Below are positions 1 to 64,000 of a stretch of DNA of 64,000 bases, in pieces. The translations under genes and the position numbers were made by a program. Below the pieces are notes generated by a model. It searched no databases and was not told where the DNA came from. It saw only the letters and a list, made by a program, of their open reading frames with translations. The first letter of the stretch is position 1. Each line of letters opens with the position of its first letter. This DNA comes from Candidatus Saganbacteria bacterium (GTDB lineage Bacteria; Margulisbacteria; WOR-1; XYC2-FULL-46-14; WPAF01). The DNA lies in contig JACRPM010000003.1 of NCBI GenBank assembly GCA_016223205.1, positions 1-64,000 on the forward strand. The letters are read 5' to 3'.

Positions 1-1311
1 GGTTCCTTAACAAAAAGTGTGCCAAATTAAGCCGCCCAGCAAAGTTATAGGGATAAAAGCAATCATCATCTTTCTGATATAAGTCTGAACGTTTCTGAAT
101 CCAAAGCTCATGCGCTTAATCATCTTGATCTTGTTGTTGGCGCCCTCGGTGTAGGCATTGGTAGTCTTGTGATTGAAATAATTCAGAATATAGGGTCGCC
201 AGTGCTTGAGGGTCCTTCCCCACTGATTGATCGCCGCGTCATCGCTGCCTTCCATATTGAGAATAATTCTGGAGAGCAAAACAGCGGCCGCTTCTTTGTC
301 TTTAGCCCGATAGAATTCCCTCAATTTTTCTTTGAAATAGTAAAATGCTTTTAGTTCTGGAAATCTATCAAGCAATAAATCAAGCTTAGCTTTGTGCTCT
401 TCATCGAGCCGCTCCCGACCCATCAGAAACAACCAGCGCTTGCCGATGTGTTTGCGGCCCCGCATCTCCTGCTCCAGCCGTCTGGCTTCGTCCAACCGCC
501 GATTGGCGTCCTGGATAATATGAAAATGATCGACCACCACGGCAGCGTCGGGCAACTCCTGTTTGATTGCGGACAGGAAGAGCTCTTTCATGTCAATGCA
601 AACCTCTTCAACTTTTGCTCGGATATCATCAGGGATCGCTCGCAGCCACGCCTTAAGGCTCTTCTGCTGGTCGTCCGGCAAGATGCCCTTCAATCTCCTT
701 TGCGTAAGGTTCGTAACGGTGACAACCAGGTTCCTGCCCCTGAAACTGTGTTCGTCGATTCCCAGCCTGACAACCGGCTGCTGCTGCTCTTCTTCCCAGT
801 TGGGGGCGATGTCAACCTTGGACAAAAGATAACGCGCTTCGCGGTCGGTGATCCCATTTTCTCTCCGCAGCTGCCGGAAGCTTTTGCCTTTTAAAAGATC
901 AAAGATCTGAAACTCCGCCGCTTCTGTCTTTCTGCTCCATTTTTTCACGCCCGGCCATTGCTCCGTAAACGGCCTGCCGCAGCGCGAACATTTCCAGCGA
1001 CTCTTCCGGCCTTTCAGGCGGACGACTTTCTCTCCCCAAAATTGATGCTTGATCAGATGTGGTTTTCCGACTTGATGACAGCTTCTGCTTGGTTTGCCGC
1101 AGCGGGGGCAGCGAAGATATTTTTTCTTTAAGGCGACGTCAATTTCGATCGATTGTTCACTAACCGCGACCTTGAAAACCCGAAAGGCTTGCAGACGGAA
1201 TATTTTTGATATATCATTTTTCATGTGGTAGGCCCCTCTCTTTTTTGCGTAAGATAGGACAAACCTACCACTTTTTTCTTATCTATTTAGCACACTTTTT
1301 GTTATAGACCC
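1..1311 (-). mobile_element. ISL3-family insertion sequence
   Basis: The element is bounded by imperfect 22-bp terminal inverted repeats, GGTTCCTTAACAAAAAGTGTGC at the left end and GGGTCTATAACAAAAAGTGTGC read inward from 1311, with 19 of 22 positions matching. It carries one transposase gene on the minus strand. The window starts exactly at the left end, so the left target duplication cannot be seen; the candidate right copy is TGGTTATT at 1312-1319. ISL3 elements usually start with GG and duplicate 8 bp, which fits. The insertion site touches the rex stop codon at 1315-1317 but leaves rex intact. Confidence 0.88.
7..1224 (-). CDS. ISL3 family transposase
   Basis: This 405-residue protein is an ISL3-type transposase and looks complete. 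The N-terminal part carries zinc-finger pairs (CPRCGKPSRSC near residues 39-49 and CSRCGRPF near 79-86). A helix-turn-helix region follows, then the DDE catalytic domain beginning with LGIDEHSFRGR near residue 153, continuing with VVVDHFHIIQDANRR near 230 and ending with the conserved TNAYTEGANNKIKMIKR near 356. The stop codon lies inside the left inverted repeat and the start is about 87 bp from the right one, as expected for a single-gene IS. Nothing suggests decay, so the element may be active. Plus-strand frames over the same bases are shadows. Confidence 0.93.
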   Translation of the reverse strand: MKNDISKIFRLQAFRVFKVAVSEQSIEIDVALKKKYLRCPRCGKPSRSCHQVGKPHLIKHQFWGEKVVRLKGRKSRWKCSRCGRPFTEQWPGVKKWSRKTEAAEFQIFDLLKGKSFRQLRRENGITDREARYLLSKVDIAPNWEEEQQQPVVRLGIDEHSFRGRNLVVTVTNLTQRRLKGILPDDQQKSLKAWLRAIPDDIRAKVEEVCIDMKELFLSAIKQELPDAAVVVDHFHIIQDANRRLDEARRLEQEMRGRKHIGKRWLFLMGRERLDEEHKAKLDLLLDRFPELKAFYYFKEKLREFYRAKDKEAAAVLLSRIILNMEGSDDAAINQWGRTLKHWRPYILNYFNHKTTNAYTEGANNKIKMIKRMSFGFRNVQTYIRKMMIAFIPITLLGGLIWHTFC

Positions 1312-1314
1312 TGG

Positions 1315-1935
1315 TTATTTTCCGGCAAAATAGGAAAGCTTTTTAAGCTCCATGGCCAGATCAACGTTATCGACCCGGATGTTCCGCGGGACATTCAATC
1401 TGACCGGCGCAAAATTCAAGATCGCCTTTATCCCGGCTTCGACCGCCAGATTGGCCACCGCCTGGGCCTGTTCCAGGGGAACCGTAAGGATGGCCAGTTC
1501 GATCCGCTCTTTTTTGACCACGTTCTTGATCTCTGCGGCCGGATAGCAATGATAGCCCCTGATATTTTTCCCGATCTTAACCGGATTACTGTCAAAAACC
1601 GCCCGGATATCAAAACCGAAGTCGGAAAACCCCTTATAAGCGGCCAGGGCCGATCCCAGGTTGCCCATGCCGATAATGCAGACCCGGCGGCCTTTTTCCA
1701 GCCCCAGGATATGCAGTATTTTTTGGGAGAGCAAAGCAACCTTATAGCCCTCTCCCCGCACGCCGAATCTCCCGAAATATGATAGGTCCTTTCTGACCTG
1801 TGAATCCTTCATGCCTAAAATATTCGCCAAACTTTTGGAAGATATGACCTGGGTGCCGCGTTGCGCCAGATAGATCAACATCCGATAATAAGCCGACAGC
1901 CGATTGATGGTATTTTCCGGGATTTGCTTTTTCAT
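1315..1935 (-). CDS. rex: Redox-sensing transcriptional repressor Rex
   Basis: Rex is a dimeric DNA-binding repressor that senses the NADH/NAD+ ratio and releases DNA when NADH is high. From the ATG at 1935 the protein is 206 residues, close to the family norm of about 210. The N-terminal winged helix reads IPENTINRLSAYYRML with SSKSLANILG and QVRKDLSYFGRFG. The Rossmann nucleotide motif is GMGNLGSALAAY. The frame is open 30 codons further upstream, but that stretch shows no Rex similarity and contains the promoter, so 1935 is preferred. A Rex-type operator directly upstream suggests autoregulation. The divergent redox/sulfur operon starts 75 bp away. An IS abuts the 3' end. Confidence 0.93.
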   Translation of the reverse strand: MKKQIPENTINRLSAYYRMLIYLAQRGTQVISSKSLANILGMKDSQVRKDLSYFGRFGVRGEGYKVALLSQKILHILGLEKGRRVCIIGMGNLGSALAAYKGFSDFGFDIRAVFDSNPVKIGKNIRGYHCYPAAEIKNVVKKERIELAILTVPLEQAQAVANLAVEAGIKAILNFAPVRLNVPRNIRVDNVDLAMELKKLSYFAGK

Positions 1936-1952
1936 TGTGATATATTTCACCA
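1935..1952. promoter_or_regulatory. Rex operator upstream of rex
   Basis: The sequence TTGTGATATATTTCACCA is an imperfect palindrome. It agrees at 16 of 18 positions with the Rex site known from Firmicutes, TTGTGAAWWWWTTCACAA. It sits between the rex -10 box and the rex start codon, so it covers the predicted transcription start and would block rex transcription when bound. Confidence 0.75.
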
Positions 1953-1982
1953 ATAATAACATCCTTCCCCGCAGCTTGTCAA
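1953..1982 (-). promoter_or_regulatory. rex promoter
   Basis: On the minus strand TTGACA (1982-1977) is followed after 18 bp by TATTAT (1958-1953), a good sigma-70 type promoter. Its -35 box lies on the same bases as the -35 box of the divergent promoter at 1976-2004, so the two promoters are back to back and share their -35 region. Confidence 0.7.
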
Positions 1983-2004
1983 AGGCGGGCTTCTGGGCTA
2001 TAAT
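1976..2004 (+). promoter_or_regulatory. Promoter of the redox/sulfur operon
   Basis: TTGTCA (1976-1981), a 17-bp spacer and TATAAT (1999-2004) form a near-consensus sigma-70 promoter. Only six bases separate the -10 box from the ATG at 2011, so transcription should start at or next to the start codon and give a leaderless mRNA. The -35 box overlaps the -35 of the divergent rex promoter, and a Rex operator lies 24 bp further upstream. Confidence 0.75.
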
Positions 2005-2010
2005 AGCCGC

Positions 2011-2211
2011 ATGACGGAAGGCCAAAAAATCACAAAAGAGATGACCATTGCCGAGGTGTTAAAGCTCAAGCCCCAGGCGGCGGCCATACTGATGTCCCGG
2101 GGCATGCACTGCCTGGGCTGCGTCATCGCCCAGGGGGAGACCCTGGAGCAGGCCGCGGAAGTGCACGGTATCCCAGTCGACGAGCTGTTGGAGGCGATCA
2201 ATCATGAGTGA
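2011..2211 (+). CDS. DUF1858 redox-disulfide domain protein
   Basis: This 66-residue protein consists of one DUF1858 domain, the small fold also called the hybrid-cluster-protein-associated redox disulfide domain. The diagnostic segment is LMSRGMHCLGCVIAQGETLEQAA with the CxxC pair at about residues 34-37. Family members occur alone or beside hybrid cluster proteins and ScdA-type iron-sulfur repair proteins. No exact reaction is established, and thiol redox or metal handling is inferred from the CxxC. It is the first gene of the redox/sulfur run and overlaps the next start by 8 nt. No Shine-Dalgarno is visible, in line with a leaderless start. Confidence 0.8.
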   Translation: MTEGQKITKEMTIAEVLKLKPQAAAILMSRGMHCLGCVIAQGETLEQAAEVHGIPVDELLEAINHE

Positions 2212-2446
2212 AAAGTTAAGGTGTAACGTTTGCGAACACCGCTTTGAGGTGCCGCTCAAGACCAAGGAGGGAGAGCGGATCACCTGCCCCAATTGTTTCG
2301 CCCAGCTCTCTTTGGCCATTGTCGACGGCAAGCGGACCTTGCGCTGCGCCATGTGCCAGCAGGGAGTGCTGGAGTGCGTGAACGATTGCGAGAAATTACT
2401 GGTAGAGAAGGAAAAACGCGGTTTTTTCAACATCAAGCTTAAATAA
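2204..2446 (+). CDS. Small zinc-ribbon protein
   Basis: This 80-residue protein has four cysteine clusters: CNVC near residue 7, CPNC near 28, CAMC near 48, and a last pair at about 56 and 61 (CVNDC). They could form two zinc ribbons or one ribbon plus a thiol site. I do not recognise a named family. It sits between two thiol-redox genes, overlapping the DUF1858 gene by 8 nt and ending 13 nt before the glutaredoxin-like gene. A metal-bound or redox accessory role is inferred from that context only. The AAGGAG-like sequence in the tail of the preceding gene could serve as ribosome site. Confidence 0.7.
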   Translation: MSEKLRCNVCEHRFEVPLKTKEGERITCPNCFAQLSLAIVDGKRTLRCAMCQQGVLECVNDCEKLLVEKEKRGFFNIKLK

Positions 2447-2459
2447 AACGAGGTGAACC

Positions 2460-2687
2460 ATGGTTAAAGTCTATTCCACTCCTACCTGTCCCTACTGCCA
2501 TCTGGCCAAGCAGTTCTTGGCCGAAAATAAAATAGAGTTCGAGGATATCGATGTTTCGGTCAACCAACAGGCCGCTGAAGAAATGATCCAAAAGTCCCAG
2601 CAAATGGGCGTGCCGGTGCTGGATATCGACGGCACGATCGTGATCGGTTTCGACAAGGCCAAGATCAAACAGCTCCTTAAAATATGA
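2460..2687 (+). CDS. Glutaredoxin-like (NrdH/YruB type) protein
   Basis: This is a 75-residue thioredoxin-fold protein with the dithiol motif TPTCPYCHLAKQFL near residues 8-21, the cis-proline region GVPVLDIDG near residue 50, and a C-terminal GFDKAKIKQLL helix. Proteins of this size reduce disulfides and are typically recharged by thioredoxin reductase. The gene for that enzyme starts four bases before this one ends. The ribonucleotide reductase further along the run is a plausible client. An AGGTG ribosome site lies 5 nt before the ATG. Confidence 0.88.
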   Translation: MVKVYSTPTCPYCHLAKQFLAENKIEFEDIDVSVNQQAAEEMIQKSQQMGVPVLDIDGTIVIGFDKAKIKQLLKI

Positions 2688-3592
2688 TCTATGACCTGAT
2701 CATCCTCGGCGCGGGGCCCGCCGGGATCACCGCCGCGGTCTATGCCGCCCGCAAGCGCCTCAATTTCATGGTCGTAACCCGGGATATCGGCGGCCAGGCC
2801 GCCATTTCGGGCGATATCGAAAATTACACCGGATATCAATTCATCACCGGCCCCGACCTGGCCAAAAAGTTCGCCGACCATCTCAAGCAATTTTCATTCC
2901 CCTTAAAAGAAGGCGAAGCGGTGAGGCAGGTTAAAAAACTTGCCGATAAGGCCTTTAAGGTTATCACCGATCAAGGCGAGTATGAGGGGAAAGCCCTGAT
3001 CGTGGCCACCGGGAAGATCCCGCGGCCGCTTAGGGTCCCCGGCGAAGCCAAATTCAAGAACCGCGGGGTTTCTTACTGCGCCACCTGCGACGGCCCGCTC
3101 TTTGCCGGAAAATCGGTGGCGGTGATCGGCGGGGGCAACTCCGCTTTGGATGCCGCGCTTTCCCTGGCCAAGATCGCGAAGCAGGTCTATCTGGTCAATA
3201 TCAATCCTCGGTTCACCGGGGATCCCATCATGGAAGAAAAGCTCCGCGCCGCCGATAATGTCGTCATCTTGAACGGCGCAAACACGCTCAAGATCAATGG
3301 GGATAAATTCGTCACGGGGATAGAGGTGAAGATCGGAGGGGAAACAAAGACCCTGCCGGTGCAGGGGGTTTTTGTGGAAGCGGGACTTACCCCCAATTCG
3401 GCCTTTATCGAATTTGTTGACAAAAATAAAGCCGGCGAGATCGAGGTCAATTGCGCGACCGAAACTTCCGAGCCGGGGGTTTTCGCCGCCGGGGACGTGA
3501 CCACGGTGCCCGATAAGCAGATCATTATCGCCGCCGGGGAAGGCAGCAAGGCCGCGCTTAGGGCCTTCCGCTATCTGGCGGAATTAAAATGA
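2684..3592 (+). CDS. trxB: Thioredoxin-disulfide reductase TrxB-like flavoenzyme
   Basis: This 302-residue FAD protein transfers electrons from NAD(P)H to thioredoxin or glutaredoxin-like partners. Seen in order are the FAD dinucleotide motif GAGPAGITAAVYAARK near residue 9, the redox-active CATCDGPLF near 129, the second nucleotide motif GGGNSALDAALSLA near 145, and the FAD-binding FAAGDVTT near 269. Length and architecture match low-molecular-weight TrxB. The ATG overlaps the stop of the glutaredoxin-like gene (ATGA), which suggests translational coupling and a reductase-substrate pair. Confidence 0.92.
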   Translation: MIYDLIILGAGPAGITAAVYAARKRLNFMVVTRDIGGQAAISGDIENYTGYQFITGPDLAKKFADHLKQFSFPLKEGEAVRQVKKLADKAFKVITDQGEYEGKALIVATGKIPRPLRVPGEAKFKNRGVSYCATCDGPLFAGKSVAVIGGGNSALDAALSLAKIAKQVYLVNINPRFTGDPIMEEKLRAADNVVILNGANTLKINGDKFVTGIEVKIGGETKTLPVQGVFVEAGLTPNSAFIEFVDKNKAGEIEVNCATETSEPGVFAAGDVTTVPDKQIIIAAGEGSKAALRAFRYLAELK

Positions 3593-4752
3593 AAAAGTTA
3601 TATTTGGATAATACTTCAGGGAACCCGACCGACCCCCGGGTGGTCCAGGCCATGCTCCCCTATTTTTCCGAAAAATACGGCAACCCGCAAAGTTTGCACG
3701 ATTGGGGAGCGGAAGCGCAGGCCGCCATAAGCTCCGCCCGCGATAAAGTAGCCCGGCTCATCAACGCCTTGCCGGAGGAGATCTTTTTTACGGCCTCGGG
3801 CTCCGAATCCAATAACTTCGCCGTTAAAGGCCTGGCCCTGCCCCAGGAAAAGAAGGGCAAACATATCGTGGTATCCAAGATCGAGCATGTTTCCATTCTC
3901 CATTCCATAAAAGCCCTGGAAAAGCAGGGCCTAACCTCGACGGAGGTGCCGGTGGATAAAGACGGGCGGATCGACCTCGAACAGTTAAAAAGCGCTCTTA
4001 GGCCCGAAACGATCCTGGTAGCCGTGCAACACAGCAACAACGAGATCGGGGTCCTCCAGCCGATAGAAGAGATCGGAAGGATCTGCCGGGAAAAGAACGT
4101 GGTCTTTCACTGTGACGCGGTGCAGAGCGCCGGAGTGGTGCCGCTCGACGTGCGGGCGCTTGGAGTTTGCTCGCTGTCGCTTTCGGCCTCTCAATTTTAC
4201 GGGCCCAAGGGAGCGGCGGCGCTTTTTGTGAAAAAGGGAACCCGTATTTTGCCCCTGATCGATGGAGGGATCCAGGAGGATGGACGCCGGGCGGGGCTCG
4301 AGAACGTGCCGGCCATTGTGGGAATGGGCGCGGCGGCCGAGCTGGCGCAAGCGGAGATGGCCGAGCGGTCGCAAAAATTGATCAAATTGAGGGATCGGCT
4401 GTTGGCGGAACTTCCGAAAAATATCCCCGAGTCTTTCGTGACCGGCCATTTAACCCAACGTCTGCCCGGCCAAGCCAGCTTCGTCATCAAGTTCATCGAG
4501 GGCGAATCCATGATGATGTTCTTGAACATGGAAGGGATCGCGGTGGTCTCGGGTTCGGCCTGCACTTCCCGGATACTCAAGGCCTCCCATGTGCTGTTGG
4601 CTTTGGGTCTCGATCCGGCGATCGTCCACGGCTCGTTGGTCTTCGGTTTCAGCAAGGATAACCAGGAGGCGGACATCAATTATATTCTGGAAAAACTCCC
4701 GCCCATCGCTGCGCGCCTGCGGGAGGTGTCTCCTCTCTGGAAAAAGGAGTGA
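3589..4752 (+). CDS. Cysteine desulfurase-like protein lacking the PLP lysine
   Basis: This 387-residue protein is a class V aminotransferase-fold homolog of NifS/IscS, enzymes that take sulfur from cysteine. Many hallmarks are present: the substrate/PLP histidine (KIEHVSILHS), NNEIGVLQPI, HCDAVQSAG, and the catalytic cysteine loop SGSACTSRILKASHVLLALG near residue 324. However, the normally invariant SxHK that binds PLP reads S-A-S-Q before FYGPKG, so residue 201 is Ser and residue 202 is Gln where Lys is expected. The codons TCT CAA at 4189-4194 are clear. The protein may therefore be a sulfur-handling relative without classical PLP catalysis. It overlaps trxB by 4 nt. Confidence 0.88.
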   Translation: MKKLYLDNTSGNPTDPRVVQAMLPYFSEKYGNPQSLHDWGAEAQAAISSARDKVARLINALPEEIFFTASGSESNNFAVKGLALPQEKKGKHIVVSKIEHVSILHSIKALEKQGLTSTEVPVDKDGRIDLEQLKSALRPETILVAVQHSNNEIGVLQPIEEIGRICREKNVVFHCDAVQSAGVVPLDVRALGVCSLSLSASQFYGPKGAAALFVKKGTRILPLIDGGIQEDGRRAGLENVPAIVGMGAAAELAQAEMAERSQKLIKLRDRLLAELPKNIPESFVTGHLTQRLPGQASFVIKFIEGESMMMFLNMEGIAVVSGSACTSRILKASHVLLALGLDPAIVHGSLVFGFSKDNQEADINYILEKLPPIAARLREVSPLWKKE

Positions 4753-4757
4753 GTTAA

Positions 4758-5234
4758 ATGGCCGATAAATGCACCATCGTGGTTTTTTCGGGGGATATCG
4801 ATAAGGTCTTCGCGGCTTTTACCCTGGCTACTACCGCCGCCAGCATGGGGATGGAGACCGAAATGTTCTTTACCTTTTGGGGATTGAACATTTTGCGCAA
4901 GCCGAAATGGTTCTCGGGCCGGACCCTTTTGCAGAAAATGATGAACCTAATGAACCGCGGGGGGGCGGACCGCTTGCCGCTATCAAAATTCAATCTGTTG
5001 GGACTGGGGCCGGCCTTTATGAAGATCATGATGAAGCGCTCGGGGGTCCCCGCCATTCCCGAAATGCTGGACCTGGCCAAACAACTAAATGTGAAGATCT
5101 TGGCTTGCACCACCACTTTTACTTTTATGGGATTCAAGGAAAATGATTTTATCGAAGGCAGTATCGATAAATTTGTGGGGGCGGCCTATTTTTTAGGTGA
5201 AACCAAGGAGGCCAAGGTAAGTTATTTTATATGA
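4758..5234 (+). CDS. DsrE/DsrF/DrsH-like sulfur-carrier family protein
   Basis: This 158-residue protein belongs to the DsrE-like superfamily, small cytoplasmic proteins that carry sulfur as persulfide. The N-terminus TIVVFSGDIDKVFAAFTLA and the mid segment TEMFFTFWGLNIL are typical of the DsrE2 branch. The conserved cysteine sits in LACTTTFTFMGF near residue 115. It lies between the NifS-like gene and tusA and overlaps tusA by 4 nt. This is a common neighbourhood for relay proteins that move sulfane sulfur. The exact donor and acceptor cannot be read from sequence. Confidence 0.87.
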   Translation: MADKCTIVVFSGDIDKVFAAFTLATTAASMGMETEMFFTFWGLNILRKPKWFSGRTLLQKMMNLMNRGGADRLPLSKFNLLGLGPAFMKIMMKRSGVPAIPEMLDLAKQLNVKILACTTTFTFMGFKENDFIEGSIDKFVGAAYFLGETKEAKVSYFI

Positions 5235-5467
5235 TAATAAAAGCCGATGAGACCCTGGACACCTTCGGCCTGCTGTGCCCCATGCCCATCGTCAAGACCG
5301 CTTTAAAAGTTAAAGAAATGCAGGTGGGCCAAACCCTGGAGGTTTTGGCCTCGGATGACGGCATCAAGGAAGACATGCCGGCCTGGTGCAGATCGACCGG
5401 CAATGAATATTTGGGCATCGAAGAGCAGAACGGTGAATATCGGGTCTACATCCGCAAGTTAAAGTGA
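5231..5467 (+). CDS. tusA: TusA-family sulfur carrier
   Basis: This 78-residue protein has the TusA signature LDTFGLLCPMPIVKTALKV, in which the cysteine of CPMP carries persulfide sulfur. A second cysteine is present in PAWCRSTGNE near residue 53, at a position often seen in TusA/YeeD-like proteins. TusA proteins pass sulfur between desulfurases, DsrE-type proteins and acceptors such as tRNA-thiolation or cofactor enzymes. Overlap with the DsrE-like gene supports a direct partnership. The tusA symbol reflects family, not a proven tRNA 2-thiouridine role. Confidence 0.88.
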   Translation: MIIKADETLDTFGLLCPMPIVKTALKVKEMQVGQTLEVLASDDGIKEDMPAWCRSTGNEYLGIEEQNGEYRVYIRKLK

Positions 5468-5514
5468 TATAATGCCCGCTAGCTCCCGCCATGGCGGGGG
5501 CTGGGAGGGCACTT
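5468..5514 (+). promoter_or_regulatory. Ferredoxin leader with -10 box and hairpin
   Basis: A TATAAT box lies at 5468-5473 at the end of tusA; no good -35 is visible. It is followed by a strong inverted repeat centred on CCCGCCATGGCGGG (5483-5496 region), flanked by AGC/GCT and an outer GCCC/GGGC pair that reaches 5510. The ribosome site GGGAGGG (5504-5510) is on the 3' side of this fold, so the hairpin could stabilise the 5' end or restrict translation. No T-tract follows, so it does not look like a terminator. Confidence 0.5.
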
Positions 5515-5697
5515 ATGACGGTTGTGGTTGATCAAGCGCTGTGCATCGGCTGCGGCATCTGTGTAGATGCCTGCTCGGAGGTTTTTGCTTTTAACGCCGA
5601 GGGCAAGGCCGAGGTCTTAAAAGAAACCTGCGAATCCTGCACTCTCGAGGAGATCGCCGACCAATGCCCGGTGAACGCCATTGAAGTTTCAGAATAA
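5515..5697 (+). CDS. Single-cluster ferredoxin
   Basis: This small ferredoxin (60 residues from the ATG at 5515) carries electrons on a [4Fe-4S] cluster. The ligand pattern is CIGCGIC followed by a distal cysteine in DQCPVNAIE, as in monocluster ferredoxins of anaerobes. Further cysteines in VDAC and KETCESC could form a disulfide. The frame is open upstream to an ATG at 5491, but that codon lies in the hairpin stem and lacks a ribosome site, while GGGAGGG precedes 5515 correctly. Redox partners are not evident; the downstream ribonucleotide reductase is 12 nt away. Confidence 0.9.
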   Translation: MTVVVDQALCIGCGICVDACSEVFAFNAEGKAEVLKETCESCTLEEIADQCPVNAIEVSE

Positions 5698-5709
5698 GGG
5701 GGCGTAGCT

Positions 5710-7233
5710 TTGGAAAAATTGTCCCCCCAGGCCCTTACTGTCTTGAAAAAGCGCTATCTGCTCAAGGACAAGAAGGGGCGGCTCAACGAAACCCCCCACC
5801 AGCTCTTTTCCCGCGTGGCGCGGGCCCTCGCTCCTGAAGACAAAAACCAAGAAAAGAAATTCCTGGAGATCATGGCTAACCTCGATTTTTTACCCAATTC
5901 CCCCACCCTCATGAACGCCGGCGCTTCCCTGGGGCAACTGGCGGCTTGCTTTGTCCTGCCGGTCGAGGATTCGCTTACTTCCATTTTCGACACTCTCAAA
6001 TTCACGGCGCTCATCCAGCAGTCGGGGGGCGGCACCGGCTTTTCGTTCTCGAAATTGAGGCCCCGGGGAGATGTGGTGCAGAGCACCCACGGGGTGGCTT
6101 CGGGACCGGTCTCTTTTATCCACATCTTTAATTCCTCCACCGATGTGGTCAAGCAGGGAGGGCGGCGGCGGGGGGCCAATATGGGAATCCTTTCGGTGGA
6201 CCACCCCGATATTTTGGAATTTATCGAAGCCAAAAAGAACGGAGAGGTGATCGGCAATTTCAACCTTTCGGTTTCGGTTACCGACCAGTTCATGCGCGCG
6301 GCGCAGAAGGGCGAAAAATACAAGCTCATCCATCCCCGCACCGAACAGGCCATAGGCCAGCTCTCCGCCCGCAAGGTCTTCGACCTGATAGCGGAATCGG
6401 CCTGGAAGACCGGCGATCCGGGGCTCCTTTTCATCAACGAGATCAACCGCCGCAATCCCACTCCCAAGGCGGGGAAATTGGAAGCCACCAATCCCTGCGG
6501 GGAAGTTCCGCTTTTAGCTTTTGAATCCTGCAACCTGGGCTCCATCAATTTAAAACACATGCTCAACGGCAAACAGATCGATTGGGAAAGACTGGCCCGG
6601 GTGGTTAAGATCTCGGTGGATATATTGGACGCCATCATCGATGTCACCAAGTTCCCCCTCCCCCAGATCGCCCAGGCCACGCTCAACAACCGCAAGATCG
6701 GGCTGGGAGTGATGGGATTCGCGGACCTTTTGATAAAAATGGGAATCCCTTACAACTCTGAAGAAGCGCTCAATCTTGGCGAGGCGCTCATCAGCTTTAT
6801 CGAAGAAGAAGGTCACGCCCGTTCTCAATTTCTCGGCCGCCAAAAAGGCAGCTTCCCCAATTTCCAGGGAAGCATTTGGCAGAAAAAGGGCTATTCCCAT
6901 ATGCGCAACGCCACGGTCACCACTATCGCCCCCACCGGGACGCTGTCGCTCATCGCGGATTGCTCGTCCGGCATCGAGCCGATCAAAAAAGTCCTGAGCG
7001 GGATCGCTCCCGAATGGCACGTCCGGATGCAGGCGGCTTTCCAAAAATTCACCGACAACGCCGTTTCCAAGACGGTGAACCTGCCTTTTGAAGCCAAGGT
7101 CGAGGATGTCAGGAAGGTGTTCTGGCTGGCCTATGATCTTAAATGCAAAGGCATCACGGTCTATCGGGACCGCAGCAAAAAGGAGCAGGTGCTCTACACC
7201 GAGGATATCGGGGAGCAGTGCTGCGCTCTGTAA
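5710..7233 (+). CDS. nrdJ: Adenosylcobalamin-dependent ribonucleotide reductase (class II)
   Basis: This 507-residue enzyme makes deoxyribonucleotides using a B12-generated thiyl radical and needs no oxygen. Recognisable are LPNSPTLMNAG, the redox cysteine in LAACFVLP, the double glycine run QQSGGGTGFSFSKLRP, the radical cysteine in NPCGE, its partner in FESCNLGSINL, and APTGTLSLIADCSSGIEP near the end. It is short for the family: there is no N-terminal ATP cone, and the usual C-terminal cysteine-rich tail is reduced to EQCCAL. Glutaredoxin and TrxB genes upstream could re-reduce it. The start is TTG with an AAGGGGG ribosome site 8-15 nt upstream. Confidence 0.93.
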   Translation: MEKLSPQALTVLKKRYLLKDKKGRLNETPHQLFSRVARALAPEDKNQEKKFLEIMANLDFLPNSPTLMNAGASLGQLAACFVLPVEDSLTSIFDTLKFTALIQQSGGGTGFSFSKLRPRGDVVQSTHGVASGPVSFIHIFNSSTDVVKQGGRRRGANMGILSVDHPDILEFIEAKKNGEVIGNFNLSVSVTDQFMRAAQKGEKYKLIHPRTEQAIGQLSARKVFDLIAESAWKTGDPGLLFINEINRRNPTPKAGKLEATNPCGEVPLLAFESCNLGSINLKHMLNGKQIDWERLARVVKISVDILDAIIDVTKFPLPQIAQATLNNRKIGLGVMGFADLLIKMGIPYNSEEALNLGEALISFIEEEGHARSQFLGRQKGSFPNFQGSIWQKKGYSHMRNATVTTIAPTGTLSLIADCSSGIEPIKKVLSGIAPEWHVRMQAAFQKFTDNAVSKTVNLPFEAKVEDVRKVFWLAYDLKCKGITVYRDRSKKEQVLYTEDIGEQCCAL

Positions 7234-7239
7234 TCACTA

Positions 7240-7893
7240 GTGAATAAAAGGCTCGGCCGGATCGTTGAACTCCTGAAAAAAGAATATCCGCACGCCCGGA
7301 TCGCTTTAAATTATAAGACCCCCCTGGACCTTTTAGCGGCCACTATACTGTCCGCCCAGTGTACCGATAAAAAGGTGAACCAGGTAACGGAAGAGCTTTA
7401 TAAAAAATACAAGACCGCCCGGGACTATGCCAAAGCCAACCGGGCCAAATTCGAGCAGGAAGTCCGCTCTACCGGCTTTTTCCGTAACAAGACCAAAAGC
7501 ATTCTGGGAGCGGCTAAAATGCTGGTCGATAAATATCACGGCCAAGTGCCCGATAATATGGAGGAACTATTGACCCTGCCCGGGGTAGCCCGCAAGACCG
7601 CCACAGTGATCTTGTTCAACGCCTTCCATAAGATAGAGGGGGTAACGGTTGATACTCACGTGATCCGTTTGTCCGGACGACTGGGGCTATCCCAGAATCT
7701 TGATCCCAAGAAGATCGAGCAAGACCTGATGGCGGAACTCCCCCGTCCTATTTGGGGAAAGTTTGCTTATTGGATGATCGAGCACGGCCGCAAGGTCTGC
7801 ATCGCCAAAAAGCCGCTGTGCCCGGGCTGTGTGGTCAGCCGTTATTGCCCTTCCTATCCCCATTTCATGAAGATATTCTATATGGTAAAATAG
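7240..7893 (+). CDS. nth: Endonuclease III
   Basis: This 217-residue DNA glycosylase/AP lyase removes oxidised pyrimidines in base excision repair. It has the helix-hairpin-helix LPGVARKTATVILF with the catalytic lysine near residue 120, the catalytic aspartate in VDTHVIRLSGRLGL near 138, and the C-terminal [4Fe-4S] ligand set CIAKKPLCPGCVVSRYC near residues 187-203. Length is typical. The GTG start lies 6 nt after the nrdJ stop, so it belongs to the same run. Confidence 0.95.
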   Translation: MNKRLGRIVELLKKEYPHARIALNYKTPLDLLAATILSAQCTDKKVNQVTEELYKKYKTARDYAKANRAKFEQEVRSTGFFRNKTKSILGAAKMLVDKYHGQVPDNMEELLTLPGVARKTATVILFNAFHKIEGVTVDTHVIRLSGRLGLSQNLDPKKIEQDLMAELPRPIWGKFAYWMIEHGRKVCIAKKPLCPGCVVSRYCPSYPHFMKIFYMVK

Positions 7894-7897
7894 CTCC

Positions 7898-8578
7898 ATG
7901 CCAAACCTCGGCCCGCGATACGATTTTCATACTCACTCCATCTTCAGCGATGGGATGCTGCTGCCGGCGGCGCTGATAAGGGAAGCCGAGGTCAGAGGCC
8001 ACGCCGCTCTGGGGATCGCCGACCATATCGATGCCAGCAATATAGAGGAAGTGGTCAAAGCCCTCACTCATTTTGCCAAAGAGATGAAGGGTAAATTGCC
8101 GCTTAAATTCTTCCCGGGAGTGGAAGTCAGCTATGTTATGCCGGAATACATCATTGAATATTGCAAGAAAGCCCGAAAACTGGGGGCCAAGTATATAGTT
8201 GTCCACGGCGAATCGCCGGTGGAGTCCGTCTATCCCGGCACCAACCACGCCGCCGTATCCCAAAAAGGCCTGGTGGACATCCTAGCCCATCCGGGAAATA
8301 TCACGGAAGAAGACGCCCGGCTGGCCGCACAGAACGGGATTTTCCTGGAGTTGACTTCCCGAAAAGGCCATCGGGAGGGGAATCGCCATGTGGCAGAGGT
8401 CGCCCGAAAGACCGGGGCTAAACTGATCGTGGATACCGACAGCCATGTGGATTCCGACCTGATGACCCAGGAGCAGGCCTATGCTTTGGCGAAAGAAGCC
8501 GGATTGAACGACGAAGAGGCCCTAACCGCGGTTTCTAAAAACCCTTTGGAGCTTATTGCTCGAATCGAATCTCGATAG
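7898..8578 (+). CDS. PHP-domain phosphoesterase (histidinol-phosphatase-like)
   Basis: This 226-residue protein is a PHP-domain metal-dependent phosphoesterase. Metal-binding motifs are YDFHTHSIFSDG at residue 8, IADHID near 40, the glutamate in PGVEVSY, VVHGES, DILAHPGN and the late DTDSHVD. Such proteins are often annotated as histidinol-phosphatase-related. Its 3' end overlaps the convergent hisD by 26 bp, which is suggestive, but no enzymatic specificity is proven. A TAAAAT box lies 6 nt before the ATG, so it might also be expressed from its own leaderless promoter. Confidence 0.85.
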   Translation: MPNLGPRYDFHTHSIFSDGMLLPAALIREAEVRGHAALGIADHIDASNIEEVVKALTHFAKEMKGKLPLKFFPGVEVSYVMPEYIIEYCKKARKLGAKYIVVHGESPVESVYPGTNHAAVSQKGLVDILAHPGNITEEDARLAAQNGIFLELTSRKGHREGNRHVAEVARKTGAKLIVDTDSHVDSDLMTQEQAYALAKEAGLNDEEALTAVSKNPLELIARIESR

Positions 8579-9827
8579 AGCGGGCGTGGGCGTCGAGCCC
8601 TTCCACCTTGGCCATAACTTCCGCCGCCTCTCTTATCTTTTGCAGGGCCGGCTTGGTATAGCCCACAATGCTCTGGTACTTGATGAAGTCATAAACTCCC
8701 AGAGGAGAAGAGAACCTGGCGGCGCCGAAGGTCGGCAGCACATGATTAGGACCGGCGGCGTAATCGCCCACCGCCACCGGTGAATAAGGTCCCATAAAGA
8801 CCGCCCCGGCATTTGTGACCTTCTCCAAGATCCTTTGCGGATTGGAGGCTAAGATTTCCAGATGTTCGGGCGCGAATTCGTTCACGATCTCCACGCCTTC
8901 TTTAAGGTCGCGAACCAAAAGGATTGCTCCACCCTCACCCAAAGAGGTCTCGATTATTTCCTTCCGGCTCAACTTGCCTTTTTGTTTCTCGATCTGCTTC
9001 ACTACCTCTTCTGCCAGTTTACGGGAATCAGTTACCAGTACCGCCGAGGATTCGGGATCGTGCTCGGCCTGGGAAAGCATGTCCGCCGCGATAAATTCGG
9101 CTTCGGCATCGGCATCGGCAAGGATCATCACATCCGACGGCCCGGCCAAACTTTCGATGCCCACCACCCCAAAAAGGAATTTCTTGGCCAGCGCCACATA
9201 GACATTACCCGGCCCCACGATCTTGTCCACTTTGGGGATGGATTCGGAGCCAAACGCCAAAGCGGCGATCGCTTGGGCGCCGCCCACCTGGTAGATCTCG
9301 CCGATCCCCACCTCCGCCGCCGCCACCAGGATGGCGGGATGGATGGGAGGGGGAGAGACCATGACGATCTTTTTAACCCCGGCTACCTTGGCAGGGATGG
9401 CGTTCATTAAAACGGTCGAAGGATAAGCCGCGCGCCCGCCCGGGACATAGATACCTACTTTCTCGATCGGGATCACCCGCAGGCCCAAAAGCGCGTCGTT
9501 GGGCAGGGTCTCGAACCATTCTTCGGTCCTTTGTTTTTGGTGGAAAGCCGTGAGGTTGGCGATCGTGGTCTTTAACGCCGAAAGGAAATCGGCTTCCACT
9601 TCCCGGTAAGCGGCTTGGACCTCTTCCGCGTTAACCCTGAAGCTCTCGATCTTAACTTTGTCGTACTTTAGGGTAAGCTCGCGCAGGGCGGCGTCGCCGT
9701 TTGCGGCCACCGCGCCGATCATCTCTTTAACCCTGGCCTCTTTTTCGGGATCGAACGAAACCGACCGGCGCTTAAGCAGCCGCTGGAGCTCTTCTTTGAC
9801 CTTTTCTTTTTCTGTTATCTTAAGCAT
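8553..9827 (-). CDS. hisD: Histidinol dehydrogenase
   Basis: HisD catalyses the last two steps of histidine synthesis, oxidising histidinol to histidine with NAD+ and Zn2+. The 424-residue protein has the family segments VPGGRAAYPSTVLMNAIPAKVAGV near residue 130 (read in parts), GPGNVYVALAKKFLFG, AGPSDVMILAD, the zinc-site LSQAEHDPESSAVL and FAPEHLEIL, and a C-terminal AGPNHVLPT. Length is normal. It overlaps the upstream sugar nucleotidyltransferase by 8 nt, so histidine and surface-sugar genes share a transcript. hisC lies 52 kb away in this window; the other his genes are not here. Confidence 0.96.
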   Translation of the reverse strand: MLKITEKEKVKEELQRLLKRRSVSFDPEKEARVKEMIGAVAANGDAALRELTLKYDKVKIESFRVNAEEVQAAYREVEADFLSALKTTIANLTAFHQKQRTEEWFETLPNDALLGLRVIPIEKVGIYVPGGRAAYPSTVLMNAIPAKVAGVKKIVMVSPPPIHPAILVAAAEVGIGEIYQVGGAQAIAALAFGSESIPKVDKIVGPGNVYVALAKKFLFGVVGIESLAGPSDVMILADADAEAEFIAADMLSQAEHDPESSAVLVTDSRKLAEEVVKQIEKQKGKLSRKEIIETSLGEGGAILLVRDLKEGVEIVNEFAPEHLEILASNPQRILEKVTNAGAVFMGPYSPVAVGDYAAGPNHVLPTFGAARFSSPLGVYDFIKYQSIVGYTKPALQKIREAAEVMAKVEGLDAHARSIEIRFEQ

Positions 9828-10890
9828 ACATGGTGGTCCCTTTGGTGATGATGGTCCGATCCGCCAGGATGGCGCCGTCCAAGCGGGCCCCCTCCTCGAT
9901 GCGGCAATCGAACCCGATTATACACCCCTTTAGCCGGGCGCCGCGGCCTATCGCGGTCCCCGCCCAGACGATCGAATTGGCGATCTCGCTTCCTGCCCCG
10001 ACCCTTACCCGGTCTCCCAAAACCGAATATTCTCTTATCAAGGCGTTCTCTTCTATCTCGGCGTTCGCGCCGATCAGCCCCGGCCCGAACAATTTGGCGG
10101 TCTTATGGATCTCGGCGTTCTCCGCCACCCACAACCCTCCCGCTTCCCGCCGTCCGTATAATCTGACCGGGACCTCGCCCCGCAAGATGGCCTCATGGGC
10201 CTGGCGGTATTTCTGCGGGTTGCCGATATCGATCCAGTAGCGGCTGGTCTCATAGCCGTAGATCGGAGCGTTGTCCCGCAACAGCCGGGGGAACAGGTCC
10301 CGCTCGAACATATAGGGAGTATTATAAGGCACATCGCGGAAGATCTTAGGATCGAGGATGTAGAGGCCGGCGTTGATGTTCTTGCGCTGAACGCCTTCGA
10401 CCCTCTCCCAGCTGGGCTTTTCGATGAATTCGCGGACCCGGTGGTCGGGATCGGTGAGCACCAATCCATAAGAGGTGGGATCATCGACCGCCGTAAGCGT
10501 AATGGTCACCAGCGCTTTTTTCTTTTTGTGAAAGGCCAATATCTCCGAAATATTGAGGTCGGCGATCACATCGCCGTTAAATACCAAGAGCGGCCCTTCA
10601 TCGAAGAACTTTTCGGCGTTCTTCACCGCCCCCGCGGTCCCCAGGGGGGTTTTTTCGATAGAATAATCCAGCTTCACGTTCAGTTTCTCGTCGGCTTCCA
10701 GTATCTTTTTTATTTCGTCCGAAAGATAATGCAGGTTCAATATCACTTCGTTGATGCCGTGTTTGTGAAGCATCTCGATCTGGTGCGCCACCAGCGGCCG
10801 GTTGGCCAAAGGGACGATGGGTTTGGGGGTGTTGTAGGTCAAGGGTCTAAGCCGCGTCCCCAATCCCCCGGCAATGATGATGGCCTTCAT
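9820..10890 (-). CDS. Sugar-phosphate nucleotidyltransferase with left-handed beta-helix
   Basis: This 356-residue enzyme activates a sugar phosphate to an NDP-sugar. The N-terminal domain has the signature GGLGTRLRPLTYNTPKP (residues 8-24), the substrate loop FNGDVIADLNI near 108, and the metal aspartate in YWIDIGNPQKY near 217. The last 100 residues contain hexapeptide repeats (AEIHKTAKLFGPGLIGANAE onward) forming a left-handed beta-helix, as in GDP-mannose or glucose-1-phosphate enzymes. The nucleotide and sugar cannot be fixed from sequence. The neighbouring phosphomannose/phosphoglucose isomerase favours mannose or glucose chemistry. It overlaps both neighbours by 4-8 nt. Confidence 0.88.
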   Translation of the reverse strand: MKAIIIAGGLGTRLRPLTYNTPKPIVPLANRPLVAHQIEMLHKHGINEVILNLHYLSDEIKKILEADEKLNVKLDYSIEKTPLGTAGAVKNAEKFFDEGPLLVFNGDVIADLNISEILAFHKKKKALVTITLTAVDDPTSYGLVLTDPDHRVREFIEKPSWERVEGVQRKNINAGLYILDPKIFRDVPYNTPYMFERDLFPRLLRDNAPIYGYETSRYWIDIGNPQKYRQAHEAILRGEVPVRLYGRREAGGLWVAENAEIHKTAKLFGPGLIGANAEIEENALIREYSVLGDRVRVGAGSEIANSIVWAGTAIGRGARLKGCIIGFDCRIEEGARLDGAILADRTIITKGTTMYA

Positions 10891-11903
10891 CTGGCCATTT
10901 CCTTTTTAAGGCGGGTGATGATGTCCACCGGAGTGGGATCGATCCCGGCTTGGAGCGCGCAATAAACGCTTAAGAGGTCGCCGAAATAGATCAGGGAGAA
11001 AAGCCGGCTCATACGGGTTTTGCCGCGCGAATTGATCTCAAAAAATCCGCCCAAACCCGCTCCCAGGAGCGATTTGGTGATGTCCATGCGTTTTTTAATG
11101 CGGATATGGTCATCCTCATCGCGCAAAATTATACTGGAAAAGTTATGGGCGCCTCGCTTGAGCCGGGCCAGGTTCACGATCTCATTATGGTTGAGCTCCG
11201 GGAAAAGCAAAAGGTGGGCGGACATTTTGCTGTTCTCGTTGAACTGGCATTTGAGCCGCAATCCGGCCGAAGCGGTGGTGTTGGTCGAGGCAAAAATAAG
11301 GGGAAGCTTGCCGTTAAGCTTTTTGGCCAGCTGTTTTAAAGGATGGACGCGTTCGTCCCGCTCCGGCCCCCATTCTTCCCGTAATATTTTTAAGGTGGCG
11401 GCGGCATCATTGATCGAAGCTTTCAAGTCCCGCAAAGCGCCGATCCTCTCCAATATCTTGAGGATGGGAACACAAAGATAAGCCAGGGCGGAGCGCGGCT
11501 GGAATCCCTTTTTGGCGTCGATGATCGGATAATTCCTTTCTTCCGCCAGCTCCTTGAGCTTGCCTCCCGAAGTTACGGCGATGACCGGCAGGTGCCGCTT
11601 GCCCGCCTCTTTCACGCAAGAGAGCACCTCTTCGGTGTTGCCGGAGTAGCTGACCGCGATCAATAGGTCTTTTTCCCCCGCAAAGCCGGGGAGCGTATAG
11701 CCGCGCAAGGTTATGATCGGCACCTCCGAGGTGAGGTCGGATGCCACATCGCCGCCGATGGCCGAGCCCCCCAAACCCGCGATCAGGACTATTCCCGGAC
11801 GTTTGATATTCTTGGGGGCGAACATCTCCGATAAAGTTTCGGCTTCGAGGAGCTGGGCTCCCAGATCGGCCGCCACCCCCAGCATATTCTCCTTATCGAT
11901 CAT
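10887..11903 (-). CDS. Bifunctional phosphoglucose/phosphomannose isomerase
   Basis: This 338-residue SIS-domain protein matches the small bifunctional isomerases that interconvert fructose-6-phosphate with glucose- or mannose-6-phosphate. Sugar-phosphate loops are GLGGSAIGGDVASDL near residue 43 and AVSYSGNTEEVLS near 83. The C-terminal half carries the pgi_pmi signature ELNHNEI near residue 237 with the catalytic glutamate and histidine. It is flanked by the sugar nucleotidyltransferase (4 nt overlap) and the protease gene (4 nt overlap). A role in supplying sugar nucleotides for surface polysaccharide is inferred. Confidence 0.88.
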   Translation of the reverse strand: MIDKENMLGVAADLGAQLLEAETLSEMFAPKNIKRPGIVLIAGLGGSAIGGDVASDLTSEVPIITLRGYTLPGFAGEKDLLIAVSYSGNTEEVLSCVKEAGKRHLPVIAVTSGGKLKELAEERNYPIIDAKKGFQPRSALAYLCVPILKILERIGALRDLKASINDAAATLKILREEWGPERDERVHPLKQLAKKLNGKLPLIFASTNTTASAGLRLKCQFNENSKMSAHLLLFPELNHNEIVNLARLKRGAHNFSSIILRDEDDHIRIKKRMDITKSLLGAGLGGFFEINSRGKTRMSRLFSLIYFGDLLSVYCALQAGIDPTPVDIITRLKKEMAR

Positions 11904-13087
11904 GTCTTGATCTGGCTCCGGATCAATTCGATGGCGCGGTCGAGCTGGGCGTCGTGCTGTACTCCTTCCACCACAGGAACCTCCATCTCGGCTTCGGCTT
12001 CCTTGGTGGGCAGCTCCACTAACACATCGGGTTGGATGCCCTTCTTGCTGATATCGGTGCCGTTGGGGGTGAGATATTTGGCGATGGTCAGGAGAACCGC
12101 CGAATTGTCGGCCAGCACCCTTACGCTTTGCACCGAGGCCTTGCCGAAACTATGGGTGCCCACTATGGTCGCTATCTTATGGTCTTTTAACGCTCCGGCC
12201 AATATTTCGGAGGCGGAAGCGGAGGCTTCATTAATGAGCACCGCCATGGGTTGCCACCATAAGATCCGGCCACTGCTGTATTTGACCTCTTTCTGGCCCT
12301 CGCGGTCCACCGTCTGCACGATGATCCCCGAGCGGATGAACATACTGCCGATATCTATAGCGTTATCCAGAAGTCCCCCGCCGTTGCCGCGCAGGTCGAG
12401 TATCAATCCCTGGGCTCCCTTTTTGCGGGCATCCATGATGGCTTTTTCGATCTCCTGTGGGGCGTTCTGTTTTTCAAAAGTGGTCAGTTTGATGTAAGCG
12501 ATCTTGTCCGGCAGCATGTAGAATTCGGTGCTTTTAATACTGATGTTCTCTCGCTTGATGCTGTACTCTTTTGGCTCTTTGGCGCTCCCGCGCAGGACCA
12601 GCAACTTGACCTTGGTGCCCTGTTCCCCGCGGATCAAAGACACCGCTTCTTCGAGGCCCATGTCTTTGGTCGCTTGGTCCTCGATCTTCAATATTTTATC
12701 CTTGGCTTTTAGCCCCGCCTTAAAAGCCGGGGTCCCGGGAATGGGAGAGATCACCTGGAGCTGATTGTCCTTAATACCGATGTAGATGCCGATGCCGCTG
12801 TATTTGCCGCGCAGGCGGATGCGCATTTCCTTGTAAGAGGTGGGCTCCATGAAGCGGGTGTAGGGGTCATCCAGCGCGGTGAGCAGTCCCTTGATGGAAC
12901 CATAGACCAACTTTTTGTCATCCAGGTTCTTTTCCACATAATTGTTCTTGACCAGGGAGAGGACTTGCAGATAGATCTCCAATTTTCTCTCGAGTTCCCC
13001 CTGTGCCTTGACCTTCCCTACGATCATCCCCAGGGAAAACAAAATGATCAGGATCAACCCGCCGACTATCCACTTTTTATTTTTCAT
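11900..13087 (-). CDS. S41 family C-terminal processing protease (CtpA-like)
   Basis: This 395-residue periplasmic serine protease begins with an uncleaved-type signal segment (IVGGLILIILFSLGMIVG at residues 8-25). A PDZ domain spans about residues 95-180 (GIGIYIGIKD and PGTPAFKAGLKAKDKIL). The catalytic Ser/Lys dyad is visible as EASASASEILAGALKD near residue 290 and HSFGKASVQSV near residue 318. CtpA-type enzymes process secreted or envelope proteins and regulate murein hydrolases. The M23 peptidase gene 13 nt upstream in the same direction is a common partner. Confidence 0.93.
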   Translation of the reverse strand: MKNKKWIVGGLILIILFSLGMIVGKVKAQGELERKLEIYLQVLSLVKNNYVEKNLDDKKLVYGSIKGLLTALDDPYTRFMEPTSYKEMRIRLRGKYSGIGIYIGIKDNQLQVISPIPGTPAFKAGLKAKDKILKIEDQATKDMGLEEAVSLIRGEQGTKVKLLVLRGSAKEPKEYSIKRENISIKSTEFYMLPDKIAYIKLTTFEKQNAPQEIEKAIMDARKKGAQGLILDLRGNGGGLLDNAIDIGSMFIRSGIIVQTVDREGQKEVKYSSGRILWWQPMAVLINEASASASEILAGALKDHKIATIVGTHSFGKASVQSVRVLADNSAVLLTIAKYLTPNGTDISKKGIQPDVLVELPTKEAEAEMEVPVVEGVQHDAQLDRAIELIRSQIKT

Positions 13088-13100
13088 CCTTCATTTCCTC

Positions 13101-14225
13101 CTAAGGCAAATATCTCATGGGATCCTGGGGCCGGCCTTTGACGCGAACCTCAAAATGCAGATGCGGACCGGTGGAATAACCGGTGCTGCCCACCAGCCCA
13201 ATGATCTGTCCCTTGCTGATTTTAGCACCATTTTGGGCGTAAATGCGCGACATGTGCCCATAAACGGTGGTGATATTACCGCCATGGTCGATCACTACCG
13301 CCTTGCCGTAGCCGTCCCACCAGCCGGAAAATATCACTTCTCCGGAATCCGCCGAGCGGATGGGGTCCCCGTGGGGAGAGGCAATATCCATCCCGGTGTG
13401 GAGGTGCCGGCCTCCCCACATGGGATGCCGGCGATAGCCAAACCGGGAAGTTATCCTTCCTCTAATGGGCCAATCCAGCGCGCCGGTCCCGTGGGCATAG
13501 ACGCCCGTCTGCCGCCGTTCCGCCATTTTGGCTTGGATGACCCGTTCGAGTTCGGCGGAGGACCGCTCCAGCTCCTCGATCTTTTTTTCATAGTCGGCTC
13601 GCCGTTCTTTTAGTTCTTCATAGAGCTTTTTCTCTTGTTCGGCCTTCTCGGAGATGGTTTCCTTTTTGACCTTGATCTCCTGCGCCAGGTCTTTGATCTC
13701 CTCGGTAACTCTCACCAATTGGTTCTTTTGCACTTTGGTCTTCTGGTAAGCGCTGCCCAGGGTCTGGATCAGGCCGGTATCGCCTTCGATGATCTTGCCG
13801 AAAAAGTGCGAGCGGTTGATGAAATCCGACATACTGCGGGCCCCAAAAAGCAGGTCGAGGTAATTGACCGCGCTGCTTTTATAAACTTCGCGGATCCGTC
13901 TGCGCAGTCGGGAGGTTAGGGTGGCGAGGTCGCTTTCCGTCGCCCGGATCTCCACCGTCAGTTCATTGATCTGCCCTTCGTTCACTACGATCTTGGTTTG
14001 CGCTCTTTTAAGGTCCCGGGAGGCCTGTTTGAGTTCGGTTTTGACGGTGACTAGGTTAGAAAGGGACTCCTGCTCTTTTTTGCGGGTTTCTAGAAGTTTT
14101 ACCTTGCTTTGTTCAAGCTCTTCCTGGATTTTCTTGAGCCGTAGTTCTTCGTCGGAAGGTTGAGCGCCCAAGGCCGGCAGCGCGATCCAGGCTAACAGCA
14201 AGGAAATGGCCAGAAGGCGCTTCAT
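13101..14225 (-). CDS. EnvC/NlpD-like M23 peptidase with coiled coil
   Basis: This 374-residue exported protein has a signal peptide (LLAISLLLAWIALPALGA), a long coiled coil over roughly residues 25-230, and a C-terminal M23/LytM domain with HTGMDIASPHGDPI near residue 278 and the metal ligands in HLHFEVRVKG near 357. This is the layout of EnvC-type activators of cell-wall amidases or of active murein endopeptidases. The gene is followed by the CtpA-like protease, suggesting joint control of wall remodelling. Its promoter gives only 7 nt between the -10 box and the ATG. Confidence 0.92.
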   Translation of the reverse strand: MKRLLAISLLLAWIALPALGAQPSDEELRLKKIQEELEQSKVKLLETRKKEQESLSNLVTVKTELKQASRDLKRAQTKIVVNEGQINELTVEIRATESDLATLTSRLRRRIREVYKSSAVNYLDLLFGARSMSDFINRSHFFGKIIEGDTGLIQTLGSAYQKTKVQKNQLVRVTEEIKDLAQEIKVKKETISEKAEQEKKLYEELKERRADYEKKIEELERSSAELERVIQAKMAERRQTGVYAHGTGALDWPIRGRITSRFGYRRHPMWGGRHLHTGMDIASPHGDPIRSADSGEVIFSGWWDGYGKAVVIDHGGNITTVYGHMSRIYAQNGAKISKGQIIGLVGSTGYSTGPHLHFEVRVKGRPQDPMRYLP

Positions 14226-14232
14226 TTATATG

Positions 14233-14261
14233 ATTTTATCATGAGGCGGATCACTTTACAA
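14233..14261 (-). promoter_or_regulatory. Promoter of the M23 peptidase gene
   Basis: On the minus strand TTGTAA (14261-14256), a 17-bp spacer and TAAAAT (14238-14233) form a sigma-70 type promoter at the end of uvrC. Seven bases separate the -10 box from the ATG at 14225, which predicts a leaderless transcript. Confidence 0.6.
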
Positions 14262-15483
14262 GATGACGGGAAGCCCTCTGGAAAGCCAGGGCAAAGCGGT
14301 GGGCTTCGTCCCGGATCGCGCGTAAAAGCAGCAGGGCGGCGGAGTCCTGGGGAAGTTTGAGGGGAATGTTTTTCCGCGGGAAATAGAGCTCTTCTTCGCG
14401 CTTGGCCAGTCCCAGCACCGGGATGCGGACCTGGGCTCTTTTTAAAGCTTTCTCCCCTGCCCGCGCCTGCGCTATCCCGCCGTCGATCAAGATCAGGTCC
14501 GGACGAGGCATATCTTTCAGGGACCCGGCGTAACGGCGAAAGACCGCCTGCTCAAGGGCCGCAACATCGTTAGGTTTAACCAGGCCGCGGATACGGAACT
14601 TGCGGTAAGATCCTTTGCGGGCCTCGCCGTCTTCAAAGGTCACCATGGAAGCCACGATATCACTTCCCTGGATGTTCGAAACGTCATAGGCCTCGATCCT
14701 CCGGGGGGTGCGGCTCAAGCCCAGGGCCTGACGCAGCTCCCACAGCGAGGTCGCGCCGGTCTGCTGGCGGCGGGGCGGCTTCCAGCCCGGGGTTCGTAAA
14801 GTAAGCCGGGAAAGGTTGCGGATGCGGTCGCGCAGGCGGGCGGCCCGCTCAAAATTCTGGGCGCGGGAAGCCAGCTCCATTTCTTCCCGGAGGTTGAAGA
14901 GCGCCCCCTTAAGGTCGCCCTCCAGCAGCTTAACGATCACCTGGCAGATCTTTTGGTATTCTTCCTGCGAAACCTCCCGGGCGCAGGGCGCCCAGCATTG
15001 CTTGATGTAATAATAAAGGCAGGGCTGCTCGCGCTGCTTGAGCGGGCTTTCTTTGCACAGCCGGATGGGAAAGAATTTTTTTAGCAGGCGCACCGTGTCC
15101 TTAACGCTGCCCGCCTCATAAGGGCCGAAGTACCGGGCCCCATCGTGGGTCTTTTTCCTGGATACTTCGAGCCGCGGCCATTCTTCCTGCAGGGTCAGTT
15201 TTATATAGGGGTATTGTTTATCGTCCCGCCACTGGATGTTATAACGCGGCAGGTATTTTTTAATGAGACGGCTTTCGAGCAAAAGGGCTTCCAATTCGGT
15301 CTTGGCGATGATGAAGTCGATTCGCTGGTAATGCTCCAAAAGTGCCGCGGTCTTGGGGGAATCCACCGGGGTCTTAAAGTACGAGGCCACTCTTCGGCGC
15401 AGGGACTTGGCCTTGCCGACGTAGATCACCTTTCCGTTTTTATCTTTAAAAAGATAAACTCCGGGAAGGTCCGGAAATATCAT
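14251..15483 (-). CDS. uvrC: Compact UvrC-like excinuclease subunit
   Basis: UvrC makes the two incisions in nucleotide excision repair. The protein has the GIY-YIG domain (LPGVYLFKDKNGKVIYVGKA at residues 6-25), the UVR motif (ELASRAQNFERAARLRDRI near 215) and the RNase H-like nuclease start EAYDVSNIQGSDIVASMV near 273, ending with LRAIRDEAHRFA. At 410 residues it is far shorter than usual UvrC (about 600). The tandem helix-hairpin-helix at the C-terminus is missing, and the stretch between the UVR motif and the RNase H domain is much shorter. Both nuclease domains look intact, so it may still cut DNA. Its stop overlaps nothing; its start overlaps rplI by 4 nt. Confidence 0.88.
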   Translation of the reverse strand: MIFPDLPGVYLFKDKNGKVIYVGKAKSLRRRVASYFKTPVDSPKTAALLEHYQRIDFIIAKTELEALLLESRLIKKYLPRYNIQWRDDKQYPYIKLTLQEEWPRLEVSRKKTHDGARYFGPYEAGSVKDTVRLLKKFFPIRLCKESPLKQREQPCLYYYIKQCWAPCAREVSQEEYQKICQVIVKLLEGDLKGALFNLREEMELASRAQNFERAARLRDRIRNLSRLTLRTPGWKPPRRQQTGATSLWELRQALGLSRTPRRIEAYDVSNIQGSDIVASMVTFEDGEARKGSYRKFRIRGLVKPNDVAALEQAVFRRYAGSLKDMPRPDLILIDGGIAQARAGEKALKRAQVRIPVLGLAKREEELYFPRKNIPLKLPQDSAALLLLRAIRDEAHRFALAFQRASRHLVK

Positions 15484-15905
15484 TTTTTCGCGACGAGGAT
15501 CTTAAGGTGGGCGTTGAGGTCCGAATGTACCTTGATGGTGGCGGAGTGCTCGCCCACGGTCTTGATGTGTTCGTTGAGGTTGATCTTTTTCTTGTCGATC
15601 TCGATCCCCAACTGGTCCTTGAGGGCGGCGGCCACCTCCAGGGTGGTGACGGAGCCGAAAAGCTTGCCTTCTTCGCTGGCGTCCGCCAAGATGGTCAAAG
15701 TCTGCTGGTCGATCTGCTCTTTGAGCGCTACGGCGGATTGCCGGTCCGCTTCATGTCGGGCCCGGTTCTTTTCGGCGCGCTTTTCCATTTGCACCAGAGC
15801 GTTGGGCGTGGCCGGCACTGCCAGTTTTTTCGGCAAGAGGTAATTGCGCGCGTAGCCCTCCGCCACTTCGGCCACTTTATCTTCGGCTAATAATATAACT
15901 TTCAT
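15480..15905 (-). CDS. rplI: Ribosomal protein bL9
   Basis: This 141-residue protein is bL9 of the large ribosomal subunit. The N-terminal domain has MKVILL and the rRNA-binding EGYARNYLLPKKLAVPAT. A long connecting helix and the C-terminal domain (KLFGSVTTLEVAAALKDQLG) follow. The N-terminal loop is a few residues shorter than in E. coli. It ends the rpsF-ssb-ssb-rpsR-rplI run, 4 nt after rpsR. Confidence 0.95.
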   Translation of the reverse strand: MKVILLAEDKVAEVAEGYARNYLLPKKLAVPATPNALVQMEKRAEKNRARHEADRQSAVALKEQIDQQTLTILADASEEGKLFGSVTTLEVAAALKDQLGIEIDKKKINLNEHIKTVGEHSATIKVHSDLNAHLKILVAKK

Positions 15906-15909
15906 GATA

Positions 15910-16146
15910 TTAATCCAATGAGAAGGGGATCAGCCCGATCTCCCGGGCGCGTTTGATCTGTGTGGCCACCATGCGCTGGTGCAGGGCGCAGCAGCCGGAC
16001 ATTCTGCGCGGCAAGATCTTGGCGCGGTCGGAGATAAAGCGCTTGACCAGCCCTACGTCCTTGTAATCCAGCTTGTTCTTGTCGACGCAGAAGACGCAGA
16101 CCTTCTTTTTTCTTTTCTTGAACTTGGATTTAACCGGCGTTTCCAT
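15910..16146 (-). CDS. rpsR: Ribosomal protein bS18
   Basis: This 78-residue small-subunit protein has the family core YKDVGLVKRFISDRAKILPRR. Cysteine pairs in CVFC near residue 17 and SGCCALHQR near 51 suggest the zinc-binding form of bS18. It forms the platform of the 30S subunit with bS6, whose gene starts this run. Confidence 0.95.
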   Translation of the reverse strand: METPVKSKFKKRKKKVCVFCVDKNKLDYKDVGLVKRFISDRAKILPRRMSGCCALHQRMVATQIKRAREIGLIPFSLD

Positions 16147-16157
16147 TTATGCTCCTC

Positions 16158-16526
16158 CTAGAAAGGAATATCCTCTTCTTTTGTCTTGTTCTCAACCGCT
16201 GGGGCCCCGCCGGAGGCGGGGGGCTTGGATCCCAGCATCTGCATGCCGTCCGCCACCACTTCGGTGGAGGTGGCCTCCGCACCGGCCTTATTCTTGTAGG
16301 CGCGTATCTGGAGGCGCCCTTCGATGGCCACGGGACGGCCTTTTTTCAGGAACTCACCACAGATCTCGGCCAGCCGCCGCCAGGCGACCACCGGGATAAA
16401 ATCTACTTCATCTTTCTTGATCCGATTGACCGCCACCGTGAAACGGGCCACCGGGATCCCGGCCGGCGTGTAGCGCAGTTCGGGATCGCGGGTCAGGTTG
16501 CCGATCAAAAAGACCTTGTTGTACAT
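16158..16526 (-). CDS. ssb: Single-stranded DNA-binding protein, copy A
   Basis: From the ATG at 16526 this SSB has 122 residues. The OB fold starts MYNKVFLIGNLTRDPELRYT and continues with VARFTVAVNR and the core GEFLKKGRPVAIEGRLQIR. The short tail ends EEDIPF, the acidic tip that recruits repair and replication proteins. The frame is open for 53 codons upstream, but that part lies in the other ssb gene and has no SSB similarity. It begins one base after the stop of the second ssb. This copy is the closer match to canonical bacterial SSB. Confidence 0.93.
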   Translation of the reverse strand: MYNKVFLIGNLTRDPELRYTPAGIPVARFTVAVNRIKKDEVDFIPVVAWRRLAEICGEFLKKGRPVAIEGRLQIRAYKNKAGAEATSTEVVADGMQMLGSKPPASGGAPAVENKTKEEDIPF

Positions 16527-16527
16527 G

Positions 16528-16926
16528 TTAAAAAGGCAGGTCCCCCTCCGGCAGGTCGGGAACCTCTTCTTCGGCTGCGGCCACGGCCGTAGCTTGCGGC
16601 GCCGCAGTCGCTTTTTGGTCCAATAGCTGCAGGCTGCCGGCGGACACCTCGGTCGCCCACTTGCGGCTCCCGGATTGGTCTTCAAAACTGCGGATGCGGA
16701 GCGCGCCTTCCACTAAAACCATTCTGCCCGCTTTGAGCAGTTTGGCGCAGGATTCGGCCAATTTTCCCCAAACCACGATATCCACGTTCATCAAGGATGC
16801 GGCGCCGGAGGAAAAGGTCTTAACTCCCAGCTTGAAATTCGCGCGGGCGGTGCCCTCCACCGCGAAATGCGTTTCGGCATCGTTGAGCACGGTCCCCACC
16901 AAGATTATTTTATTGAGCCCCGCCAC
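16528..16926 (-). CDS. ssb: Single-stranded DNA-binding protein, divergent copy B
   Basis: This 132-residue OB-fold protein starts at a GTG (16926) with GAGG about 6 nt upstream. The start overlaps the end of rpsF. It reads LNKIILVGTVLNDAETHFAV, then VDIVVWGKLAESCAKLLKAG and MVLVEGALRIRSFED, and ends PEGDLPF, an SSB-type acidic tip. It is more divergent than the neighbouring copy. Tandem SSBs might form mixed tetramers or serve different processes such as replication and DNA uptake; that division is inference. Confidence 0.87.
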   Translation of the reverse strand: MAGLNKIILVGTVLNDAETHFAVEGTARANFKLGVKTFSSGAASLMNVDIVVWGKLAESCAKLLKAGRMVLVEGALRIRSFEDQSGSRKWATEVSAGSLQLLDQKATAAPQATAVAAAEEEVPDLPEGDLPF

Positions 16927-17287
16927 TACTTTCCTCGACCGGTTTGATGTCGGCGGGGAAGACCACTTCGGCCGGCGCCGGGGCGCTCTCGCGTGCGGTG
17001 GCGCGGGCGATCTGGTGGCGCACCACTTCTTCCTGCACCCGAAAGGCGTCCCGCAGCGAAGTAACGGTGCTTCCAACCCCTTTAAAGTTGAGGAGAACAA
17101 AAAAGCCCTCTTTCAGGTTTTTATGCTTCTGGAAAATAAAATTGAGCCTTTTCCTGCCCCATTTTTCTATTGAACCGAGTTCGCCGCCGCCGTCTTTGAT
17201 CTTTTTCTCAAAACGGGACAACAGGGCATCGATCTTGTCGTCTCCCAGCGCCGGGGTCAACACTATTATAGCTTCGTAATCGGTCAT
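16910..17287 (-). CDS. rpsF: Ribosomal protein bS6
   Basis: This 125-residue protein is bS6. Typical segments are MTDYEAIIVLTPALGDD at the start, KWGRKRLNFIFQKHKNLKEGFFVLLNFKG in parts near residue 43, and RVQEEVVRHQIAR near 85. The C-terminal tail is Ala/Pro rich and extends beyond the usual 95-100 residues. The first gene of its run, it has a strong promoter 9 nt upstream of the ATG. Its last codons overlap the next gene by 17 nt. Confidence 0.95.
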   Translation of the reverse strand: MTDYEAIIVLTPALGDDKIDALLSRFEKKIKDGGGELGSIEKWGRKRLNFIFQKHKNLKEGFFVLLNFKGVGSTVTSLRDAFRVQEEVVRHQIARATARESAPAPAEVVFPADIKPVEESSGGAQ

Positions 17288-17296
17288 AACTTGGTC

Positions 17297-17325
17297 ATTA
17301 TAGCATAAAAGGGGGCCGACATCAA
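17297..17325 (-). promoter_or_regulatory. rpsF operon promoter
   Basis: On the minus strand TTGATG (17325-17320), 17 bp and TATAAT (17302-17297) preceded by TGC make a strong extended -10 promoter. Nine bases lie between the -10 box and the rpsF ATG, and no ribosome site fits in, so the mRNA is probably leaderless. The -35 overlaps the last codon of the upstream gene. Confidence 0.72.
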
Positions 17326-18041
17326 TGCGTTACGGGGACTTCGCGGGTTAGCTGGTTATTGGAAACGTTTTCTTCCGGTTCATCGGCTTCGGCCTTGACG
17401 GTAAAAACATTGCGCCGGGCAAAGGCCTCCTGCAGGCCCCGGTGGCCGGTCTTTAAAACCGGGATATTGATCGGCACGTCGACCGTGCGATAGGAATTAG
17501 GATTGTGCGGCCAAACCTTAAGGGACCCGACCAAAACATCCTGCTTGAGGAGCACGCCTTCTGCGCTCCAGGCGGCGCGGTAGATATTGATGAAATACGG
17601 CTTATCCAGGGGCTGGGCTCCCAGATAGGTCGAAACCCGCACCACATAGTTGGCGCCCACCGTCAAACTGGCCGGGAAATTGGCGGCGCGCACGCTAAGA
17701 TCCGCCGCGGGCGTGGTGAAGGATTGGTCTTCCGAGCGGACCTCTTCGGCCTCATTCTTTGATACTACCCGATAGTGATAGGTGGTGCCGCCGGATAAAT
17801 TGGTGAGCGTTACCTTGTGGGTGCTGGCGAAGGATCCTTCGGTCTTCATTCCATAACTTTCGCTTTTACCCCAGAGTACGGTGGAAGAGGATTTTTCCGT
17901 GGTATACCAGACTATGACGGCGCTGTTCTTGATAACTTGTTTGGTAAAGGGACCCGAGGAAAGCTTAAGTAATGCGGTTTGCGCCAAGGCACAACCGACC
18001 AGCCCGGCGCTAAGCGCCAGAAAAACGATCCCGCGCTTCAT
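17322..18041 (-). CDS. Secreted fibronectin-type-III-like protein
   Basis: From the ATG at 18041 the protein has 239 residues and a signal peptide (MKRGIVFLALSAGLVGCALA). After it comes a domain resembling the N-terminal FN3-like domain of purple acid phosphatases (VIVWYTTEKSSSTVLWGKSE, then THKVTLTNLSGGTTYHYRV). A second beta-rich domain of about 110 residues follows, with no recognised family and no catalytic motif. It follows a tiny membrane protein gene with 2 nt between stop and start, so the two are co-expressed. The longer open frame upstream runs through that small gene and is rejected. Confidence 0.75.
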   Translation of the reverse strand: MKRGIVFLALSAGLVGCALAQTALLKLSSGPFTKQVIKNSAVIVWYTTEKSSSTVLWGKSESYGMKTEGSFASTHKVTLTNLSGGTTYHYRVVSKNEAEEVRSEDQSFTTPAADLSVRAANFPASLTVGANYVVRVSTYLGAQPLDKPYFINIYRAAWSAEGVLLKQDVLVGSLKVWPHNPNSYRTVDVPINIPVLKTGHRGLQEAFARRNVFTVKAEADEPEENVSNNQLTREVPVTH

Positions 18042-18043
18042 TA

Positions 18044-18208
18044 TTACTTGGAGGTCATCTTGTTGGCGATCAGGCCTAAAACGGCCCCTATGACCGCCAA
18101 GATCACTGCCGCTAACGGTGCATTGTTTTGGTTCAAGATGTTCAAGATGAAAAGTACCGCAGCCAGGATTACCCCGATCACCGCGCCCCACACTACAAAT
18201 CTGGTCAT
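18044..18208 (-). CDS. Small two-helix membrane protein
   Basis: This 54-residue ORF reads MTRFVVWGAVIGVILAAVLF at its start. It forms two hydrophobic helices (residues 4-24 and 31-48) separated by an NQNNAP turn, and ends NKMTSK. A GGGGGG run lies a few bases before the ATG and can act as ribosome site. Two bases separate its stop from the start of the secreted FN3-like protein. The function is unknown. The tight coupling and clean coding frame make it a credible gene although it is short. Confidence 0.65.
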   Translation of the reverse strand: MTRFVVWGAVIGVILAAVLFILNILNQNNAPLAAVILAVIGAVLGLIANKMTSK

Positions 18209-18252
18209 TTATTTCCCCCCTTTATCCCGCAAAAGGCGGGATGCGTTCCGCA

Positions 18253-19338
18253 TTATACATTAAACCTGAACAACATCCAATCGCCATCTTGGACCAGGTA
18301 ATTTTTCCCTTCGGTCCTGACCATGCCCTTTTCTTTGGCCGCTTGATAAGAACGGGTCGCTTCGAGGTCGGCATAATGGATGACTTCCGCGGCAATAAAG
18401 CCCCTTTCAAAATCCGAATGGATGCAGCCGGCCGCTTGCGGCGCCAAAGTGCCGCGTTTTATGGTCCAGGCGCGGGTCTCTTTTTCTCCGGCGGTAAAGA
18501 AAGTGATCAGGTCCAAAAGCCCGTAGCCGCCGCGTATCATGTCGGCCAGCCCGGACTTCTCGAGGCCGATCTCCCGCATGTACTCCCGGGCTTCTTCTTC
18601 GGAAAGCTCCTGCACCTCGGCTTCAAGCTTGGCGGAGATGGCCACTACCGGGACGCCCTCTTCCGCCGCGATCGCTTCGACCTGCTTCACCGTTTCCCGG
18701 TTGCCCGATTCATCCACATTGGCCACATACAGTTGGGGTTTGACGGTTAAAAGCTGGACCTCCTTGAGCATTTCTTTTTCCTTCTCGGCAAAGGGGAGGC
18801 GGCGGGCCGGGTTTCCCGCTTCGAGGTGGGCTTTGAGCCGGGAAAGGAAATCCACTTCTTCCAGCAATTTTTTATCCCCGGTCTTGGCCGAGCTCTTTTT
18901 AAAAGCGTGGCGTTTTTCGATGACCTGGAGATCGGCGAGGATAAGTTCTAAATTAATTATTTCGATGTCGCGTTTGGGATCGATCGTGCCCGAAACGTGC
19001 ACGATGTTGGGATCGGGGAAACAACGCACCACGTGAGCGATGGCGTCCACCTCGCGGATATGGGAGAGGAACTGGTTGCCCAAGCCCTCGCCTTGAGAAG
19101 CCCCCTTGACCAGGCCGGCGATATCATAGAATTCGATTACGGTGGGGACGGTTTTCTTCGAGGAAAAAATATCGGTGTAGACCTTAAGCCGCTTATCCGG
19201 CACTTCCACCACCCCCACATTGGGATCGATGGTGCAAAATGGATAGTTGGCGCATTCGGCCCGGGCCTTGCTCAAACAATTAAAAAGCGTGGACTTGCCC
19301 ACGTTGGGCAGTCCCACGATCCCTAGTGAGAATCCCAT
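18253..19338 (-). CDS. ychF: YchF/OLA1-type ribosome-associated ATPase
   Basis: YchF binds ribosomes and prefers ATP over GTP; it takes part in stress and redox responses. The 361-residue protein starts MGFSLGIVGLPNVGKSTLF (P-loop) and has the family's NYPFCTIDPNVGVVEVPD, the IAGLVKGASQGEGLGNQFLS switch in parts, and the YchF-specific C-terminal TGS-like domain ending LVQDGDWMLFRFNV. The open frame extends 7 codons upstream over the end of the helicase gene; residue 8 is the better start. It overlaps that gene by 16 nt. Confidence 0.95.
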   Translation of the reverse strand: MGFSLGIVGLPNVGKSTLFNCLSKARAECANYPFCTIDPNVGVVEVPDKRLKVYTDIFSSKKTVPTVIEFYDIAGLVKGASQGEGLGNQFLSHIREVDAIAHVVRCFPDPNIVHVSGTIDPKRDIEIINLELILADLQVIEKRHAFKKSSAKTGDKKLLEEVDFLSRLKAHLEAGNPARRLPFAEKEKEMLKEVQLLTVKPQLYVANVDESGNRETVKQVEAIAAEEGVPVVAISAKLEAEVQELSEEEAREYMREIGLEKSGLADMIRGGYGLLDLITFFTAGEKETRAWTIKRGTLAPQAAGCIHSDFERGFIAAEVIHYADLEATRSYQAAKEKGMVRTEGKNYLVQDGDWMLFRFNV

Positions 19339-21326
19339 TCGTCCTCCTCGATCAGCCATTTTTCATAGCGGTGGTCCGCGATCTCGGAGAGAAAGCGCGA
19401 GGCCTTGAGCACGATGGAGCCCTCGCGGGATTGATAGATTATCGGATAGGTCAAATACAAAAGGTCTTTGCTGCGGGTCACCGCCACGTAGAAGAGGCGA
19501 CGCTCTTCTTCGAGATCGGTTTGGTTCCCGAAGGAAAGATAGGATGGGAACCGGCCGTCCGCCAGCCAAACCACAAAGACCACCTTCCACTCCAGCCCCT
19601 TGGCCTGGTGCACGGTGGTCAGGACCACGGATTCTTTTTCCCCCTCCCCCGCCCCCACGATCTCCTCGGCGGCGGTGCCTCCCGCCAGGGCCAGGGAAGA
19701 CAAAAATTTCTCCAGGCTGTGATATTCCAGGGCAAAGTTGCTCAATTCCTGCAATTCCTCCATGCGGGCCTGGTAATTGGCATAGCTCATGCGCAGGTAA
19801 TCGCCGTAGCCGTGGTCCAGGATGGTTTCGATCATGGTGGAGGGGCTTTCGCTTTGCCCCTTGAGCACCTTGAGCAGGCACTGGAACCTTTCAAAGCCCT
19901 CCCGTCCGGATTTGGAGATCTCTTCGGCAATAGCTTTGCCGATTATCAGTTCCAATGGTTCGGAAGAGTTCTGCAGCTTTTGCCAGAGTTTGTCGGCGGT
20001 CTTGGCCCCGATCGCAGGGAGGAGCTTGAAGATCCTAAGCCAGGAAAGCCCATCGTAGGGATTTTGAAAGATCTTTAAATAGGACATCACGTCCTTGATG
20101 TGGGCTTCTTCCCATAATCGCAGGCCCGAGCGGACCTCAAAAGGGATGCCCCGTTTGGTGAGCTCCATCTGCAATTCCAGGCAATGGTAATGCGAGCGGT
20201 ACAGCACCGCCATGTCGTTGAGCGACATCCCCTCGTCGGAAAGCTCCAGCATCCTCTGCGCCACAAAAGCCGCCTGCTGGTAGACGTCGCGGAACGAGGC
20301 CACCGCCGGCGGGCGGCCGGGCTTGCGCACCGCCTTGAGGTTTTTTTCGAACCGCTCGGCGGCGTTGCTGATCGAATCGTTGGCCAGGTCCAATATCTCC
20401 GGGGTGGAACGATGGTTGGTCTCGATCTTAAATACCTGGCACTCGGGATAGCGCTTGGGAAAATCGATGATATTGCGGAATTCCGCCGCGCGGAAAGAGT
20501 AGATGGATTGGGAATCGTCCCCCACCACCATGAGGTTGCGGTGTTCGGACGCCAACAGATCGATGATCTGCGCTTGTACCAAGTTGGTATCCTGGTATTC
20601 GTCGACTAAAATATGGAGGAAGCGGCGGCTCAATTCTTCGCGGACCTCATCATGCTCCAGTAATAGTTTAAGCCAATTGGTCAAAAGATCGTCGAAATCC
20701 ATTAGGTTCTGTTTTAGTTTGGTCGCCTCGTAAACGTTAAACACCTTGTTCATTTCGCCCTGCAACTCAAAAAGATGCGGGTATTTGGCCTCGATCACCT
20801 GGGGCAGGTTCTTCTGGGAATTGCACATGTAGCTTAAAACATCTTGCAGGACCTCGCCTTTGGGAAATTTTCGTTCTTTAGTAGGGATGCCGGCTTCCTT
20901 CACCGAGCGATCCAGCAGGTCCTTGGAATCTCCCCGGTCCAGGATGGTGAAATTTTTCTCGTAGCCCAGTTTCTTGGCGTGTTTTCTCAAGATGAGGTTG
21001 CCGATGTGATGGAAGGTGCCCGCCCACAGGCCCAGGATATCGCGCCGCAGCAAGCCCTCCACCCTATGGGTCATCTCCCGGGCGGCCTTGTTGGTGAAGG
21101 TGACTAAAAGAAGGTTTTCGAGCGGAATGCCGGACTCCACCAAATAGGCCACCCGGTAAGTTACGGCGCGGGTCTTACCCGAGCCCGCCCCGGCTATCAC
21201 CAGCATAGGCCCGCCGGAGGCCTTAACGATGGGCAGCTGCTCTTCGTTAAGCTCCTTTTCGTAGTCGATGAGAAACTTTCTCTCACCCTGGGCAAAGGTG
21301 GGCTTTAATTTATATACTTGCGTCAC
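19323..21326 (-). CDS. pcrA: UvrD/PcrA-type ATP-dependent DNA helicase
   Basis: This 667-residue superfamily 1A helicase unwinds DNA 3' to 5' in repair and replication restart. Motifs in order: Q-motif region LNEEQLPIVKA, Walker A GAGSGKTRAVTYR near residue 48, VDEYQDTN, GDDSQSIYSFRAAE, ETNHRST, VLTTVHQAKGLEWKVVFVVW near 572, and EERRLFYVAVTRSKD near 607. It is shorter than E. coli UvrD (720) and has a 25-residue N-terminal lead. The GTG start at 21326 has a TATAAT box 10 nt upstream, in the gap after the kinase cassette. Confidence 0.93.
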   Translation of the reverse strand: MTQVYKLKPTFAQGERKFLIDYEKELNEEQLPIVKASGGPMLVIAGAGSGKTRAVTYRVAYLVESGIPLENLLLVTFTNKAAREMTHRVEGLLRRDILGLWAGTFHHIGNLILRKHAKKLGYEKNFTILDRGDSKDLLDRSVKEAGIPTKERKFPKGEVLQDVLSYMCNSQKNLPQVIEAKYPHLFELQGEMNKVFNVYEATKLKQNLMDFDDLLTNWLKLLLEHDEVREELSRRFLHILVDEYQDTNLVQAQIIDLLASEHRNLMVVGDDSQSIYSFRAAEFRNIIDFPKRYPECQVFKIETNHRSTPEILDLANDSISNAAERFEKNLKAVRKPGRPPAVASFRDVYQQAAFVAQRMLELSDEGMSLNDMAVLYRSHYHCLELQMELTKRGIPFEVRSGLRLWEEAHIKDVMSYLKIFQNPYDGLSWLRIFKLLPAIGAKTADKLWQKLQNSSEPLELIIGKAIAEEISKSGREGFERFQCLLKVLKGQSESPSTMIETILDHGYGDYLRMSYANYQARMEELQELSNFALEYHSLEKFLSSLALAGGTAAEEIVGAGEGEKESVVLTTVHQAKGLEWKVVFVVWLADGRFPSYLSFGNQTDLEEERRLFYVAVTRSKDLLYLTYPIIYQSREGSIVLKASRFLSEIADHRYEKWLIEEDEWDSH

Positions 21327-21342
21327 GGAGACCCCAATTATA

Positions 21343-22155
21343 CTACAAAGAGGCGAGGATTACCGCTTCGGCGGGAGTCAGGAAGCGTTCGTATTGAGAG
21401 ATCTCGATCCCGCTTTCGGCAACGAACTTCCGCAACATGGCGCTTTCCGAGCTTTGAGCATATGCAACTCCGTGTCTTTGCCGTAAATGATCATCTACCC
21501 CCCCAACTATTTCACTGTGATATTTACGGGTAAAAACAAAGCCGGCGTTCTCGCTTATCCTCCCACGGGGGATCCCCCGAGCGATAAGTCGGGCATCCAT
21601 CACCAGGCTTCCTAAAAGACATCCCATCCCCCATAGCCCGATATCTGTGGAAGAAAACGGCTGCCCTTGTGGATCAAAAAGACCGAAGAACATAGCTCTC
21701 GAAGGGTCGCAACCAAGGCCCTTCCATTGCCTTATTTCTTCGGGTTTAAGGCCTTCCTCTGTTGTCCGAAAAGCGGACAGCGGCCGGCCATTCTCTTCTA
21801 AATACGGGGCAAAGACCATCATTTGGGAATAATGCGCCAGGTCGTCCACATATTTTTGTCCGGCCATCATAAGAGGAGAGATCACCTGTATCGGCACCTG
21901 TGAAGCCAGCACCATGACTGGACCGGGTTCATCTTGCATCGCCCAATGAGCGATCTGTTGCAGATCATCCAGGCGGACATTTTCGACTCTTAGGGTAGAT
22001 GCCGAGTTCGGCCCCATTTCGGCGTTCCGCATCATGGCAACTTTAAGCGGGACGCTTCTATTTTTTTCAGGGGTAAAAGAATAAGGGCCCAGCTGACCGC
22101 GCACGCGGCGGCCAAAAATACAAAAGGGTTCGGCGATAATGGATGCTCCCGGCAT
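21343..22155 (-). CDS. Unknown protein, paralogue A of kinase-linked pair
   Basis: I do not recognise the family. The 270-residue protein is soluble by eye, with no signal peptide or membrane helix. It is clearly homologous to the gene at 23113-23931. Shared blocks are GPYSFTP...VPLKVAMMR near residue 22 (paralogue GRYSLTA...IPLKYGMVR), the segment ENVRLDDLQQIAHWA, EPGPVMVLASQVP, SPLMMAGQKYVDDL, MFFGLFDPQG near 154, and LLGSLVMDARLIARGI near 185. It directly follows a Ser/Thr kinase gene (41 bp gap) and has its own promoter. Being a kinase substrate or effector is inference from context. The ATG at 22155 has GGAGG 6 nt upstream. Confidence 0.75.
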   Translation of the reverse strand: MPGASIIAEPFCIFGRRVRGQLGPYSFTPEKNRSVPLKVAMMRNAEMGPNSASTLRVENVRLDDLQQIAHWAMQDEPGPVMVLASQVPIQVISPLMMAGQKYVDDLAHYSQMMVFAPYLEENGRPLSAFRTTEEGLKPEEIRQWKGLGCDPSRAMFFGLFDPQGQPFSSTDIGLWGMGCLLGSLVMDARLIARGIPRGRISENAGFVFTRKYHSEIVGGVDDHLRQRHGVAYAQSSESAMLRKFVAESGIEISQYERFLTPAEAVILASL

Positions 22156-22170
22156 TAGGTCCTCCGGGAT

Positions 22171-22200
22171 TATATCCGGAACGGTAAGGGAAAATTTCAG
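22171..22200 (-). promoter_or_regulatory. Cassette promoter D (before unknown paralogue A)
   Basis: On the minus strand CTGAAA (22200-22195) is followed after exactly 18 bp by GATATA (22176-22171), and then by CGGAGG and the ATG at 22155. The CTGAAA overlaps the stop codon of the upstream kinase gene. Same architecture as the three other cassette promoters. Confidence 0.65.
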
Positions 22201-23054
22201 GCGACTTGGAGGTTGCCGAGCGCTTGATCGATATCCTTCAATATCTCCGCGTCAGAAAGATAAGTCCCCAATTTAGAAAGGCCGATCAGTTTTTTGATCA
22301 GGTCTTTCCCGGGCTTTGGTATCGGCAGTAAATTGATATTCCTATGCAGCTCTTGATATGTCTTATAAATGTCCTGGGCCGCGGGAAACCCCTTATCGAA
22401 ATCGATCGCTTTTTTACCGGACAGCATTTCGTAGAGGATCAAGCCTAGGGCCAACCAGTCGTCTTCGTTAACGGGGGCACAACGATAAATTATTCGCCTG
22501 GGCGATAAATAGCTCGGCGTTCCTATCAGCAGAGGGTTCTCCGGGTCGGCTACTTCAACCGGCAGCCGTTTTCCTTTCGGCCGCGCAAAAGCAAAATCCA
22601 GCAATATCAGGCCCTCTTTAGTTGCCCGGATGTTACCCGGCTTGAGATCGGCGTGCACTATCCCCTGTTCATGGATGTGCGCCACGGCCGAGGCCAATCC
22701 TTTAAAAAGCAAGAGCGCCGAACGATAGGGAAGGCCCCGCTTGCGGAAGATATAATCATGCAGGTCTTCTCCCTCCAAATATTGGAGCGCCACGCCGGGA
22801 CCCATTTCGGTTCGGGCGGTGCCTTCAAAACGAATGATATTTGGATGGCGGCTTAAGCCGGCCAAAACCCGGCTTTCATTTTCGATATAGAACCTACTGC
22901 GAGGTCTTCGACGAGGATCGACAATAGTGCTGATTTTTACGGCGATCGGGCGGCCAAAGCGGCCTTTTTCAAGATACACCTTGGCGGTCCCGCCTTCTCC
23001 CACCGGATGTTCAAAGGTAAAGTTTCGGACACGTCTTATGCCTATGGCACTCAT
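22197..23054 (-). CDS. Ser/Thr protein kinase, copy 1
   Basis: This Hanks-type kinase has 285 residues from the ATG at 23054. Seen are the glycine loop VGEGGTAKVY (18-27), the ATP lysine in IAVKIS (Lys40), the catalytic loop HADLKPGN (134-141), the metal aspartate as DFA instead of DFG (153-155), and GTPSYLSPRR in place of GTPxYMAPE. Essential Lys and both Asp are kept; Ala in place of Arg in HRD marks a non-RD kinase. No membrane segment or sensor domain follows. The start is favoured because GGAG lies 13 nt upstream and the promoter precedes it; the longer frame to 23135 runs through the promoter. Confidence 0.88.
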   Translation of the reverse strand: MSAIGIRRVRNFTFEHPVGEGGTAKVYLEKGRFGRPIAVKISTIVDPRRRPRSRFYIENESRVLAGLSRHPNIIRFEGTARTEMGPGVALQYLEGEDLHDYIFRKRGLPYRSALLLFKGLASAVAHIHEQGIVHADLKPGNIRATKEGLILLDFAFARPKGKRLPVEVADPENPLLIGTPSYLSPRRIIYRCAPVNEDDWLALGLILYEMLSGKKAIDFDKGFPAAQDIYKTYQELHRNINLLPIPKPGKDLIKKLIGLSKLGTYLSDAEILKDIDQALGNLQVA

Positions 23055-23077
23055 TGTTGCTCTTGGTCTCCTACATA

Positions 23078-23107
23078 TATATCGTGAGATTTGGGGCGGG
23101 ATTTCAG
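23078..23107 (-). promoter_or_regulatory. Cassette promoter C (before kinase 1)
   Basis: On the minus strand CTGAAA (23107-23102), an 18-bp spacer and GATATA (23083-23078) precede TATGTAGGAG and the kinase start. The whole 40-bp stretch is nearly the same as promoter A in front of kinase 2, including the spacer block CCCCAAATCT. Confidence 0.68.
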
Positions 23108-23112
23108 CTTTG

Positions 23113-23931
23113 TCAGGCGGCCGGCAGTTGTTCAATGATCTGGGCTTCGGGTTCGGGAAGCGGAGCTTGGGTTTGGATTTTCAGGAATCGTAGTTTATTA
23201 TCGAACATTATCTTATCGCTGCTTTGGCGGAAGCTATCCCCGTAATCTGCCTCTAATCGGTCCGCCAGGCTCCGGACAAAGCCCATTTGATATCTGGCGG
23301 CAAAAACCTTGCGGGCGTCTTCGCCCATAGCCTCCGCCGCTAATCCTCGCGCGATGAGCAGGGGATTGACCATCATCTCGCCCAGCAGCCGCGCCATAGC
23401 CCAGCTGAAATCCGTCGCGCCGATCATACCTCCCGCGGCGTCCCGCAAATTGAGGAACATGGTTTTGGCCAGCGGCAGTTGGGTGAAGTTTTCTCCGAAA
23501 AAGTCTTCCTCGAGACGGCCCAAACTGGCCTCGTCCCCCTGGACCACGAATCCGTCCTGCCATTTACCCTCCGAACTGATATGCGGTGAAAATATAGCCC
23601 ACTTGCAGAATCTATAAAGGTCGCTGATAAATTTCTCTCCGGCCATAATGAAGGGCCCCAATACTAACCTGGGCAATTGTGTGGTTAAGATCACGACCGG
23701 AGAGGGCTCGCCCGCATCGGCCCATTTTTGCAAGAGGTCCGAGCTTGGCAAACGAATATTTTCTGCTCCCCGGGGAGAAGCCAGGCCGGGGATGTCGGTC
23801 TTTCTGACCATTCCATATTTAAGAGGGATAAAGGATTTTCTTTGTGCGGTGAGGGAGTAACGACCCAGGCGGGAAGGGATCTTCCCCGCGGTGTAACAAT
23901 TTGCTACAACTTTTACGGCTGTTTCCGGCAT
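23113..23931 (-). CDS. Unknown protein, paralogue B of kinase-linked pair
   Basis: This 272-residue protein is homologous over its length to the unknown protein at 21343-22155 and has no family I can name. Shared features include the N-terminal GRYSLTAQRKSFIPLKYGM, ENIRLPSSDLLQKWA, EPSPVVILTTQLP, GPFIMAGEKFISDL, KTMFLNLRDAAGG and LLGEMMVNPLLIARGL. The C-terminus is Pro/Gln/Glu rich (QAPLPEPEAQIIEQLP). No transmembrane helix or catalytic motif is evident. It lies between the two kinase genes on the same strand, starts at an ATG with GGAGGGG 5 nt upstream, and has its own cassette promoter. Confidence 0.75.
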   Translation of the reverse strand: MPETAVKVVANCYTAGKIPSRLGRYSLTAQRKSFIPLKYGMVRKTDIPGLASPRGAENIRLPSSDLLQKWADAGEPSPVVILTTQLPRLVLGPFIMAGEKFISDLYRFCKWAIFSPHISSEGKWQDGFVVQGDEASLGRLEEDFFGENFTQLPLAKTMFLNLRDAAGGMIGATDFSWAMARLLGEMMVNPLLIARGLAAEAMGEDARKVFAARYQMGFVRSLADRLEADYGDSFRQSSDKIMFDNKLRFLKIQTQAPLPEPEAQIIEQLPAA

Positions 23932-23947
23932 AATTCCCCTCCGGGTC

Positions 23948-23977
23948 TATATCCGAAGAGGGAGAGATAAATTTCAG
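23948..23977 (-). promoter_or_regulatory. Cassette promoter B (before unknown paralogue B)
   Basis: On the minus strand CTGAAA (23977-23972), an 18-bp spacer and GATATA (23953-23948) precede CCCGGAGGGG and the ATG at 23931. It starts just after the stop codon of kinase 2. The first bases CCTGAAATTT and the CGGATATA core match promoter D. Confidence 0.65.
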
Positions 23978-23982
23978 GCGAT

Positions 23983-24951
23983 TTATGCTTCGGCGAGGGC
24001 CCGGGCCAGGTCATGGCCATCAGCGTAGCGGTTTTCGGGGCAAAGCGCGGTAGCCTTGTCGATGATCTCTTGATATCTGGGCGGCAGGTGGGAGGGCAAC
24101 GGCGGCAGGGTACGATATTCTTTCCCCAAATTAGCGACCTGGTACCTGCGGTTACCCTTGGCTCGCTGGCCGGTCAACAGTTCCCAGAGCATTACCCCCA
24201 TTGAAAACACATCCGCCGCGGGACCGAAGCTTTCCGCCAGCAATTGTTCCGGGGCCATATAGCTGGGAGTCCCTCTTACTATCCCGTCAACCGGTTCCGG
24301 AACGGGCCAGCGCTTGGCCAGACCATAATCGAGCAGGGCGATCTTATCCCGGCTCTTCATCACCACATTGGACGGCTTGATATCGGAGTGTACCAGCCCC
24401 GCACTATGCATCTCGCCCGCGGCCCGGGCGACCCGCTCTACGATCTTGGCGGCTCTTTTGGCCGGCAGAGGTCCGCGAGAGGCCAACAGCTCGAGCGTTG
24501 GTCCGGCAACATATTTTATCGCGAGATAATGATAAACTTCGTGAGTGGGGTCTTGCTGCGTCCCGCTTTCAAGCGATTCCACCAAGCCCAGGTATGCCCG
24601 GCCGGAGGCGATGGCATGGGCAAAGGCCTCGGCGGTCATATCTACGCTGCTGATCTTGAGCGCCACGGTGCCTAAGTTGGCACTGTGAGCCAGGTAAACC
24701 GCGCCGTACCCACCCTGCCCCAATTTCCTTTCGATCATAAAATCGCCGAAAGTATCTCCTCTCATCAGGAAGGGGAAGTGGGGTTCGTTCACTTTTTCCA
24801 ACAGATGGGTCTGCGCCCTTTCATCGACTCGAGGTATACTGTGGCTGGCCGGGTTCTGCGGGAGGAGGTTGCGCGTTTTGGATGTCAGCAGCGACCACGA
24901 CCTGGTGTGGCTGACGGGAGCTCGACGGCTTGCTATTTCTCCGATGCTCAT
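23983..24951 (-). CDS. Ser/Thr protein kinase, copy 2
   Basis: This Hanks-type kinase has 322 residues from the ATG at 24951; an in-frame ATG three codons earlier (24960) is possible, but the GGAG site is too close to it. A 65-residue Ser/Arg/Pro-rich N-terminal segment precedes the kinase domain. Motifs: LGQGGYGAVY (77-86), ALKIS with Lys99, HSDIKPSN (188-195), DYG at 208-210, GTPSYMAPEQ and DVFSMGVMLWELLTG. All catalytic residues are present; the HSD loop again lacks the Arg of HRD kinases. No membrane helix is seen, so it should be cytoplasmic. It is the promoter-proximal gene of the four-gene cassette. Confidence 0.9.
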   Translation of the reverse strand: MSIGEIASRRAPVSHTRSWSLLTSKTRNLLPQNPASHSIPRVDERAQTHLLEKVNEPHFPFLMRGDTFGDFMIERKLGQGGYGAVYLAHSANLGTVALKISSVDMTAEAFAHAIASGRAYLGLVESLESGTQQDPTHEVYHYLAIKYVAGPTLELLASRGPLPAKRAAKIVERVARAAGEMHSAGLVHSDIKPSNVVMKSRDKIALLDYGLAKRWPVPEPVDGIVRGTPSYMAPEQLLAESFGPAADVFSMGVMLWELLTGQRAKGNRRYQVANLGKEYRTLPPLPSHLPPRYQEIIDKATALCPENRYADGHDLARALAEA

Positions 24952-24972
24952 GGCATTCATTTCTCCTACATA

Positions 24973-25002
24973 TATATCGTCAGATTTGGGGTGGAATTTC
25001 AG
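24973..25002 (-). promoter_or_regulatory. Cassette promoter A (before kinase 2)
   Basis: On the minus strand CTGAAA (25002-24997), an 18-bp spacer containing CCCCAAATCT, and GATATA (24978-24973) are followed by TATGTAGGAG and the kinase start. It fills the gap after nadC. Nearly identical to promoter C. Confidence 0.68.
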
Positions 25003-25008
25003 TTTGGG

Positions 25009-25833
25009 CTATATGATCTTTAAGCTGATGTCGAGGGCCGGGGCGGAGTGGGTCAAGGCGCCGACGGAGATGAAATCGACGCCGGTTTTAGCAATAGCGC
25101 GGACATTTTGGAGATTTACGCCTCCCGAGGCCTCGGTCTTGATGCCGGCCTTCCGGCAGAGCTGGACTGACTGCCGCAGGGTCTTAATGCTCATATTGTC
25201 CAATAGAATGCGATCCGCCCCTTCCTTGATTGCCTTTTTCACTTCTCCGATCGTTTTAGCCTCTATCTCAATCGCCCTTCCTGCCCTTGCTGCCCTGGCT
25301 GACTTGATAGCCCTTTCAATTCCTCCCGCCAATTTGATGTGGTTATCTTTTATCAAGACGGCGTCATACAAGCCCATCCGATGATTATGCCCGCCGCCGG
25401 CTTTGACCGCATACTTCTCTAGAGCCCTAAGTCCGGGAGTGGTTTTTCTGGTATCTAAGATCTTGACCCGTGACCCGCGACCCTTGACCCGCGACAAGAA
25501 TTTTCGCGTCAGGGTGGCAATCCCCGATAAGTGCTGGAGGAAGTTAAGTGCTACTCGTTCGCCGGCCAAAATTGACCGGGTATTGCCGGAAATCTCCGCG
25601 ATGCTCGTCCCTTTCTTCGCTTTTTTCCCATCCTTAATTTTCGGAGAAAAGTGAAGGGATTTGTCCAGCGCTCGAAAAACCTCGCGGGCGACCGAAAGCC
25701 CGGCGATCACTCCCGCTTCTTTTACAATTACCCTGGCTTTGGCCTTTTGCCCCTTTGGGATTAGGGCTTGAGAAGTTATGTCCCCTCGCCCAATATCTTC
25801 TTTTAGCGCGGCTTTGATTACTTGATAAACCAT
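25009..25833 (-). CDS. nadC: Nicotinate-nucleotide diphosphorylase (carboxylating)
   Basis: NadC converts quinolinate and PRPP to nicotinate mononucleotide in NAD synthesis. The 274-residue protein has EDIGRGDITSQALIP near residue 12, the core ERVALNFLQHLSGIATLT near 92, ILDTRKTTPGLRALEKYAVKAGGGHNHRMGL in parts near 126, and IEIEAKTIGE and the C-terminal ASGGVNLQNVRAIAKTGVDFISVGALTHS in parts. A Lys/Arg/Gly-rich insert (SRVKGRGSRVK) is encoded by a short tandem repeat. It overlaps cdsA by 16 nt. dxr, which often follows cdsA, is absent here. Confidence 0.95.
   Translation of the reverse strand: MVYQVIKAALKEDIGRGDITSQALIPKGQKAKARVIVKEAGVIAGLSVAREVFRALDKSLHFSPKIKDGKKAKKGTSIAEISGNTRSILAGERVALNFLQHLSGIATLTRKFLSRVKGRGSRVKILDTRKTTPGLRALEKYAVKAGGGHNHRMGLYDAVLIKDNHIKLAGGIERAIKSARAARAGRAIEIEAKTIGEVKKAIKEGADRILLDNMSIKTLRQSVQLCRKAGIKTEASGGVNLQNVRAIAKTGVDFISVGALTHSAPALDISLKII
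25463..25497. repeat. Short tandem repeat inside nadC
   Basis: The plus strand reads about four imperfect copies of an 8-bp TGACCCGN unit with one spacer. In the gene it encodes SRVKGRGSRVK, an insert in a surface loop just before the conserved ILDTRK. It keeps the frame. Confidence 0.6.
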
Positions 25834-26615
25834 ACAACGTAATAATACAACAAGGGAGCAGTGAGGACAAAAGAATCCATCCGGTCCAGCACCCCGCCGT
25901 GCCCCGGTATGGCCGCGCCGGAATCTTTGACCCCCGCTTCGCGCTTGATGAGCGATTCGACCAGGTCGGAGAACTGGGCCACGATCCCGATCAAGATGCC
26001 CAGCGTCAAGGCGTGGGTCCCGTTGATAAGCGCGATGCCGGAAAATATTTCAGCCGCCGCGATACAGGTCAAGAATCCCGCGATCGCCCCTTCCCAGGAT
26101 TTTTTGGGCGAGATGGAGGGGGCCAGTTTGTGGCGGCCGAATTTTTTACCGACCAGGTAAGCCACGATATCATTGGCCCACACGGTCAAGATCAAAAAGA
26201 AAAGGTAGCCGCCGTGCTCGGTAAGATTGCGGATAAAAAGAAAATAACTGAAGAACCACCCCGTATAGATCATCCCCAGCTGGGTGATGGCCACATCCAC
26301 TATGGTGTCTTTCTCCCTCTTGAGAAATATCCCCGAAAGCAGGGAGACCATGGCGGCAAAAGTAAAGATGGCCGAATGCGCCGGCTCCCAATTTTGCTTA
26401 AGGGAGTAAGCGGCAAAGCCGATAAAAAATATGGTGAAGAAGTTGCCCACCCAATAGGCCGGGAAAAACCCTTTTTTCAGCATCATGGAATAGAATTCGT
26501 TCACCGAAAAAAGCGCCAGCCCCAGTACCAATATTAAAAAGGGCACTCCGCCGAAATAAGTGCAGGCCCAGATGAGCGGGGCCGCGACCAAGATCGTTAA
26601 GCCGCGAGCGATCAT
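25818..26615 (-). CDS. cdsA: Phosphatidate cytidylyltransferase
   Basis: CdsA makes CDP-diacylglycerol, the precursor of membrane phospholipids, from CTP and phosphatidate. The 265-residue protein has about seven membrane helices and the family signature near the C-terminus: WANDIVAYLVGKKFGRHKLAPSISPKKSWEG (residues about 146-176, read in parts), then SLIKREAGVKDSGAAIPGHGGVLDRMDS in parts. It overlaps both uppS and nadC. The order pyrH-frr-uppS-cdsA is conserved in many bacteria. Confidence 0.94.
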   Translation of the reverse strand: MIARGLTILVAAPLIWACTYFGGVPFLILVLGLALFSVNEFYSMMLKKGFFPAYWVGNFFTIFFIGFAAYSLKQNWEPAHSAIFTFAAMVSLLSGIFLKREKDTIVDVAITQLGMIYTGWFFSYFLFIRNLTEHGGYLFFLILTVWANDIVAYLVGKKFGRHKLAPSISPKKSWEGAIAGFLTCIAAAEIFSGIALINGTHALTLGILIGIVAQFSDLVESLIKREAGVKDSGAAIPGHGGVLDRMDSFVLTAPLLYYYVVWFIK

Positions 26616-27313
26616 TTGATCTGCTCCGAGGTCTTGCCGAAACGCCTTTCCCGTTTGCTGTAATCAACGATCGCCGCCAAAAGCTCTTTCTTCCTGAAAT
26701 CCGGCCAGAGCACCTCGGTCACATAGATCTCGGCGTAGGCGATCTGCCAGAGGAGAAAATTGGAAACCCGCATTTCGGAGGCCGTCCTTATCAGCAAGTC
26801 CGGGTCCGGAACATCTTTGGTATATAAGTACTTGCCGACCGTTTCTTCATTAATCTCGTCATTTGGGACTTCGTCCTTCCTCATTTCCAAAATAGCGTCC
26901 ACGATCTCCGCCCTCCCGCCGTAACTGACCATGACATTTAAATTCAATCCGGTGTTCTTGGACAATCTTTCCATGGCTGCCTTCATTTTTTTTTGAAGCT
27001 CGGGGGAGAAATCCTGCAGGCGGCCGAGGAACCGCAGGCGCACGTTGTTTTTCTCGAGTTCCGCCACTTCGCGGTCCAAGGTTTGGGAAAAAAGCGTCAT
27101 TAAGAACCCCACCTCTTCTTTGGGCCGCTTCCAGTTCTCGGTGGAAAAAGCGTAGACGGTGAGATGCTTTACGCCGGCTTCGGCGCAGGTCTTGACGGCT
27201 TCTTTGAGTGAGTCGGCGCCGACCTTATGGCCGGCAATGCGCGGCAATCCCTTTTTTTTGGCCCAGCGGCCGTTGCCGTCCATGATGATCGCTATGTGTT
27301 GTGGGACTTGCAG
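26612..27313 (-). CDS. uppS: Isoprenyl transferase (undecaprenyl diphosphate synthase)
   Basis: UppS builds the C55 lipid carrier for wall and lipopolysaccharide synthesis. Catalytic MDGNGRWAKKKGLPRIAGHK, the region AFSTENWKRPKEEVGFLM and the late RTASEMRVSNFLLWQIAYAE are clear. The first ATG (27283) falls inside the conserved HIAIIMDGNGRW block, which would cut off residues every family member has. Ten codons upstream there is an in-frame CTG (27313-27311) with GGAGG 8 nt before it, and an in-frame stop just beyond, so a rare CTG start is proposed (233 residues). The ribosome site lies in the last codons of frr. Confidence 0.88.
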   Translation of the reverse strand: MQVPQHIAIIMDGNGRWAKKKGLPRIAGHKVGADSLKEAVKTCAEAGVKHLTVYAFSTENWKRPKEEVGFLMTLFSQTLDREVAELEKNNVRLRFLGRLQDFSPELQKKMKAAMERLSKNTGLNLNVMVSYGGRAEIVDAILEMRKDEVPNDEINEETVGKYLYTKDVPDPDLLIRTASEMRVSNFLLWQIAYAEIYVTEVLWPDFRKKELLAAIVDYSKRERRFGKTSEQIK

Positions 27314-27316
27314 AGG

Positions 27317-27871
27317 CTAAACCTCCATGATCTCTTTTTCTTTGGCGATGATCTGTTTATCGATCTCCTGGATCTTGTGGGTGGTGAGCTTCTCCAGTTC
27401 TTCTTCCCTTATCTTGTGCAGGTCTTCGGAAAGCTCCTTTTTATCTTTGGCGGCCTTAAGCAGGTCCATGGCTTCCCGGCGCACGTTACGCAGGGAGACC
27501 TTGGATTCCTCGGCGTCTTTTTTTATCATTTTAACCAATTCTTTGCGCCGCTCTTCGGTCAAGGGCGGCAGATTGAGGATCACCACACCGGCATCCATTT
27601 TGGGGGTGACCCCCAGATTGGATTTTAAGATGGCTTTTTCGATCTCCCCCGCGGCGGATTTGTCATATGGGGTGATCTTGATGGTGCGCGATTCGGGAAC
27701 CGAAATGCCGGCCAGCTGCTGCAGGGGGGTGGGCGCGCCGTAATACTCCACTATCAGATGGTCGACCAGCGTGGGCGAGGCCCGGCCGGTGCGCACGCTC
27801 GCCAGGCTTTTCTTCAGCGCTTCCAGCGCCTTGTTCATTTTAGCTTCGGCATCCTTAACTGCGTCGCTCAT
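27317..27871 (-). CDS. frr: Ribosome recycling factor
   Basis: This 184-residue protein splits post-termination ribosomes together with EF-G. It shows the typical VRTGRASPTLVDHLIVEYYG near residue 26, LQQLAGISVPESRTIKITPYD in parts near 51, and the second helical arm ending KEIMEV. Length is normal for the family. It lies 9 nt after pyrH and provides the ribosome site for uppS in its tail. AGGAGG is present 6 nt before its own ATG. Confidence 0.96.
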   Translation of the reverse strand: MSDAVKDAEAKMNKALEALKKSLASVRTGRASPTLVDHLIVEYYGAPTPLQQLAGISVPESRTIKITPYDKSAAGEIEKAILKSNLGVTPKMDAGVVILNLPPLTEERRKELVKMIKKDAEESKVSLRNVRREAMDLLKAAKDKKELSEDLHKIREEELEKLTTHKIQEIDKQIIAKEKEIMEV

Positions 27872-27880
27872 TTTTACCTC

Positions 27881-28597
27881 CTAAGATGTGATCAGCGTCC
27901 CGGGATTGTTCCCCTGGACGGCTTTTTTGATATTGCCGGATTTCAACAGGTTCAAAACAATGATGGGCAGGTCGTTGTCCATGCATAAGGAGGCCGCGGT
28001 GGAATCCATCACCTTCAACCGCCGGCTCAAGACTTCCATATAAGACAATTTTTTGAATTTTTTGGCCTGGGGATGCTTTAGCGGATCGCGGTCGTACACC
28101 CCGTCCACTTTGGTGGCCTTGATTATCACCTGGGCGTCAAGCTCGGCCGCACGCAGGGCCGCCGTAGTATCCGTAGAGAAGTATGGGTTGCCGGTGCCGG
28201 CGGCCAGGATCACGATCCTTCCCTTTTCCATATGGCGCAGGGCGCGCCGCCGGATAAAGGATTCGGCAATGGCCTTCATTTCGATGGCGGTTTGCACCCG
28301 GGCCTGGATGCCGGCCCGCTCCAACGAGTCCTGCAGGGCCAGGGCGTTGATGACCGTGGCCAGCATGCCCATGTAATCTCCCGTGGCGCGGTCCATGCCG
28401 GCGGAAGATCCGGATAATCCGCGGAAAATATTGCCTCCGCCGATCACCACCGCGATCTGCACGCCCAGCTGTTTCACTTTTTTTATCTCCTGGGCAAGGT
28501 TGTCGATGATCTCGGGATCCAGCCCGTATTTCTGTTTGCCGCCGAAAATTTCACCGGAAAGCTTGAGGAGAATGCGCTGGTATTTGGCCTTTGGCAT
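27881..28597 (-). CDS. pyrH: UMP kinase
   Basis: PyrH phosphorylates UMP to UDP with ATP and is a bacterial-type kinase unrelated to eukaryotic UMP/CMP kinases. The 238-residue protein starts [19 protein letters not shown] and has [10 protein letters not shown] near residue 51, [17 protein letters not shown], the [20 protein letters not shown] in parts near 133, and the [21 protein letters not shown] segment in parts. It heads the pyrH-frr-uppS-cdsA-nadC run. Confidence 0.96.
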
Positions 28598-28621
28598 AAG
28601 GTAAGAAAATTATAACATTGG

Positions 28622-28650
28622 TTGCTTGATTATTCAATTTATTATATGAT
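28622..28650 (+). promoter_or_regulatory. Promoter of the 7TM-PAS gene
   Basis: TTGCTT (28622-28627), a 17-bp spacer and TATGAT (28645-28650) form a sigma-70 type promoter. The -10 box touches the first ATG at 28651, so the transcript should begin near the second in-frame ATG at 28657. That supports 28657 as a leaderless start. Confidence 0.55.
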
Positions 28651-28656
28651 ATGCGC

Positions 28657-29697
28657 ATGCTGTTGTTTTATCCCTATTTTGAGCTGTTGGCCTCGCTCTT
28701 GGCCCTGCTTTTCGCGTTTTTCATGTTCACCCGGCACTACGAGAACCGGGTGGCCCGCTTTTTTGCCCGGTTCGCGCTGGTCGGTTTCTTGGCCAGCATT
28801 CTGGAATATTCCATGCGCATCGCCTTTACCCTGGAGCTGGCGCAGAACATCAATCGTTTAAGCGCTTCGTTCTGGGCTTTTCTCTTTCCCATGTTCGCCC
28901 ATTTCTGCCTGCTGTTCGCTAAAAAAGATGAGTTCCTGGAGAGTCGGTTCGGGCTGTTTATACTTTACCTGCCGGCTTCTCTCTTGACGTTGGCCTTTTT
29001 ATTCACCAATTCCATGTACCTGCGTTACGAGATCTTTCATTACGGCATTGCCAGCCAGCCGGCGCCGCTTTATTGGCTTTTCGCCCTGAACACTTTCGTA
29101 TATGTGTATTGGGGAGTGATGCTGCTGATCGGCAAATCCTTCTCCTCGCCGCAGGCCTCGGTGCGCTCGCAGGCGCGGCTCATTGCCATCGGCTCCGCCC
29201 TACCGGCGCTGGTCGCGCTCATTACCGACGAGGCCGCCCCCTTGCTTATGGGCGTTAGGGCCTTCCCGCCGACTTGTATCTTTGCCCTGGCGATCATGAT
29301 CTTTTTTATCTTTTTAGCCATGCGCCGCTATGCCCTGTTCGCCATTTCCCCCGCTCTGGCAGCGGATGTCATAATCGAGACCATGCCGGACTCCCTGTTG
29401 GTGACAGACCTGGACGGCCAGGTGATCTTGCTGAACGATCTCGCTAAGAAATTCTTCCATGCCGCCCCCGATGCGATCGTAGGCAAGCTGGCCTGCGAGC
29501 TTTTTAAGGACCGCGCAAAGTACGATAAGCTTTATGACGAAGTGGTGAAGAAGGGGGTGGAGATCGAGCGTTATCCCGCCGATCTTATCGATCCCCGCGG
29601 CGAAATGATCCCCTGCCTGATCAACGCCAATAAAGTGTGCGACGCCCTGGGCGCCACACTGGGCATCGTTTTCGTCATCCGCGACATCCGGGGCTAA
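28657..29697 (+). CDS. 7TM-PAS sensor protein without output domain
   Basis: About 245 residues form seven predicted membrane helices of the kind found at the N-terminus of some histidine kinases (for example [46 protein letters not shown]). A PAS domain follows ([20 protein letters not shown] near residue 240 to [11 protein letters not shown] at the end). There is no kinase, GGDEF or other output domain, so it may signal through a partner or be a shortened sensor. Its stop is 5 nt before the mnmG ATG. The start at 28657 (346 residues) rather than 28651 is chosen from the promoter position. Confidence 0.75.
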
Positions 29698-29702
29698 CTT
29701 TA

Positions 29703-31457
29703 ATGGCCCCAGCTTTCCACGAAAAGATCTATGATGTGATCGTCATCGGCGCCGGACATGCCGGCATCGAAGCGGCGCTGGCGGCGGCCCGCCTGGGTTG
29801 CCAAACCCTCCTCTTGACCATGAACGTGGACACCCTGGCTTTTATGTCGTGCAATCCCGCCGTGGGCGGCCCGGCCAAATCCCAATTGGTGAGAGAGGTG
29901 GATGCCTTGGGCGGGCAGATCGGCATCTCGACCGATATGACCTTTCTGCAAATGAAGACCCTTAATTCCGCCAAGGGTCCCGCCGTTCACGCCCTGCGCG
30001 CCCAATCCGACCGCAAACAATACCATCGCGTGATGAAAAAAGTCGTCGAAGAGCAGCCCAATCTTGATCTTAAGCAGGCCGTGGTGGACGAAGTGCTTCC
30101 TTCGGCCGTTAAAACCAGCCTCGGGGTTATTTATCAAGGGAAAACCATAGTAATAACCACCGGAACTTTCCTCAACGGCCTGATCCACGTGGGGCTAAAC
30201 CATATGGAAGCCGGTAGAATGGGCGAGCTCCCGGCCAAAGGACTTTCCGGATCGCTAAAACAGCTCGGATTAACTTTGGGTAGATTAAAGACCGGTACTC
30301 CGGCTCGCCTGAATAAACGTTCGATCGATTTTTCCAAGATGATCGAACAGCCCGGCGACGAGCCGCCTAAGCTGTTCTCTTTCATCTGGGAATATGCGCA
30401 GTATGGGTTATCCGGTTATCCGGATAACCGGTTAGCCGGATTGCCTCAAATCCCCTGTCACCTGACTTGGACAAATAAAAGAACCCATGAGATCATCCGG
30501 GCTAACTTGGATCGTTCCCCGCTTTTTACGGGAAAGATCCAGGGAGTTGGCCCGCGCTACTGCCCTTCTATCGAGGACAAGGTGGTACGGTTCCCGGAAA
30601 AAGACAGCCATCAATGCTTTATCGAACCTTGTGGGCGGGATACCAACGAAATGTATGCCCAGGGTCTGTCCACTTCCCTGCCGGAAGATGTCCAGCTGGC
30701 ATTTTTAAGGACCATGCCGGGATTGGAAAAGGTAGAAATGATCCGTCCGGGATATGCCGTAGAATACGATTATGTGCCTTCGTCCCAGCTAAAATACAAT
30801 TTAGAGTGCAAGGAAATTGACGGGCTTTTCTGCGCGGGACAGATCAACGGGACTTCGGGTTATGAGGAAGCGGCGGCCCAGGGAATGGTCGCCGGGATCA
30901 ACGCCGCGCTTAAGGTCAAGGGGCTGGAACCTTTGCTTTTACGCCGGGACGATTCCTACATCGGGACCCTGATCGATGACCTGATCACCAAAGAGATCGA
31001 TGAGCCCTATCGCATGCTCACTTCCCGCTCCGAATACCGCCTGCTTTTGCGGCAGGACAATGCGGACTTAAGGTTGACGGAGAAGGGATATCGGATCGGG
31101 TTGATATCCGCAGAACGCTACAACGCTTTTTTAAAGAAGAAAGCTGCGGTTGAAGCCCGCGAACCTATTTCGCCCGAAGTCGCCGAACAGATCGCGATCT
31201 CGGACAAATACGAGGGCTATATCAAGCGCCAGCTCCAGCAGGTCGAGCGCTTTAAAACCTTGGAAGACCGCCGGATCCCCGAATGGGTGGATTACAAACA
31301 ATTGCGCGGCCTCTCCGCCGAATCCGCGCAAAAGCTCGCCCGCCTTCGCCCCCTCTCCCTGGGCCAGGCCTCCCGCATCGCCGGGGTCTCGCCCGCCGAC
31401 CTCTCGGTACTTTTGGTCCACCTCGAAACCTTCCGCCGAAAAAGTTCTGTGCTATAA
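29703..31457 (+). CDS. mnmG: tRNA uridine-34 carboxymethylaminomethyl modification enzyme MnmG
   Basis: MnmG with MnmE (46883-48190) modifies the wobble uridine of several tRNAs, using FAD and methylene-folate. The 584-residue protein starts at the ATG at 29703 and has the FAD motif [19 protein letters not shown], the family's [23 protein letters not shown] in parts, [20 protein letters not shown] in parts near residue 197, and [10 protein letters not shown] near 358. The C-terminus carries the MnmE-interacting helical part. Length is somewhat below the usual 620. An unusual segment ([10 protein letters not shown] near residue 239) is encoded by a perfect 20-bp palindrome. The frame upstream of 29703 lies in the preceding gene. 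Confidence 0.95.
30412..30431. repeat. Perfect 20-bp palindrome inside mnmG
   Basis: CCGGTTATCCGGATAACCGG is fully self-complementary and lies inside a slightly longer repeated stretch (TTATCCGG twice, then ATAACCGG and TTAGCCGG). It encodes part of an in-frame insert of roughly ten residues relative to familiar MnmG sequences, between [10 protein letters not shown] and IPCHLTWTN. Confidence 0.75.
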
Positions 31458-31477
31458 TCCCGCTTGAGGTGGTTGCC

Positions 31478-33283
31478 ATGAAAAATATCCTCAAGTGGAT
31501 CGGTCTGGTGGTCGGCGGTCTGTTAGGGATCATTATTATCGCTTCGGTCCTTCTCTATTTTTTCCTGCCGCTCAACGCCATAAAAGATTACGCCACCAAA
31601 CAACTCTCCGACCAGCTCCATCATGAGGTCCAGGTCAAAGGTGTTTCCTTTAATATTTTCAGCGGCATCCGGCTCACCGGGTTGACCGTCGCCAACCGCA
31701 AGGGCTTTGACGATGCGCCTTTGATTTCTGCCGACGCAGTGGAGTTAAAGTATCTCTTCTGGCCGCTTTTTTCCGGCAAGGTGATAATCCCCGAGATCAA
31801 TTTGGTCAAGCCCCAGATCCTGATCGAAAAGTCGCGCAAAGGAGATTTCAATTTCAGCGATATGCTCGCGTCGAAATCCGAAACACGAACGACGAAAGCC
31901 GATAAACGATCCCAGATCGATCTGATAATCAATACCTTCTCCATAACCAAAGGGAAGCTGACCTATTACGATTATTCCACCGCTTCCCGCAGCAAGCTTA
32001 GGGATGTGAACTTAACGGTGTCGGGCATCACCCTGGCGCTGATCAAGCCCATTGACCTGAAGTTCGCGGCCGTTGGTTCTTATCAGGATAAAGAAGTCGC
32101 CTTATCACTTTCGGCTAATCTGCTGATCGACCCAGCCGGGGATTACTTCAAGGTGCCTCGCTTTGCCCTGGGGATCGCCGGCCAAACCCTCCAGGGCTCG
32201 GTCGATCTAGCGAACCTTAAAAAGGGCCCCGCCCTAGAGGCCTCGCTCCGCGGTGAAAGGTTGGCGATCGATCCTTTTATCGCCTTCTTTGCCGGCGGCG
32301 CTCCCGCCAAGGAAGAAAAGAAAAAGCCCGTGCATGGGGCGCTTACGCAATCGCTCAAGGCCGCGTTTTCATCGCTTCCCGCCAATTTATCCGGATCTTT
32401 GAACCTGGACCTGAACAACATTACGTTAAGCCGGCTTAAGATCGATACGCTTAAAACTTCCATTTCTTTGAAAAACCGCCAGCTGGGGCTGGACATCAAG
32501 ACCCTCTCTGCCTATAACGGGAAACTGCTGGTAAAGGGTCTCTTTAACCTGCCGGCGCTTTCTTATAACCTGGGACAAGTCGAGCTTAAGGGTTTTGACG
32601 CCGCCCCCTTTGCCAACGATGCTATTGATTCTTACTTCCCGGACATGCTGGACGCCAAGAACAAGATAGAAGGAAAACTGGACGCTTATTTGGCGGTCAA
32701 AGGGGCGGGAGCGGAGATGCCCGAGGTTTTTGCCAACCTGGCCGGTTCCGGAACCCTCCTGCTTTCCGACGGCCGGCTCAAGAAGCTTAAATCCCTGGAA
32801 AGCATAGGGGAAAAATATAACGTTAATTTACTTAAACATGACCTGCTGGTGCACGGATTGCGGGTGGATTTTTCCCTGGCGAACCGATTGTTGGACGTTA
32901 AACGCCTGAACTTACAAGATACCGACCTGCAGGCGGCTTTTACCGGGGGGTTGGATTTTAATAAAATGGAATACCGGCCCGGCAACCGCTTGAACCTAAA
33001 GTTCAGTCCCGCCGCCACCGGAACTCTGCCTAAAGAACTTTCGATCTTCAAGGATGCCCAGGGATTCACTTCGGTGGATTTTGAGCTGCTGGGATCGCTG
33101 ACCAAGCCCAAACCTTCGCCCCGTTTTGAGAAGGCGATTGAAGTGGGCGTAGGAAAGATCAAGGCCAAGATCGAGGCGGAAAAGATTGAAATAGAGACCA
33201 AGGCCAAGGAAGAGGTCGATAAAAGTAAAAAGCAGCTGGAGGAAGAGGCCAAGAAAAAAGTAAAGGAAATTCTCAAGTTTTAG
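31478..33283 (+). CDS. AsmA-like envelope protein
   Basis: This 601-residue protein has one N-terminal membrane anchor (WIGLVVGGLLGIIIIASVLLYFF) and a large periplasmic beta-rich body with AsmA-type motifs. These are FSGIRLTGLTVANRKGFDDA near residue 60, LKYLFWPLFSGKVIIPEINLVKPQILIEK in parts near 88, and GSGTLLLSDGRLKKL near 425. It ends in a charged helical tail (KIEAEKIEIETKAKEEV). AsmA-like proteins are thought to bridge the envelope and move phospholipids to the outer membrane. The ATG at 31478 has GAGGTGG 7 nt upstream and a TATAAT at 31453-31458; the longer open frame runs over mnmG and is rejected. Confidence 0.85.
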   Translation: MKNILKWIGLVVGGLLGIIIIASVLLYFFLPLNAIKDYATKQLSDQLHHEVQVKGVSFNIFSGIRLTGLTVANRKGFDDAPLISADAVELKYLFWPLFSGKVIIPEINLVKPQILIEKSRKGDFNFSDMLASKSETRTTKADKRSQIDLIINTFSITKGKLTYYDYSTASRSKLRDVNLTVSGITLALIKPIDLKFAAVGSYQDKEVALSLSANLLIDPAGDYFKVPRFALGIAGQTLQGSVDLANLKKGPALEASLRGERLAIDPFIAFFAGGAPAKEEKKKPVHGALTQSLKAAFSSLPANLSGSLNLDLNNITLSRLKIDTLKTSISLKNRQLGLDIKTLSAYNGKLLVKGLFNLPALSYNLGQVELKGFDAAPFANDAIDSYFPDMLDAKNKIEGKLDAYLAVKGAGAEMPEVFANLAGSGTLLLSDGRLKKLKSLESIGEKYNVNLLKHDLLVHGLRVDFSLANRLLDVKRLNLQDTDLQAAFTGGLDFNKMEYRPGNRLNLKFSPAATGTLPKELSIFKDAQGFTSVDFELLGSLTKPKPSPRFEKAIEVGVGKIKAKIEAEKIEIETKAKEEVDKSKKQLEEEAKKKVKEILKF

Positions 33284-33455
33284 TTGTCGTGAGGCGGCGG
33301 TGGCGTCGTGCGAATCGTTCTGCGTCTGCGTCCGGCGTCCCGCCCAACAGACTACCCCCGACGTTTCGCCCGACCCTACCGCCCCCGCACTACGCCAGAC
33401 CAAAATCTGCAAGTTTTCATACATAAAACTCGATATATAAGTAGAGGTGAGAGCC
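33284..33455. other. Intergenic stretch before the SH3-like gene
   Basis: This 172-bp gap starts with a GC-rich run of simple composition (CGTC/GGCGG/CCGCC words), whose make-up differs from nearby gaps. It ends with CGATATATAAGTAGAGG at 33431-33447, similar to the -10 part of the kinase-cassette promoters. I see no ORF or convincing RNA structure in it. Confidence 0.4.
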
Positions 33456-33764
33456 ATGAAGAAGGCCGCAGCCTTGATCGCTATTTTTCTCTTTCTGACG
33501 GGAATAATTACCCCTGCATTAGGCTATGATTATGCAGTAAAGAAGCTCTACGATTCCCCCGATGCCGCCTCAAAGATAGTTTATGAGATCCCTATCGATG
33601 TGAAGATGCTCGATGTTTCAGAAGACGCCAATTGGTATAAAGTAAAGATCCAGTTCAACCTGGGCCTAATGACCTTTAAATACAGCGGCTGGGCCTATAT
33701 CCCGGTGGGAGACCTCCTGGCGGAAAGAGCCCAAAAAGAGATCGCGGTCACCGACGAAAAATAA
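33456..33764 (+). CDS. Secreted SH3-like domain protein
   Basis: From the ATG at 33456 this is a 102-residue protein with a signal peptide (MKKAAALIAIFLFLTGIITPALG). One bacterial SH3-type domain follows, with YDSPDAASKIVYEIPIDVKMLDVSEDANWYKVKI (read in parts) and GWAYIPVGDLL at its end. Such domains bind peptidoglycan or surface partners. GAGGTGAG lies 5 nt before the ATG, so it is preferred to an in-frame GTG at 33447. Its last 17 bp overlap the convergent beta-helix gene. Confidence 0.78.
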   Translation: MKKAAALIAIFLFLTGIITPALGYDYAVKKLYDSPDAASKIVYEIPIDVKMLDVSEDANWYKVKIQFNLGLMTFKYSGWAYIPVGDLLAERAQKEIAVTDEK

Positions 33765-36498
33765 TCAGCTTGCCTTTAGCTATCGCTTTGCCCTCCTGCA
33801 CTAATCGGTAAGGGTAAACTCCATTATCTAAAACTTCGTTCCATGAATTCCGGCCGTTCCACGAGATCACATTCACCCCCGCCCGGCCTCCATTGCTCCC
33901 CGGCAGGTACGTCTCCCGAAAGATCTGGTTGCCGGCGGCATCGAAGATATAGAGCGAGGTGGTCTTGTCGGCATCCAGCCAGTACCAGAAAGCCGCCTGG
34001 CTCCCCGAACTGGGATTGTAGGGGCTGGGGCCGAAGGAGATCGCGCCTCCAGCTACCTGGCTGAAAGGTACGAAAGTGGAAAGGTGCGTGGTGGTAAAGG
34101 TAATGGAGCTGGTCGTATATGAGACCCGGGTAATGCCGCTCTGGCTCCAATTGATCCCGTCCCAATAGTAGGCCTGCGGGTCCGGGGCCTGCTGATAAAG
34201 CGGCATAGTTACGGTCACCGGCAGAAGGAAGTTCGTTACGTTGGAAGTTATCACTATGATCTTTCCGGCCTGGCGATATCCCGAAGGCGCCGCGCCCGGA
34301 AGCGTGGTCCCTTCCGCGGCTGAAATGCTCAATTGCTCGTTGGCCGCTCCAGCCGGAACAGAGATGGTCACCCCCAGAGAGGAATTGGTGTATTCGGTGG
34401 TCGCGCAGGAAACCACGATAGTGGCCGTACCCGTGGCGGAAGAGCCCTCGGTCGTTACGGTCAAAGTGCGGGTCCCGGCATGATCCAGGGTGACCGACCC
34501 CGTCCAGATGCCGTCATCAATGAAATATGAGGCTGCCAGCGAGGTCGGGGCAATGGTGCCCGCGTCAATTGAAAGGTAAACGGTCTTGACTTCGGTGGTC
34601 ACTGCGCCTGCGGCGTTCCTCGCGGTAATGGTAGCCTCAAAGGCCACGTCCGCTTCGCCGGTAGATGGGGCCGAAACCGAAAAACTGCCCACATTGCTGG
34701 GGTTTGAGGCGGTAGTAGTCGCGCCGACCACATCTTTTTTGGTAGTGTTGTTGGATGAAACCGAGGTCACGAAAACCTCTTTGGTGGAAGGCGTGTCGGC
34801 GGTGGAATGCACCGTCGCCCGGATCTCTTTGGCTTCGCTGGAGTTCACCAAGGTCGGCCAACCGCTGCCGCCGGTTACCTGTGAGGTAATGTCGTTCCCG
34901 CCGGATGTGGCGTCATAATAGATGACCGTCCAGCCGGTCGAATCCCCGGTGCCCAGGACCGAGATATACTCCGCCGTATTCCCGGCATTTTTTATCTTGA
35001 AATAATAGGTTGCGGTTTGCCCCACGGAGAGGGCCTGGGTTTTGGTCTGGTTGGTCCCGGAGAGATTGAAGACCCCCTCGCCGATATAATCCGAGCCGTT
35101 GCTTTGGTTGCCGACCATACCATCGGGCCGATACTCGGTAGCTCCGGAGTTGACGGTAGTTACCTGTACCGCAAACTCCGAGGTGTTTCCGTTAGCGTCT
35201 GTGGAAGAAGCGGTGGCCCCTTCCCCGGTCGCTAAATTAGAAACATACGCCGCCCACTCTCCGGAGGTATTGGCTAAAGTATTCCCCAGATAGGCGCGCC
35301 CCTCCCCTGCTCCATCCGACCTGAAGATCTCGATGGTTCGGCCGGCGGCTCCGGTCCCGTTTATATATGTCTGGTTGGAATAAGAATAATATTCGGCGGT
35401 GGCGATCGTCGGCACGCTTAGGCCGGAGTTGCCTCCGCTCACCAGATTGATGCCTTCCGCGGTATTTAGGTAGGTCGAGTTTTGGGTAAGGTGATTTTTT
35501 GTCGTCGCGGCCCCATTAACCTCCACGCCGTCGCTCCCATTGTAGGCGATCCGATTATTGGTCCCGATGGTATTTGAATTGGCTCCGCCCTGGATGAGGA
35601 TGCCGTCTCCGCTGTTCCCCAAGTTCGCTTCGGTGGTGCCCAAACCAATATAATTGCCTAGTACCGTATTCCCCGAGGAAAGCGAACCGTTGATCACGAT
35701 CCCGTTGCCGGTGTTGCCGGAAATATAATTTGAATCAACGGTGTTGGTGGGGTAATTGTCTATGTAGATGCCGCTGCCTGCGTTCGCCACAGCCAAAGTC
35801 CCGTTCCGGTTGGTGCCGATATAGTTGCCTTTGATGGTGGTGGTGCTGGAAGTCAGTAAGTATATGCCGTGGTTGGAATTGCCGGATATAACATTTCTTA
35901 GCGCAGAGGGGGTTCCGCCGACCAGATTGTCGTTCCCGGAATTAATATAGACCCCGTAACCCAAATTTGCGGCCGCGGCCTCGCCGGTCGCGAACAGGCC
36001 GATATAACAGCCGAGGACCTCGCTAAGGTTGCCGGAGTTGATGACCGCTCCGCTGCCGGGCCCTTTTATAATGGCCAGCCCTTCGATGGTACAGCGGTTT
36101 GCCGCAGAGATAGTTATTAAATTCCCGGAAGTTGCGTCTTCTCCGCTGATCTCAATTTCCGGCCCAAAGGGATTGACGTCGCCCGCAAATGACGTTTGCG
36201 AGCTGCCGTTGATGAAGACCCTTTCATACCGAAGATCAATAAGGTTCGCATTATTCAGCTTGATCCTCCAAAAATGCGCGGTCGTGCCTTCTAATGTGGC
36301 CACTAAATAGCCCGCGTCGCCGGCGGGAATATTAAAGTAGATATTATGTGGGCCGGGGCTGGCGATTTGCGCTACCGCATAGGCCAGCGACCCCGCGGTG
36401 GTTGATTCAGAGGAGGTGTTGGTAACATAATAATCAACGGCATGGCCCGCTCCCGACAAAAAGCAGAAAAAAAGGAGAAAAAAGCTTAAGCGCCGCAC
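33748..36498 (-). CDS. Large secreted right-handed beta-helix surface protein
   Basis: This 916-residue protein begins with a signal peptide (LSFFLLFFCFLSGAGHA). Residues about 100-370 are parallel beta-helix repeats with recurring GNxNHGIYL, GNYIGTNRNGT and GSGIYIDN units. Ig-like and transthyretin-like modules follow (GRTIEIFRSDGAG near 385, then an invasin-like block near 600-680). The end resembles a FlgD/CHU_C-type Ig domain: SLYIFDAAGNQIFRETYLPG and NSWNEVLDNGVYPYRLV. It is likely surface-exposed; ligand and enzyme activity are unknown. The start is GTG. A perfect-consensus promoter precedes it, implying strong expression. It shares 17 bp with the SH3-like gene. Confidence 0.85.
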   Translation of the reverse strand: MRRLSFFLLFFCFLSGAGHAVDYYVTNTSSESTTAGSLAYAVAQIASPGPHNIYFNIPAGDAGYLVATLEGTTAHFWRIKLNNANLIDLRYERVFINGSSQTSFAGDVNPFGPEIEISGEDATSGNLITISAANRCTIEGLAIIKGPGSGAVINSGNLSEVLGCYIGLFATGEAAAANLGYGVYINSGNDNLVGGTPSALRNVISGNSNHGIYLLTSSTTTIKGNYIGTNRNGTLAVANAGSGIYIDNYPTNTVDSNYISGNTGNGIVINGSLSSGNTVLGNYIGLGTTEANLGNSGDGILIQGGANSNTIGTNNRIAYNGSDGVEVNGAATTKNHLTQNSTYLNTAEGINLVSGGNSGLSVPTIATAEYYSYSNQTYINGTGAAGRTIEIFRSDGAGEGRAYLGNTLANTSGEWAAYVSNLATGEGATASSTDANGNTSEFAVQVTTVNSGATEYRPDGMVGNQSNGSDYIGEGVFNLSGTNQTKTQALSVGQTATYYFKIKNAGNTAEYISVLGTGDSTGWTVIYYDATSGGNDITSQVTGGSGWPTLVNSSEAKEIRATVHSTADTPSTKEVFVTSVSSNNTTKKDVVGATTTASNPSNVGSFSVSAPSTGEADVAFEATITARNAAGAVTTEVKTVYLSIDAGTIAPTSLAASYFIDDGIWTGSVTLDHAGTRTLTVTTEGSSATGTATIVVSCATTEYTNSSLGVTISVPAGAANEQLSISAAEGTTLPGAAPSGYRQAGKIIVITSNVTNFLLPVTVTMPLYQQAPDPQAYYWDGINWSQSGITRVSYTTSSITFTTTHLSTFVPFSQVAGGAISFGPSPYNPSSGSQAAFWYWLDADKTTSLYIFDAAGNQIFRETYLPGSNGGRAGVNVISWNGRNSWNEVLDNGVYPYRLVQEGKAIAKGKLIIFRR

Positions 36499-36507
36499 TT
36501 CGCGGCC

Positions 36508-36536
36508 ATTATAATTTCTTGAGTATGGGCTGTCAA
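36508..36536 (-). promoter_or_regulatory. Promoter of the beta-helix gene
   Basis: On the minus strand TTGACA (36536-36531), 17 bp and TATAAT (36513-36508) match the sigma-70 consensus at all 12 positions. Nine bases lie between the -10 box and the GTG at 36498, predicting a leaderless or nearly leaderless mRNA. It overlaps the divergent pyrE promoter. Confidence 0.78.
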
Positions 36537-36547
36537 TCTGATAAAAT
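36519..36547 (+). promoter_or_regulatory. pyrE promoter
   Basis: TTGAGT (36519-36524), 17 bp and TAAAAT (36542-36547) form a sigma-70 type promoter with eight bases to the pyrE ATG and no Shine-Dalgarno. It is interlocked with the divergent promoter at 36508-36536, so the two cannot easily be used at the same time. Confidence 0.6.
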
Positions 36548-36555
36548 TAGATTGA

Positions 36556-37068
36556 ATGAAAGAAGAACTCAAGCAGCTCCTCTTCGCGGTCGGCGCGGTT
36601 AAAACCGGCGATTTCATCCTCTCTTCCGGTAAAAAAAGCAATTTCTATATCGACTGCCGCAGGATAACTCTTCACCCCAATGGCGCTAGGCTTATTGCAA
36701 AAATTATCCTCGATAAGGTCAAGGGTTTGAAGGTGGACGCGATCGGCGGATTAACTCTCGGCGCTGATCCCATCACCGGAGCGGTGGTTGCTCTTTCCGA
36801 TATCCCTGGTTTCATTGTGAGAAAGAAGGAAAAAGAGCACGGCACTAAACAAAAGATCGAAGGATTGCTCGAACCGGGCTGGAAAGCAGTGATAGTTGAG
36901 GACGTTTCCACCACTGGGGCTTCGGCGCTGCAGGCGATCGAGGCGGTGGAAACAGCCGGCGCCAAGGTTATTAAGGTGATTTCGGTGGTGGATCGGGAGG
37001 AAGGCGCGGCGGCGGCATTAAAAAACTATAATTTCGACCCCATCTTTAAAAAATCCGACCTGGTCTGA
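36556..37068 (+). CDS. pyrE: Orotate phosphoribosyltransferase
   Basis: PyrE joins orotate and PRPP to make OMP in pyrimidine synthesis. The 170-residue protein has GDFILSSGKKSNFYIDCRR near residue 18, GGLTLGADPITGAVV near 74, and the PRPP loop VIVEDVSTTGASALQAIEAV near 113. It is somewhat short, as in the smaller bacterial and archaeal forms. It is followed directly by the tRNA-Thr gene on the same strand. Confidence 0.94.
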   Translation: MKEELKQLLFAVGAVKTGDFILSSGKKSNFYIDCRRITLHPNGARLIAKIILDKVKGLKVDAIGGLTLGADPITGAVVALSDIPGFIVRKKEKEHGTKQKIEGLLEPGWKAVIVEDVSTTGASALQAIEAVETAGAKVIKVISVVDREEGAAAALKNYNFDPIFKKSDLV

Positions 37069-37086
37069 TATAATGTATCTCTTAAG

Positions 37087-37159
37087 GCCCGTGTAGCTCA
37101 GTTGGTAGAGCACGTCCTTGGTAAGGACGAGGTCACCGGTTCGATCCCGGTCGCGGGCT
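37087..37159 (+). tRNA. trnT: tRNA-Thr (anticodon GGT)
   Basis: The 73-nt cloverleaf has a 7-bp acceptor stem (GCCCGTG with CGCGGGC, one G-T pair), a D arm with AGCTCAGTTGGTAGAGC, an anticodon stem CGTCC/GGACG around the loop TTGGTAA, and a T arm with GGTTCGATCCC. The anticodon GGT reads ACC/ACT threonine codons. CCA is not encoded. A TATAAT at 37069-37074 lies just upstream. The gene sits directly before tuf, an old arrangement known as thrT-tufB in E. coli. Confidence 0.95.
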
Positions 37160-37168
37160 TTTTATGTG

Positions 37169-37198
37169 TTGACAGGTCTTGGGCCTTATTGTTATAAT
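37169..37198 (+). promoter_or_regulatory. tuf promoter
   Basis: TTGACA (37169-37174), 18 bp and TATAAT (37193-37198) match both sigma-70 hexamers fully. It begins ten bases after the tRNA-Thr gene. Unlike many promoters here it leaves a leader of about 30 nt containing AAGGGAGG before the tuf ATG. Confidence 0.8.
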
Positions 37199-37235
37199 TA
37201 CGCTTGTCCCCAAAAAAATTAAGGGAGGAAAAAAC

Positions 37236-38418
<1,183 letters not shown>

Positions 38419-38426
<8 letters not shown>

Positions 38427-39765
38427 ATTCTTTAAGTATTTTCTTCGAGCTCTAATCGGGGCTGCCATAGTTTCGGCTGTGACAGCCCTGATCTTTTTAT
38501 TGGTAGATTTCTACAAGACCAAGGATGCTTTCCCGCCCGGCTCCTTTATCGGGCGGCTCCCGGTATCCGGCCTGACCCGCCCGGAAGCCATCGATCTTAT
38601 CCAAAAAACTCCCGCTTCGCAGATCTTTCAGCCCACGGTTTCTTTCCATATCGGGGAAGAGACCTTTACCTTCCCGATCGAGGAATTGGGGATATTTGTG
38701 GTGGCCGATCAAACGGTGGACCAGGGTTTTGCGCTCACTCACAAAGAGAACTACATCAAGGAGCTGCAAAAACGCCTGCAAAAAGAAGAGCTCCTGCTCC
38801 CGCTTATCCTGGACCTTGATGAGGATCTCACTTCTGATATCTTAAAAGAACTCGCCGGACAGATAAACTCCACCCCGCGCGAGGCCGGGATCACCCTGAA
38901 CGAGTTTACCGGCGCCTACCATATCACGCCCGATTCTCCCGGGCGGCTGCTTAATCCGGACAAGACCGTCGCCTCCGCCCGGTCGGCGCTGGCCTTAGGG
39001 AAGCCCGACCTGGAGATCGCCGTGGATTATTATATGCAGCCCCGCATCACCGAGGCCGTATTGCGGTCGGCGCCCCCCGTCCGCCGTTTGTCGAGCTATA
39101 CCACTTATTACGGCAAGCACGATTCTCCCAACCGCATCCACAATATCAAGCTCATCGCTTCGTGGGTCAATAACACCATCTTGCTTTCCGGTGAAACTTT
39201 TTCTTTAATGGATAAGATCGGGGACTTCGATGCCGGGCGGGGGTTTAAAGAGGCCTATGTTATCGTGGGCAACGAGCTGGTGCCGGAGCTGGGCGGCGGC
39301 ACCTGCCAGATCGGCACCACCCTTTACAATGCCGCGGCCCTGGCCGATCTTGAGATCCTGGCCCGCCGCAATCATTCTTTTTATTTCAACATTTATCCGC
39401 TTGGTCGCGATGCCACGGTCTATCCCGGCCAGGCCGATCTTAAGTTTCGCAATGACACCCCCTATCCTATTCTAATAATCGCTTATGCCGACGACAAAAA
39501 GCTCTTCTTTAGGTTCTTCGGCACGCCCAGTAGTAAGCGGGTCGAATTTTCTCCGGCCGAGATTTTTCTTTTGGATGAGGACGGCTCTTTCCGCCCTTCT
39601 ACCCTGCGCGAGGTGATCGCCACCGATCGCCCCTTTAGGACGGTGGTAACGCGCTCGGTTTATGACGCTAAGGATAAAAAGCTCAAAGAGGAAACCATCC
39701 GCAGTTTTTATAAGCTCTATGGGGAAAAGGCCAATGTCCCCATCCGTCGCGCCGAACCCAGATGA
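38419..39765 (+). CDS. VanW family envelope protein
   Basis: This 448-residue protein has an N-terminal membrane anchor ([21 protein letters not shown]) and a putative peptidoglycan-binding region of about 200 residues. The VanW domain follows, with [25 protein letters not shown] in parts near residue 237, the highly conserved [21 protein letters not shown] near 290 (read in parts) and [19 protein letters not shown] in parts near 333. VanW-domain function is not settled; envelope location is likely. The TTG start overlaps the tuf stop by 8 nt, so translation may be coupled to tuf. Confidence 0.88.
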
Positions 39766-40559
39766 AACGGCTTACCATAAAAGCGCCGGTTTCCCTGACC
39801 GGAGCGGGCCTGCATTCCGGAAAGGAATGCACCCTAACTTTTCGCCCCGCCCCGGAGAATGCCGGTCTGGTTTTTTCTTATAGGGGCTTTCCCCTTCCCG
39901 CGCTGGCGGAAAACGTGACCGCTACGACCCGGGGGACCAGTTTAGGAAAAATTAAATTGGTCGAACACCTTTTAGCGGCGGTCTGCGGGCTGGGGATCGA
40001 CGATTTGATAGTTGAGCTTGATGAGAACGAGCCCCCCGCCCTGGACGGCAGCGCGAAACTTTTTATGGCGGCCTTGAGATCGGCAGGGACAAAGGAGCTT
40101 TCCGTTGAAAAATCCTTCATTAAGATCGACCGGGAGATCTTTATCGAAGAGGACGGCGCTGCTTTGCGCCTTTCCCCCTTCGATGGTTTTACCGTCCATT
40201 TCGTGATAGAATTTCCGGTGATCGGCCGGCAAGAGTTCACTTATAACGGCGATTTTACAGCTATTGCCGAAGCCCGCACTTTTGGATATTTGTCCGAGCT
40301 TGAGGAATTGAAAAAAAAGGGGTTGGCGCGCGGCGCATCGCTTGAAAACTCACTGGCCATCGATAAGGGCGGCTATGTTAATCCGCCCCGCTTCCCGGAT
40401 GAGCCGGTGCGCCACAAGGTTTTGGACCTGGTCGGGGACCTGGCCTTGGTCGGTTCCCCGATCCGAGGAAAGATCGAGGCTTTTAGGTCCGGGCATAAGC
40501 TGAACGTTGCTTTAGCAAGGAGGATCAGAGAAGAATGCTTGACATCAATGACATCTTAA
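39762..40559 (+). CDS. lpxC: UDP-3-O-acyl-N-acetylglucosamine deacetylase
   Basis: LpxC performs the committed step of lipid A synthesis. The 265-residue protein has the start [19 protein letters not shown], the first zinc histidine in [16 protein letters not shown] near residue 66, the DGSAKLFM segment, and the last metal ligands in [16 protein letters not shown] near residue 222 followed by GHKLNVALA with the catalytic histidine. It is shorter than E. coli LpxC (305), mainly in the second domain. It overlaps the next gene by 25 nt. With the following genes it shows that the cell makes lipid A and has an outer membrane. Confidence 0.94.
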
Positions 40560-41809
40560 GGACCCTTCCCCATCGTTATCCCTTTATTTTGGTGGATCGC
40601 GTGCTCGAATACGAAGAAGGCAAGCGCGCCCTGGCGATCAAGAACGTCACCATCAACGAGCCTTTCTTTCAGGGGCATTTTCCCGACCAGCCGGTGATGC
40701 CCGGGGTTTTGATCGTTGAAGCCATCGCCCAGGTGGGGGCGGTTTTGGCGTTGCGGCGTCCGTCTTCTATAGGTAAGATCATTTTTTTCGCGGGCATAGA
40801 TAATCTGCGTTTTCGCCGCCCGGTCCTTCCGGGTGACCAGTTGAAGATCGAAGTCGAGGTGCTGTGGTTCAAGCGCGGCCTGGGGAAGATGAAGGGCTCG
40901 GCCACGGTCGAGGGGGATGTGGCCGCGGAAGGAGAGTTTACTTTTTCCCTGGTTGACCAGGGCAGTTCCGGCGCCCAAATTCACCCCACCGCCACCGTCC
41001 ACCCCACGGCCTCAATCGGCAAGGGCGCTCAAATCGGGCCATACGTGGTGATCGGCCCCGAAGTTTCAATCGGCGAGCGCACGGTCATCGGTCCGCACAC
41101 CCAGGTCTCCCGTTGGACCAAGATCGGAAAAGATAACGTTATCCATCATGGGGTTTCGATCGGCGCGGCCCCTCAAGATATCCGCTATAAGGGAGAAAAA
41201 GGCGAGATCATTATCGGTGATAAGAACACGATCCGCGAATTTGTGACCATTCATTTGCCGGCGGGGGAAGGACAACAGACCTTAATCGGCAATGAGAACT
41301 TTATCATGGTCCATGCACACATTCCTCATAACTGCCGCATCGGCAACCAGGTGGTGATCGGCGGATATGCGGGTTTGGCCGGGCATACCATTATCGAAGA
41401 CCAGGCGACCATTGGGGGCATGGCCGGGGTACATCAATTTGTTCGTATCGGTCGCTTAAGCATGATCGGCGCTCAATCCAAGATCGTACAGGATATCCCT
41501 CCTTTTATGCTGGCGGAGGGCAATCCGGCCGAGGTGCGGGGGGTGAATTCCATCGGTCTGCAGCGCCGCGGCCTTTCGCAAGAAGCGATCGCCGAGATCA
41601 AGAAGGCCTTTAAGCTCATCTATGAAGCCCGCCAGTCCACCGAAAAGATGGTGGAGGAGCTTAAAAAGCGCCTACGGCCGCTGGAAGAAATAAATCAGCT
41701 GGTCGTCTTCCTCGAGACGGAAAGCAAGCGGGGCATCAGCAAGAAGGTTTCCCTTGAAGAAGTGGAAGAGGAGCTTATCTTCCCGGACCTGCCCGAGCTC
41801 GGCATTTGA
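40535..41809 (+). CDS. FabZ-LpxA fusion protein
   Basis: A single 424-residue frame joins two normally separate enzymes. Residues 1-145 are FabZ, the 3-hydroxyacyl-ACP dehydratase, with [19 protein letters not shown] and the active-site histidine and glutamate in [20 protein letters not shown] (residues about 47-66). Residues about 148-424 are LpxA, UDP-GlcNAc acyltransferase, a left-handed beta-helix starting [15 protein letters not shown], with the catalytic histidine in HAHIPHNC near 269 and a helical C-terminus. Both use the same 3-hydroxyacyl-ACP pool and compete for it, so fusion could set the branch between fatty acid and lipid A. Both active sites look intact. Confidence 0.93.
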
Positions 41810-42954
41810 AGATCCTGTTCTCGGCCGGAGAAGTTTCCGGCGATCTGCATGCTGCTTTTTTACTTAAAGAACTCCGGAAGCTTTTGCCCGAGGCCCATTT
41901 TTTTGGCATGGGAGGTGAAAAGCTTTCCGCCGCAGGATTCGATGTTAAATTGGACATTACGGCGCTGGGTTCTATCGGCCTGTTTGAAGCCCTCCCCCGG
42001 ATTTTTTCTCTGAATTCTGCTCTTTCGCATATGAAGGCCCTGCTTTTGAGTGAACGGCCCGATCTTTTAATTTTAATTGATTCTCAAGGTTTTAATATGC
42101 CCTTGGCTTCCTATGCCGGATCCCTGGGCATTAAAACCTGTTATTATATCCCTCCCCAGGAATGGTTGTGGGGCACTGCTCGCGGAACAAAGAAGGTAGC
42201 CGAAAGCCTTGATCTTATCCTTGCCATATTTGAAAAAGAATATTTCTCTTATAAAAAAGCCGGCGGGCGGGTTAAGTATTTCGGCCATCCTTTATTAGAT
42301 ATCGTCAAGCCTTCACTTTCAAGATCGGAGGCCCGTAAAAGATTTACTGGAGATTTCTCCGGCCCGGTGGTCGCCCTATGCCCGGGCAGCCGCACCCAGG
42401 AGCTGGCGGTTTTGCTCCCGCTTTTTATAAGGTCCGCTTATCTTATAAAGCGCGCCTTTCCCGAGGTTCGCTTTTTAATGCCGGCCGCTTCTTCCTGGGC
42501 CAAAAATATAATTGGTCGCTCTGTAAAATCGTCCTCTCTTCCGATCAATATCATCGAAGGGCTCAATTACGATGTCTTAAACTGTTCCGACCTGGTGATC
42601 GCCGCTTCCGGCACCATAAATTTGGAATCTTCAATATTAGGCATTCCTAATATCATGGTCTATAAGCTTTCCTGGCTATCTTATTTCATTGGTAAATATA
42701 TTTTAAGGATCGATAAAAAAATGCCGTATTTCAGCATGCCCAATATTTTAATCAACGAAAAGTTGGTCCCGGAACTAATTATGGGCGCGGCTTCTCCTGA
42801 AAATATTTCAGCTGCCGCTCTGCCTTTTCTTTCCGATCCCACAATTCGGAAAAAAACTATTAATGGGTTTTTACGGGTCAAGACGCTCCTGGGTTCTCCG
42901 GGCGCTATTTCCCGCTGTGCCTCCGCCATCGTAGATTCGTTCTCATTAAAATGA
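41806..42954 (+). CDS. lpxB: Lipid-A-disaccharide synthase
   Basis: LpxB joins UDP-diacyl-glucosamine and lipid X to the lipid A disaccharide at the inner membrane. The 382-residue glycosyltransferase starts [16 protein letters not shown], has [12 protein letters not shown], the [12 protein letters not shown] region, [10 protein letters not shown], and the nucleotide-binding [16 protein letters not shown] near residue 190. It begins with TTG overlapping the stop of the fabZ-lpxA gene. Codon use is more A/T-rich than in the flanking lpx genes. Confidence 0.93.
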
Positions 42955-42967
42955 TATAATCCTACCA

Positions 42968-44071
42968 ATGTCAGTTCCCTTTTTTGATATAAAAAGACAA
43001 AACTCCGCTATCCGCGCCGAATTATTGTCGGCAATTGAAAAAACGGTCGATTCCGGAGCTTTTATTCTAGGCCCGTCCGTTACCGAGCTTGAAATTTTTG
43101 CCGCAAAATATATCGGCGTTAAACATGCCATTGGCGTTGCTTCCGGCACTGATGCGCTGCACCTATCCCTACGGGCCGCCGGCATTAATTCGGGCGACGA
43201 GGTTATTACCTCTCCCTTCACTTTTGTGGCTACCGCAGAAGCTATATCTTATATTGGCGCTACTCCGGTTTTTTGCGACATAGAGCCAAATACCTTTAAT
43301 CTTGACTCCAATAAAACGCTACAGAAAATAACCAAAAAGACCCGGGCCATTCTTCCTGTCCATCTTTACGGCTTGCCCTCTAATATGGGGCCCCTGCTCC
43401 GCATAGCAAAAGAACATGGCCTCAAGGTCATTGAAGATTGCGCCCAATCAATTGGCGCTGAATATGCCGGTAAAAAAGTCGGCTCATTAGGGGATGCCGG
43501 GGCCTTCTCCTTTTTCCCGACCAAGAATCTCGGCTGTTTTGGTGATGGCGGACTGGTTACTACCAATAATGATTCCCTGGCCGAGCTGGCGAGGGTATAT
43601 CGCGGCCATGGGAGTCGGGTCGCCTATCATTACGATCTTATCGGCTATAACAGTCGTTTGGATTCAATTCAAGCTGCAATATTAATGGTCAGGTTTAAAT
43701 ATTTAGCTCAATGGAGCCAAATAAGGGCTAGCAATGCGGCCCTTTATTCATCCCTGCTTTCTGGTGTTAAAGGCATAATTTTGCCGTCACGGCCAACAAA
43801 TTCCTTACACGTCTTTAACCAGTATACTATCAGGGCTAAAGACCGCGATCGTTTACTGGCCCATCTAAAAGCCCGGAATATCGGAGCAATGATCTATTAC
43901 CCTCTTTCTCTTCATCTGCAAAAGGCCTTCTCATTCCTGGGTAGCCGGAGGGGTGATTTCCCCGAATCCGAGCGCGCCCAGGGAGAAGTTCTCTCTCTCC
44001 CCATTTTCCCCGAACTTACCAGGTCCGAGATCGAGGAGGTCTGTTCCGCTATATCGGATTTCTATGAATAA
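42968..44071 (+). CDS. DegT/DnrJ/EryC1 sugar aminotransferase (GnnB-like context)
   Basis: This 367-residue PLP enzyme transfers an amino group to a keto-sugar nucleotide. Visible are AIGVASGTDALHLSLRAAGI near residue 55, VHLYGLPSNMG, IEDCAQSIGAEYAGKKVGSLGDAGAFSFFPTKNLGCFGDGG in parts (the lysine in PTKNLG binds PLP, near 181), and the C-terminal dimer part. It overlaps the dehydrogenase gene by 8 nt and follows lpxB. Such a pair beside lpx genes matches GnnB/GnnA, which make UDP-GlcNAc3N for amide-linked lipid A; this role is inference. A TATAAT box is 7 nt upstream of the ATG. Confidence 0.87.
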   Translation: MSVPFFDIKRQNSAIRAELLSAIEKTVDSGAFILGPSVTELEIFAAKYIGVKHAIGVASGTDALHLSLRAAGINSGDEVITSPFTFVATAEAISYIGATPVFCDIEPNTFNLDSNKTLQKITKKTRAILPVHLYGLPSNMGPLLRIAKEHGLKVIEDCAQSIGAEYAGKKVGSLGDAGAFSFFPTKNLGCFGDGGLVTTNNDSLAELARVYRGHGSRVAYHYDLIGYNSRLDSIQAAILMVRFKYLAQWSQIRASNAALYSSLLSGVKGIILPSRPTNSLHVFNQYTIRAKDRDRLLAHLKARNIGAMIYYPLSLHLQKAFSFLGSRRGDFPESERAQGEVLSLPIFPELTRSEIEEVCSAISDFYE

Positions 44072-44978
44072 GATCAAGGTGGGGGTCGTGGGCGCCGGGG
44101 TAATGGGCGATCATCACGCCAGGATCTACTCGACCCTTAATGAGGCTAAACTGATCGGTCTTTATGACCCCGATCCTGCCCGATCCGGCGAAGTGGCCGC
44201 TCGTTACGGTTGCGCCTCTTTCCCTGACATCATTTCTCTGGCCTCTTCCGTCGATGCCTTGTCGATCGCTTCCCCCACCTCAACCCATTATTCTATCGCT
44301 CTTGATCTTTTACGGGCCGGTAAACACCTGCTTATCGAAAAGCCCATTGCTCTCGACGTGCAACAAGCCGAAGAGCTTTGCTCCCTGGCCCAAGAACGCG
44401 GTTTGTTGGTTGCGGTGGGTATGATAGAACGATTTAACCCCGCCATTATTCGGGCGGCCTCCTTGCTTAAAAAAGAGATGCTCTTAGGCCTGACCTTTAA
44501 GCGCTTCAGCCCCTACCCCGCCAGGATCTTTGATGCCAGCGTGGTCATGGATGTAATGATCCACGACCTCGACCTGGCCCTTTCGCTTGCCGGCGTGGAG
44601 CTTGATTCCTACCGTTCTTCCGGCCGGACCGTTCGCTCTTCTACCCCCGATGAAGCCGAGGCCTTGTTGTACTTTAAAGACGGTCTGATCGCCAGGGTTA
44701 TGGCCAGCCGGGTTAAAGACCAAAAAGAGCGTTCTCTGCAAGCCATCACCGATCGCTCCATCTATGAGATAGATCTCCTTAACAAGACCGTCCACGTCCG
44801 GTCTTTTTCATCTTTATCGGACCGCTCCCAGGTAGAGGTCAAGGCCGCTGACCAACTCACCCTGGAGCTGAAGGATTTCCTTTCGGCGATTGCCAAGGGG
44901 CGAGAACCCGAGGTCCCCTGCACCGCCGGGCTAAAGGCCCTTAAGTTGGCCTTGGGGGTAGAAAACCAAATATGCTGA
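44064..44978 (+). CDS. Gfo/Idh/MocA-family dehydrogenase (GnnA-like context)
   Basis: This 304-residue NAD(P)-dependent sugar oxidoreductase starts at the ATG at 44064: the Rossmann motif is VGVVGAGVMGDHHARIY. The family's signature EKPIALDVQQAEEL lies near residue 91, and MDVMIHDLDLALSLAG near 160 carries the conserved catalytic lysine/histidine surroundings. In GnnA the 3-OH of UDP-GlcNAc is oxidised to a ketone that GnnB aminates. Adjacency to the aminotransferase and lpxABC supports that reading. The open frame extends 37 codons upstream within the aminotransferase gene and is rejected. Confidence 0.87.
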   Translation: MNKIKVGVVGAGVMGDHHARIYSTLNEAKLIGLYDPDPARSGEVAARYGCASFPDIISLASSVDALSIASPTSTHYSIALDLLRAGKHLLIEKPIALDVQQAEELCSLAQERGLLVAVGMIERFNPAIIRAASLLKKEMLLGLTFKRFSPYPARIFDASVVMDVMIHDLDLALSLAGVELDSYRSSGRTVRSSTPDEAEALLYFKDGLIARVMASRVKDQKERSLQAITDRSIYEIDLLNKTVHVRSFSSLSDRSQVEVKAADQLTLELKDFLSAIAKGREPEVPCTAGLKALKLALGVENQIC

Positions 44979-46021
44979 CCAGCCTTTTCGCCTTCCTTTT
45001 TGTCTTTACTGCCGTGGCCCTGGCGCATGAATTCGGACACTTTATTGCCGCCAAAAGATCGGGCATCCGGGTATATGAATTTGCTCTCGGCTTCGGCCCA
45101 AAATTGCTTTCCTTCAAACGCGGCGAGACGGTTTATGCCATTAACCTTATCCCGGTTTTAGGTTATGTTAAACTGGCCGGGATGGAGGGGGACGAAGAGG
45201 AGGACCTCACCTGTCCCGAGGATCGAAAGTATTACAACAAGCCCTTTAAAGATAAATTCCTGGCCGTGTTTTCCGGCCCGTTGATGAACCTGGTCCTCTC
45301 TTTTTTGATCCTCTTTTTTATCTATACCCTGGTGGGAGTTCCCAAGGATCTTTCCCCGGTGATCGATAAGGTCAAGCCCGGATCGGCCGCGGAAAAGGTC
45401 GGCCTTAAACCCGGGGATCGGCTGGTCTCGATCAACGGGGCCAAGGTCGCCAGTATGTCAAAAGCTATCGATCTTATCCATGCCAGCTCCGGCCGAAAAC
45501 TAGCCCTGCTTATCGATCGTTCCGGCCATCTCCTATCAATGACGGCAGTCCCGCAATTGGATCCCAAGCTTAAGATTGGGCTTTTAGGGTTTACTCCCAA
45601 GCCCCTCTATGTGCGGGTTAACGTCTTTGAGGCCTTATACTTTGGCGCCCAGCAGACCTTGGCTATGGTCGCACTGATGTTCATTATTCTCTGGCAATTA
45701 TTGGCGGGGGCCGTCTCCGTAAGGGAGCTGGCCGGCCCGGTAGGGATTGCCCAGGTTACCGGACAATATGCCCAGTCCGGCGCCCTGTCCCTCTTTCATT
45801 TCCTTGCCTTTTTGAGCATTAACATTGGCGTCATTAATCTGCTTCCCCTGCCGGCCTTGGATGGGGGCCATATTGTTTTTGCGGTCATTGAATTGGTAAG
45901 GAGAAAGCCGCTCGATCGTAAGTTGGAAGCCAGGATACATCAATGGGGACTGGTAGTCTTCCTGGCCCTAATGGCCCTGGTAACCTTTAACGATATCCTG
46001 CGAATCTTTCGGCCGAAGTAA
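44972..46021 (+). CDS. rseP: RIP metalloprotease RseP (site-2 protease)
   Basis: RseP cuts membrane-embedded regulators such as anti-sigma factors. The 349-residue membrane protein has the zinc motif in ALAHEFGHFIAA near residue 14, the following KRSGIRVYEFALGFGPKL, one PDZ domain at about residues 130-205 (IDKVKPGSAAEKVGLKPGDRLV, read in parts) and the second metal site LLPLPALDGGHIVF near residue 290. It is usually found near dxr-cdsA, but here it lies after the lpx genes. Its last 35 bp overlap the convergent folD. Confidence 0.94.
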   Translation: MLTSLFAFLFVFTAVALAHEFGHFIAAKRSGIRVYEFALGFGPKLLSFKRGETVYAINLIPVLGYVKLAGMEGDEEEDLTCPEDRKYYNKPFKDKFLAVFSGPLMNLVLSFLILFFIYTLVGVPKDLSPVIDKVKPGSAAEKVGLKPGDRLVSINGAKVASMSKAIDLIHASSGRKLALLIDRSGHLLSMTAVPQLDPKLKIGLLGFTPKPLYVRVNVFEALYFGAQQTLAMVALMFIILWQLLAGAVSVRELAGPVGIAQVTGQYAQSGALSLFHFLAFLSINIGVINLLPLPALDGGHIVFAVIELVRRKPLDRKLEARIHQWGLVVFLALMALVTFNDILRIFRPK

Positions 46022-46844
46022 GCGTGTTGGATAAAAGCATGGCGATGGTCATGGGGCCCACTCCGCCCGGGACAGGGGTAATATAGCCCGCCACTTCCCT
46101 GGCCCCCTCAAAGTCCACATCCCCCGCTAACCCCGTCGGCAACCGGTTCATTCCCACATCGATCACGATCGCGCCCCGCTTGATCATATCGGCCTTGATC
46201 GTGCCGGCTTTGCCGATGGCGGCCACCAAGATGTCAGCCCTTTTAACTATTTCACCCAGGTTCATCGTTCTGGAGTGGCAGATTGTTACCGTAGCATGTT
46301 GCCCCAACAGCAGCATGGCGGTAGGCTTGCCGACAATATTACTGCGCCCTACGACCACCGCCTCCTTTCCCTTTATTTGAGCGCCTGTGGATAAAATTAA
46401 TCGTATAATCCCGCTCGGCGTGCAGGGGTAAAAGTATGGCTCCTGTCCTGCAAATAACCGGCCCAGGTTTTCTATGTGCAGCCCGTCAACGTCCTTTGCT
46501 GGAGCAACATTTATCAGGACTTCTTTTTCGTTAAAACATTTTGGCAGGGGCAGCTGGACCAATATGCCATGGACCTTCTGTTCCGCGTTCAATCCTTTGA
46601 TCAATTCGATCAGTTGTTTTTCGTCGTAAGATGCGGGGAGGCGATGGGTTTCTGTTTCTATGCCGGCCTCGGCGCAGGCTTTTTCCTTGTTGCGCACATA
46701 GACTTGTGAGCCCGGATCGTCCCCTACTAAAATCACCGATAGTTTTGGCCTGACGCCGGTCGCTTCGAATAATTTTGCGGCTTTTTCTCTAACTTCATCT
46801 TTGATCCCTTGAGCAATGATTTTCCCGTCTATTATTTTCGCCAT
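45987..46844 (-). CDS. folD: Bifunctional methylene-THF dehydrogenase/cyclohydrolase FolD
   Basis: FolD interconverts methylene-, methenyl- and formyl-tetrahydrofolate for one-carbon metabolism. From the ATG at 46844 it has 285 residues: MAKIIDGKIIAQGIKDEV, the VGDDPGSQVYVRNKEKACAE catalytic block with Lys near residue 54, GILVQLPLPKCF, PAKDVDGLH, and the NADP motif GRSNIVGKPTAMLL. The glycine-cleavage genes further along feed the same pool. It overlaps rseP by 35 bp. Two DnaA-box-like sequences lie immediately upstream. Confidence 0.95.
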   Translation of the reverse strand: MAKIIDGKIIAQGIKDEVREKAAKLFEATGVRPKLSVILVGDDPGSQVYVRNKEKACAEAGIETETHRLPASYDEKQLIELIKGLNAEQKVHGILVQLPLPKCFNEKEVLINVAPAKDVDGLHIENLGRLFAGQEPYFYPCTPSGIIRLILSTGAQIKGKEAVVVGRSNIVGKPTAMLLLGQHATVTICHSRTMNLGEIVKRADILVAAIGKAGTIKADMIKRGAIVIDVGMNRLPTGLAGDVDFEGAREVAGYITPVPGGVGPMTIAMLLSNTLTSAERFAGYR

Positions 46845-46848
46845 TTTC

Positions 46849-46870
46849 TTATCCACAGCTCCTATCCACA
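46849..46870. promoter_or_regulatory. Two DnaA-box-like sequences before folD
   Basis: TTATCCACA (46849-46857) is a perfect DnaA box and CTATCCACA (46862-46870) differs by one base. They lie in the 38-bp gap between mnmE and folD, about 4 kb from dnaA. They could be regulatory DnaA sites or remnants of a larger origin region. Confidence 0.5.
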
Positions 46871-46882
46871 GGATCCTGATGC

Positions 46883-48190
46883 CTATTTCCCCACACAGAA
46901 ATTGTCAAAGATCGACCTGACCACTTCCTCTCCTATCCCCAATCCAAGGCCTTCGTCTAAAGCGTCGACCGCTGATCTAAGGTCGATGGCCAAGAGCTCT
47001 TCTCCGATCCCGATTTTAACCGAATTTTGCGCCCGTTGCAACGCTTCTTTTGCCCTGACAAGGATCCCCAGTTGGCGCTGCGAGATCAGCACCTGTCCAT
47101 CCCCGCCTCCGGCTCCTAGCCTGTCAACAATTTCATTGTCGAGTTTTTCCACCCCATCTCCGGTTAAGGCAGATACACTAATCCCTTTGGTCCTAGCTTT
47201 CTGTGCCAGATCGGACTTGTTGACAACCACAATTGTGTTCCCCTTTTCGCCCCTATCTAACAGCTTGAGGTCCTCCGCGGATTCTTCCCTTGATCCATCC
47301 AAGACCACCAGAATTAGGTCTGCGATTTCAGCCTCTCTTTTGGCCCTATCGATCCCCTCCCCCTCCGGCCCAATCTTTCCCTCCTCTATTCCGGCAGTGT
47401 CTACCAACCTTATCGGCACGCCATCAATTTCTAAGCTTTCCGTTATTGTATCGCGAGTCGTTCCCGGCTCGTGCGATACGATCGCCCTTTCCCATTTCAA
47501 TAGCTTATTTAATAGTGTGGACTTTCCAACATTTGGCCTTCCGATAATAGCCACCCTGGCGCCCTCCCTGAACATTGTTCCCCTATTGGCGTCTTCTATT
47601 ATCTTTCCCAAGGCATCTATATTGACCTGTAGTGCGTTTTCGATGCCATTGCCGAGTTCTATATCGTCCGGAAAATCGAGCGTCCCCTCAACCCGGGCTA
47701 TGATCGCCAATATTGCCACTCGAATTTTCCTTAATCCGGCGCTGGTCGTCCCCGACAATTCCTCGTACGCCAGCTTCGCCGCTTTTTCTGTTTTTGCGTT
47801 CACCAGCTCCAATATAGCCTCGGCCTGCGCCAGGTCAATTTTCCCGTTCAAATATGCACGGAAAGAAAACTCACCCGGCCTTGCCTGTCTGGCCCCGCTC
47901 GCTATTATTCTATTCAGCGCTGCGCGTAATACCGCCATGCTCCCGTGGCAGCCGATCTCTATAACGTCTTCTCCAGTGTAGCTTTTAGGGGATTTAAAAT
48001 AATAGTAGATAACACTGTCGATCCCTTCGATTTCCCCTAGGTGAACCTCCTGGGGCCGAATTTGTTGATTGATGGTTTTGATGACTTTTCCGGCAATGGC
48101 CAGGCTTTCCTTCCCAGACACCCGGATGAGCCCGACCCCTCCCCTGCCCTGCGGGGTCACGATCGCAGCTATGGTGTCGCTGGCCGGCAT
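46883..48190 (-). CDS. mnmE: tRNA modification GTPase MnmE
   Basis: MnmE works with MnmG on wobble uridines of tRNA. The 435-residue protein has the folate-binding N-terminus DTIAAIVTPQGRGGVGLIRVSG in parts, the G-domain with GRPNVGKSTLLNKLLKWERA near residue 213, DTAGIEE, NKSDLA, and ends FCVGK, the conserved C-terminal cysteine motif. It stands at the end of the rpmH-rnpA-yidD-yidC-jag-mnmE run, the usual position near the origin. It starts one base after the jag stop. Confidence 0.96.
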   Translation of the reverse strand: MPASDTIAAIVTPQGRGGVGLIRVSGKESLAIAGKVIKTINQQIRPQEVHLGEIEGIDSVIYYYFKSPKSYTGEDVIEIGCHGSMAVLRAALNRIIASGARQARPGEFSFRAYLNGKIDLAQAEAILELVNAKTEKAAKLAYEELSGTTSAGLRKIRVAILAIIARVEGTLDFPDDIELGNGIENALQVNIDALGKIIEDANRGTMFREGARVAIIGRPNVGKSTLLNKLLKWERAIVSHEPGTTRDTITESLEIDGVPIRLVDTAGIEEGKIGPEGEGIDRAKREAEIADLILVVLDGSREESAEDLKLLDRGEKGNTIVVVNKSDLAQKARTKGISVSALTGDGVEKLDNEIVDRLGAGGGDGQVLISQRQLGILVRAKEALQRAQNSVKIGIGEELLAIDLRSAVDALDEGLGLGIGEEVVRSIFDNFCVGK

Positions 48191-48191
48191 T

Positions 48192-48821
48192 CTATTTTGG
48201 GGCGATAATGAGTCTTCTTTCGGCCCCTTCGCCTTCGCTGTAGGTAGTAATTTTGTCGCTGCCTTTTAAGGCCACGTGGACCACCCTGCGATCGGCGGCA
48301 GACATGGGGGGCAGGCGTTTTTCCTGGCCGGTTTGCTCCACATCTTTGGCTGCTTCTTTAGCCAGGCGGATCAGCGAGGCGTCATGCTTTTCTCTATATC
48401 CACCCGCGTCTACAAACACCCTAACTTTTTCGCCAAAGTCCCGGCTAACAATTGATGAAACCAATATTTGGATGGATTTTAGGGTGGCCCCATCCTTCCC
48501 TATTACCCTGCCAAGCTCCTCGCCTTTGATGTTTAACATGATATCTTCCCCTTCCCTGCTGACGGGGCCTGCCGCCTCGGACACCGCCATTAATCCCATC
48601 AAATTTAATATCTCTTGCAATACCTCAACGGCGTCTTCCTCTTTTCCCAGTTTTTCCCTGATTTCTACCTCTGCCTCCTCGCCCCCAAACATGCCCAGTA
48701 CTCCGGCCTTGCCCTCTGAAACAACCTTTATTTCTGCTTTTTCTTTATCGAGCCCGACAACCTTTAGCCCTCCCGCAACCGCCTCTTCGACAGACTTGCC
48801 TTTCATTCTGATCTTTTTCAT
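48192..48821 (-). CDS. jag: Jag/KhpB-type RNA-binding protein
   Basis: This 209-residue protein has the three Jag parts: an N-terminal Jag_N domain (KGKSVEEAVAGGLKVVGLDKE near residue 7, read in part), a KH domain (MLNIKGEELGRVIGKDGATL near residue 90), and an R3H domain at the end (MSAADRRVVHVALKGSDKITTYSEGEG in parts). Jag/KhpB binds RNA and affects cell elongation and division in Gram-positive bacteria. It lies between yidC and mnmE, as is common. Confidence 0.93.
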   Translation of the reverse strand: MKKIRMKGKSVEEAVAGGLKVVGLDKEKAEIKVVSEGKAGVLGMFGGEEAEVEIREKLGKEEDAVEVLQEILNLMGLMAVSEAAGPVSREGEDIMLNIKGEELGRVIGKDGATLKSIQILVSSIVSRDFGEKVRVFVDAGGYREKHDASLIRLAKEAAKDVEQTGQEKRLPPMSAADRRVVHVALKGSDKITTYSEGEGAERRLIIAPK

Positions 48822-48842
48822 TATTAACGCCCTCCTGTTGAG

Positions 48843-49706
48843 CTAAAATGTTTCACGTGAAACATTTCTTGCTATGAATACCTGCTGCCCAATGGCCACC
48901 AGGTTTGATATTACCCAGTATAATTGGACCCCCGAAGGAAAAGAAATGCTTATTGCGGCAATAAATATTGGCATAAAATATAACATCCCTCCGGCTTGTT
49001 GGCTAGCAGATCCCGGCATGGTCTTTTGGGAAAAATATGTTGTCAGCGCAATTAAAATTATAAATATTAGATATGGATCCGGCCGGGCCAGGCTGCTTGT
49101 TCCCTGCCAGGCCTTTTTGATTATATCAATATCTGTCTTTTCCTTTATCCCTGCGGCGGCAAGCTCGTCTTCCAGGCCCTTTTCGTTTTTGTTTGATTTT
49201 GGGCTCCAGACAAACATTTTTTGGACTTTGCTTTTGTCGGGCAGCAAAATCCCGGCTTTTTCAAGTCGAGCAAGAATTTCCTTGTTAGCAACCTGCTTTT
49301 CGCTGATTCGTCCAGTTATCCACAGGAAGCTGGCATTCTTAGCCGGATTAGAGATTTCATTAATGAATTCTTGGCTTTGCAACGCAAAAAACAGCGCTAT
49401 AAAGAAAGGTATTTTAACCAACATGGGTAAGCATCCGCCCATGGGGTTAACTTTCTCCTTTTTATAGATTTCCATGATTTCCTTCTGCATTTTTTGTGGA
49501 TCATCCTTGAGCCTTGTTTGAAGATCCTTAACCTTTGGCTGGACCCTTTGAAGCGCGGACATTTGGACAATTGAGGATAGGGTGAGGGGGTAGAGTGCCA
49601 TATTTATTGCTATGGTGAGAAATATTATAGCATAGCCATAGTTTCCGCCAGATATCCCGTAAAAGAAATTTAGCGCTTGGATCATTATATCTACTAGTGG
49701 TTGCAT
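48843..49706 (-). CDS. yidC: Membrane protein insertase YidC (short form)
   Basis: YidC inserts proteins into the inner membrane. The 287-residue protein lacks the large periplasmic P1 domain of E. coli YidC and has five predicted helices, with YPLTLSSIVQMSALQRVQPK, NPMGGCLPMLVKIPFFIALF and the late GVQLYWVISNLVAIGQQ. Between the third and fourth core helices there is an extra hydrophilic segment of roughly 75 residues (about 140-210, rich in Lys and Glu) that standard YidC proteins do not have at this length. It overlaps yidD by 13 nt. Confidence 0.92.
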   Translation of the reverse strand: MQPLVDIMIQALNFFYGISGGNYGYAIIFLTIAINMALYPLTLSSIVQMSALQRVQPKVKDLQTRLKDDPQKMQKEIMEIYKKEKVNPMGGCLPMLVKIPFFIALFFALQSQEFINEISNPAKNASFLWITGRISEKQVANKEILARLEKAGILLPDKSKVQKMFVWSPKSNKNEKGLEDELAAAGIKEKTDIDIIKKAWQGTSSLARPDPYLIFIILIALTTYFSQKTMPGSASQQAGGMLYFMPIFIAAISISFPSGVQLYWVISNLVAIGQQVFIARNVSRETF

Positions 49707-49912
49707 GGTAGGGGATCGTGGCCTCCTTTAAAGAACTGATTACATCGAATTATTCGCTTTGTGCCAACAATAATCCCGTATAAGGGCCCATATTTCTCTA
49801 TAGCTTGTTTTGTATATTCAGAACAGGTAGGTGAGAATCTACAGTTTTTGGGATAATGGCGGGATATTTTCTGATAAATATCAATGGTTTTAATTAATAA
49901 ATTCTTGATCAA
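49694..49912 (-). CDS. yidD: Membrane protein insertion efficiency factor YidD
   Basis: This 72-residue YidD protein has the full motif ISRHYPKNCRFSPTCSEYTKQAIEKYG (in parts) with both conserved cysteines, and RIIRCNQFFKGGHDPLP at the end. YidD is a small amphipathic protein that helps YidC-dependent insertion. The start is TTG (49912), one base after the rnpA stop. Confidence 0.93.
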   Translation of the reverse strand: MIKNLLIKTIDIYQKISRHYPKNCRFSPTCSEYTKQAIEKYGPLYGIIVGTKRIIRCNQFFKGGHDPLPCNH

Positions 49913-49913
49913 T

Positions 49914-50198
49914 CTAGATTCCTTTAATGGTTCCTAAAATTTCTCCAAACGGTAAGTTGTCCACAGTTGCTAGGGGTCTTATCACAATTTCGGCGTCAAA
50001 ACAAAATTTTCTAAACGCTTCTCTTAAACGCCTTTTTATTCGATTTCTCTTTACCGCATTCGCTATCTTTCCGCTCACAACGATGCCGATCCGATACTCA
50101 TTCGATGGGACAACAAATATTTGCCCGATCGATGTAACACGCCTTCTTCCAAGCTTGAAAATCCTTTGAAAATCAGTTTTAGAGGTTATAGATTTCAA
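49914..50198 (-). CDS. rnpA: Ribonuclease P protein component
   Basis: RnpA is the protein subunit of RNase P, which matures tRNA 5' ends. The 94-residue protein is shorter than average (about 115) but has the diagnostic helix [17 protein letters not shown] near residue 47 and [14 protein letters not shown] before it. The TTG start overlaps the rpmH stop by 2 nt (TTTGA), so the two are translationally coupled. Confidence 0.92.
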
Positions 50199-50335
50199 AC
50201 TGAAAGCTTATGTCTGCCTTTTTTCCTTCTAGAAGCCAGCACTTTTCTCCCGCCGCGGGTTTTTTTGCGCACCAGGAAACCATGGGTTCTCTTTCTCCTG
50301 ATCTTATGGGGCTGATAGGTTCTCTTGCTTGTCAT
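50195..50335 (-). CDS. rpmH: Ribosomal protein bL34
   Basis: A 46-residue frame too short for routine ORF calling encodes bL34: [20 protein letters not shown] at the start, then [17 protein letters not shown] and KKGRHKLSV. These are the highly conserved basic motifs of the family. rpmH-rnpA is the standard pair next to dnaA. A consensus promoter lies 8 nt upstream of the ATG. Confidence 0.95.
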
Positions 50336-50343
50336 ATATTTTC

Positions 50344-50373
50344 ATTATACTTTTTTAACACTTGTTTTGTCAA
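50344..50373 (-). promoter_or_regulatory. rpmH promoter
   Basis: On the minus strand TTGACA (50373-50368), 18 bp and TATAAT (50349-50344) match both sigma-70 hexamers, with eight A/T-rich bases to the rpmH ATG and no Shine-Dalgarno. The upstream edge of the -35 box touches the target duplication of the MITE, so the element landed directly behind this promoter. Confidence 0.8.
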
Positions 50374-50410
50374 CTACCAAACGGTTCCTCAGCAAACAGT
50401 GTGCTAAGAC

Positions 50411-50438
50411 GGAACCTGCGACTAAACGTCGCGGTTCC
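50411..50438. repeat. MITE hairpin 1
   Basis: GGAACC-t-GCGAC pairs with GTCGC-GGTTCC across a 5-nt loop, an 11-bp stem with one bulged base. Its arm sequence resembles that of hairpin 2. Confidence 0.8.
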
Positions 50439-50458
50439 TTAAATCTATTGATTTTAAT

Positions 50459-50492
50459 CAGGAAACCGCGAAGTTCATTCGCGGGTTTCCTG
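50459..50492. repeat. MITE hairpin 2
   Basis: CAGGAAACCGCGAA pairs with TTCGCG-g-GTTTCCTG across a 5-nt loop, a 14-bp stem with one bulged G. A T-rich stretch follows some 15 bases downstream on the plus strand, so a weak terminator role is possible but not clear. Confidence 0.8.
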
Positions 50493-50548
50493 ATTTCTCA
50501 TGTCATTTTTTCTGTTAACCAATTTGGCACACTGTTTGCTATAGAGCC

Positions 50549-50704
50549 CTACCAAACATTATATTTTTACTTGCTTTATTTTTATTTATTGCTATACTTA
50601 TCGAGCGATCACTTGTTGATAAATATACCATAAATTTGTCCCTGTGGATAAACATGTTGATAAGTCGAATGGGCCTGTGGATAAATGGTTAATATATATA
50701 TTTT
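50549..50704. other. oriC: Origin region, part 1: DnaA boxes before dnaA
   Basis: This A/T-rich gap holds four DnaA-box sequences in one orientation: TGTTGATAA at 50614 and 50655, and TGTGGATAA (the consensus, TTATCCACA on the other strand) at 50643 and 50676. Simple AT-rich runs (TTTATTTTTATTTATTGC at the left, TTAATATATATATTTT at the right) could serve as unwinding elements. With the cluster after dnaA this looks like a bipartite replication origin. Confidence 0.82.
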
Positions 50705-52075
50705 ATGATTGAAGAGTTGGATATCCATTATTTGTGGAACTCCTTATTGCCCCAAATAGAAAAGAGCTTAAATAAGCCGATTTTTGAAACCTTGGTCTCC
50801 TCAACTAAGCCCCTGGAACTGAAAGAGGGGGTCTTACAAGTCGCGGTCCCACATGAAACCATTAAAGAATGGCTATCTAAGCATTGCTTGACGCTTTTGG
50901 AGGAAGAGGTCCGCTCCCTGGATAAAGGGATAAATAAGATCGCTTTTGTGGTCGGCGATAAAGACCTTTTTCAAACCCCGCTTTTGGAAGACGCGGGCCT
51001 TTCCAGCGCCGTCCAAGATAATATTTCCCGCTCGCTTCAGGTGACCTATCTTAATCCTCGATATACGTTCGATACTTTTGTAATGGGTAACGGCAATCGT
51101 TTCGCCCATGCGGCGTCCCTTTCGGTGGCGGAAAATCCCGGAACCACCTATAACCCGCTTTTTATTTACGGCGGGGTGGGGTTGGGCAAGACCCATCTTA
51201 TGCAGGCCATTGGTTACCAAATACTCAAGACCTCGCCGCGCGCTAAGGTCCTGTACATCACCTCCGAAATGTTCACTAACGAATTGATCGATTCCATTCA
51301 AGAGGGCAAAACCCAGGAGTTCAGGAATAAATACCGCAGCATCGACCTGCTTTTGGTTGACGATGTACAGTTCCTGGCCGGGAAAGAACGCACCCAGGAA
51401 GAATTCTTCCATACCTTCAATACTTTATACGAAGCCAGCAAACAAATTGTGGTGAGTTCCGACCGGCCTCCCAAGGAGATCCCAACCCTCGAGGAGCGCT
51501 TGCGTTCCCGGTTCGAATGGGGGTTGACCGCGGACATTCAGCCGCCCGACTTTGAGACCCGCATTGCTATTTTAAAGAAAAAGGCCGAACTGGTGGAACT
51601 GATGGTCCCCAACGAAGTGCTGCATTTGATCGCATCGCGCATTGCCAGCAACATCCGCGAGCTCGAAGGCGCCCTGATCCGGGTGGTGGCCTTCGCTTCG
51701 CTGTCGGGCGCGGACATCTCTATCCCCTTGGTCGAGCAGGTTTTAAAGGATTTTCTGGCCCCCACCAAGTCCGGCTCTTCGGTTTCCATCGACCTGATCA
51801 AAAAAGCAGTAGCGGAGTACTACAGCGTCAAGATCGACGATATGAGCGCCAAGATCCGCACCAAGGAGATCGCTTCGGCCCGCCAGGTGGCTATGTATCT
51901 TAGCCGCGAACTTACTCCGGCCTCTCTGCCCAAGATAGGGGAGGAGTTCGGCGGACGCGACCACACCACGGTCTTGCATGCCTGCGGAAAGATCCGGCAA
52001 GCTATCCGCTCCGAAAAAGAATTGGATGAGGCCGTCAAGAGCATTCTCCTCAAGCTAAAGAAATACACACCCTGA
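50705..52075 (+). CDS. dnaA: Chromosomal replication initiator DnaA
   Basis: DnaA binds the boxes on either side of its gene and opens the origin with ATP. The 456-residue protein has the N-terminal interaction domain, the AAA+ core with [15 protein letters not shown] near residue 154 and [20 protein letters not shown] in parts (Walker B), the sensor region [11 protein letters not shown], and the C-terminal DNA-binding signature [15 protein letters not shown] near 418. Length is typical. It starts the dnaA-dnaN-dciA-gyrB-gyrA run. Confidence 0.97.
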
Positions 52076-52258
52076 TGTTGATATCCGGTTAACATCTGTT
52101 GATAAAGACCACTTATCAACCATGCCGCTTTTTCTTGTGGAGATCGTCAGGGTTAATTTTTTCCTCGGTTCGGCGTTAAATCCGGTTTATCAACATTTCC
52201 ACAGCAATCTATGACTACTATTTATATATATATTGTATTATAATAGTGGACAAAGGGA
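52076..52258. other. Origin region, part 2: DnaA boxes and dnaN promoter
   Basis: Box-like sequences follow dnaA: TGTTGATAT at 52076, TGTTGATAA at 52097, and in opposite orientation TTATCAACC at 52113 and TTATCAACA at 52187. The right part is AT-rich (TTTATATATATATTG) and ends with TATAAT at 52239-52244, the -10 box for dnaN; no clear -35 is visible. Boxes in both orientations plus an AT-rich segment make this a second origin lobe. Confidence 0.75.
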
Positions 52259-52267
52259 GTGCATAAC

Positions 52268-53395
52268 ATGGAATTTGTATGCTCCAAAAAAGACCTGCAA
52301 TCCGGAGTTTCGATAGTTGAAAGGATAGTCTCCACCCGCAGCACTCTTCCCATTGTTGGCAACATTTTATTCGAAGCCGCACGCAGCGGATTAAAACTTT
52401 CCGCCAACAATTTGGAAGTGGGGATCGAAGTGGTGGTCCCGGCCAAGACCATTAAGGAAGGTTCAACTTTGATCCCCGCCAAAACATTGGGAGAAGTAGT
52501 CAATAAGCTTCCGGACAGTGAAACAACCTTTAAATTGAAGGAAAAAGGCGTCGTAAATATCAATTACAAAAAGTCGAATATCAACATCCACGGATTGCCG
52601 GCGGACGAATTCCCACAATTACCCCACATCAAAGAAGGAAAGACCTTTAGCCTGGAAGCCAAACTTTTTGCCGAAATGATCGAACATACGATTTTTGCAT
52701 CTTCCAACTCCGAGGACAAGCATGTGCTAAACGGGGTATTGCTCGAAGTGGGCAAACAGGACTCCTCGAACATAAGAATGGTGGCCACCGACGGTTATCG
52801 GCTGGCCAAAAGAGCGGAGAAAGTCGCCGGCCTGGAAGCCGGAGCTAATGTGATAATACCGGCACGCGCACTAAACGAGGTTTTAAGGATATTGCAGGCC
52901 GATCCCGAAGGGCAGGTAAAAATAACCGCATCCAGTGACCGCATTTCGTTCAAACATAAAGAAGTTTATTTGGTGTCCCGCCTTATCCAGGGACAATTCC
53001 CCGATTATAAACAGGTGATACCTAAAAGCAGCGAGACCCGGGTGAGCGTGGACACCCAGGCCTTACTATCGGCCGCGGAGCGCGCCGCTATCATTGCGGC
53101 GCAAAGCGCCAATATCATCAAGCTGGAAGTGCGCGCGGGGCAACTTAAACTTTTGGCTACCGCACCGGACGTGGGCAACGTGGAAGAAGTGTTGGAGGTA
53201 GAGACCAAGGGCAAAGAAAAAGCCCAAGCGGCATTTAATGTGAGACTGCTCACGGACGCCCTCAAAGTGATCGAAGCGGAAAAGGTCTCATTGGAATTAG
53301 GGGAGACCTTAAATCCCGGATTGATACGGCCGGTCGGCGGTCCCGATTATATTTACATCGTGATGCCCATCCGCACCCAGGAGGTCGCGGCTTGA
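52268..53395 (+). CDS. dnaN: DNA polymerase III beta clamp
   Basis: The beta clamp is the ring that holds DNA polymerase III on DNA. From the ATG at 52268 it has 375 residues in three repeated clamp domains: MEFVCSKKDLQSGVSIVERI at the start, NNLEVGIEVVVPA, the middle ATDGYRLAKRAEKV near residue 174, and the C-terminal PDYIYIVMPIRTQ. GGGAG lies 9 nt upstream; an in-frame GTG three codons earlier is less likely. It overlaps dciA by 4 nt. Confidence 0.96.
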   Translation: MEFVCSKKDLQSGVSIVERIVSTRSTLPIVGNILFEAARSGLKLSANNLEVGIEVVVPAKTIKEGSTLIPAKTLGEVVNKLPDSETTFKLKEKGVVNINYKKSNINIHGLPADEFPQLPHIKEGKTFSLEAKLFAEMIEHTIFASSNSEDKHVLNGVLLEVGKQDSSNIRMVATDGYRLAKRAEKVAGLEAGANVIIPARALNEVLRILQADPEGQVKITASSDRISFKHKEVYLVSRLIQGQFPDYKQVIPKSSETRVSVDTQALLSAAERAAIIAAQSANIIKLEVRAGQLKLLATAPDVGNVEEVLEVETKGKEKAQAAFNVRLLTDALKVIEAEKVSLELGETLNPGLIRPVGGPDYIYIVMPIRTQEVAA

Positions 53396-53647
53396 CCCAG
53401 CTGCTCAAGGACATTTTGCAAGACAGCAAGCGCTTGCGTTCTTTAAATGCGGTATTGCTGTGGGCGGGAGTAGTGGAGCAGGGGATCGCCCGGCATACCG
53501 AAGCGATCAAGCTGCAGCGCGGCATACTGTATGTTGCGACCAAAAGCCCGGCCTGGTCGCAAGAGCTGAACTTCCTCAAAGTGGACCTTATAGAAAAGCT
53601 CAACCGGTGCGCCGGCTATCGTGCGGTGCGGGATATCAGGTTTAAAT

Positions 53648-53661
<14 letters not shown>
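53392..53661 (+). CDS. dciA: DciA-like (DUF721) helicase-loading factor
   Basis: This 89-residue protein is a DUF721/DciA member. DciA is the ancestral loader of the DnaB helicase in bacteria without phage-derived DnaC or DnaI. Typical features are the N-terminal helices (LLKDILQDSKRLRSLNAVLL), the VVEQGIARHTEAIKLQRGILYV core in parts, and SPAWSQELNFLKVDLIEKLN near residue 52. It takes the place where recF is often found. Start TTG, overlapping the dnaN stop; its end overlaps gyrB by 14 nt. Confidence 0.88.
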
Positions 53662-55614
<1,953 letters not shown>

Positions 55615-55615
<1 letters not shown>

Positions 55616-58101
55616 TGGCTAAAAGAAAAACCAGAGAAACCAAAGAGGCGGCGGAAGAAAAAGCCGGCCCCCGCCTGGCCCAGCTGGTCCCCACCACCAT
55701 AGAACACGAAATGAAGAGCTCCTACATCGATTATGCCATGAGCGTGATCGTGGGACGGGCCTTGCCGGACGCGCGCGACGGGCTAAAGCCGGTCCACCGC
55801 CGCATCCTTTTTGCCATGGACGAACTGGGATTGGCGCCGAACAAGCCCTATAAAAAATCCGCCCGTATCGTGGGAGAAGTCCTCGGCAAATACCATCCTC
55901 ACGGGGATGTCGCGGTCTACGACACCATGGTGCGCATGGCGCAAGATTTTTCCCTCCGCTACCTGTTGGTGGACGGCCAGGGCAACTTCGGTTCGGTGGA
56001 CGGCGATTCGGCCGCGGCCATGCGATACACCGAGGTGCGCCTCACCGCGGCGGCCACCGAGATGCTGGCCGACATCGAAAAAGAAACCGTGACCTTCGGC
56101 CCCAACTTCGATGAATCATTGGAAGAGCCGTTGCTTTTGCCCAGCAAACTTCCCAACCTTTTGGTGAACGGCTCTTCCGGCATCGCGGTAGGCATGGCCA
56201 CCAACATCCCGCCCCAGAACTTGAGCGAGGTGACGGACGGCATTATCGCCGCCATCGACGACCCCGAGATAACCAACGAAGGGCTGATGGCCCACATCAA
56301 AGGGCCGGATTTCCCGACCGGCGGATTGATCTGCGGGAAGGGCGGCATCAAAGACGCCTATACCACCGGACGCGGCCTGCTGATGGTGCGCGCCCGGGTC
56401 ACGACCGAGGAAGTCAAAAGCGGGAAAGAGGCCATTATCGTCAACGAACTTCCTTACCAGGTGAACAAGGCCGAGCTGATCGAATCGATCGCCGAACTGG
56501 TTAAGGACAAAAAGATCGTTGGCATCTCGGATCTGCGCGACGAATCCGACCGCGAAGGGATGCGAGTTTACATAGAACTTAAGCGCGACGTCAACGCCGA
56601 TGTGGTCTTGAACCAGCTCTATAAGCGCACCAACATGCAGGTCACCTTCGGCGTGAACCTGGTGGCGCTGGTGGGCGGGGCGCCAAAGCTCTTAACCCTC
56701 AAGGACCTGGTCCAGCAATACCTGCTCCATCGCGAAGAAGTGGTAACCCGCCGCACCAAATACGACTTAAAGAAAGCCGAAGAACAGGCCCATATACTGG
56801 AGGGCCTGCGGATCGCCGTGGCCAACATCGATGCCATCGTGAAATTGATCCGCGGAAGCAAGAATCCCGACGAAGCGCGCGAAGGATTGATGACCAAGTT
56901 CAAACTCTCGCAGATCCAGGCCCAGGCGATATTGGACCTGCGCCTGCAGAGATTGACCCAGCTCGAACGGGTCAAGATCGAAGAAGAATATCAGGCCCTG
57001 CAAAAGCTCATCAAAGAACTGAAGAAGATCCTATCCGACCGGAAAGAGGTCTTAAGCATCATCAAACGCGAACTGACCGAATTAAAAGATAAATTCGGAG
57101 ACAAACGGCGCACCTCATTGGTAGCCGCCGCGGAAGATATCTCCATCGAAGAGCTAATCCCCGAACAAGAAGTAGCCATCCTTATAACCCGCGACGGCTA
57201 CGTCAAGCGCACGCCGGTGACGGCCTTTAAGGCCCAGTTGCGCGGAGGGCGCGGAGTATCAGGTATGGCTACTCGCGAAGAGGACGTGATCGACCGGGTG
57301 TTCGTGGGGTCGACCCACAGCTATATTATTTTCTTTACCAATTTGGGCAAAGTTTATAAGGTAAAGGTGTTTGAACTGCCGGAAGCCAGCCGGGCCGCCA
57401 AAGGCCAAAGCATGGCCAACTTCCTGCAAGTAGGGGAGGGCGAGCTGGTGACGGCCGCGGTGCAGGTCGATTCTTTCGAAAAGAAGACCTTTTTAATGAT
57501 GGCCACCCGCAAAGGGCTGGTTAAAAAAGTCCCGCTAGGGGACTTCGCCAATATCCGGCGCAGCGGCATCATCGCCATCAAGCTCAAAGAAGGGGATTCC
57601 CTGGGCTGGGTGAGGGAGACCGACGGCAAGGAAGAAGTGATCTTGGGCACCGCCCTGGGATTGATGATCCGCTTCAACGAAAAAGTGGTGCGGCCCATGG
57701 GGCGGGCGGCGGCCGGCGTGCGCGGGATCCGGGTGGACAAGAAAGATGAAGTGGTTTCCATGGACATCCTCACCCCCAAAGGCGACCTGCTGGCCGTCTC
57801 TAAGGGCGGCTTCGGGAAAAAGATGAACCTTGCCGAATTCGGGGCGCAGAACCGCGGCGGCAAGGGCCATATCGCCATCAAGCTGCGGGATAAAGACCGG
57901 GTGGCGCAGATGAAGATCATAGAGAAGAACGACGAACTGCTGTTTGTCACCGCCCAGGGCACCATGAGCCGCCAGCGGGCAGACGGGATCTCCACCCAGG
58001 GCCGTTACGCCAAGGGCGTGCGCATCCAAAGGGTAGACGAAGGCGACTTTATCGTGGACCTGGCCCGGGTGGGGCAAGAAGAAGCATTGACACAAGGTTA
58101 A
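55615..58101 (+). CDS. gyrA: DNA gyrase subunit A
   Basis: GyrA cuts and rejoins DNA in gyrase. The 828-residue protein has [20 protein letters not shown] near residue 37, the catalytic tyrosine in [11 protein letters not shown] near 139, and the C-terminal DNA-wrapping domain with the GyrA box as [10 protein letters not shown] near 545. In the quinolone region [17 protein letters not shown], residue 99 is Val (GTC at 55909-55911) where E. coli has Ser83, a site where substitutions reduce quinolone binding. The ATG overlaps the gyrB stop. Confidence 0.97.
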
Positions 58102-58114
58102 ACTGGAGTAGAAT
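58087..58114 (+). promoter_or_regulatory. Promoter before the DUF2892 gene
   Basis: TTGACA (58087-58092), 16 bp and TAGAAT (58109-58114) form a good sigma-70 promoter that begins inside the last codons of gyrA. The -10 is part of a small hairpin (GGAGTA-GAA-TACTCC). GAGGAGG follows 8 nt before the ATG at 58137. Confidence 0.6.
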
Positions 58115-58136
58115 ACTCCGCAGAGGAGGCCAAGAG

Positions 58137-58334
58137 ATGAAAAACAATGAATCCATGCTGGACCGGGCGATCCGGGTAGTGGTTGGACTGGCGCTGGTCT
58201 TTGTCGTATTTTACTATACGCTGGCAACCGTTTGGATCTGGACCTTAGCGATCCTGGCGATATACCTGATTGCCACCGGATTGGCCGGGTACGATTGGGC
58301 CTATTCCCTGCTTAACCTAAGCACCAAAAAGTGA
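58137..58334 (+). CDS. DUF2892 small inner-membrane protein
   Basis: This 65-residue protein has two hydrophobic helices (VVVGLALVFVVFYYTLATVWI and TLAILAIYLIATGLAG, the first in part) with the DUF2892 pattern: a short DRAIRVVVG lead and a helix-loop-helix ending in a YDWAYSLL segment. DUF2892 is the membrane part of YgaP and of many single-domain proteins, and its role is unknown. It has its own promoter and a strong GAGGAGG ribosome site, and overlaps the next gene by 4 nt. Confidence 0.82.
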   Translation: MKNNESMLDRAIRVVVGLALVFVVFYYTLATVWIWTLAILAIYLIATGLAGYDWAYSLLNLSTKK

Positions 58335-58843
58335 GATCCGCTAAAAGGCCCGCGCCCATTTTTTTATTGGCGGGCCTTTTGCTGTTGGCTTTAACGGCGC
58401 TGGGCTGGTTCCTTTACCAATCCGGCCCCGCCGTTCCCGCTATTAAGATATATTTCCTCAAAGGGGAATCGCTGGCCCCGGTCGCCCGCCCCCTGCAGGG
58501 CTCTACCGAACCTTTGGCGGCGGCAGCCCGGGAGCTGATGCTTGGCCCGACCGAAGAAGAAAAACAGTCAGGATTGTTTTCCGAGATCCCGCCCAAGGCC
58601 CGCATCCAAAAGATCGTGCGGGAAGACGGGACCGTCCTCATAAGTTTTAATTCGGAGCTTGAAAAATACGGCGGCGGATCCGCCCGGGTCCGGGGGCTGA
58701 TCGCCCAGATCGTTTATACTTTTACCGAGGTTCCCGGCGTCACCAAGGTCCGCATCTTGGTCGGCAAGAAAGGGGAAGTGGTGCTGGGAGGGGAGGGGTT
58801 CGTGATCGATAAGCCGTTAGCGCGTCAGGACATCAAGTTCTAA
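58331..58843 (+). CDS. GerMN-domain exported protein
   Basis: This 170-residue protein has an N-terminal anchor ([19 protein letters not shown]) and one GerMN domain. The domain shows [29 protein letters not shown] in parts near residue 62, [17 protein letters not shown] near 105 and [18 protein letters not shown] near 127. GerMN domains occur in spore germination protein GerM and in many envelope lipoproteins of non-sporulators. A wall- or envelope-binding role is likely but unproven. GTG start. The end overlaps gcvPA by 27 bp. Confidence 0.85.
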
Positions 58844-59935
58844 TTTGGTCGCCAGCTCCGTTACGCAGACCAGCCGCGCCCCCAGATCATCCAGTGGAAG
58901 CCCCGCAGAACCTTTTTTGGTCACAAACTCTTTGAAGGTCGGCGCCGAAAAGATCGAGCCCAACTTCTTTTTCAGGTAATTGGATCTTTGTAAAGACAAC
59001 TCCGCCACCTTTTTTAACCCGGACCTTCCCATAAGCGAAAGGTAAACGCAGGCGGAGAGAGCGCAGAGCGCTTCGTTGGAGCAGATGTTGCTGCCCGCCC
59101 GCTCGCGGCGGATATGCTGTTCGCGGGTTTGGAGGGTGAGCGTATAGCCGACCCGCCCCTGGTTGTCCACGGTTTTCCCGGCGAGCCGACCGGGGATCTG
59201 GCGTAGAAGCTCTTTTTTAACCGCAAAAATTCCCAGCCCCGGCCCGCCGAAATTACGCGGTATCCCCAGCGACTGGCCTTCTCCGACCACAATATCGGCG
59301 CCATATTCTCCCGGGGGCTTGAGTATGCCCAAAGAGATCGGATCGATGCTTACGATAAAAAGCGCGCCCGTCGCCTTAACTTTTTCGGCCAGTCCCCGGA
59401 CCTCCTCGATGCAGCCGAAATAGTTTGGTTGGGACAAAATAAAACAAGACGAGGATGGGGAAAGGGAAAAGGGAGAGGTCAAACCGGTTTTTTTATCATA
59501 GGGAAACTCGACAACTTTAAGATCGGCCCCGCGCGCATAGGTCCTTAACACTTCAAGATAATTAGGGTGGATCGCCGAAGAAACCGCGACCTCCTTTTTG
59601 CCGGTTTGCCGGCAGGCCAACAGCGCCGCTTCGGCCAAGGAGGTGGCGCCGTCATACATCGACGCATTGGCCACAGCCATGCCGGTCAAGGCGCAGATGA
59701 GGGACTGATACTCATAGATCACCTGGAGCGTCCCCTGGCTGGCCTCGGCTTGATAGGGGGTATAGGCCGTATAAAACTCACTGCGGCCGACGAGGTGCTT
59801 AACCGCCGAGGGGATGAAGTGCGCGTATGATCCGCCGCCCAAAAACTTGGAGGCCTCCCGGTTTTTCTCCGCGGTTATTTTCAGCTCCGCCAGAAGTTCG
59901 GGCTCGGAAAGGGGAGGGGGAAGAGCGAGGTCCAT
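58817..59935 (-). CDS. gcvPA: Glycine dehydrogenase (decarboxylating) subunit 1, N-terminally short
   Basis: GcvPA and GcvPB together form the PLP-dependent P-protein of the glycine cleavage system. This protein has [15 protein letters not shown] near residue 33, [27 protein letters not shown] in parts, the [19 protein letters not shown] block, [11 protein letters not shown] and the C-terminal [14 protein letters not shown]. It has 372 residues against about 440 in relatives: the first roughly 45 residues (the usual IPHT...ML region) are absent and the tail is also short. The ATG overlaps the gcvH stop (TGATG), so this is probably the true start. No gcvPB follows; the next gene is on the opposite strand. 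Confidence 0.88.
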
Positions 59936-60315
59936 CAGCCGGCCAATAAGGATTCGTACTCATCGGCCGATAACAACTTATGGGCTTCGGCCGGATCGCT
60001 CATCTTGATCTTGATGATCCAGCCCTGGCCGTGAGGATCCTCGTTAATGATCTCGGGGCGCTTGATAAGTTCCGGGTTTACGGCCGTAACCTTGCCCGAG
60101 ACGGGGCAATACAAGTTGGACACGGTCTTTACGGACTCCACCACGCCGAACTCTTCCATCTGTTTGAATTCCGCGCCCACGGCCGGGACCTCCACGAAAA
60201 CGATATCCCCCAAGGCATCCTGGGCATGCCAGGTGATCCCGATAGTTGCCGAATCTCCCTCGATCTTGGCCCACTCGTGCTCTTTGGAATAGATGAGACC
60301 TTCCGGATGTTTCAT
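59935..60315 (-). CDS. gcvH: Glycine cleavage system H protein
   Basis: GcvH carries the aminomethyl group on a lipoyl arm between the P, T and L proteins. The 126-residue protein has [20 protein letters not shown] near residue 9, [14 protein letters not shown], and the lipoylation site [19 protein letters not shown] in which the lysine near residue 62 is modified. Length is normal. It couples to gcvPA by TGATG and starts 2 nt after the small membrane protein gene. Confidence 0.95.
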
Positions 60316-60317
60316 GT

Positions 60318-60593
60318 TTATGCCCTTTCTAATTGATTAACGCGGAATTTAGCGTAAGCGAAGATCAAGCCCGAAACCACGATGCGGGCCAGGGAATCGA
60401 ACATGCGGTCCTCGGTGACGCGGCGCTGATAATATTCGTCGAGGTTGGGCTCCTTGTCCACTCCCTGCGAGGAGGTGATCATCCGGCCCGATAGCAGGTT
60501 GATCGAAGTCGAAGCAAAGTCCACTAAGCCCCACATCAACACGAAAAAAGTGATGAGACAGATAATATAGTAATAAGCCTTTTTAAATTCCAT
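60318..60593 (-). CDS. Small membrane protein in the gcv cluster
   Basis: This 91-residue protein has a hydrophobic helix near the start (YYYIICLITFFVLMWGLVDF) and a weaker one near the end (RIVVSGLIFAYAKF). A polar middle of about 45 residues (SSQGVDKEPNLDEYYQRRV) separates them. I do not recognise a family; a DUF5671-like two-helix layout is possible but not supported by a motif. It lies tightly between gcvT and gcvH (22 nt and 2 nt gaps), so it is co-expressed with glycine cleavage genes, which is unusual for a membrane protein. Confidence 0.7.
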   Translation of the reverse strand: MEFKKAYYYIICLITFFVLMWGLVDFASTSINLLSGRMITSSQGVDKEPNLDEYYQRRVTEDRMFDSLARIVVSGLIFAYAKFRVNQLERA

Positions 60594-60615
60594 GGGGTTG
60601 CACCTCGACGGTATT

Positions 60616-61647
60616 CTATACTAATTTTTTAGCGGACACAACTGCCGGATATAAATTGCCGCGGATCTCGATCTCGACCGCCTGCCCCTTTCGGGAAAAT
60701 TCCTTATCGATGAATGCCAGGGCCGCCGGGGTTTTGAGGGTAGGGGAGAAAGTGCCCGAGGAAACCTGCCCGACGACTTTGCCGCCGACTTTAATTAAAT
60801 AGCCCTCGCGAGGCACGGCTTTTTCTGAAAGCTTAAGCCCCACCAACTTTTTCCCGACCATGCGGTTCTTTAACGCGGCCTTACCGATAAAATCGCCCTT
60901 CTCGAATTTGACCGCCCAGGAATAACCGACCTCTAACGGCCCGACCGCATCATTATATTCGTGCCCATAAAGCGGCAGGCCGGCCTCTAGCCTTAAGGTG
61001 TCGCGCGAACCCAACCCGCAGGGCTGGACCTTCCGATCGATAAATCCCCGCCAAACCTCAACGGAATTTTCTTTCGGCACAAAGAACTCAAAGCCGTCTT
61101 CGCCGGTATAACCGGTGCGAGAAACGCTCATCCCCTTCCAATCGGCGCAATGGTTATGCTTTAACCCGGACAGTTCGGGAGCAATATCTTTGGCTTTGGG
61201 GCCTTGCAGGGATTGCATGGCCAGACCAGAACGATGCTCAATATTTATTCCGGCAAACTTTTTAACCTGCTCATTGAAATGGGCAAGGACCTTATCCGTA
61301 TTAGAGGCATTGGCCACGATGCGATAGCGGTCTTTCAGGCGATAAACCAAGATGTCATCAATCGCTCCGCCGGATTCATTGCAGAGAATGGAATACTGGC
61401 ATTCATTTTCCGAAAGCAAGGAAGCATCGTTGGTAGCTATATATTGAATGAAAGCTAACGTCTCCGTTCCAGATAAATCAATGACGCCCATATGGCCGAT
61501 ATCGAAGATGCCGACATTGGACCGTACGGCCAAATGCTCCGCGATGATCCCGGACGGGTAAGACACAGGCATTTCCCAGCCGGCAAAAGGCACCATCTTG
61601 GCGCCGAGCGCGAGGTGTTCTTCGTAAAGCGGCGTTCTTTTGAGCAT
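60616..61647 (-). CDS. gcvT: Glycine cleavage system T protein (aminomethyltransferase)
   Basis: GcvT passes the methylene group from the H protein to tetrahydrofolate and releases ammonia. The 343-residue protein has the N-terminal LVPFAGWEMPVSYPSGI-type segment (here MVPFAGWEMPVSYP), DIGHMGVIDLSG, NEMQYS-like NECQYSILCNE, SRTGYTGEDGFEFFVP near residue 181, GLGSRDTLRLEAGLPLYGHE near 216 and YSWAVKFEKGDFIGK. The folate-binding residues are in place. It directly follows hisC (stop and start adjoin). Confidence 0.95.
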   Translation of the reverse strand: MLKRTPLYEEHLALGAKMVPFAGWEMPVSYPSGIIAEHLAVRSNVGIFDIGHMGVIDLSGTETLAFIQYIATNDASLLSENECQYSILCNESGGAIDDILVYRLKDRYRIVANASNTDKVLAHFNEQVKKFAGINIEHRSGLAMQSLQGPKAKDIAPELSGLKHNHCADWKGMSVSRTGYTGEDGFEFFVPKENSVEVWRGFIDRKVQPCGLGSRDTLRLEAGLPLYGHEYNDAVGPLEVGYSWAVKFEKGDFIGKAALKNRMVGKKLVGLKLSEKAVPREGYLIKVGGKVVGQVSSGTFSPTLKTPAALAFIDKEFSRKGQAVEIEIRGNLYPAVVSAKKLV

Positions 61648-62715
61648 TTACAGGACTTTCTTGAGGATGGCGACGAGCTTCTCACTCTGCTCCCTGGTCC
61701 CGATCGAGGCCCTTATTGCCTGCGGCAAACCAAAAGAGGACAGCGGGCGGATAATTACTCCTTCAGCCATCAGCTTTAAAAAAAACTCATCGGCCGATTT
61801 TTTGATATTGATAAAAATGAAATTGGCCTCGGTCTTTTTGTAAGACAACCCCAATTTGTCCAGTTCTGCGTAAAGATATTTTTTGCCTTCGCTATTGTTC
61901 TTAAGGGTCTTATCCAAGAAGTCTTTGTCGTTGAGAGACGCCGCCGCCCCGGCCTGTGCTAGGCGGCTTACATTAAAAGGCATCTTGGCCTTTAACATGG
62001 GGGCGATAAGATCGGCCTGGGCGATCCCGTAACCAACCCGCAGCCCCGCCAATCCGTAGAACTTGGAAAAGGTTCGCAGAACGATCAAGTTACGGCCTTC
62101 CTGGATATGTTTCAAAGAATCCGGAAATTCCTTGCTCTCAACAAACTCGGCATAGGCCTCATCTACCACTAGCAGAACATTTTCCGGGACGGTTTTCAGC
62201 AAGGCATCGAAATCCTTGGCCGCAAAGCTGGTCCCGGTAGGATTATGAGGATTGGTTAAAAAGATCAGCTTGGTCTTGGGGGTTATGGCCGCGGCGATCG
62301 CCTTAAGGTCTTGTTCGAAATTATTGAGATCGACAAAGACCAGTTTGCCGCCAAAGATGCGCGCAACTAATTCATAAACACTAAAGGTATTCTTAGAAAT
62401 TATCACTTCGTCATTCGGATTTAAGTACGTAGCGGCCAGGATCTGCATGATGTCGTCCGAGCCGTTGCCGCAGATAATGTTGTCTTTTGAAAGTCCGAAC
62501 CTCTTTGCCAGGGCCTCGCGCAAAAGATTGGCCTTCTGGTCGGGGTAGACATGAAGATTCTTGGACTCTTTGGCGATGGCCTCAAGCGCTTTAGGGGAGG
62601 GGCCAAAGGGATTTTCGTTGGAAGCCAGCTTAATGACGCCGGGCTTGGTTGGGGCTTTACCCGGGACATATTCTGCTATCCCTTCGATTTCCGGGCGAAC
62701 AAACTTTTCCGCCAT
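61648..62715 (-). CDS. hisC: Histidinol-phosphate aminotransferase
   Basis: HisC transaminates imidazole acetol-phosphate in histidine synthesis. The 355-residue class I aminotransferase has KLASNENPFGPSPKALEAI near residue 28, NGSDDIMQILAATYLNP, FLTNPHNPTGTSF near 152, VVDEAYAEF and the PLP lysine in RTFSKFYGLAGLRVGYG near residue 214. It starts the hisC-gcvT-gcvH-gcvPA run. A TATAAT lies 6 nt before the ATG, so the mRNA should be leaderless. Confidence 0.93.
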   Translation of the reverse strand: MAEKFVRPEIEGIAEYVPGKAPTKPGVIKLASNENPFGPSPKALEAIAKESKNLHVYPDQKANLLREALAKRFGLSKDNIICGNGSDDIMQILAATYLNPNDEVIISKNTFSVYELVARIFGGKLVFVDLNNFEQDLKAIAAAITPKTKLIFLTNPHNPTGTSFAAKDFDALLKTVPENVLLVVDEAYAEFVESKEFPDSLKHIQEGRNLIVLRTFSKFYGLAGLRVGYGIAQADLIAPMLKAKMPFNVSRLAQAGAAASLNDKDFLDKTLKNNSEGKKYLYAELDKLGLSYKKTEANFIFINIKKSADEFFLKLMAEGVIIRPLSSFGLPQAIRASIGTREQSEKLVAILKKVL

Positions 62716-62717
62716 GC

Positions 62718-62727
62718 TATTATTATA
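62718..62727. promoter_or_regulatory. Shared -10 region of divergent hisC and radC
   Basis: The 14-bp gap between hisC and radC start codons reads GCTATTATTATAGC, an imperfect palindrome. It offers TATAAT toward hisC (62727-62722) and TATTAT toward radC (62718-62723), each exactly 6 nt before its ATG. The -35 boxes would lie inside the opposite coding regions and are weak. Confidence 0.55.
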
Positions 62728-62729
62728 GC

Positions 62730-63410
62730 ATGAAGCAAGGCATCCGCTATTGGCCCGCGGCAGAACGGCCGCGAGAAAAGATACTGGGGCAGGGGGAGGG
62801 AAAACTTTCGAACGCCGAACTCCTGGCCCTGTTTTTAGGCAGTGGAGTGGCTGGCCGGAGCGCGGTGGGCCTGGCCCGGGAACTATTGGTGCAATTTGGG
62901 GGCTTGAGGGGGCTATTCAAGGCCGAGAACGCCGACCTTTTTAAAATTAAGGGCCTGGGCGCGGCTAAGATCGCCAAGCTTAAAGCGATAAAAGAGATAA
63001 ATCGACGCTGTCTCCAAGAAAAGCTCGAAAAGAAAAACTGGCAAGCGTCTCTGTCCGAAGTTTTAGAACTGCTTTATCAGACCATGCGCGACCTGAAAGA
63101 AGAGAAATTCCTGACGATATTTTTAAACACTCAAAATGAGATCATTAAAATGGAGCAGCTTTTTGAGGGCAGTTTAACGCAAGGGTCCGTTTATCCCCGA
63201 AAAATTATCGATCTGGCCATAAAATATGGGGCCTCGGCCCTGATCTTTGTGCACAACCATCCCTCCGGACAGCCCGACCCCAGTGCGGCGGACAAAAAGT
63301 TGACCAGGAGAATGAGGGGTCTTTGCCGCGAGTTGGAAATCAGATTGCTCGATCACATCATAGTGGGCGAAAACGGGCATATTAGCTTTGCGGAGGCGGG
63401 CCTGCTTTAA
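62730..63410 (+). CDS. radC: RadC family JAB-domain protein
   Basis: The protein has 226 residues from the ATG at 62730. The N-terminal helix-hairpin-helix part reads LSNAELLALFLGSGVAG and KIKGLGAAKIAKLKA, and the C-terminal JAB/MPN metalloenzyme domain carries FVHNHPSGQPDPSAADKKL near residue 172. RadC was once linked to DNA repair, but its true role is uncertain. The MPN zinc motif is complete. The open frame starts 27 codons earlier inside hisC; that part has no similarity and is rejected. It ends overlapping the XRE gene by 4 nt. Confidence 0.93.
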   Translation: MKQGIRYWPAAERPREKILGQGEGKLSNAELLALFLGSGVAGRSAVGLARELLVQFGGLRGLFKAENADLFKIKGLGAAKIAKLKAIKEINRRCLQEKLEKKNWQASLSEVLELLYQTMRDLKEEKFLTIFLNTQNEIIKMEQLFEGSLTQGSVYPRKIIDLAIKYGASALIFVHNHPSGQPDPSAADKKLTRRMRGLCRELEIRLLDHIIVGENGHISFAEAGLL

Positions 63411-63628
63411 TCTTTTGGCTTGAACTTCTTCCCTAAAAGCGTATCCACCGAAACCCCCAGGGCTTCGGCGATACAGGAAACCATCTCCACGCCCGGGTTT
63501 TTAGTTCTCCCCTTCTCTACGCTTAAAAGGTGAGAAGAGCTGAATTCTCCGCGGCACTTAAGAACCAGCTTTTCCCGCGAAAGGCCGGCCTTCAGGCGGT
63601 ACCTCTTTATGTTTTCCCCTATGTTCAC
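63407..63628 (-). CDS. XRE-type helix-turn-helix regulator
   Basis: This 73-residue protein is almost entirely one Cro/CI helix-turn-helix domain: GENIKRYRLKAGLSREKLVLKC, SSSHLLSVEKGRTKNPGVEMV and CIAEALGVSVDTLLG. Small single-domain XRE proteins often control their own gene or a neighbour. The divergent gene at 63706 is 77 bp away and has a strong promoter in between, so it is the likely target. That link is inference. Confidence 0.9.
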   Translation of the reverse strand: MNIGENIKRYRLKAGLSREKLVLKCRGEFSSSHLLSVEKGRTKNPGVEMVSCIAEALGVSVDTLLGKKFKPKD

Positions 63629-63656
63629 GCTTGAATTATATCTCCCGATCCGTTGC

Positions 63657-63685
63657 TTGACACGACATTAAATAGTATATATGAT
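63657..63685 (+). promoter_or_regulatory. Promoter of the gene at the right edge
   Basis: TTGACA (63657-63662), 17 bp and TATGAT (63680-63685) form a strong sigma-70 promoter. The surrounding bases are AT-rich with overlapping TATATGATATATA repeats that could be an operator for the divergent XRE regulator. No Shine-Dalgarno is visible before the ATG at 63706. Confidence 0.7.
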
Positions 63686-63705
63686 ATATAGCTAATCGTA
63701 TTTAT

Positions 63706-64000
63706 ATGCCAAAAACCGCCCTTTTTATCGAAGGGGACCGGCAGTTGCGAGAGTGCTTCGGCCGGCTATCCCAGCGCGGATTAGAGGAGCGGATTCTCTT
63801 TGCGGAAAATGAAACCGAAGCGCTAAAAATGCTCGAAGCCGATCCGGATATTTACTATCTGATTTCCGGCGGCCATACCCGGGAAACGGCAGAAGCCGTC
63901 CTGTTCAAATATCCTCGCCTGCAGATCGTCGAATTAACCCCGGAAGAAAGTAAAATGAAAGGCATGCTGTCGATGGAACTGGTGCATATTTCGGACTGCC
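63706..64000 (+). CDS. Unknown protein, cut by the window edge
   Basis: The frame is open from the ATG at 63706 to the last base (98 codons seen). The start reads MPKTALFIEGDRQLRECFGR, followed by FAENETEALKMLEADPDIYYL. The beta-alpha pattern with EGD near the start and a LEADPDIYYLISGG strand looks like a receiver or pseudo-receiver domain of a response regulator, but phospho-acceptor residues cannot be assigned with confidence. It is divergent from the XRE gene and has a strong promoter. Confidence 0.6.
   Translation, partial: MPKTALFIEGDRQLRECFGRLSQRGLEERILFAENETEALKMLEADPDIYYLISGGHTRETAEAVLFKYPRLQIVELTPEESKMKGMLSMELVHISDC

What the first reader, a model, noticed from the sequence alone, without database searches (positions are those of the whole stretch)
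22171..25002. Four promoters of one unusual architecture, one per cassette gene
In front of each of the four genes the minus strand carries CTGAAA, exactly 18 bp, then GATATA, followed closely by a GGAG ribosome site: 25002-24973, 23977-23948, 23107-23078 and 22200-22171. Those before the kinases are almost the same over 40 bp; those before the unknowns share CCTGAAATTT and CGGATATA. Other promoters in the window are of the TTGACA/TATAAT type. Identical spacing in four non-coding gaps is unlikely by chance. The GAAA-N15-nnCGATAT pattern loosely recalls sigma-28 sites (TAAA-N15-GCCGATAA), so an alternative sigma factor or a shared regulator is possible.
Basis: partly seen in the sequence, partly recalled or inferred. 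Interest (0 to 1): 0.8.

Follow-up and report, generated by a model that had tools for sequence, protein, structure and literature searches.

The report
Sigma-28-type promoters in flagellum-less WOR-1 bacteria
The four matching sequences in front of the four genes look like real gene switches (promoters) of a type normally used for building flagella; they belong to a set of about 80-100 in this genome that recurs in every WOR-1 bacterium tested, none of which has a flagellar filament or motor, so an old flagellar control protein seems to have been given a large new job.

Summary
All four CTGAAA-N18-GATATA sites are exactly where stated; the window has no others (0.01 expected). They are variants of a genome-wide promoter-like motif, (C/G)TGAAATTT-N14-(C)CGATAWAtA, with a YR start step 6 nt after the -10. 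Spacing and -10 match the sigma-28 consensus (TAAAGTTT-n11-GCCGATAA); the -35 is shifted. The genome (WOR-1/Saganbacteria) has 66 strict copies against 0 in the reversed control, and all 30 class relatives tested have 6-178. rpoD carries it in 22 of 22 class genomes. Homologues of the window's unknown genes, found by protein search, carry it too, three of five beside a kinase that also does.

The best candidate factor is a FliA-like sigma ('FliA2') inside a flgI-sigma-flgB-flgC-fliE operon in 26 of 26 class loci. It keeps sigma-28 region 2.4, but its region 4.2 helix has changed, in step with the altered -35. The class has flagellar-type export and rod/ring genes, but no flagellin, FliG torque domain or MotB (0/31). 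In this genome about 30% of the genes start at +1 or +4 (near-leaderless). Proteins of the set have basic N-termini; that they are exported is only a hypothesis. No transcription data exist here.

The parts
24973..25002 (-). Promoter of kinase gene 1: TGAAAT 25001-24996, CGATATA 24979-24973, predicted +1 at 24967
   Evidence: PWM score 29.5
23983..24960 (-). Ser/Thr kinase gene 1 (start at 24960 or 24951)
   Evidence: ORF; Pkinase 6.9e-33
23948..23977 (-). Promoter of unknown gene 1: TGAAAT 23976-23971, GGATATA 23954-23948, predicted +1 at 23942
   Evidence: PWM score 19.9
23113..23931 (-). Unknown gene 1 (272 aa), paralogue of unknown gene 2
   Evidence: ORF; no Pfam match; 32% identity in alignment
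23078..23107 (-). Promoter of kinase gene 2: TGAAAT 23106-23101, CGATATA 23084-23078, predicted +1 at 23072
   Evidence: PWM score 26.8
22197..23054 (-). Ser/Thr kinase gene 2 (285 aa)
   Evidence: ORF; Pkinase 5e-29
22171..22200 (-). Promoter of unknown gene 2: TGAAAT 22199-22194 (overlaps the stop codon of kinase 2), GGATATA 22177-22171, predicted +1 at 22165
   Evidence: PWM score 21.9
21343..22155 (-). Unknown gene 2 (270 aa)
   Evidence: ORF; no Pfam match; distant homologues in four other class genomes

Best explanation
The four sites are promoters read by a sigma-28-type RNA polymerase holoenzyme, four of about 80-100 such promoters in this WOR-1 genome. The most likely factor is a FliA-like sigma ('FliA2') encoded between flgI/flgJ and flgB in a flagellum-like but motorless and filamentless operon. 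It would read TGAAAT(T) at -35 and CGATAWA at -10, with exactly 16 bases between TGAAAT and CGATAW, and start about 6 nt after the -10. Each cassette gene would thus be switched on with a large set that includes rpoD, rpoN, other sigma-like genes, Ser/Thr kinases, FHA proteins and many unknown proteins. Shown by computation: the motif, its spacing, its implied start point and its conservation at orthologous genes. Inferred: that FliA2 is the factor. Hypothetical: the biological purpose.
For: Fixed spacing genome-wide: 66 of 80 hits at N16 when 11-21 is allowed, 2 control hits. Promoter logo with A/T-rich upstream side and YR at a fixed place, repeated in G010. ATG at offset 5 or 8 opens a frame in 25 of 25 cases. 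All 31 class genomes have 6-178 strict copies, controls 0-3. Motif before rpoD in 20 of 20 further class genomes. Homologues of the unknown genes found by protein search have it, and so do neighbouring kinases. FliA-like sigma in every class genome, in a flgI-sigma-flgB-flgC-fliE operon in 26 of 26 loci. Same spacing and -10 as TAAAGTTT-n11-GCCGATAA. Region 2.4 conserved and region 4.2 changed relative to true FliA, while flagellin genes of flagellated relatives have TAAAG and CGATAA.
Against: No transcription or binding data. The FliA2 match is below the curated FliA_WhiG cut-off (141 against 189.6 bits). A second, shorter FliA-like sigma is equally widespread. The regulon mixes housekeeping genes (rpoD, rimO) with unknowns, which is unusual for a sigma-28 regulon. 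The flagellar-type operon itself has no strong copy of the motif beside it in G000.
Confidence: 0.8

Rival explanations
1. The promoters are real and of sigma-28 type, but the factor that reads them is the shorter FliA-like sigma (193 aa, regions 2 and 4 only) encoded in the neighbourhood of flhA, or the two factors share them.
For: It is also present class-wide and phylum-wide and close to flhA, with FliA-like region 4.2.
Against: It lacks region 3 and the FxTYA part of region 2; its region 4.2 helix (SESQVSR) is much the same inside and outside the class, whereas the motif is abundant only inside.
Confidence: 0.12
2. The two blocks are the operator of a DNA-binding regulator and not a promoter; transcription is by RpoD from unseen elements.
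For: Shared extra sequence in the spacer of the kinase promoters (CCCCAAATCT) suggests that at least a subset has a further bound factor.
Against: Not palindromic; fixed spacing equal to sigma-28; YR and start codons at a fixed distance downstream; 25 near-leaderless starts at the expected +1/+4. RpoD has ordinary regions, so it should read TTGACA/TATAAT (established knowledge).
Confidence: 0.06
3. Local duplication: one promoter was copied with the genes and the likeness has no wider meaning.
For: The kinase promoters are near-identical over 40 bp and the genes are paralogous in pairs.
Against: The same motif precedes dozens of unrelated genes and orthologous genes in other families, where surrounding DNA has diverged.
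Confidence: 0.02

Closest known systems
Flagellar sigma-28 (FliA) promoters, consensus TAAAGTTT-n11-GCCGATAA (PMC2859248)
   Same: Spacing, CGATA(A/T) -10, A/T core of the -35, FliA-like sigma encoded among flagellar-type genes
   Different: -35 is TGAAATTT; no flagellin, FliG torque domain or MotB in the class; large set with rpoD, rpoN and kinases; factor is a separate lineage from true FliA
WhiG in Streptomyces and Rubrobacter (sporulation, type IV pili; PMC8325347)
   Same: Sigma-28-family factor used for non-flagellar genes
   Different: WhiG uses the canonical TAAA / GCCGATAA; 12 mapped promoters in Rubrobacter; its gene is not described there as lying in a flagellar-type operon; anti-sigma RsiG was not looked for here
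Sigma-28 of Chlamydia trachomatis (PMC10597470)
   Same: Sigma-28 kept in a bacterium with flagellar-descended secretion genes and no flagellum
   Different: Regulon of two genes (hctB, tsp) there, dozens here
Flagellum-derived non-flagellar secretion systems of Myxococcales (PMC3459982)
   Same: Export apparatus related to the flagellum, without motility parts, conserved over long times
   Different: The WOR-1 cluster keeps flagellar rod and P/L-ring genes (flgB, flgC, flgG, flgH, flgI, fliE) and an embedded sigma-28 paralogue; whether it belongs to that lineage was not tested

Membership tests
Sigma-28-type promoters | -10 element CGATAA/CGATAT | tested here: met
   CGATAW in the consensus; the two unknown genes of the window have GGATAT instead
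Sigma-28-type promoters | Spacing between -35 and -10 as in TAAAGTTT-n11-GCCGATAA | tested here: met
   66 of 80 hits at the single matching spacing; consensus from PMC2859248
Sigma-28-type promoters | -35 element TAAA | tested here: not met
   GAAAT(T) in its place; hence called a variant, not a canonical member
Sigma-28-type promoters | Transcription depends on the sigma-28 factor | not testable with these tools
   needs in vitro or in vivo transcription
FliA/WhiG sigma factors (TIGR02479) for FliA2 | Full-length similarity over regions 2-4, best among sigma families | tested here: met
   best NCBIfam match, residues 13-234, 4.5e-41; best solved relatives are sigma-28 structures 6pfj and 6pmi
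FliA/WhiG sigma factors (TIGR02479) for FliA2 | Score above the curated cut-off | tested here: not met
   141 against 189.6 bits; true FliA of flagellated relatives pass
Flagellum | Flagellin, motor stator and torque domain | tested here: not met
   flagellin, FliG_C and MotB_plug 0 of 31 class genomes, present in flagellated relatives and controls
Flagellar-type export apparatus | FlhA, FliM/N, rod and ring genes | tested here: met
Non-flagellar type III secretion (injectisome) | Secretin SctC and needle | not tested
   no search made

The most novel reading that the evidence does not exclude
FliA2 is the dedicated late-gene sigma of a motorless, filamentless flagellum-like export machine, and much of its regulon (including the kinases and unknown proteins of the window) consists of substrates exported through that machine by a basic N-terminal signal. 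The phylum would then carry an undescribed flagellum-derived secretion system with its own promoter code, also tied to control of rpoD.
Probability: 0.25. Interest if true: 0.92.

Novelty: new variant of a known kind. Interest (0 to 1): 0.76.

Why it matters
Sigma-28 is the standard example of a sigma factor tied to one structure, the flagellum. Here a whole candidate class with no filament or motor keeps a FliA paralogue inside a flagellum-like operon and has a diverged sigma-28-type promoter in front of dozens of genes, including the housekeeping sigma gene rpoD. It offers a readable regulon for uncultured WOR-1 bacteria, a parallel change of a sigma recognition helix and its -35 element that can be tested in vitro, and a direct way to ask what a stripped-down flagellar export machine exports. 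No mention of it was found in the open papers searched.

Tried and rejected
Chance: rejected. Known RNA element: no Rfam match near the cassette. Loss of a true flagellum followed by reuse of its FliA was my first reading; it was dropped when the flagellated relative G034 proved to have both a true FliA and a second flg-FliA2-flg cluster. Leaderless starts as a general feature of these promoters: rejected, as G010 mostly uses ordinary leaders with Shine-Dalgarno sites. Structure prediction of the unknown pair gave a poor model (pLDDT 42), so no fold search was made. Pfam gave no domain for either unknown protein. My own gene calls were rough (several genes missed or started late), so distances were re-derived from ORFs next to the sites.

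Full report
OBSERVATION. The exact pattern CTGAAA-N18-GATATA occurs four times in the window, at the stated coordinates and strand, with 0.01 expected and none of 100 shuffles reaching four. Each copy lies in a short gap in front of one gene of a tandem set: kinase, unknown, kinase, unknown. The kinases are Hanks-type by Pfam; the two unknown proteins have no Pfam match and are paralogues (30-32% identity).

GENOME-WIDE. The window lies in a 1.57-Mb assembly. The exact pattern occurs 13 times in it against 0 for the reversed control. Letting the spacing vary, TGAAAT-N(11-21)-CGATAW gives 80 hits with 2 control hits, and 66 of the 80 have exactly 16 bases. In about 437 kb of sequence (stretches mostly chosen around hits, plus the window) a position matrix finds 82 sites above 18 bits at that spacing and 0-2 when the two halves are shifted by 1 to 4 bases. 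That matrix was trained on exact-spacing sites in the same stretches, so one search is the fairer count. 87 of 92 scored sites lie outside called genes. The consensus is (C/G)TGAAATTT-N14-(C)CGATAWAtA. Upstream positions are A/T-rich, and a pyrimidine-purine step stands at one fixed place, 5/6 nt after the -10. In G010, from another family of the class, the same logo appears with the same YR step.

START POINTS. Counting every ATG downstream of 83 sites without choosing, offsets 5 and 8 from the -10 hold 12 and 13, and all 25 open a reading frame of at least 80 codons. The background is about 1 per offset, and the nearly as frequent ATGs at offset 1 almost never open one (1 of 11). Offset 5 is the predicted +1. 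About 30% of these genes in this genome therefore look leaderless or have a 3-nt leader; many of the rest, including the four of the window, have a Shine-Dalgarno sequence and a start 12-25 nt away. G010 mostly has ordinary leaders, so leaderlessness belongs to this lineage and not to the promoter type.

CLASS-WIDE CONSERVATION. All 31 genomes of the class, this one included, have 6 to 178 strict copies, with controls of 0-3; the seven phylum members outside the class have 2-20, with controls of 0-3. Named relatives of the sigma factor show the organism to be WOR-1/Saganbacteria (Margulisiibacteriota). Two tests did not start from the motif. First, upstream of rpoD in 20 further class genomes the motif ends 16-38 nt before the likely start codon in all 20, 19 of them at exact spacing; with G000 and G010 that is 22 of 22. 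Second, a protein search with the window's unknown family found five homologous places in four class genomes. All five have the motif upstream (PWM score 16.6-27.1), and in three a neighbouring kinase-like gene has it too. So the window's arrangement of kinase, unknown and one promoter each is itself conserved.

WHICH SIGMA. The genome has a housekeeping RpoD, an ECF factor, a 235-aa FliA-like factor ('FliA2'), a 193-aa FliA-like factor without region 3, and two divergent RpoD-like proteins. FliA2 is best matched by FliA_WhiG, at 141 bits against a cut-off of 189.6. In all 26 class loci inspected it lies in a flgI-sigma-flgB-flgC-fliE operon. Its region 2.4 is of sigma-28 type (FETYAxYRIRGE), fitting the conserved CGATA. 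Its region 4.2 helix is S(R/K)(P/S)KVxR where true FliA has SESR(V/I)SQ, fitting the changed -35. The spacing equals that of TAAAGTTT-n11-GCCGATAA (PMC2859248) when GAAATTT is laid on TAAAGTTT. Near the flagellin genes of two flagellated relatives, TAAAG and CGATAA are found at the canonical spacing (L146 and L147). A tree puts FliA2 with a second FliA-like lineage present across the phylum, apart from true FliA. In flagellated G034 that factor sits in a second flgG-flgA-flgH-flgI-sigma-flgB-flgC-fliE cluster, followed by fliF- and fliG-like genes. The short sigma is the main rival: it is as widespread, but its region 4.2 does not differ much between class and outgroup while the motif's abundance does. 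The assignment to FliA2 is inference.

THE APPARATUS. Class genomes have FlhA (30 of 31, three as fragments) and FliM/N-type proteins (27 of 31). None of 31 has flagellin, a FliG torque domain or MotB, while flagellated relatives in the same searches do. In G000 fliF, a 158-aa fliG remnant, fliH, fliI and fliJ follow the rod genes, and a second locus holds fliM/N to flhA (gene names are my reading of the translations except where NCBIfam is cited). It looks like a flagellum-derived export machine without motor or filament.

THE REGULON. Genes behind the motif in G000 include rpoD, rpoN, two divergent sigma-like genes, two LacI-type regulators and rimO (recognised by eye), and, by Pfam, four Ser/Thr kinases, an ABC1-like kinase domain, two FHA proteins, a phosphatase domain, radical SAM proteins and a HEAT-repeat protein; more than half of the 50 scanned have no significant match. 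Several G010 proteins behind the motif are homologues of G000 ones: rpoD 76%, a 225-aa protein 51%, a 94-aa protein 38%, and kinases. The first 30 residues of these proteins are basic and acid-poor: mean net charge +2.4 in G000 and +4.5 in G010 for starts with a Shine-Dalgarno site, +2.8 for leaderless ones, +0.6 in controls, while their bodies are not basic (p from 7e-4 to 3e-8). The controls are better-conserved genes, so gene age is a possible confounder. In G034, 7 of 12 genes behind the motif begin with an M-x-KK-(I/V)-I-like stretch against 0 of 11 controls (small numbers, list made by eye). A shared export signal is one reading; DNA or membrane binding is another.

VERDICT. A diverged sigma-28-type promoter, part of a class-wide set: close to certain as a conserved promoter-like motif, likely (0.8) as FliA2 promoters, speculative (0.25) as a secretion regulon. 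Sigma-28 used without flagella is known in Streptomyces and Rubrobacter (PMC8325347) and Chlamydia (PMC10597470). The shifted -35, the position in a motorless flagellum-like operon, the size of the set and the conserved site before rpoD are what is new as far as the searches show. A genome study of Saganbacteria metabolism does not mention flagella, secretion or sigma factors (PMC6349859).

Noticed in passing
G000 C4:67310 (L075) and L261-L280: The housekeeping sigma gene rpoD has the sigma-28-type motif 16-38 nt before its start in all 22 class genomes looked at; control of the primary sigma gene by such a promoter is unusual.
   Followed up: yes
G000 C5:118768-120010 (L081) and C4:153687 (L077): Two divergent RpoD-like sigma proteins (402 and about 259 aa) stand behind the motif; the first has its ATG at the predicted +1.
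   Followed up: partly
G000 C3:64291 (L098): A gene that reads as rpoN (sigma-54) has a weaker copy of the motif (CGAAAA -10) 19 nt before its start.
   Followed up: no
window 24973-25002 and 23078-23107; G000 C2:55065 and C6:139845: Four sites share an extra spacer sequence, CC(A/G)CCCCAAATCT(G/C)ACGATATATA, suggesting a subset with a further bound factor or a recent common origin.
   Followed up: partly
G000 C1:12386-12967 (L012) and L281-L287: A short FliA-like sigma without region 3 lies near flhA in most of the genomes compared, inside and outside the class; its function is unclear.
   Followed up: partly
G034 L301-L311: Proteins behind the motif in this flagellated relative share an N-terminal M-x-KK-(I/V)-I-like stretch without being signal peptides.
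   Followed up: partly
G000 C14:28328 and C14:28576 (L089): Two adjacent small zinc-ribbon genes (66 and 68 aa, related to the Mu-like Com family) each have their own copy of the motif, like the cassette in the window.
   Followed up: no
G000 C3:39684-43100 (L097): A second pair of paralogous Ser/Thr kinase genes, each with its own copy of the motif, plus small genes with the motif between and after them.
   Followed up: partly
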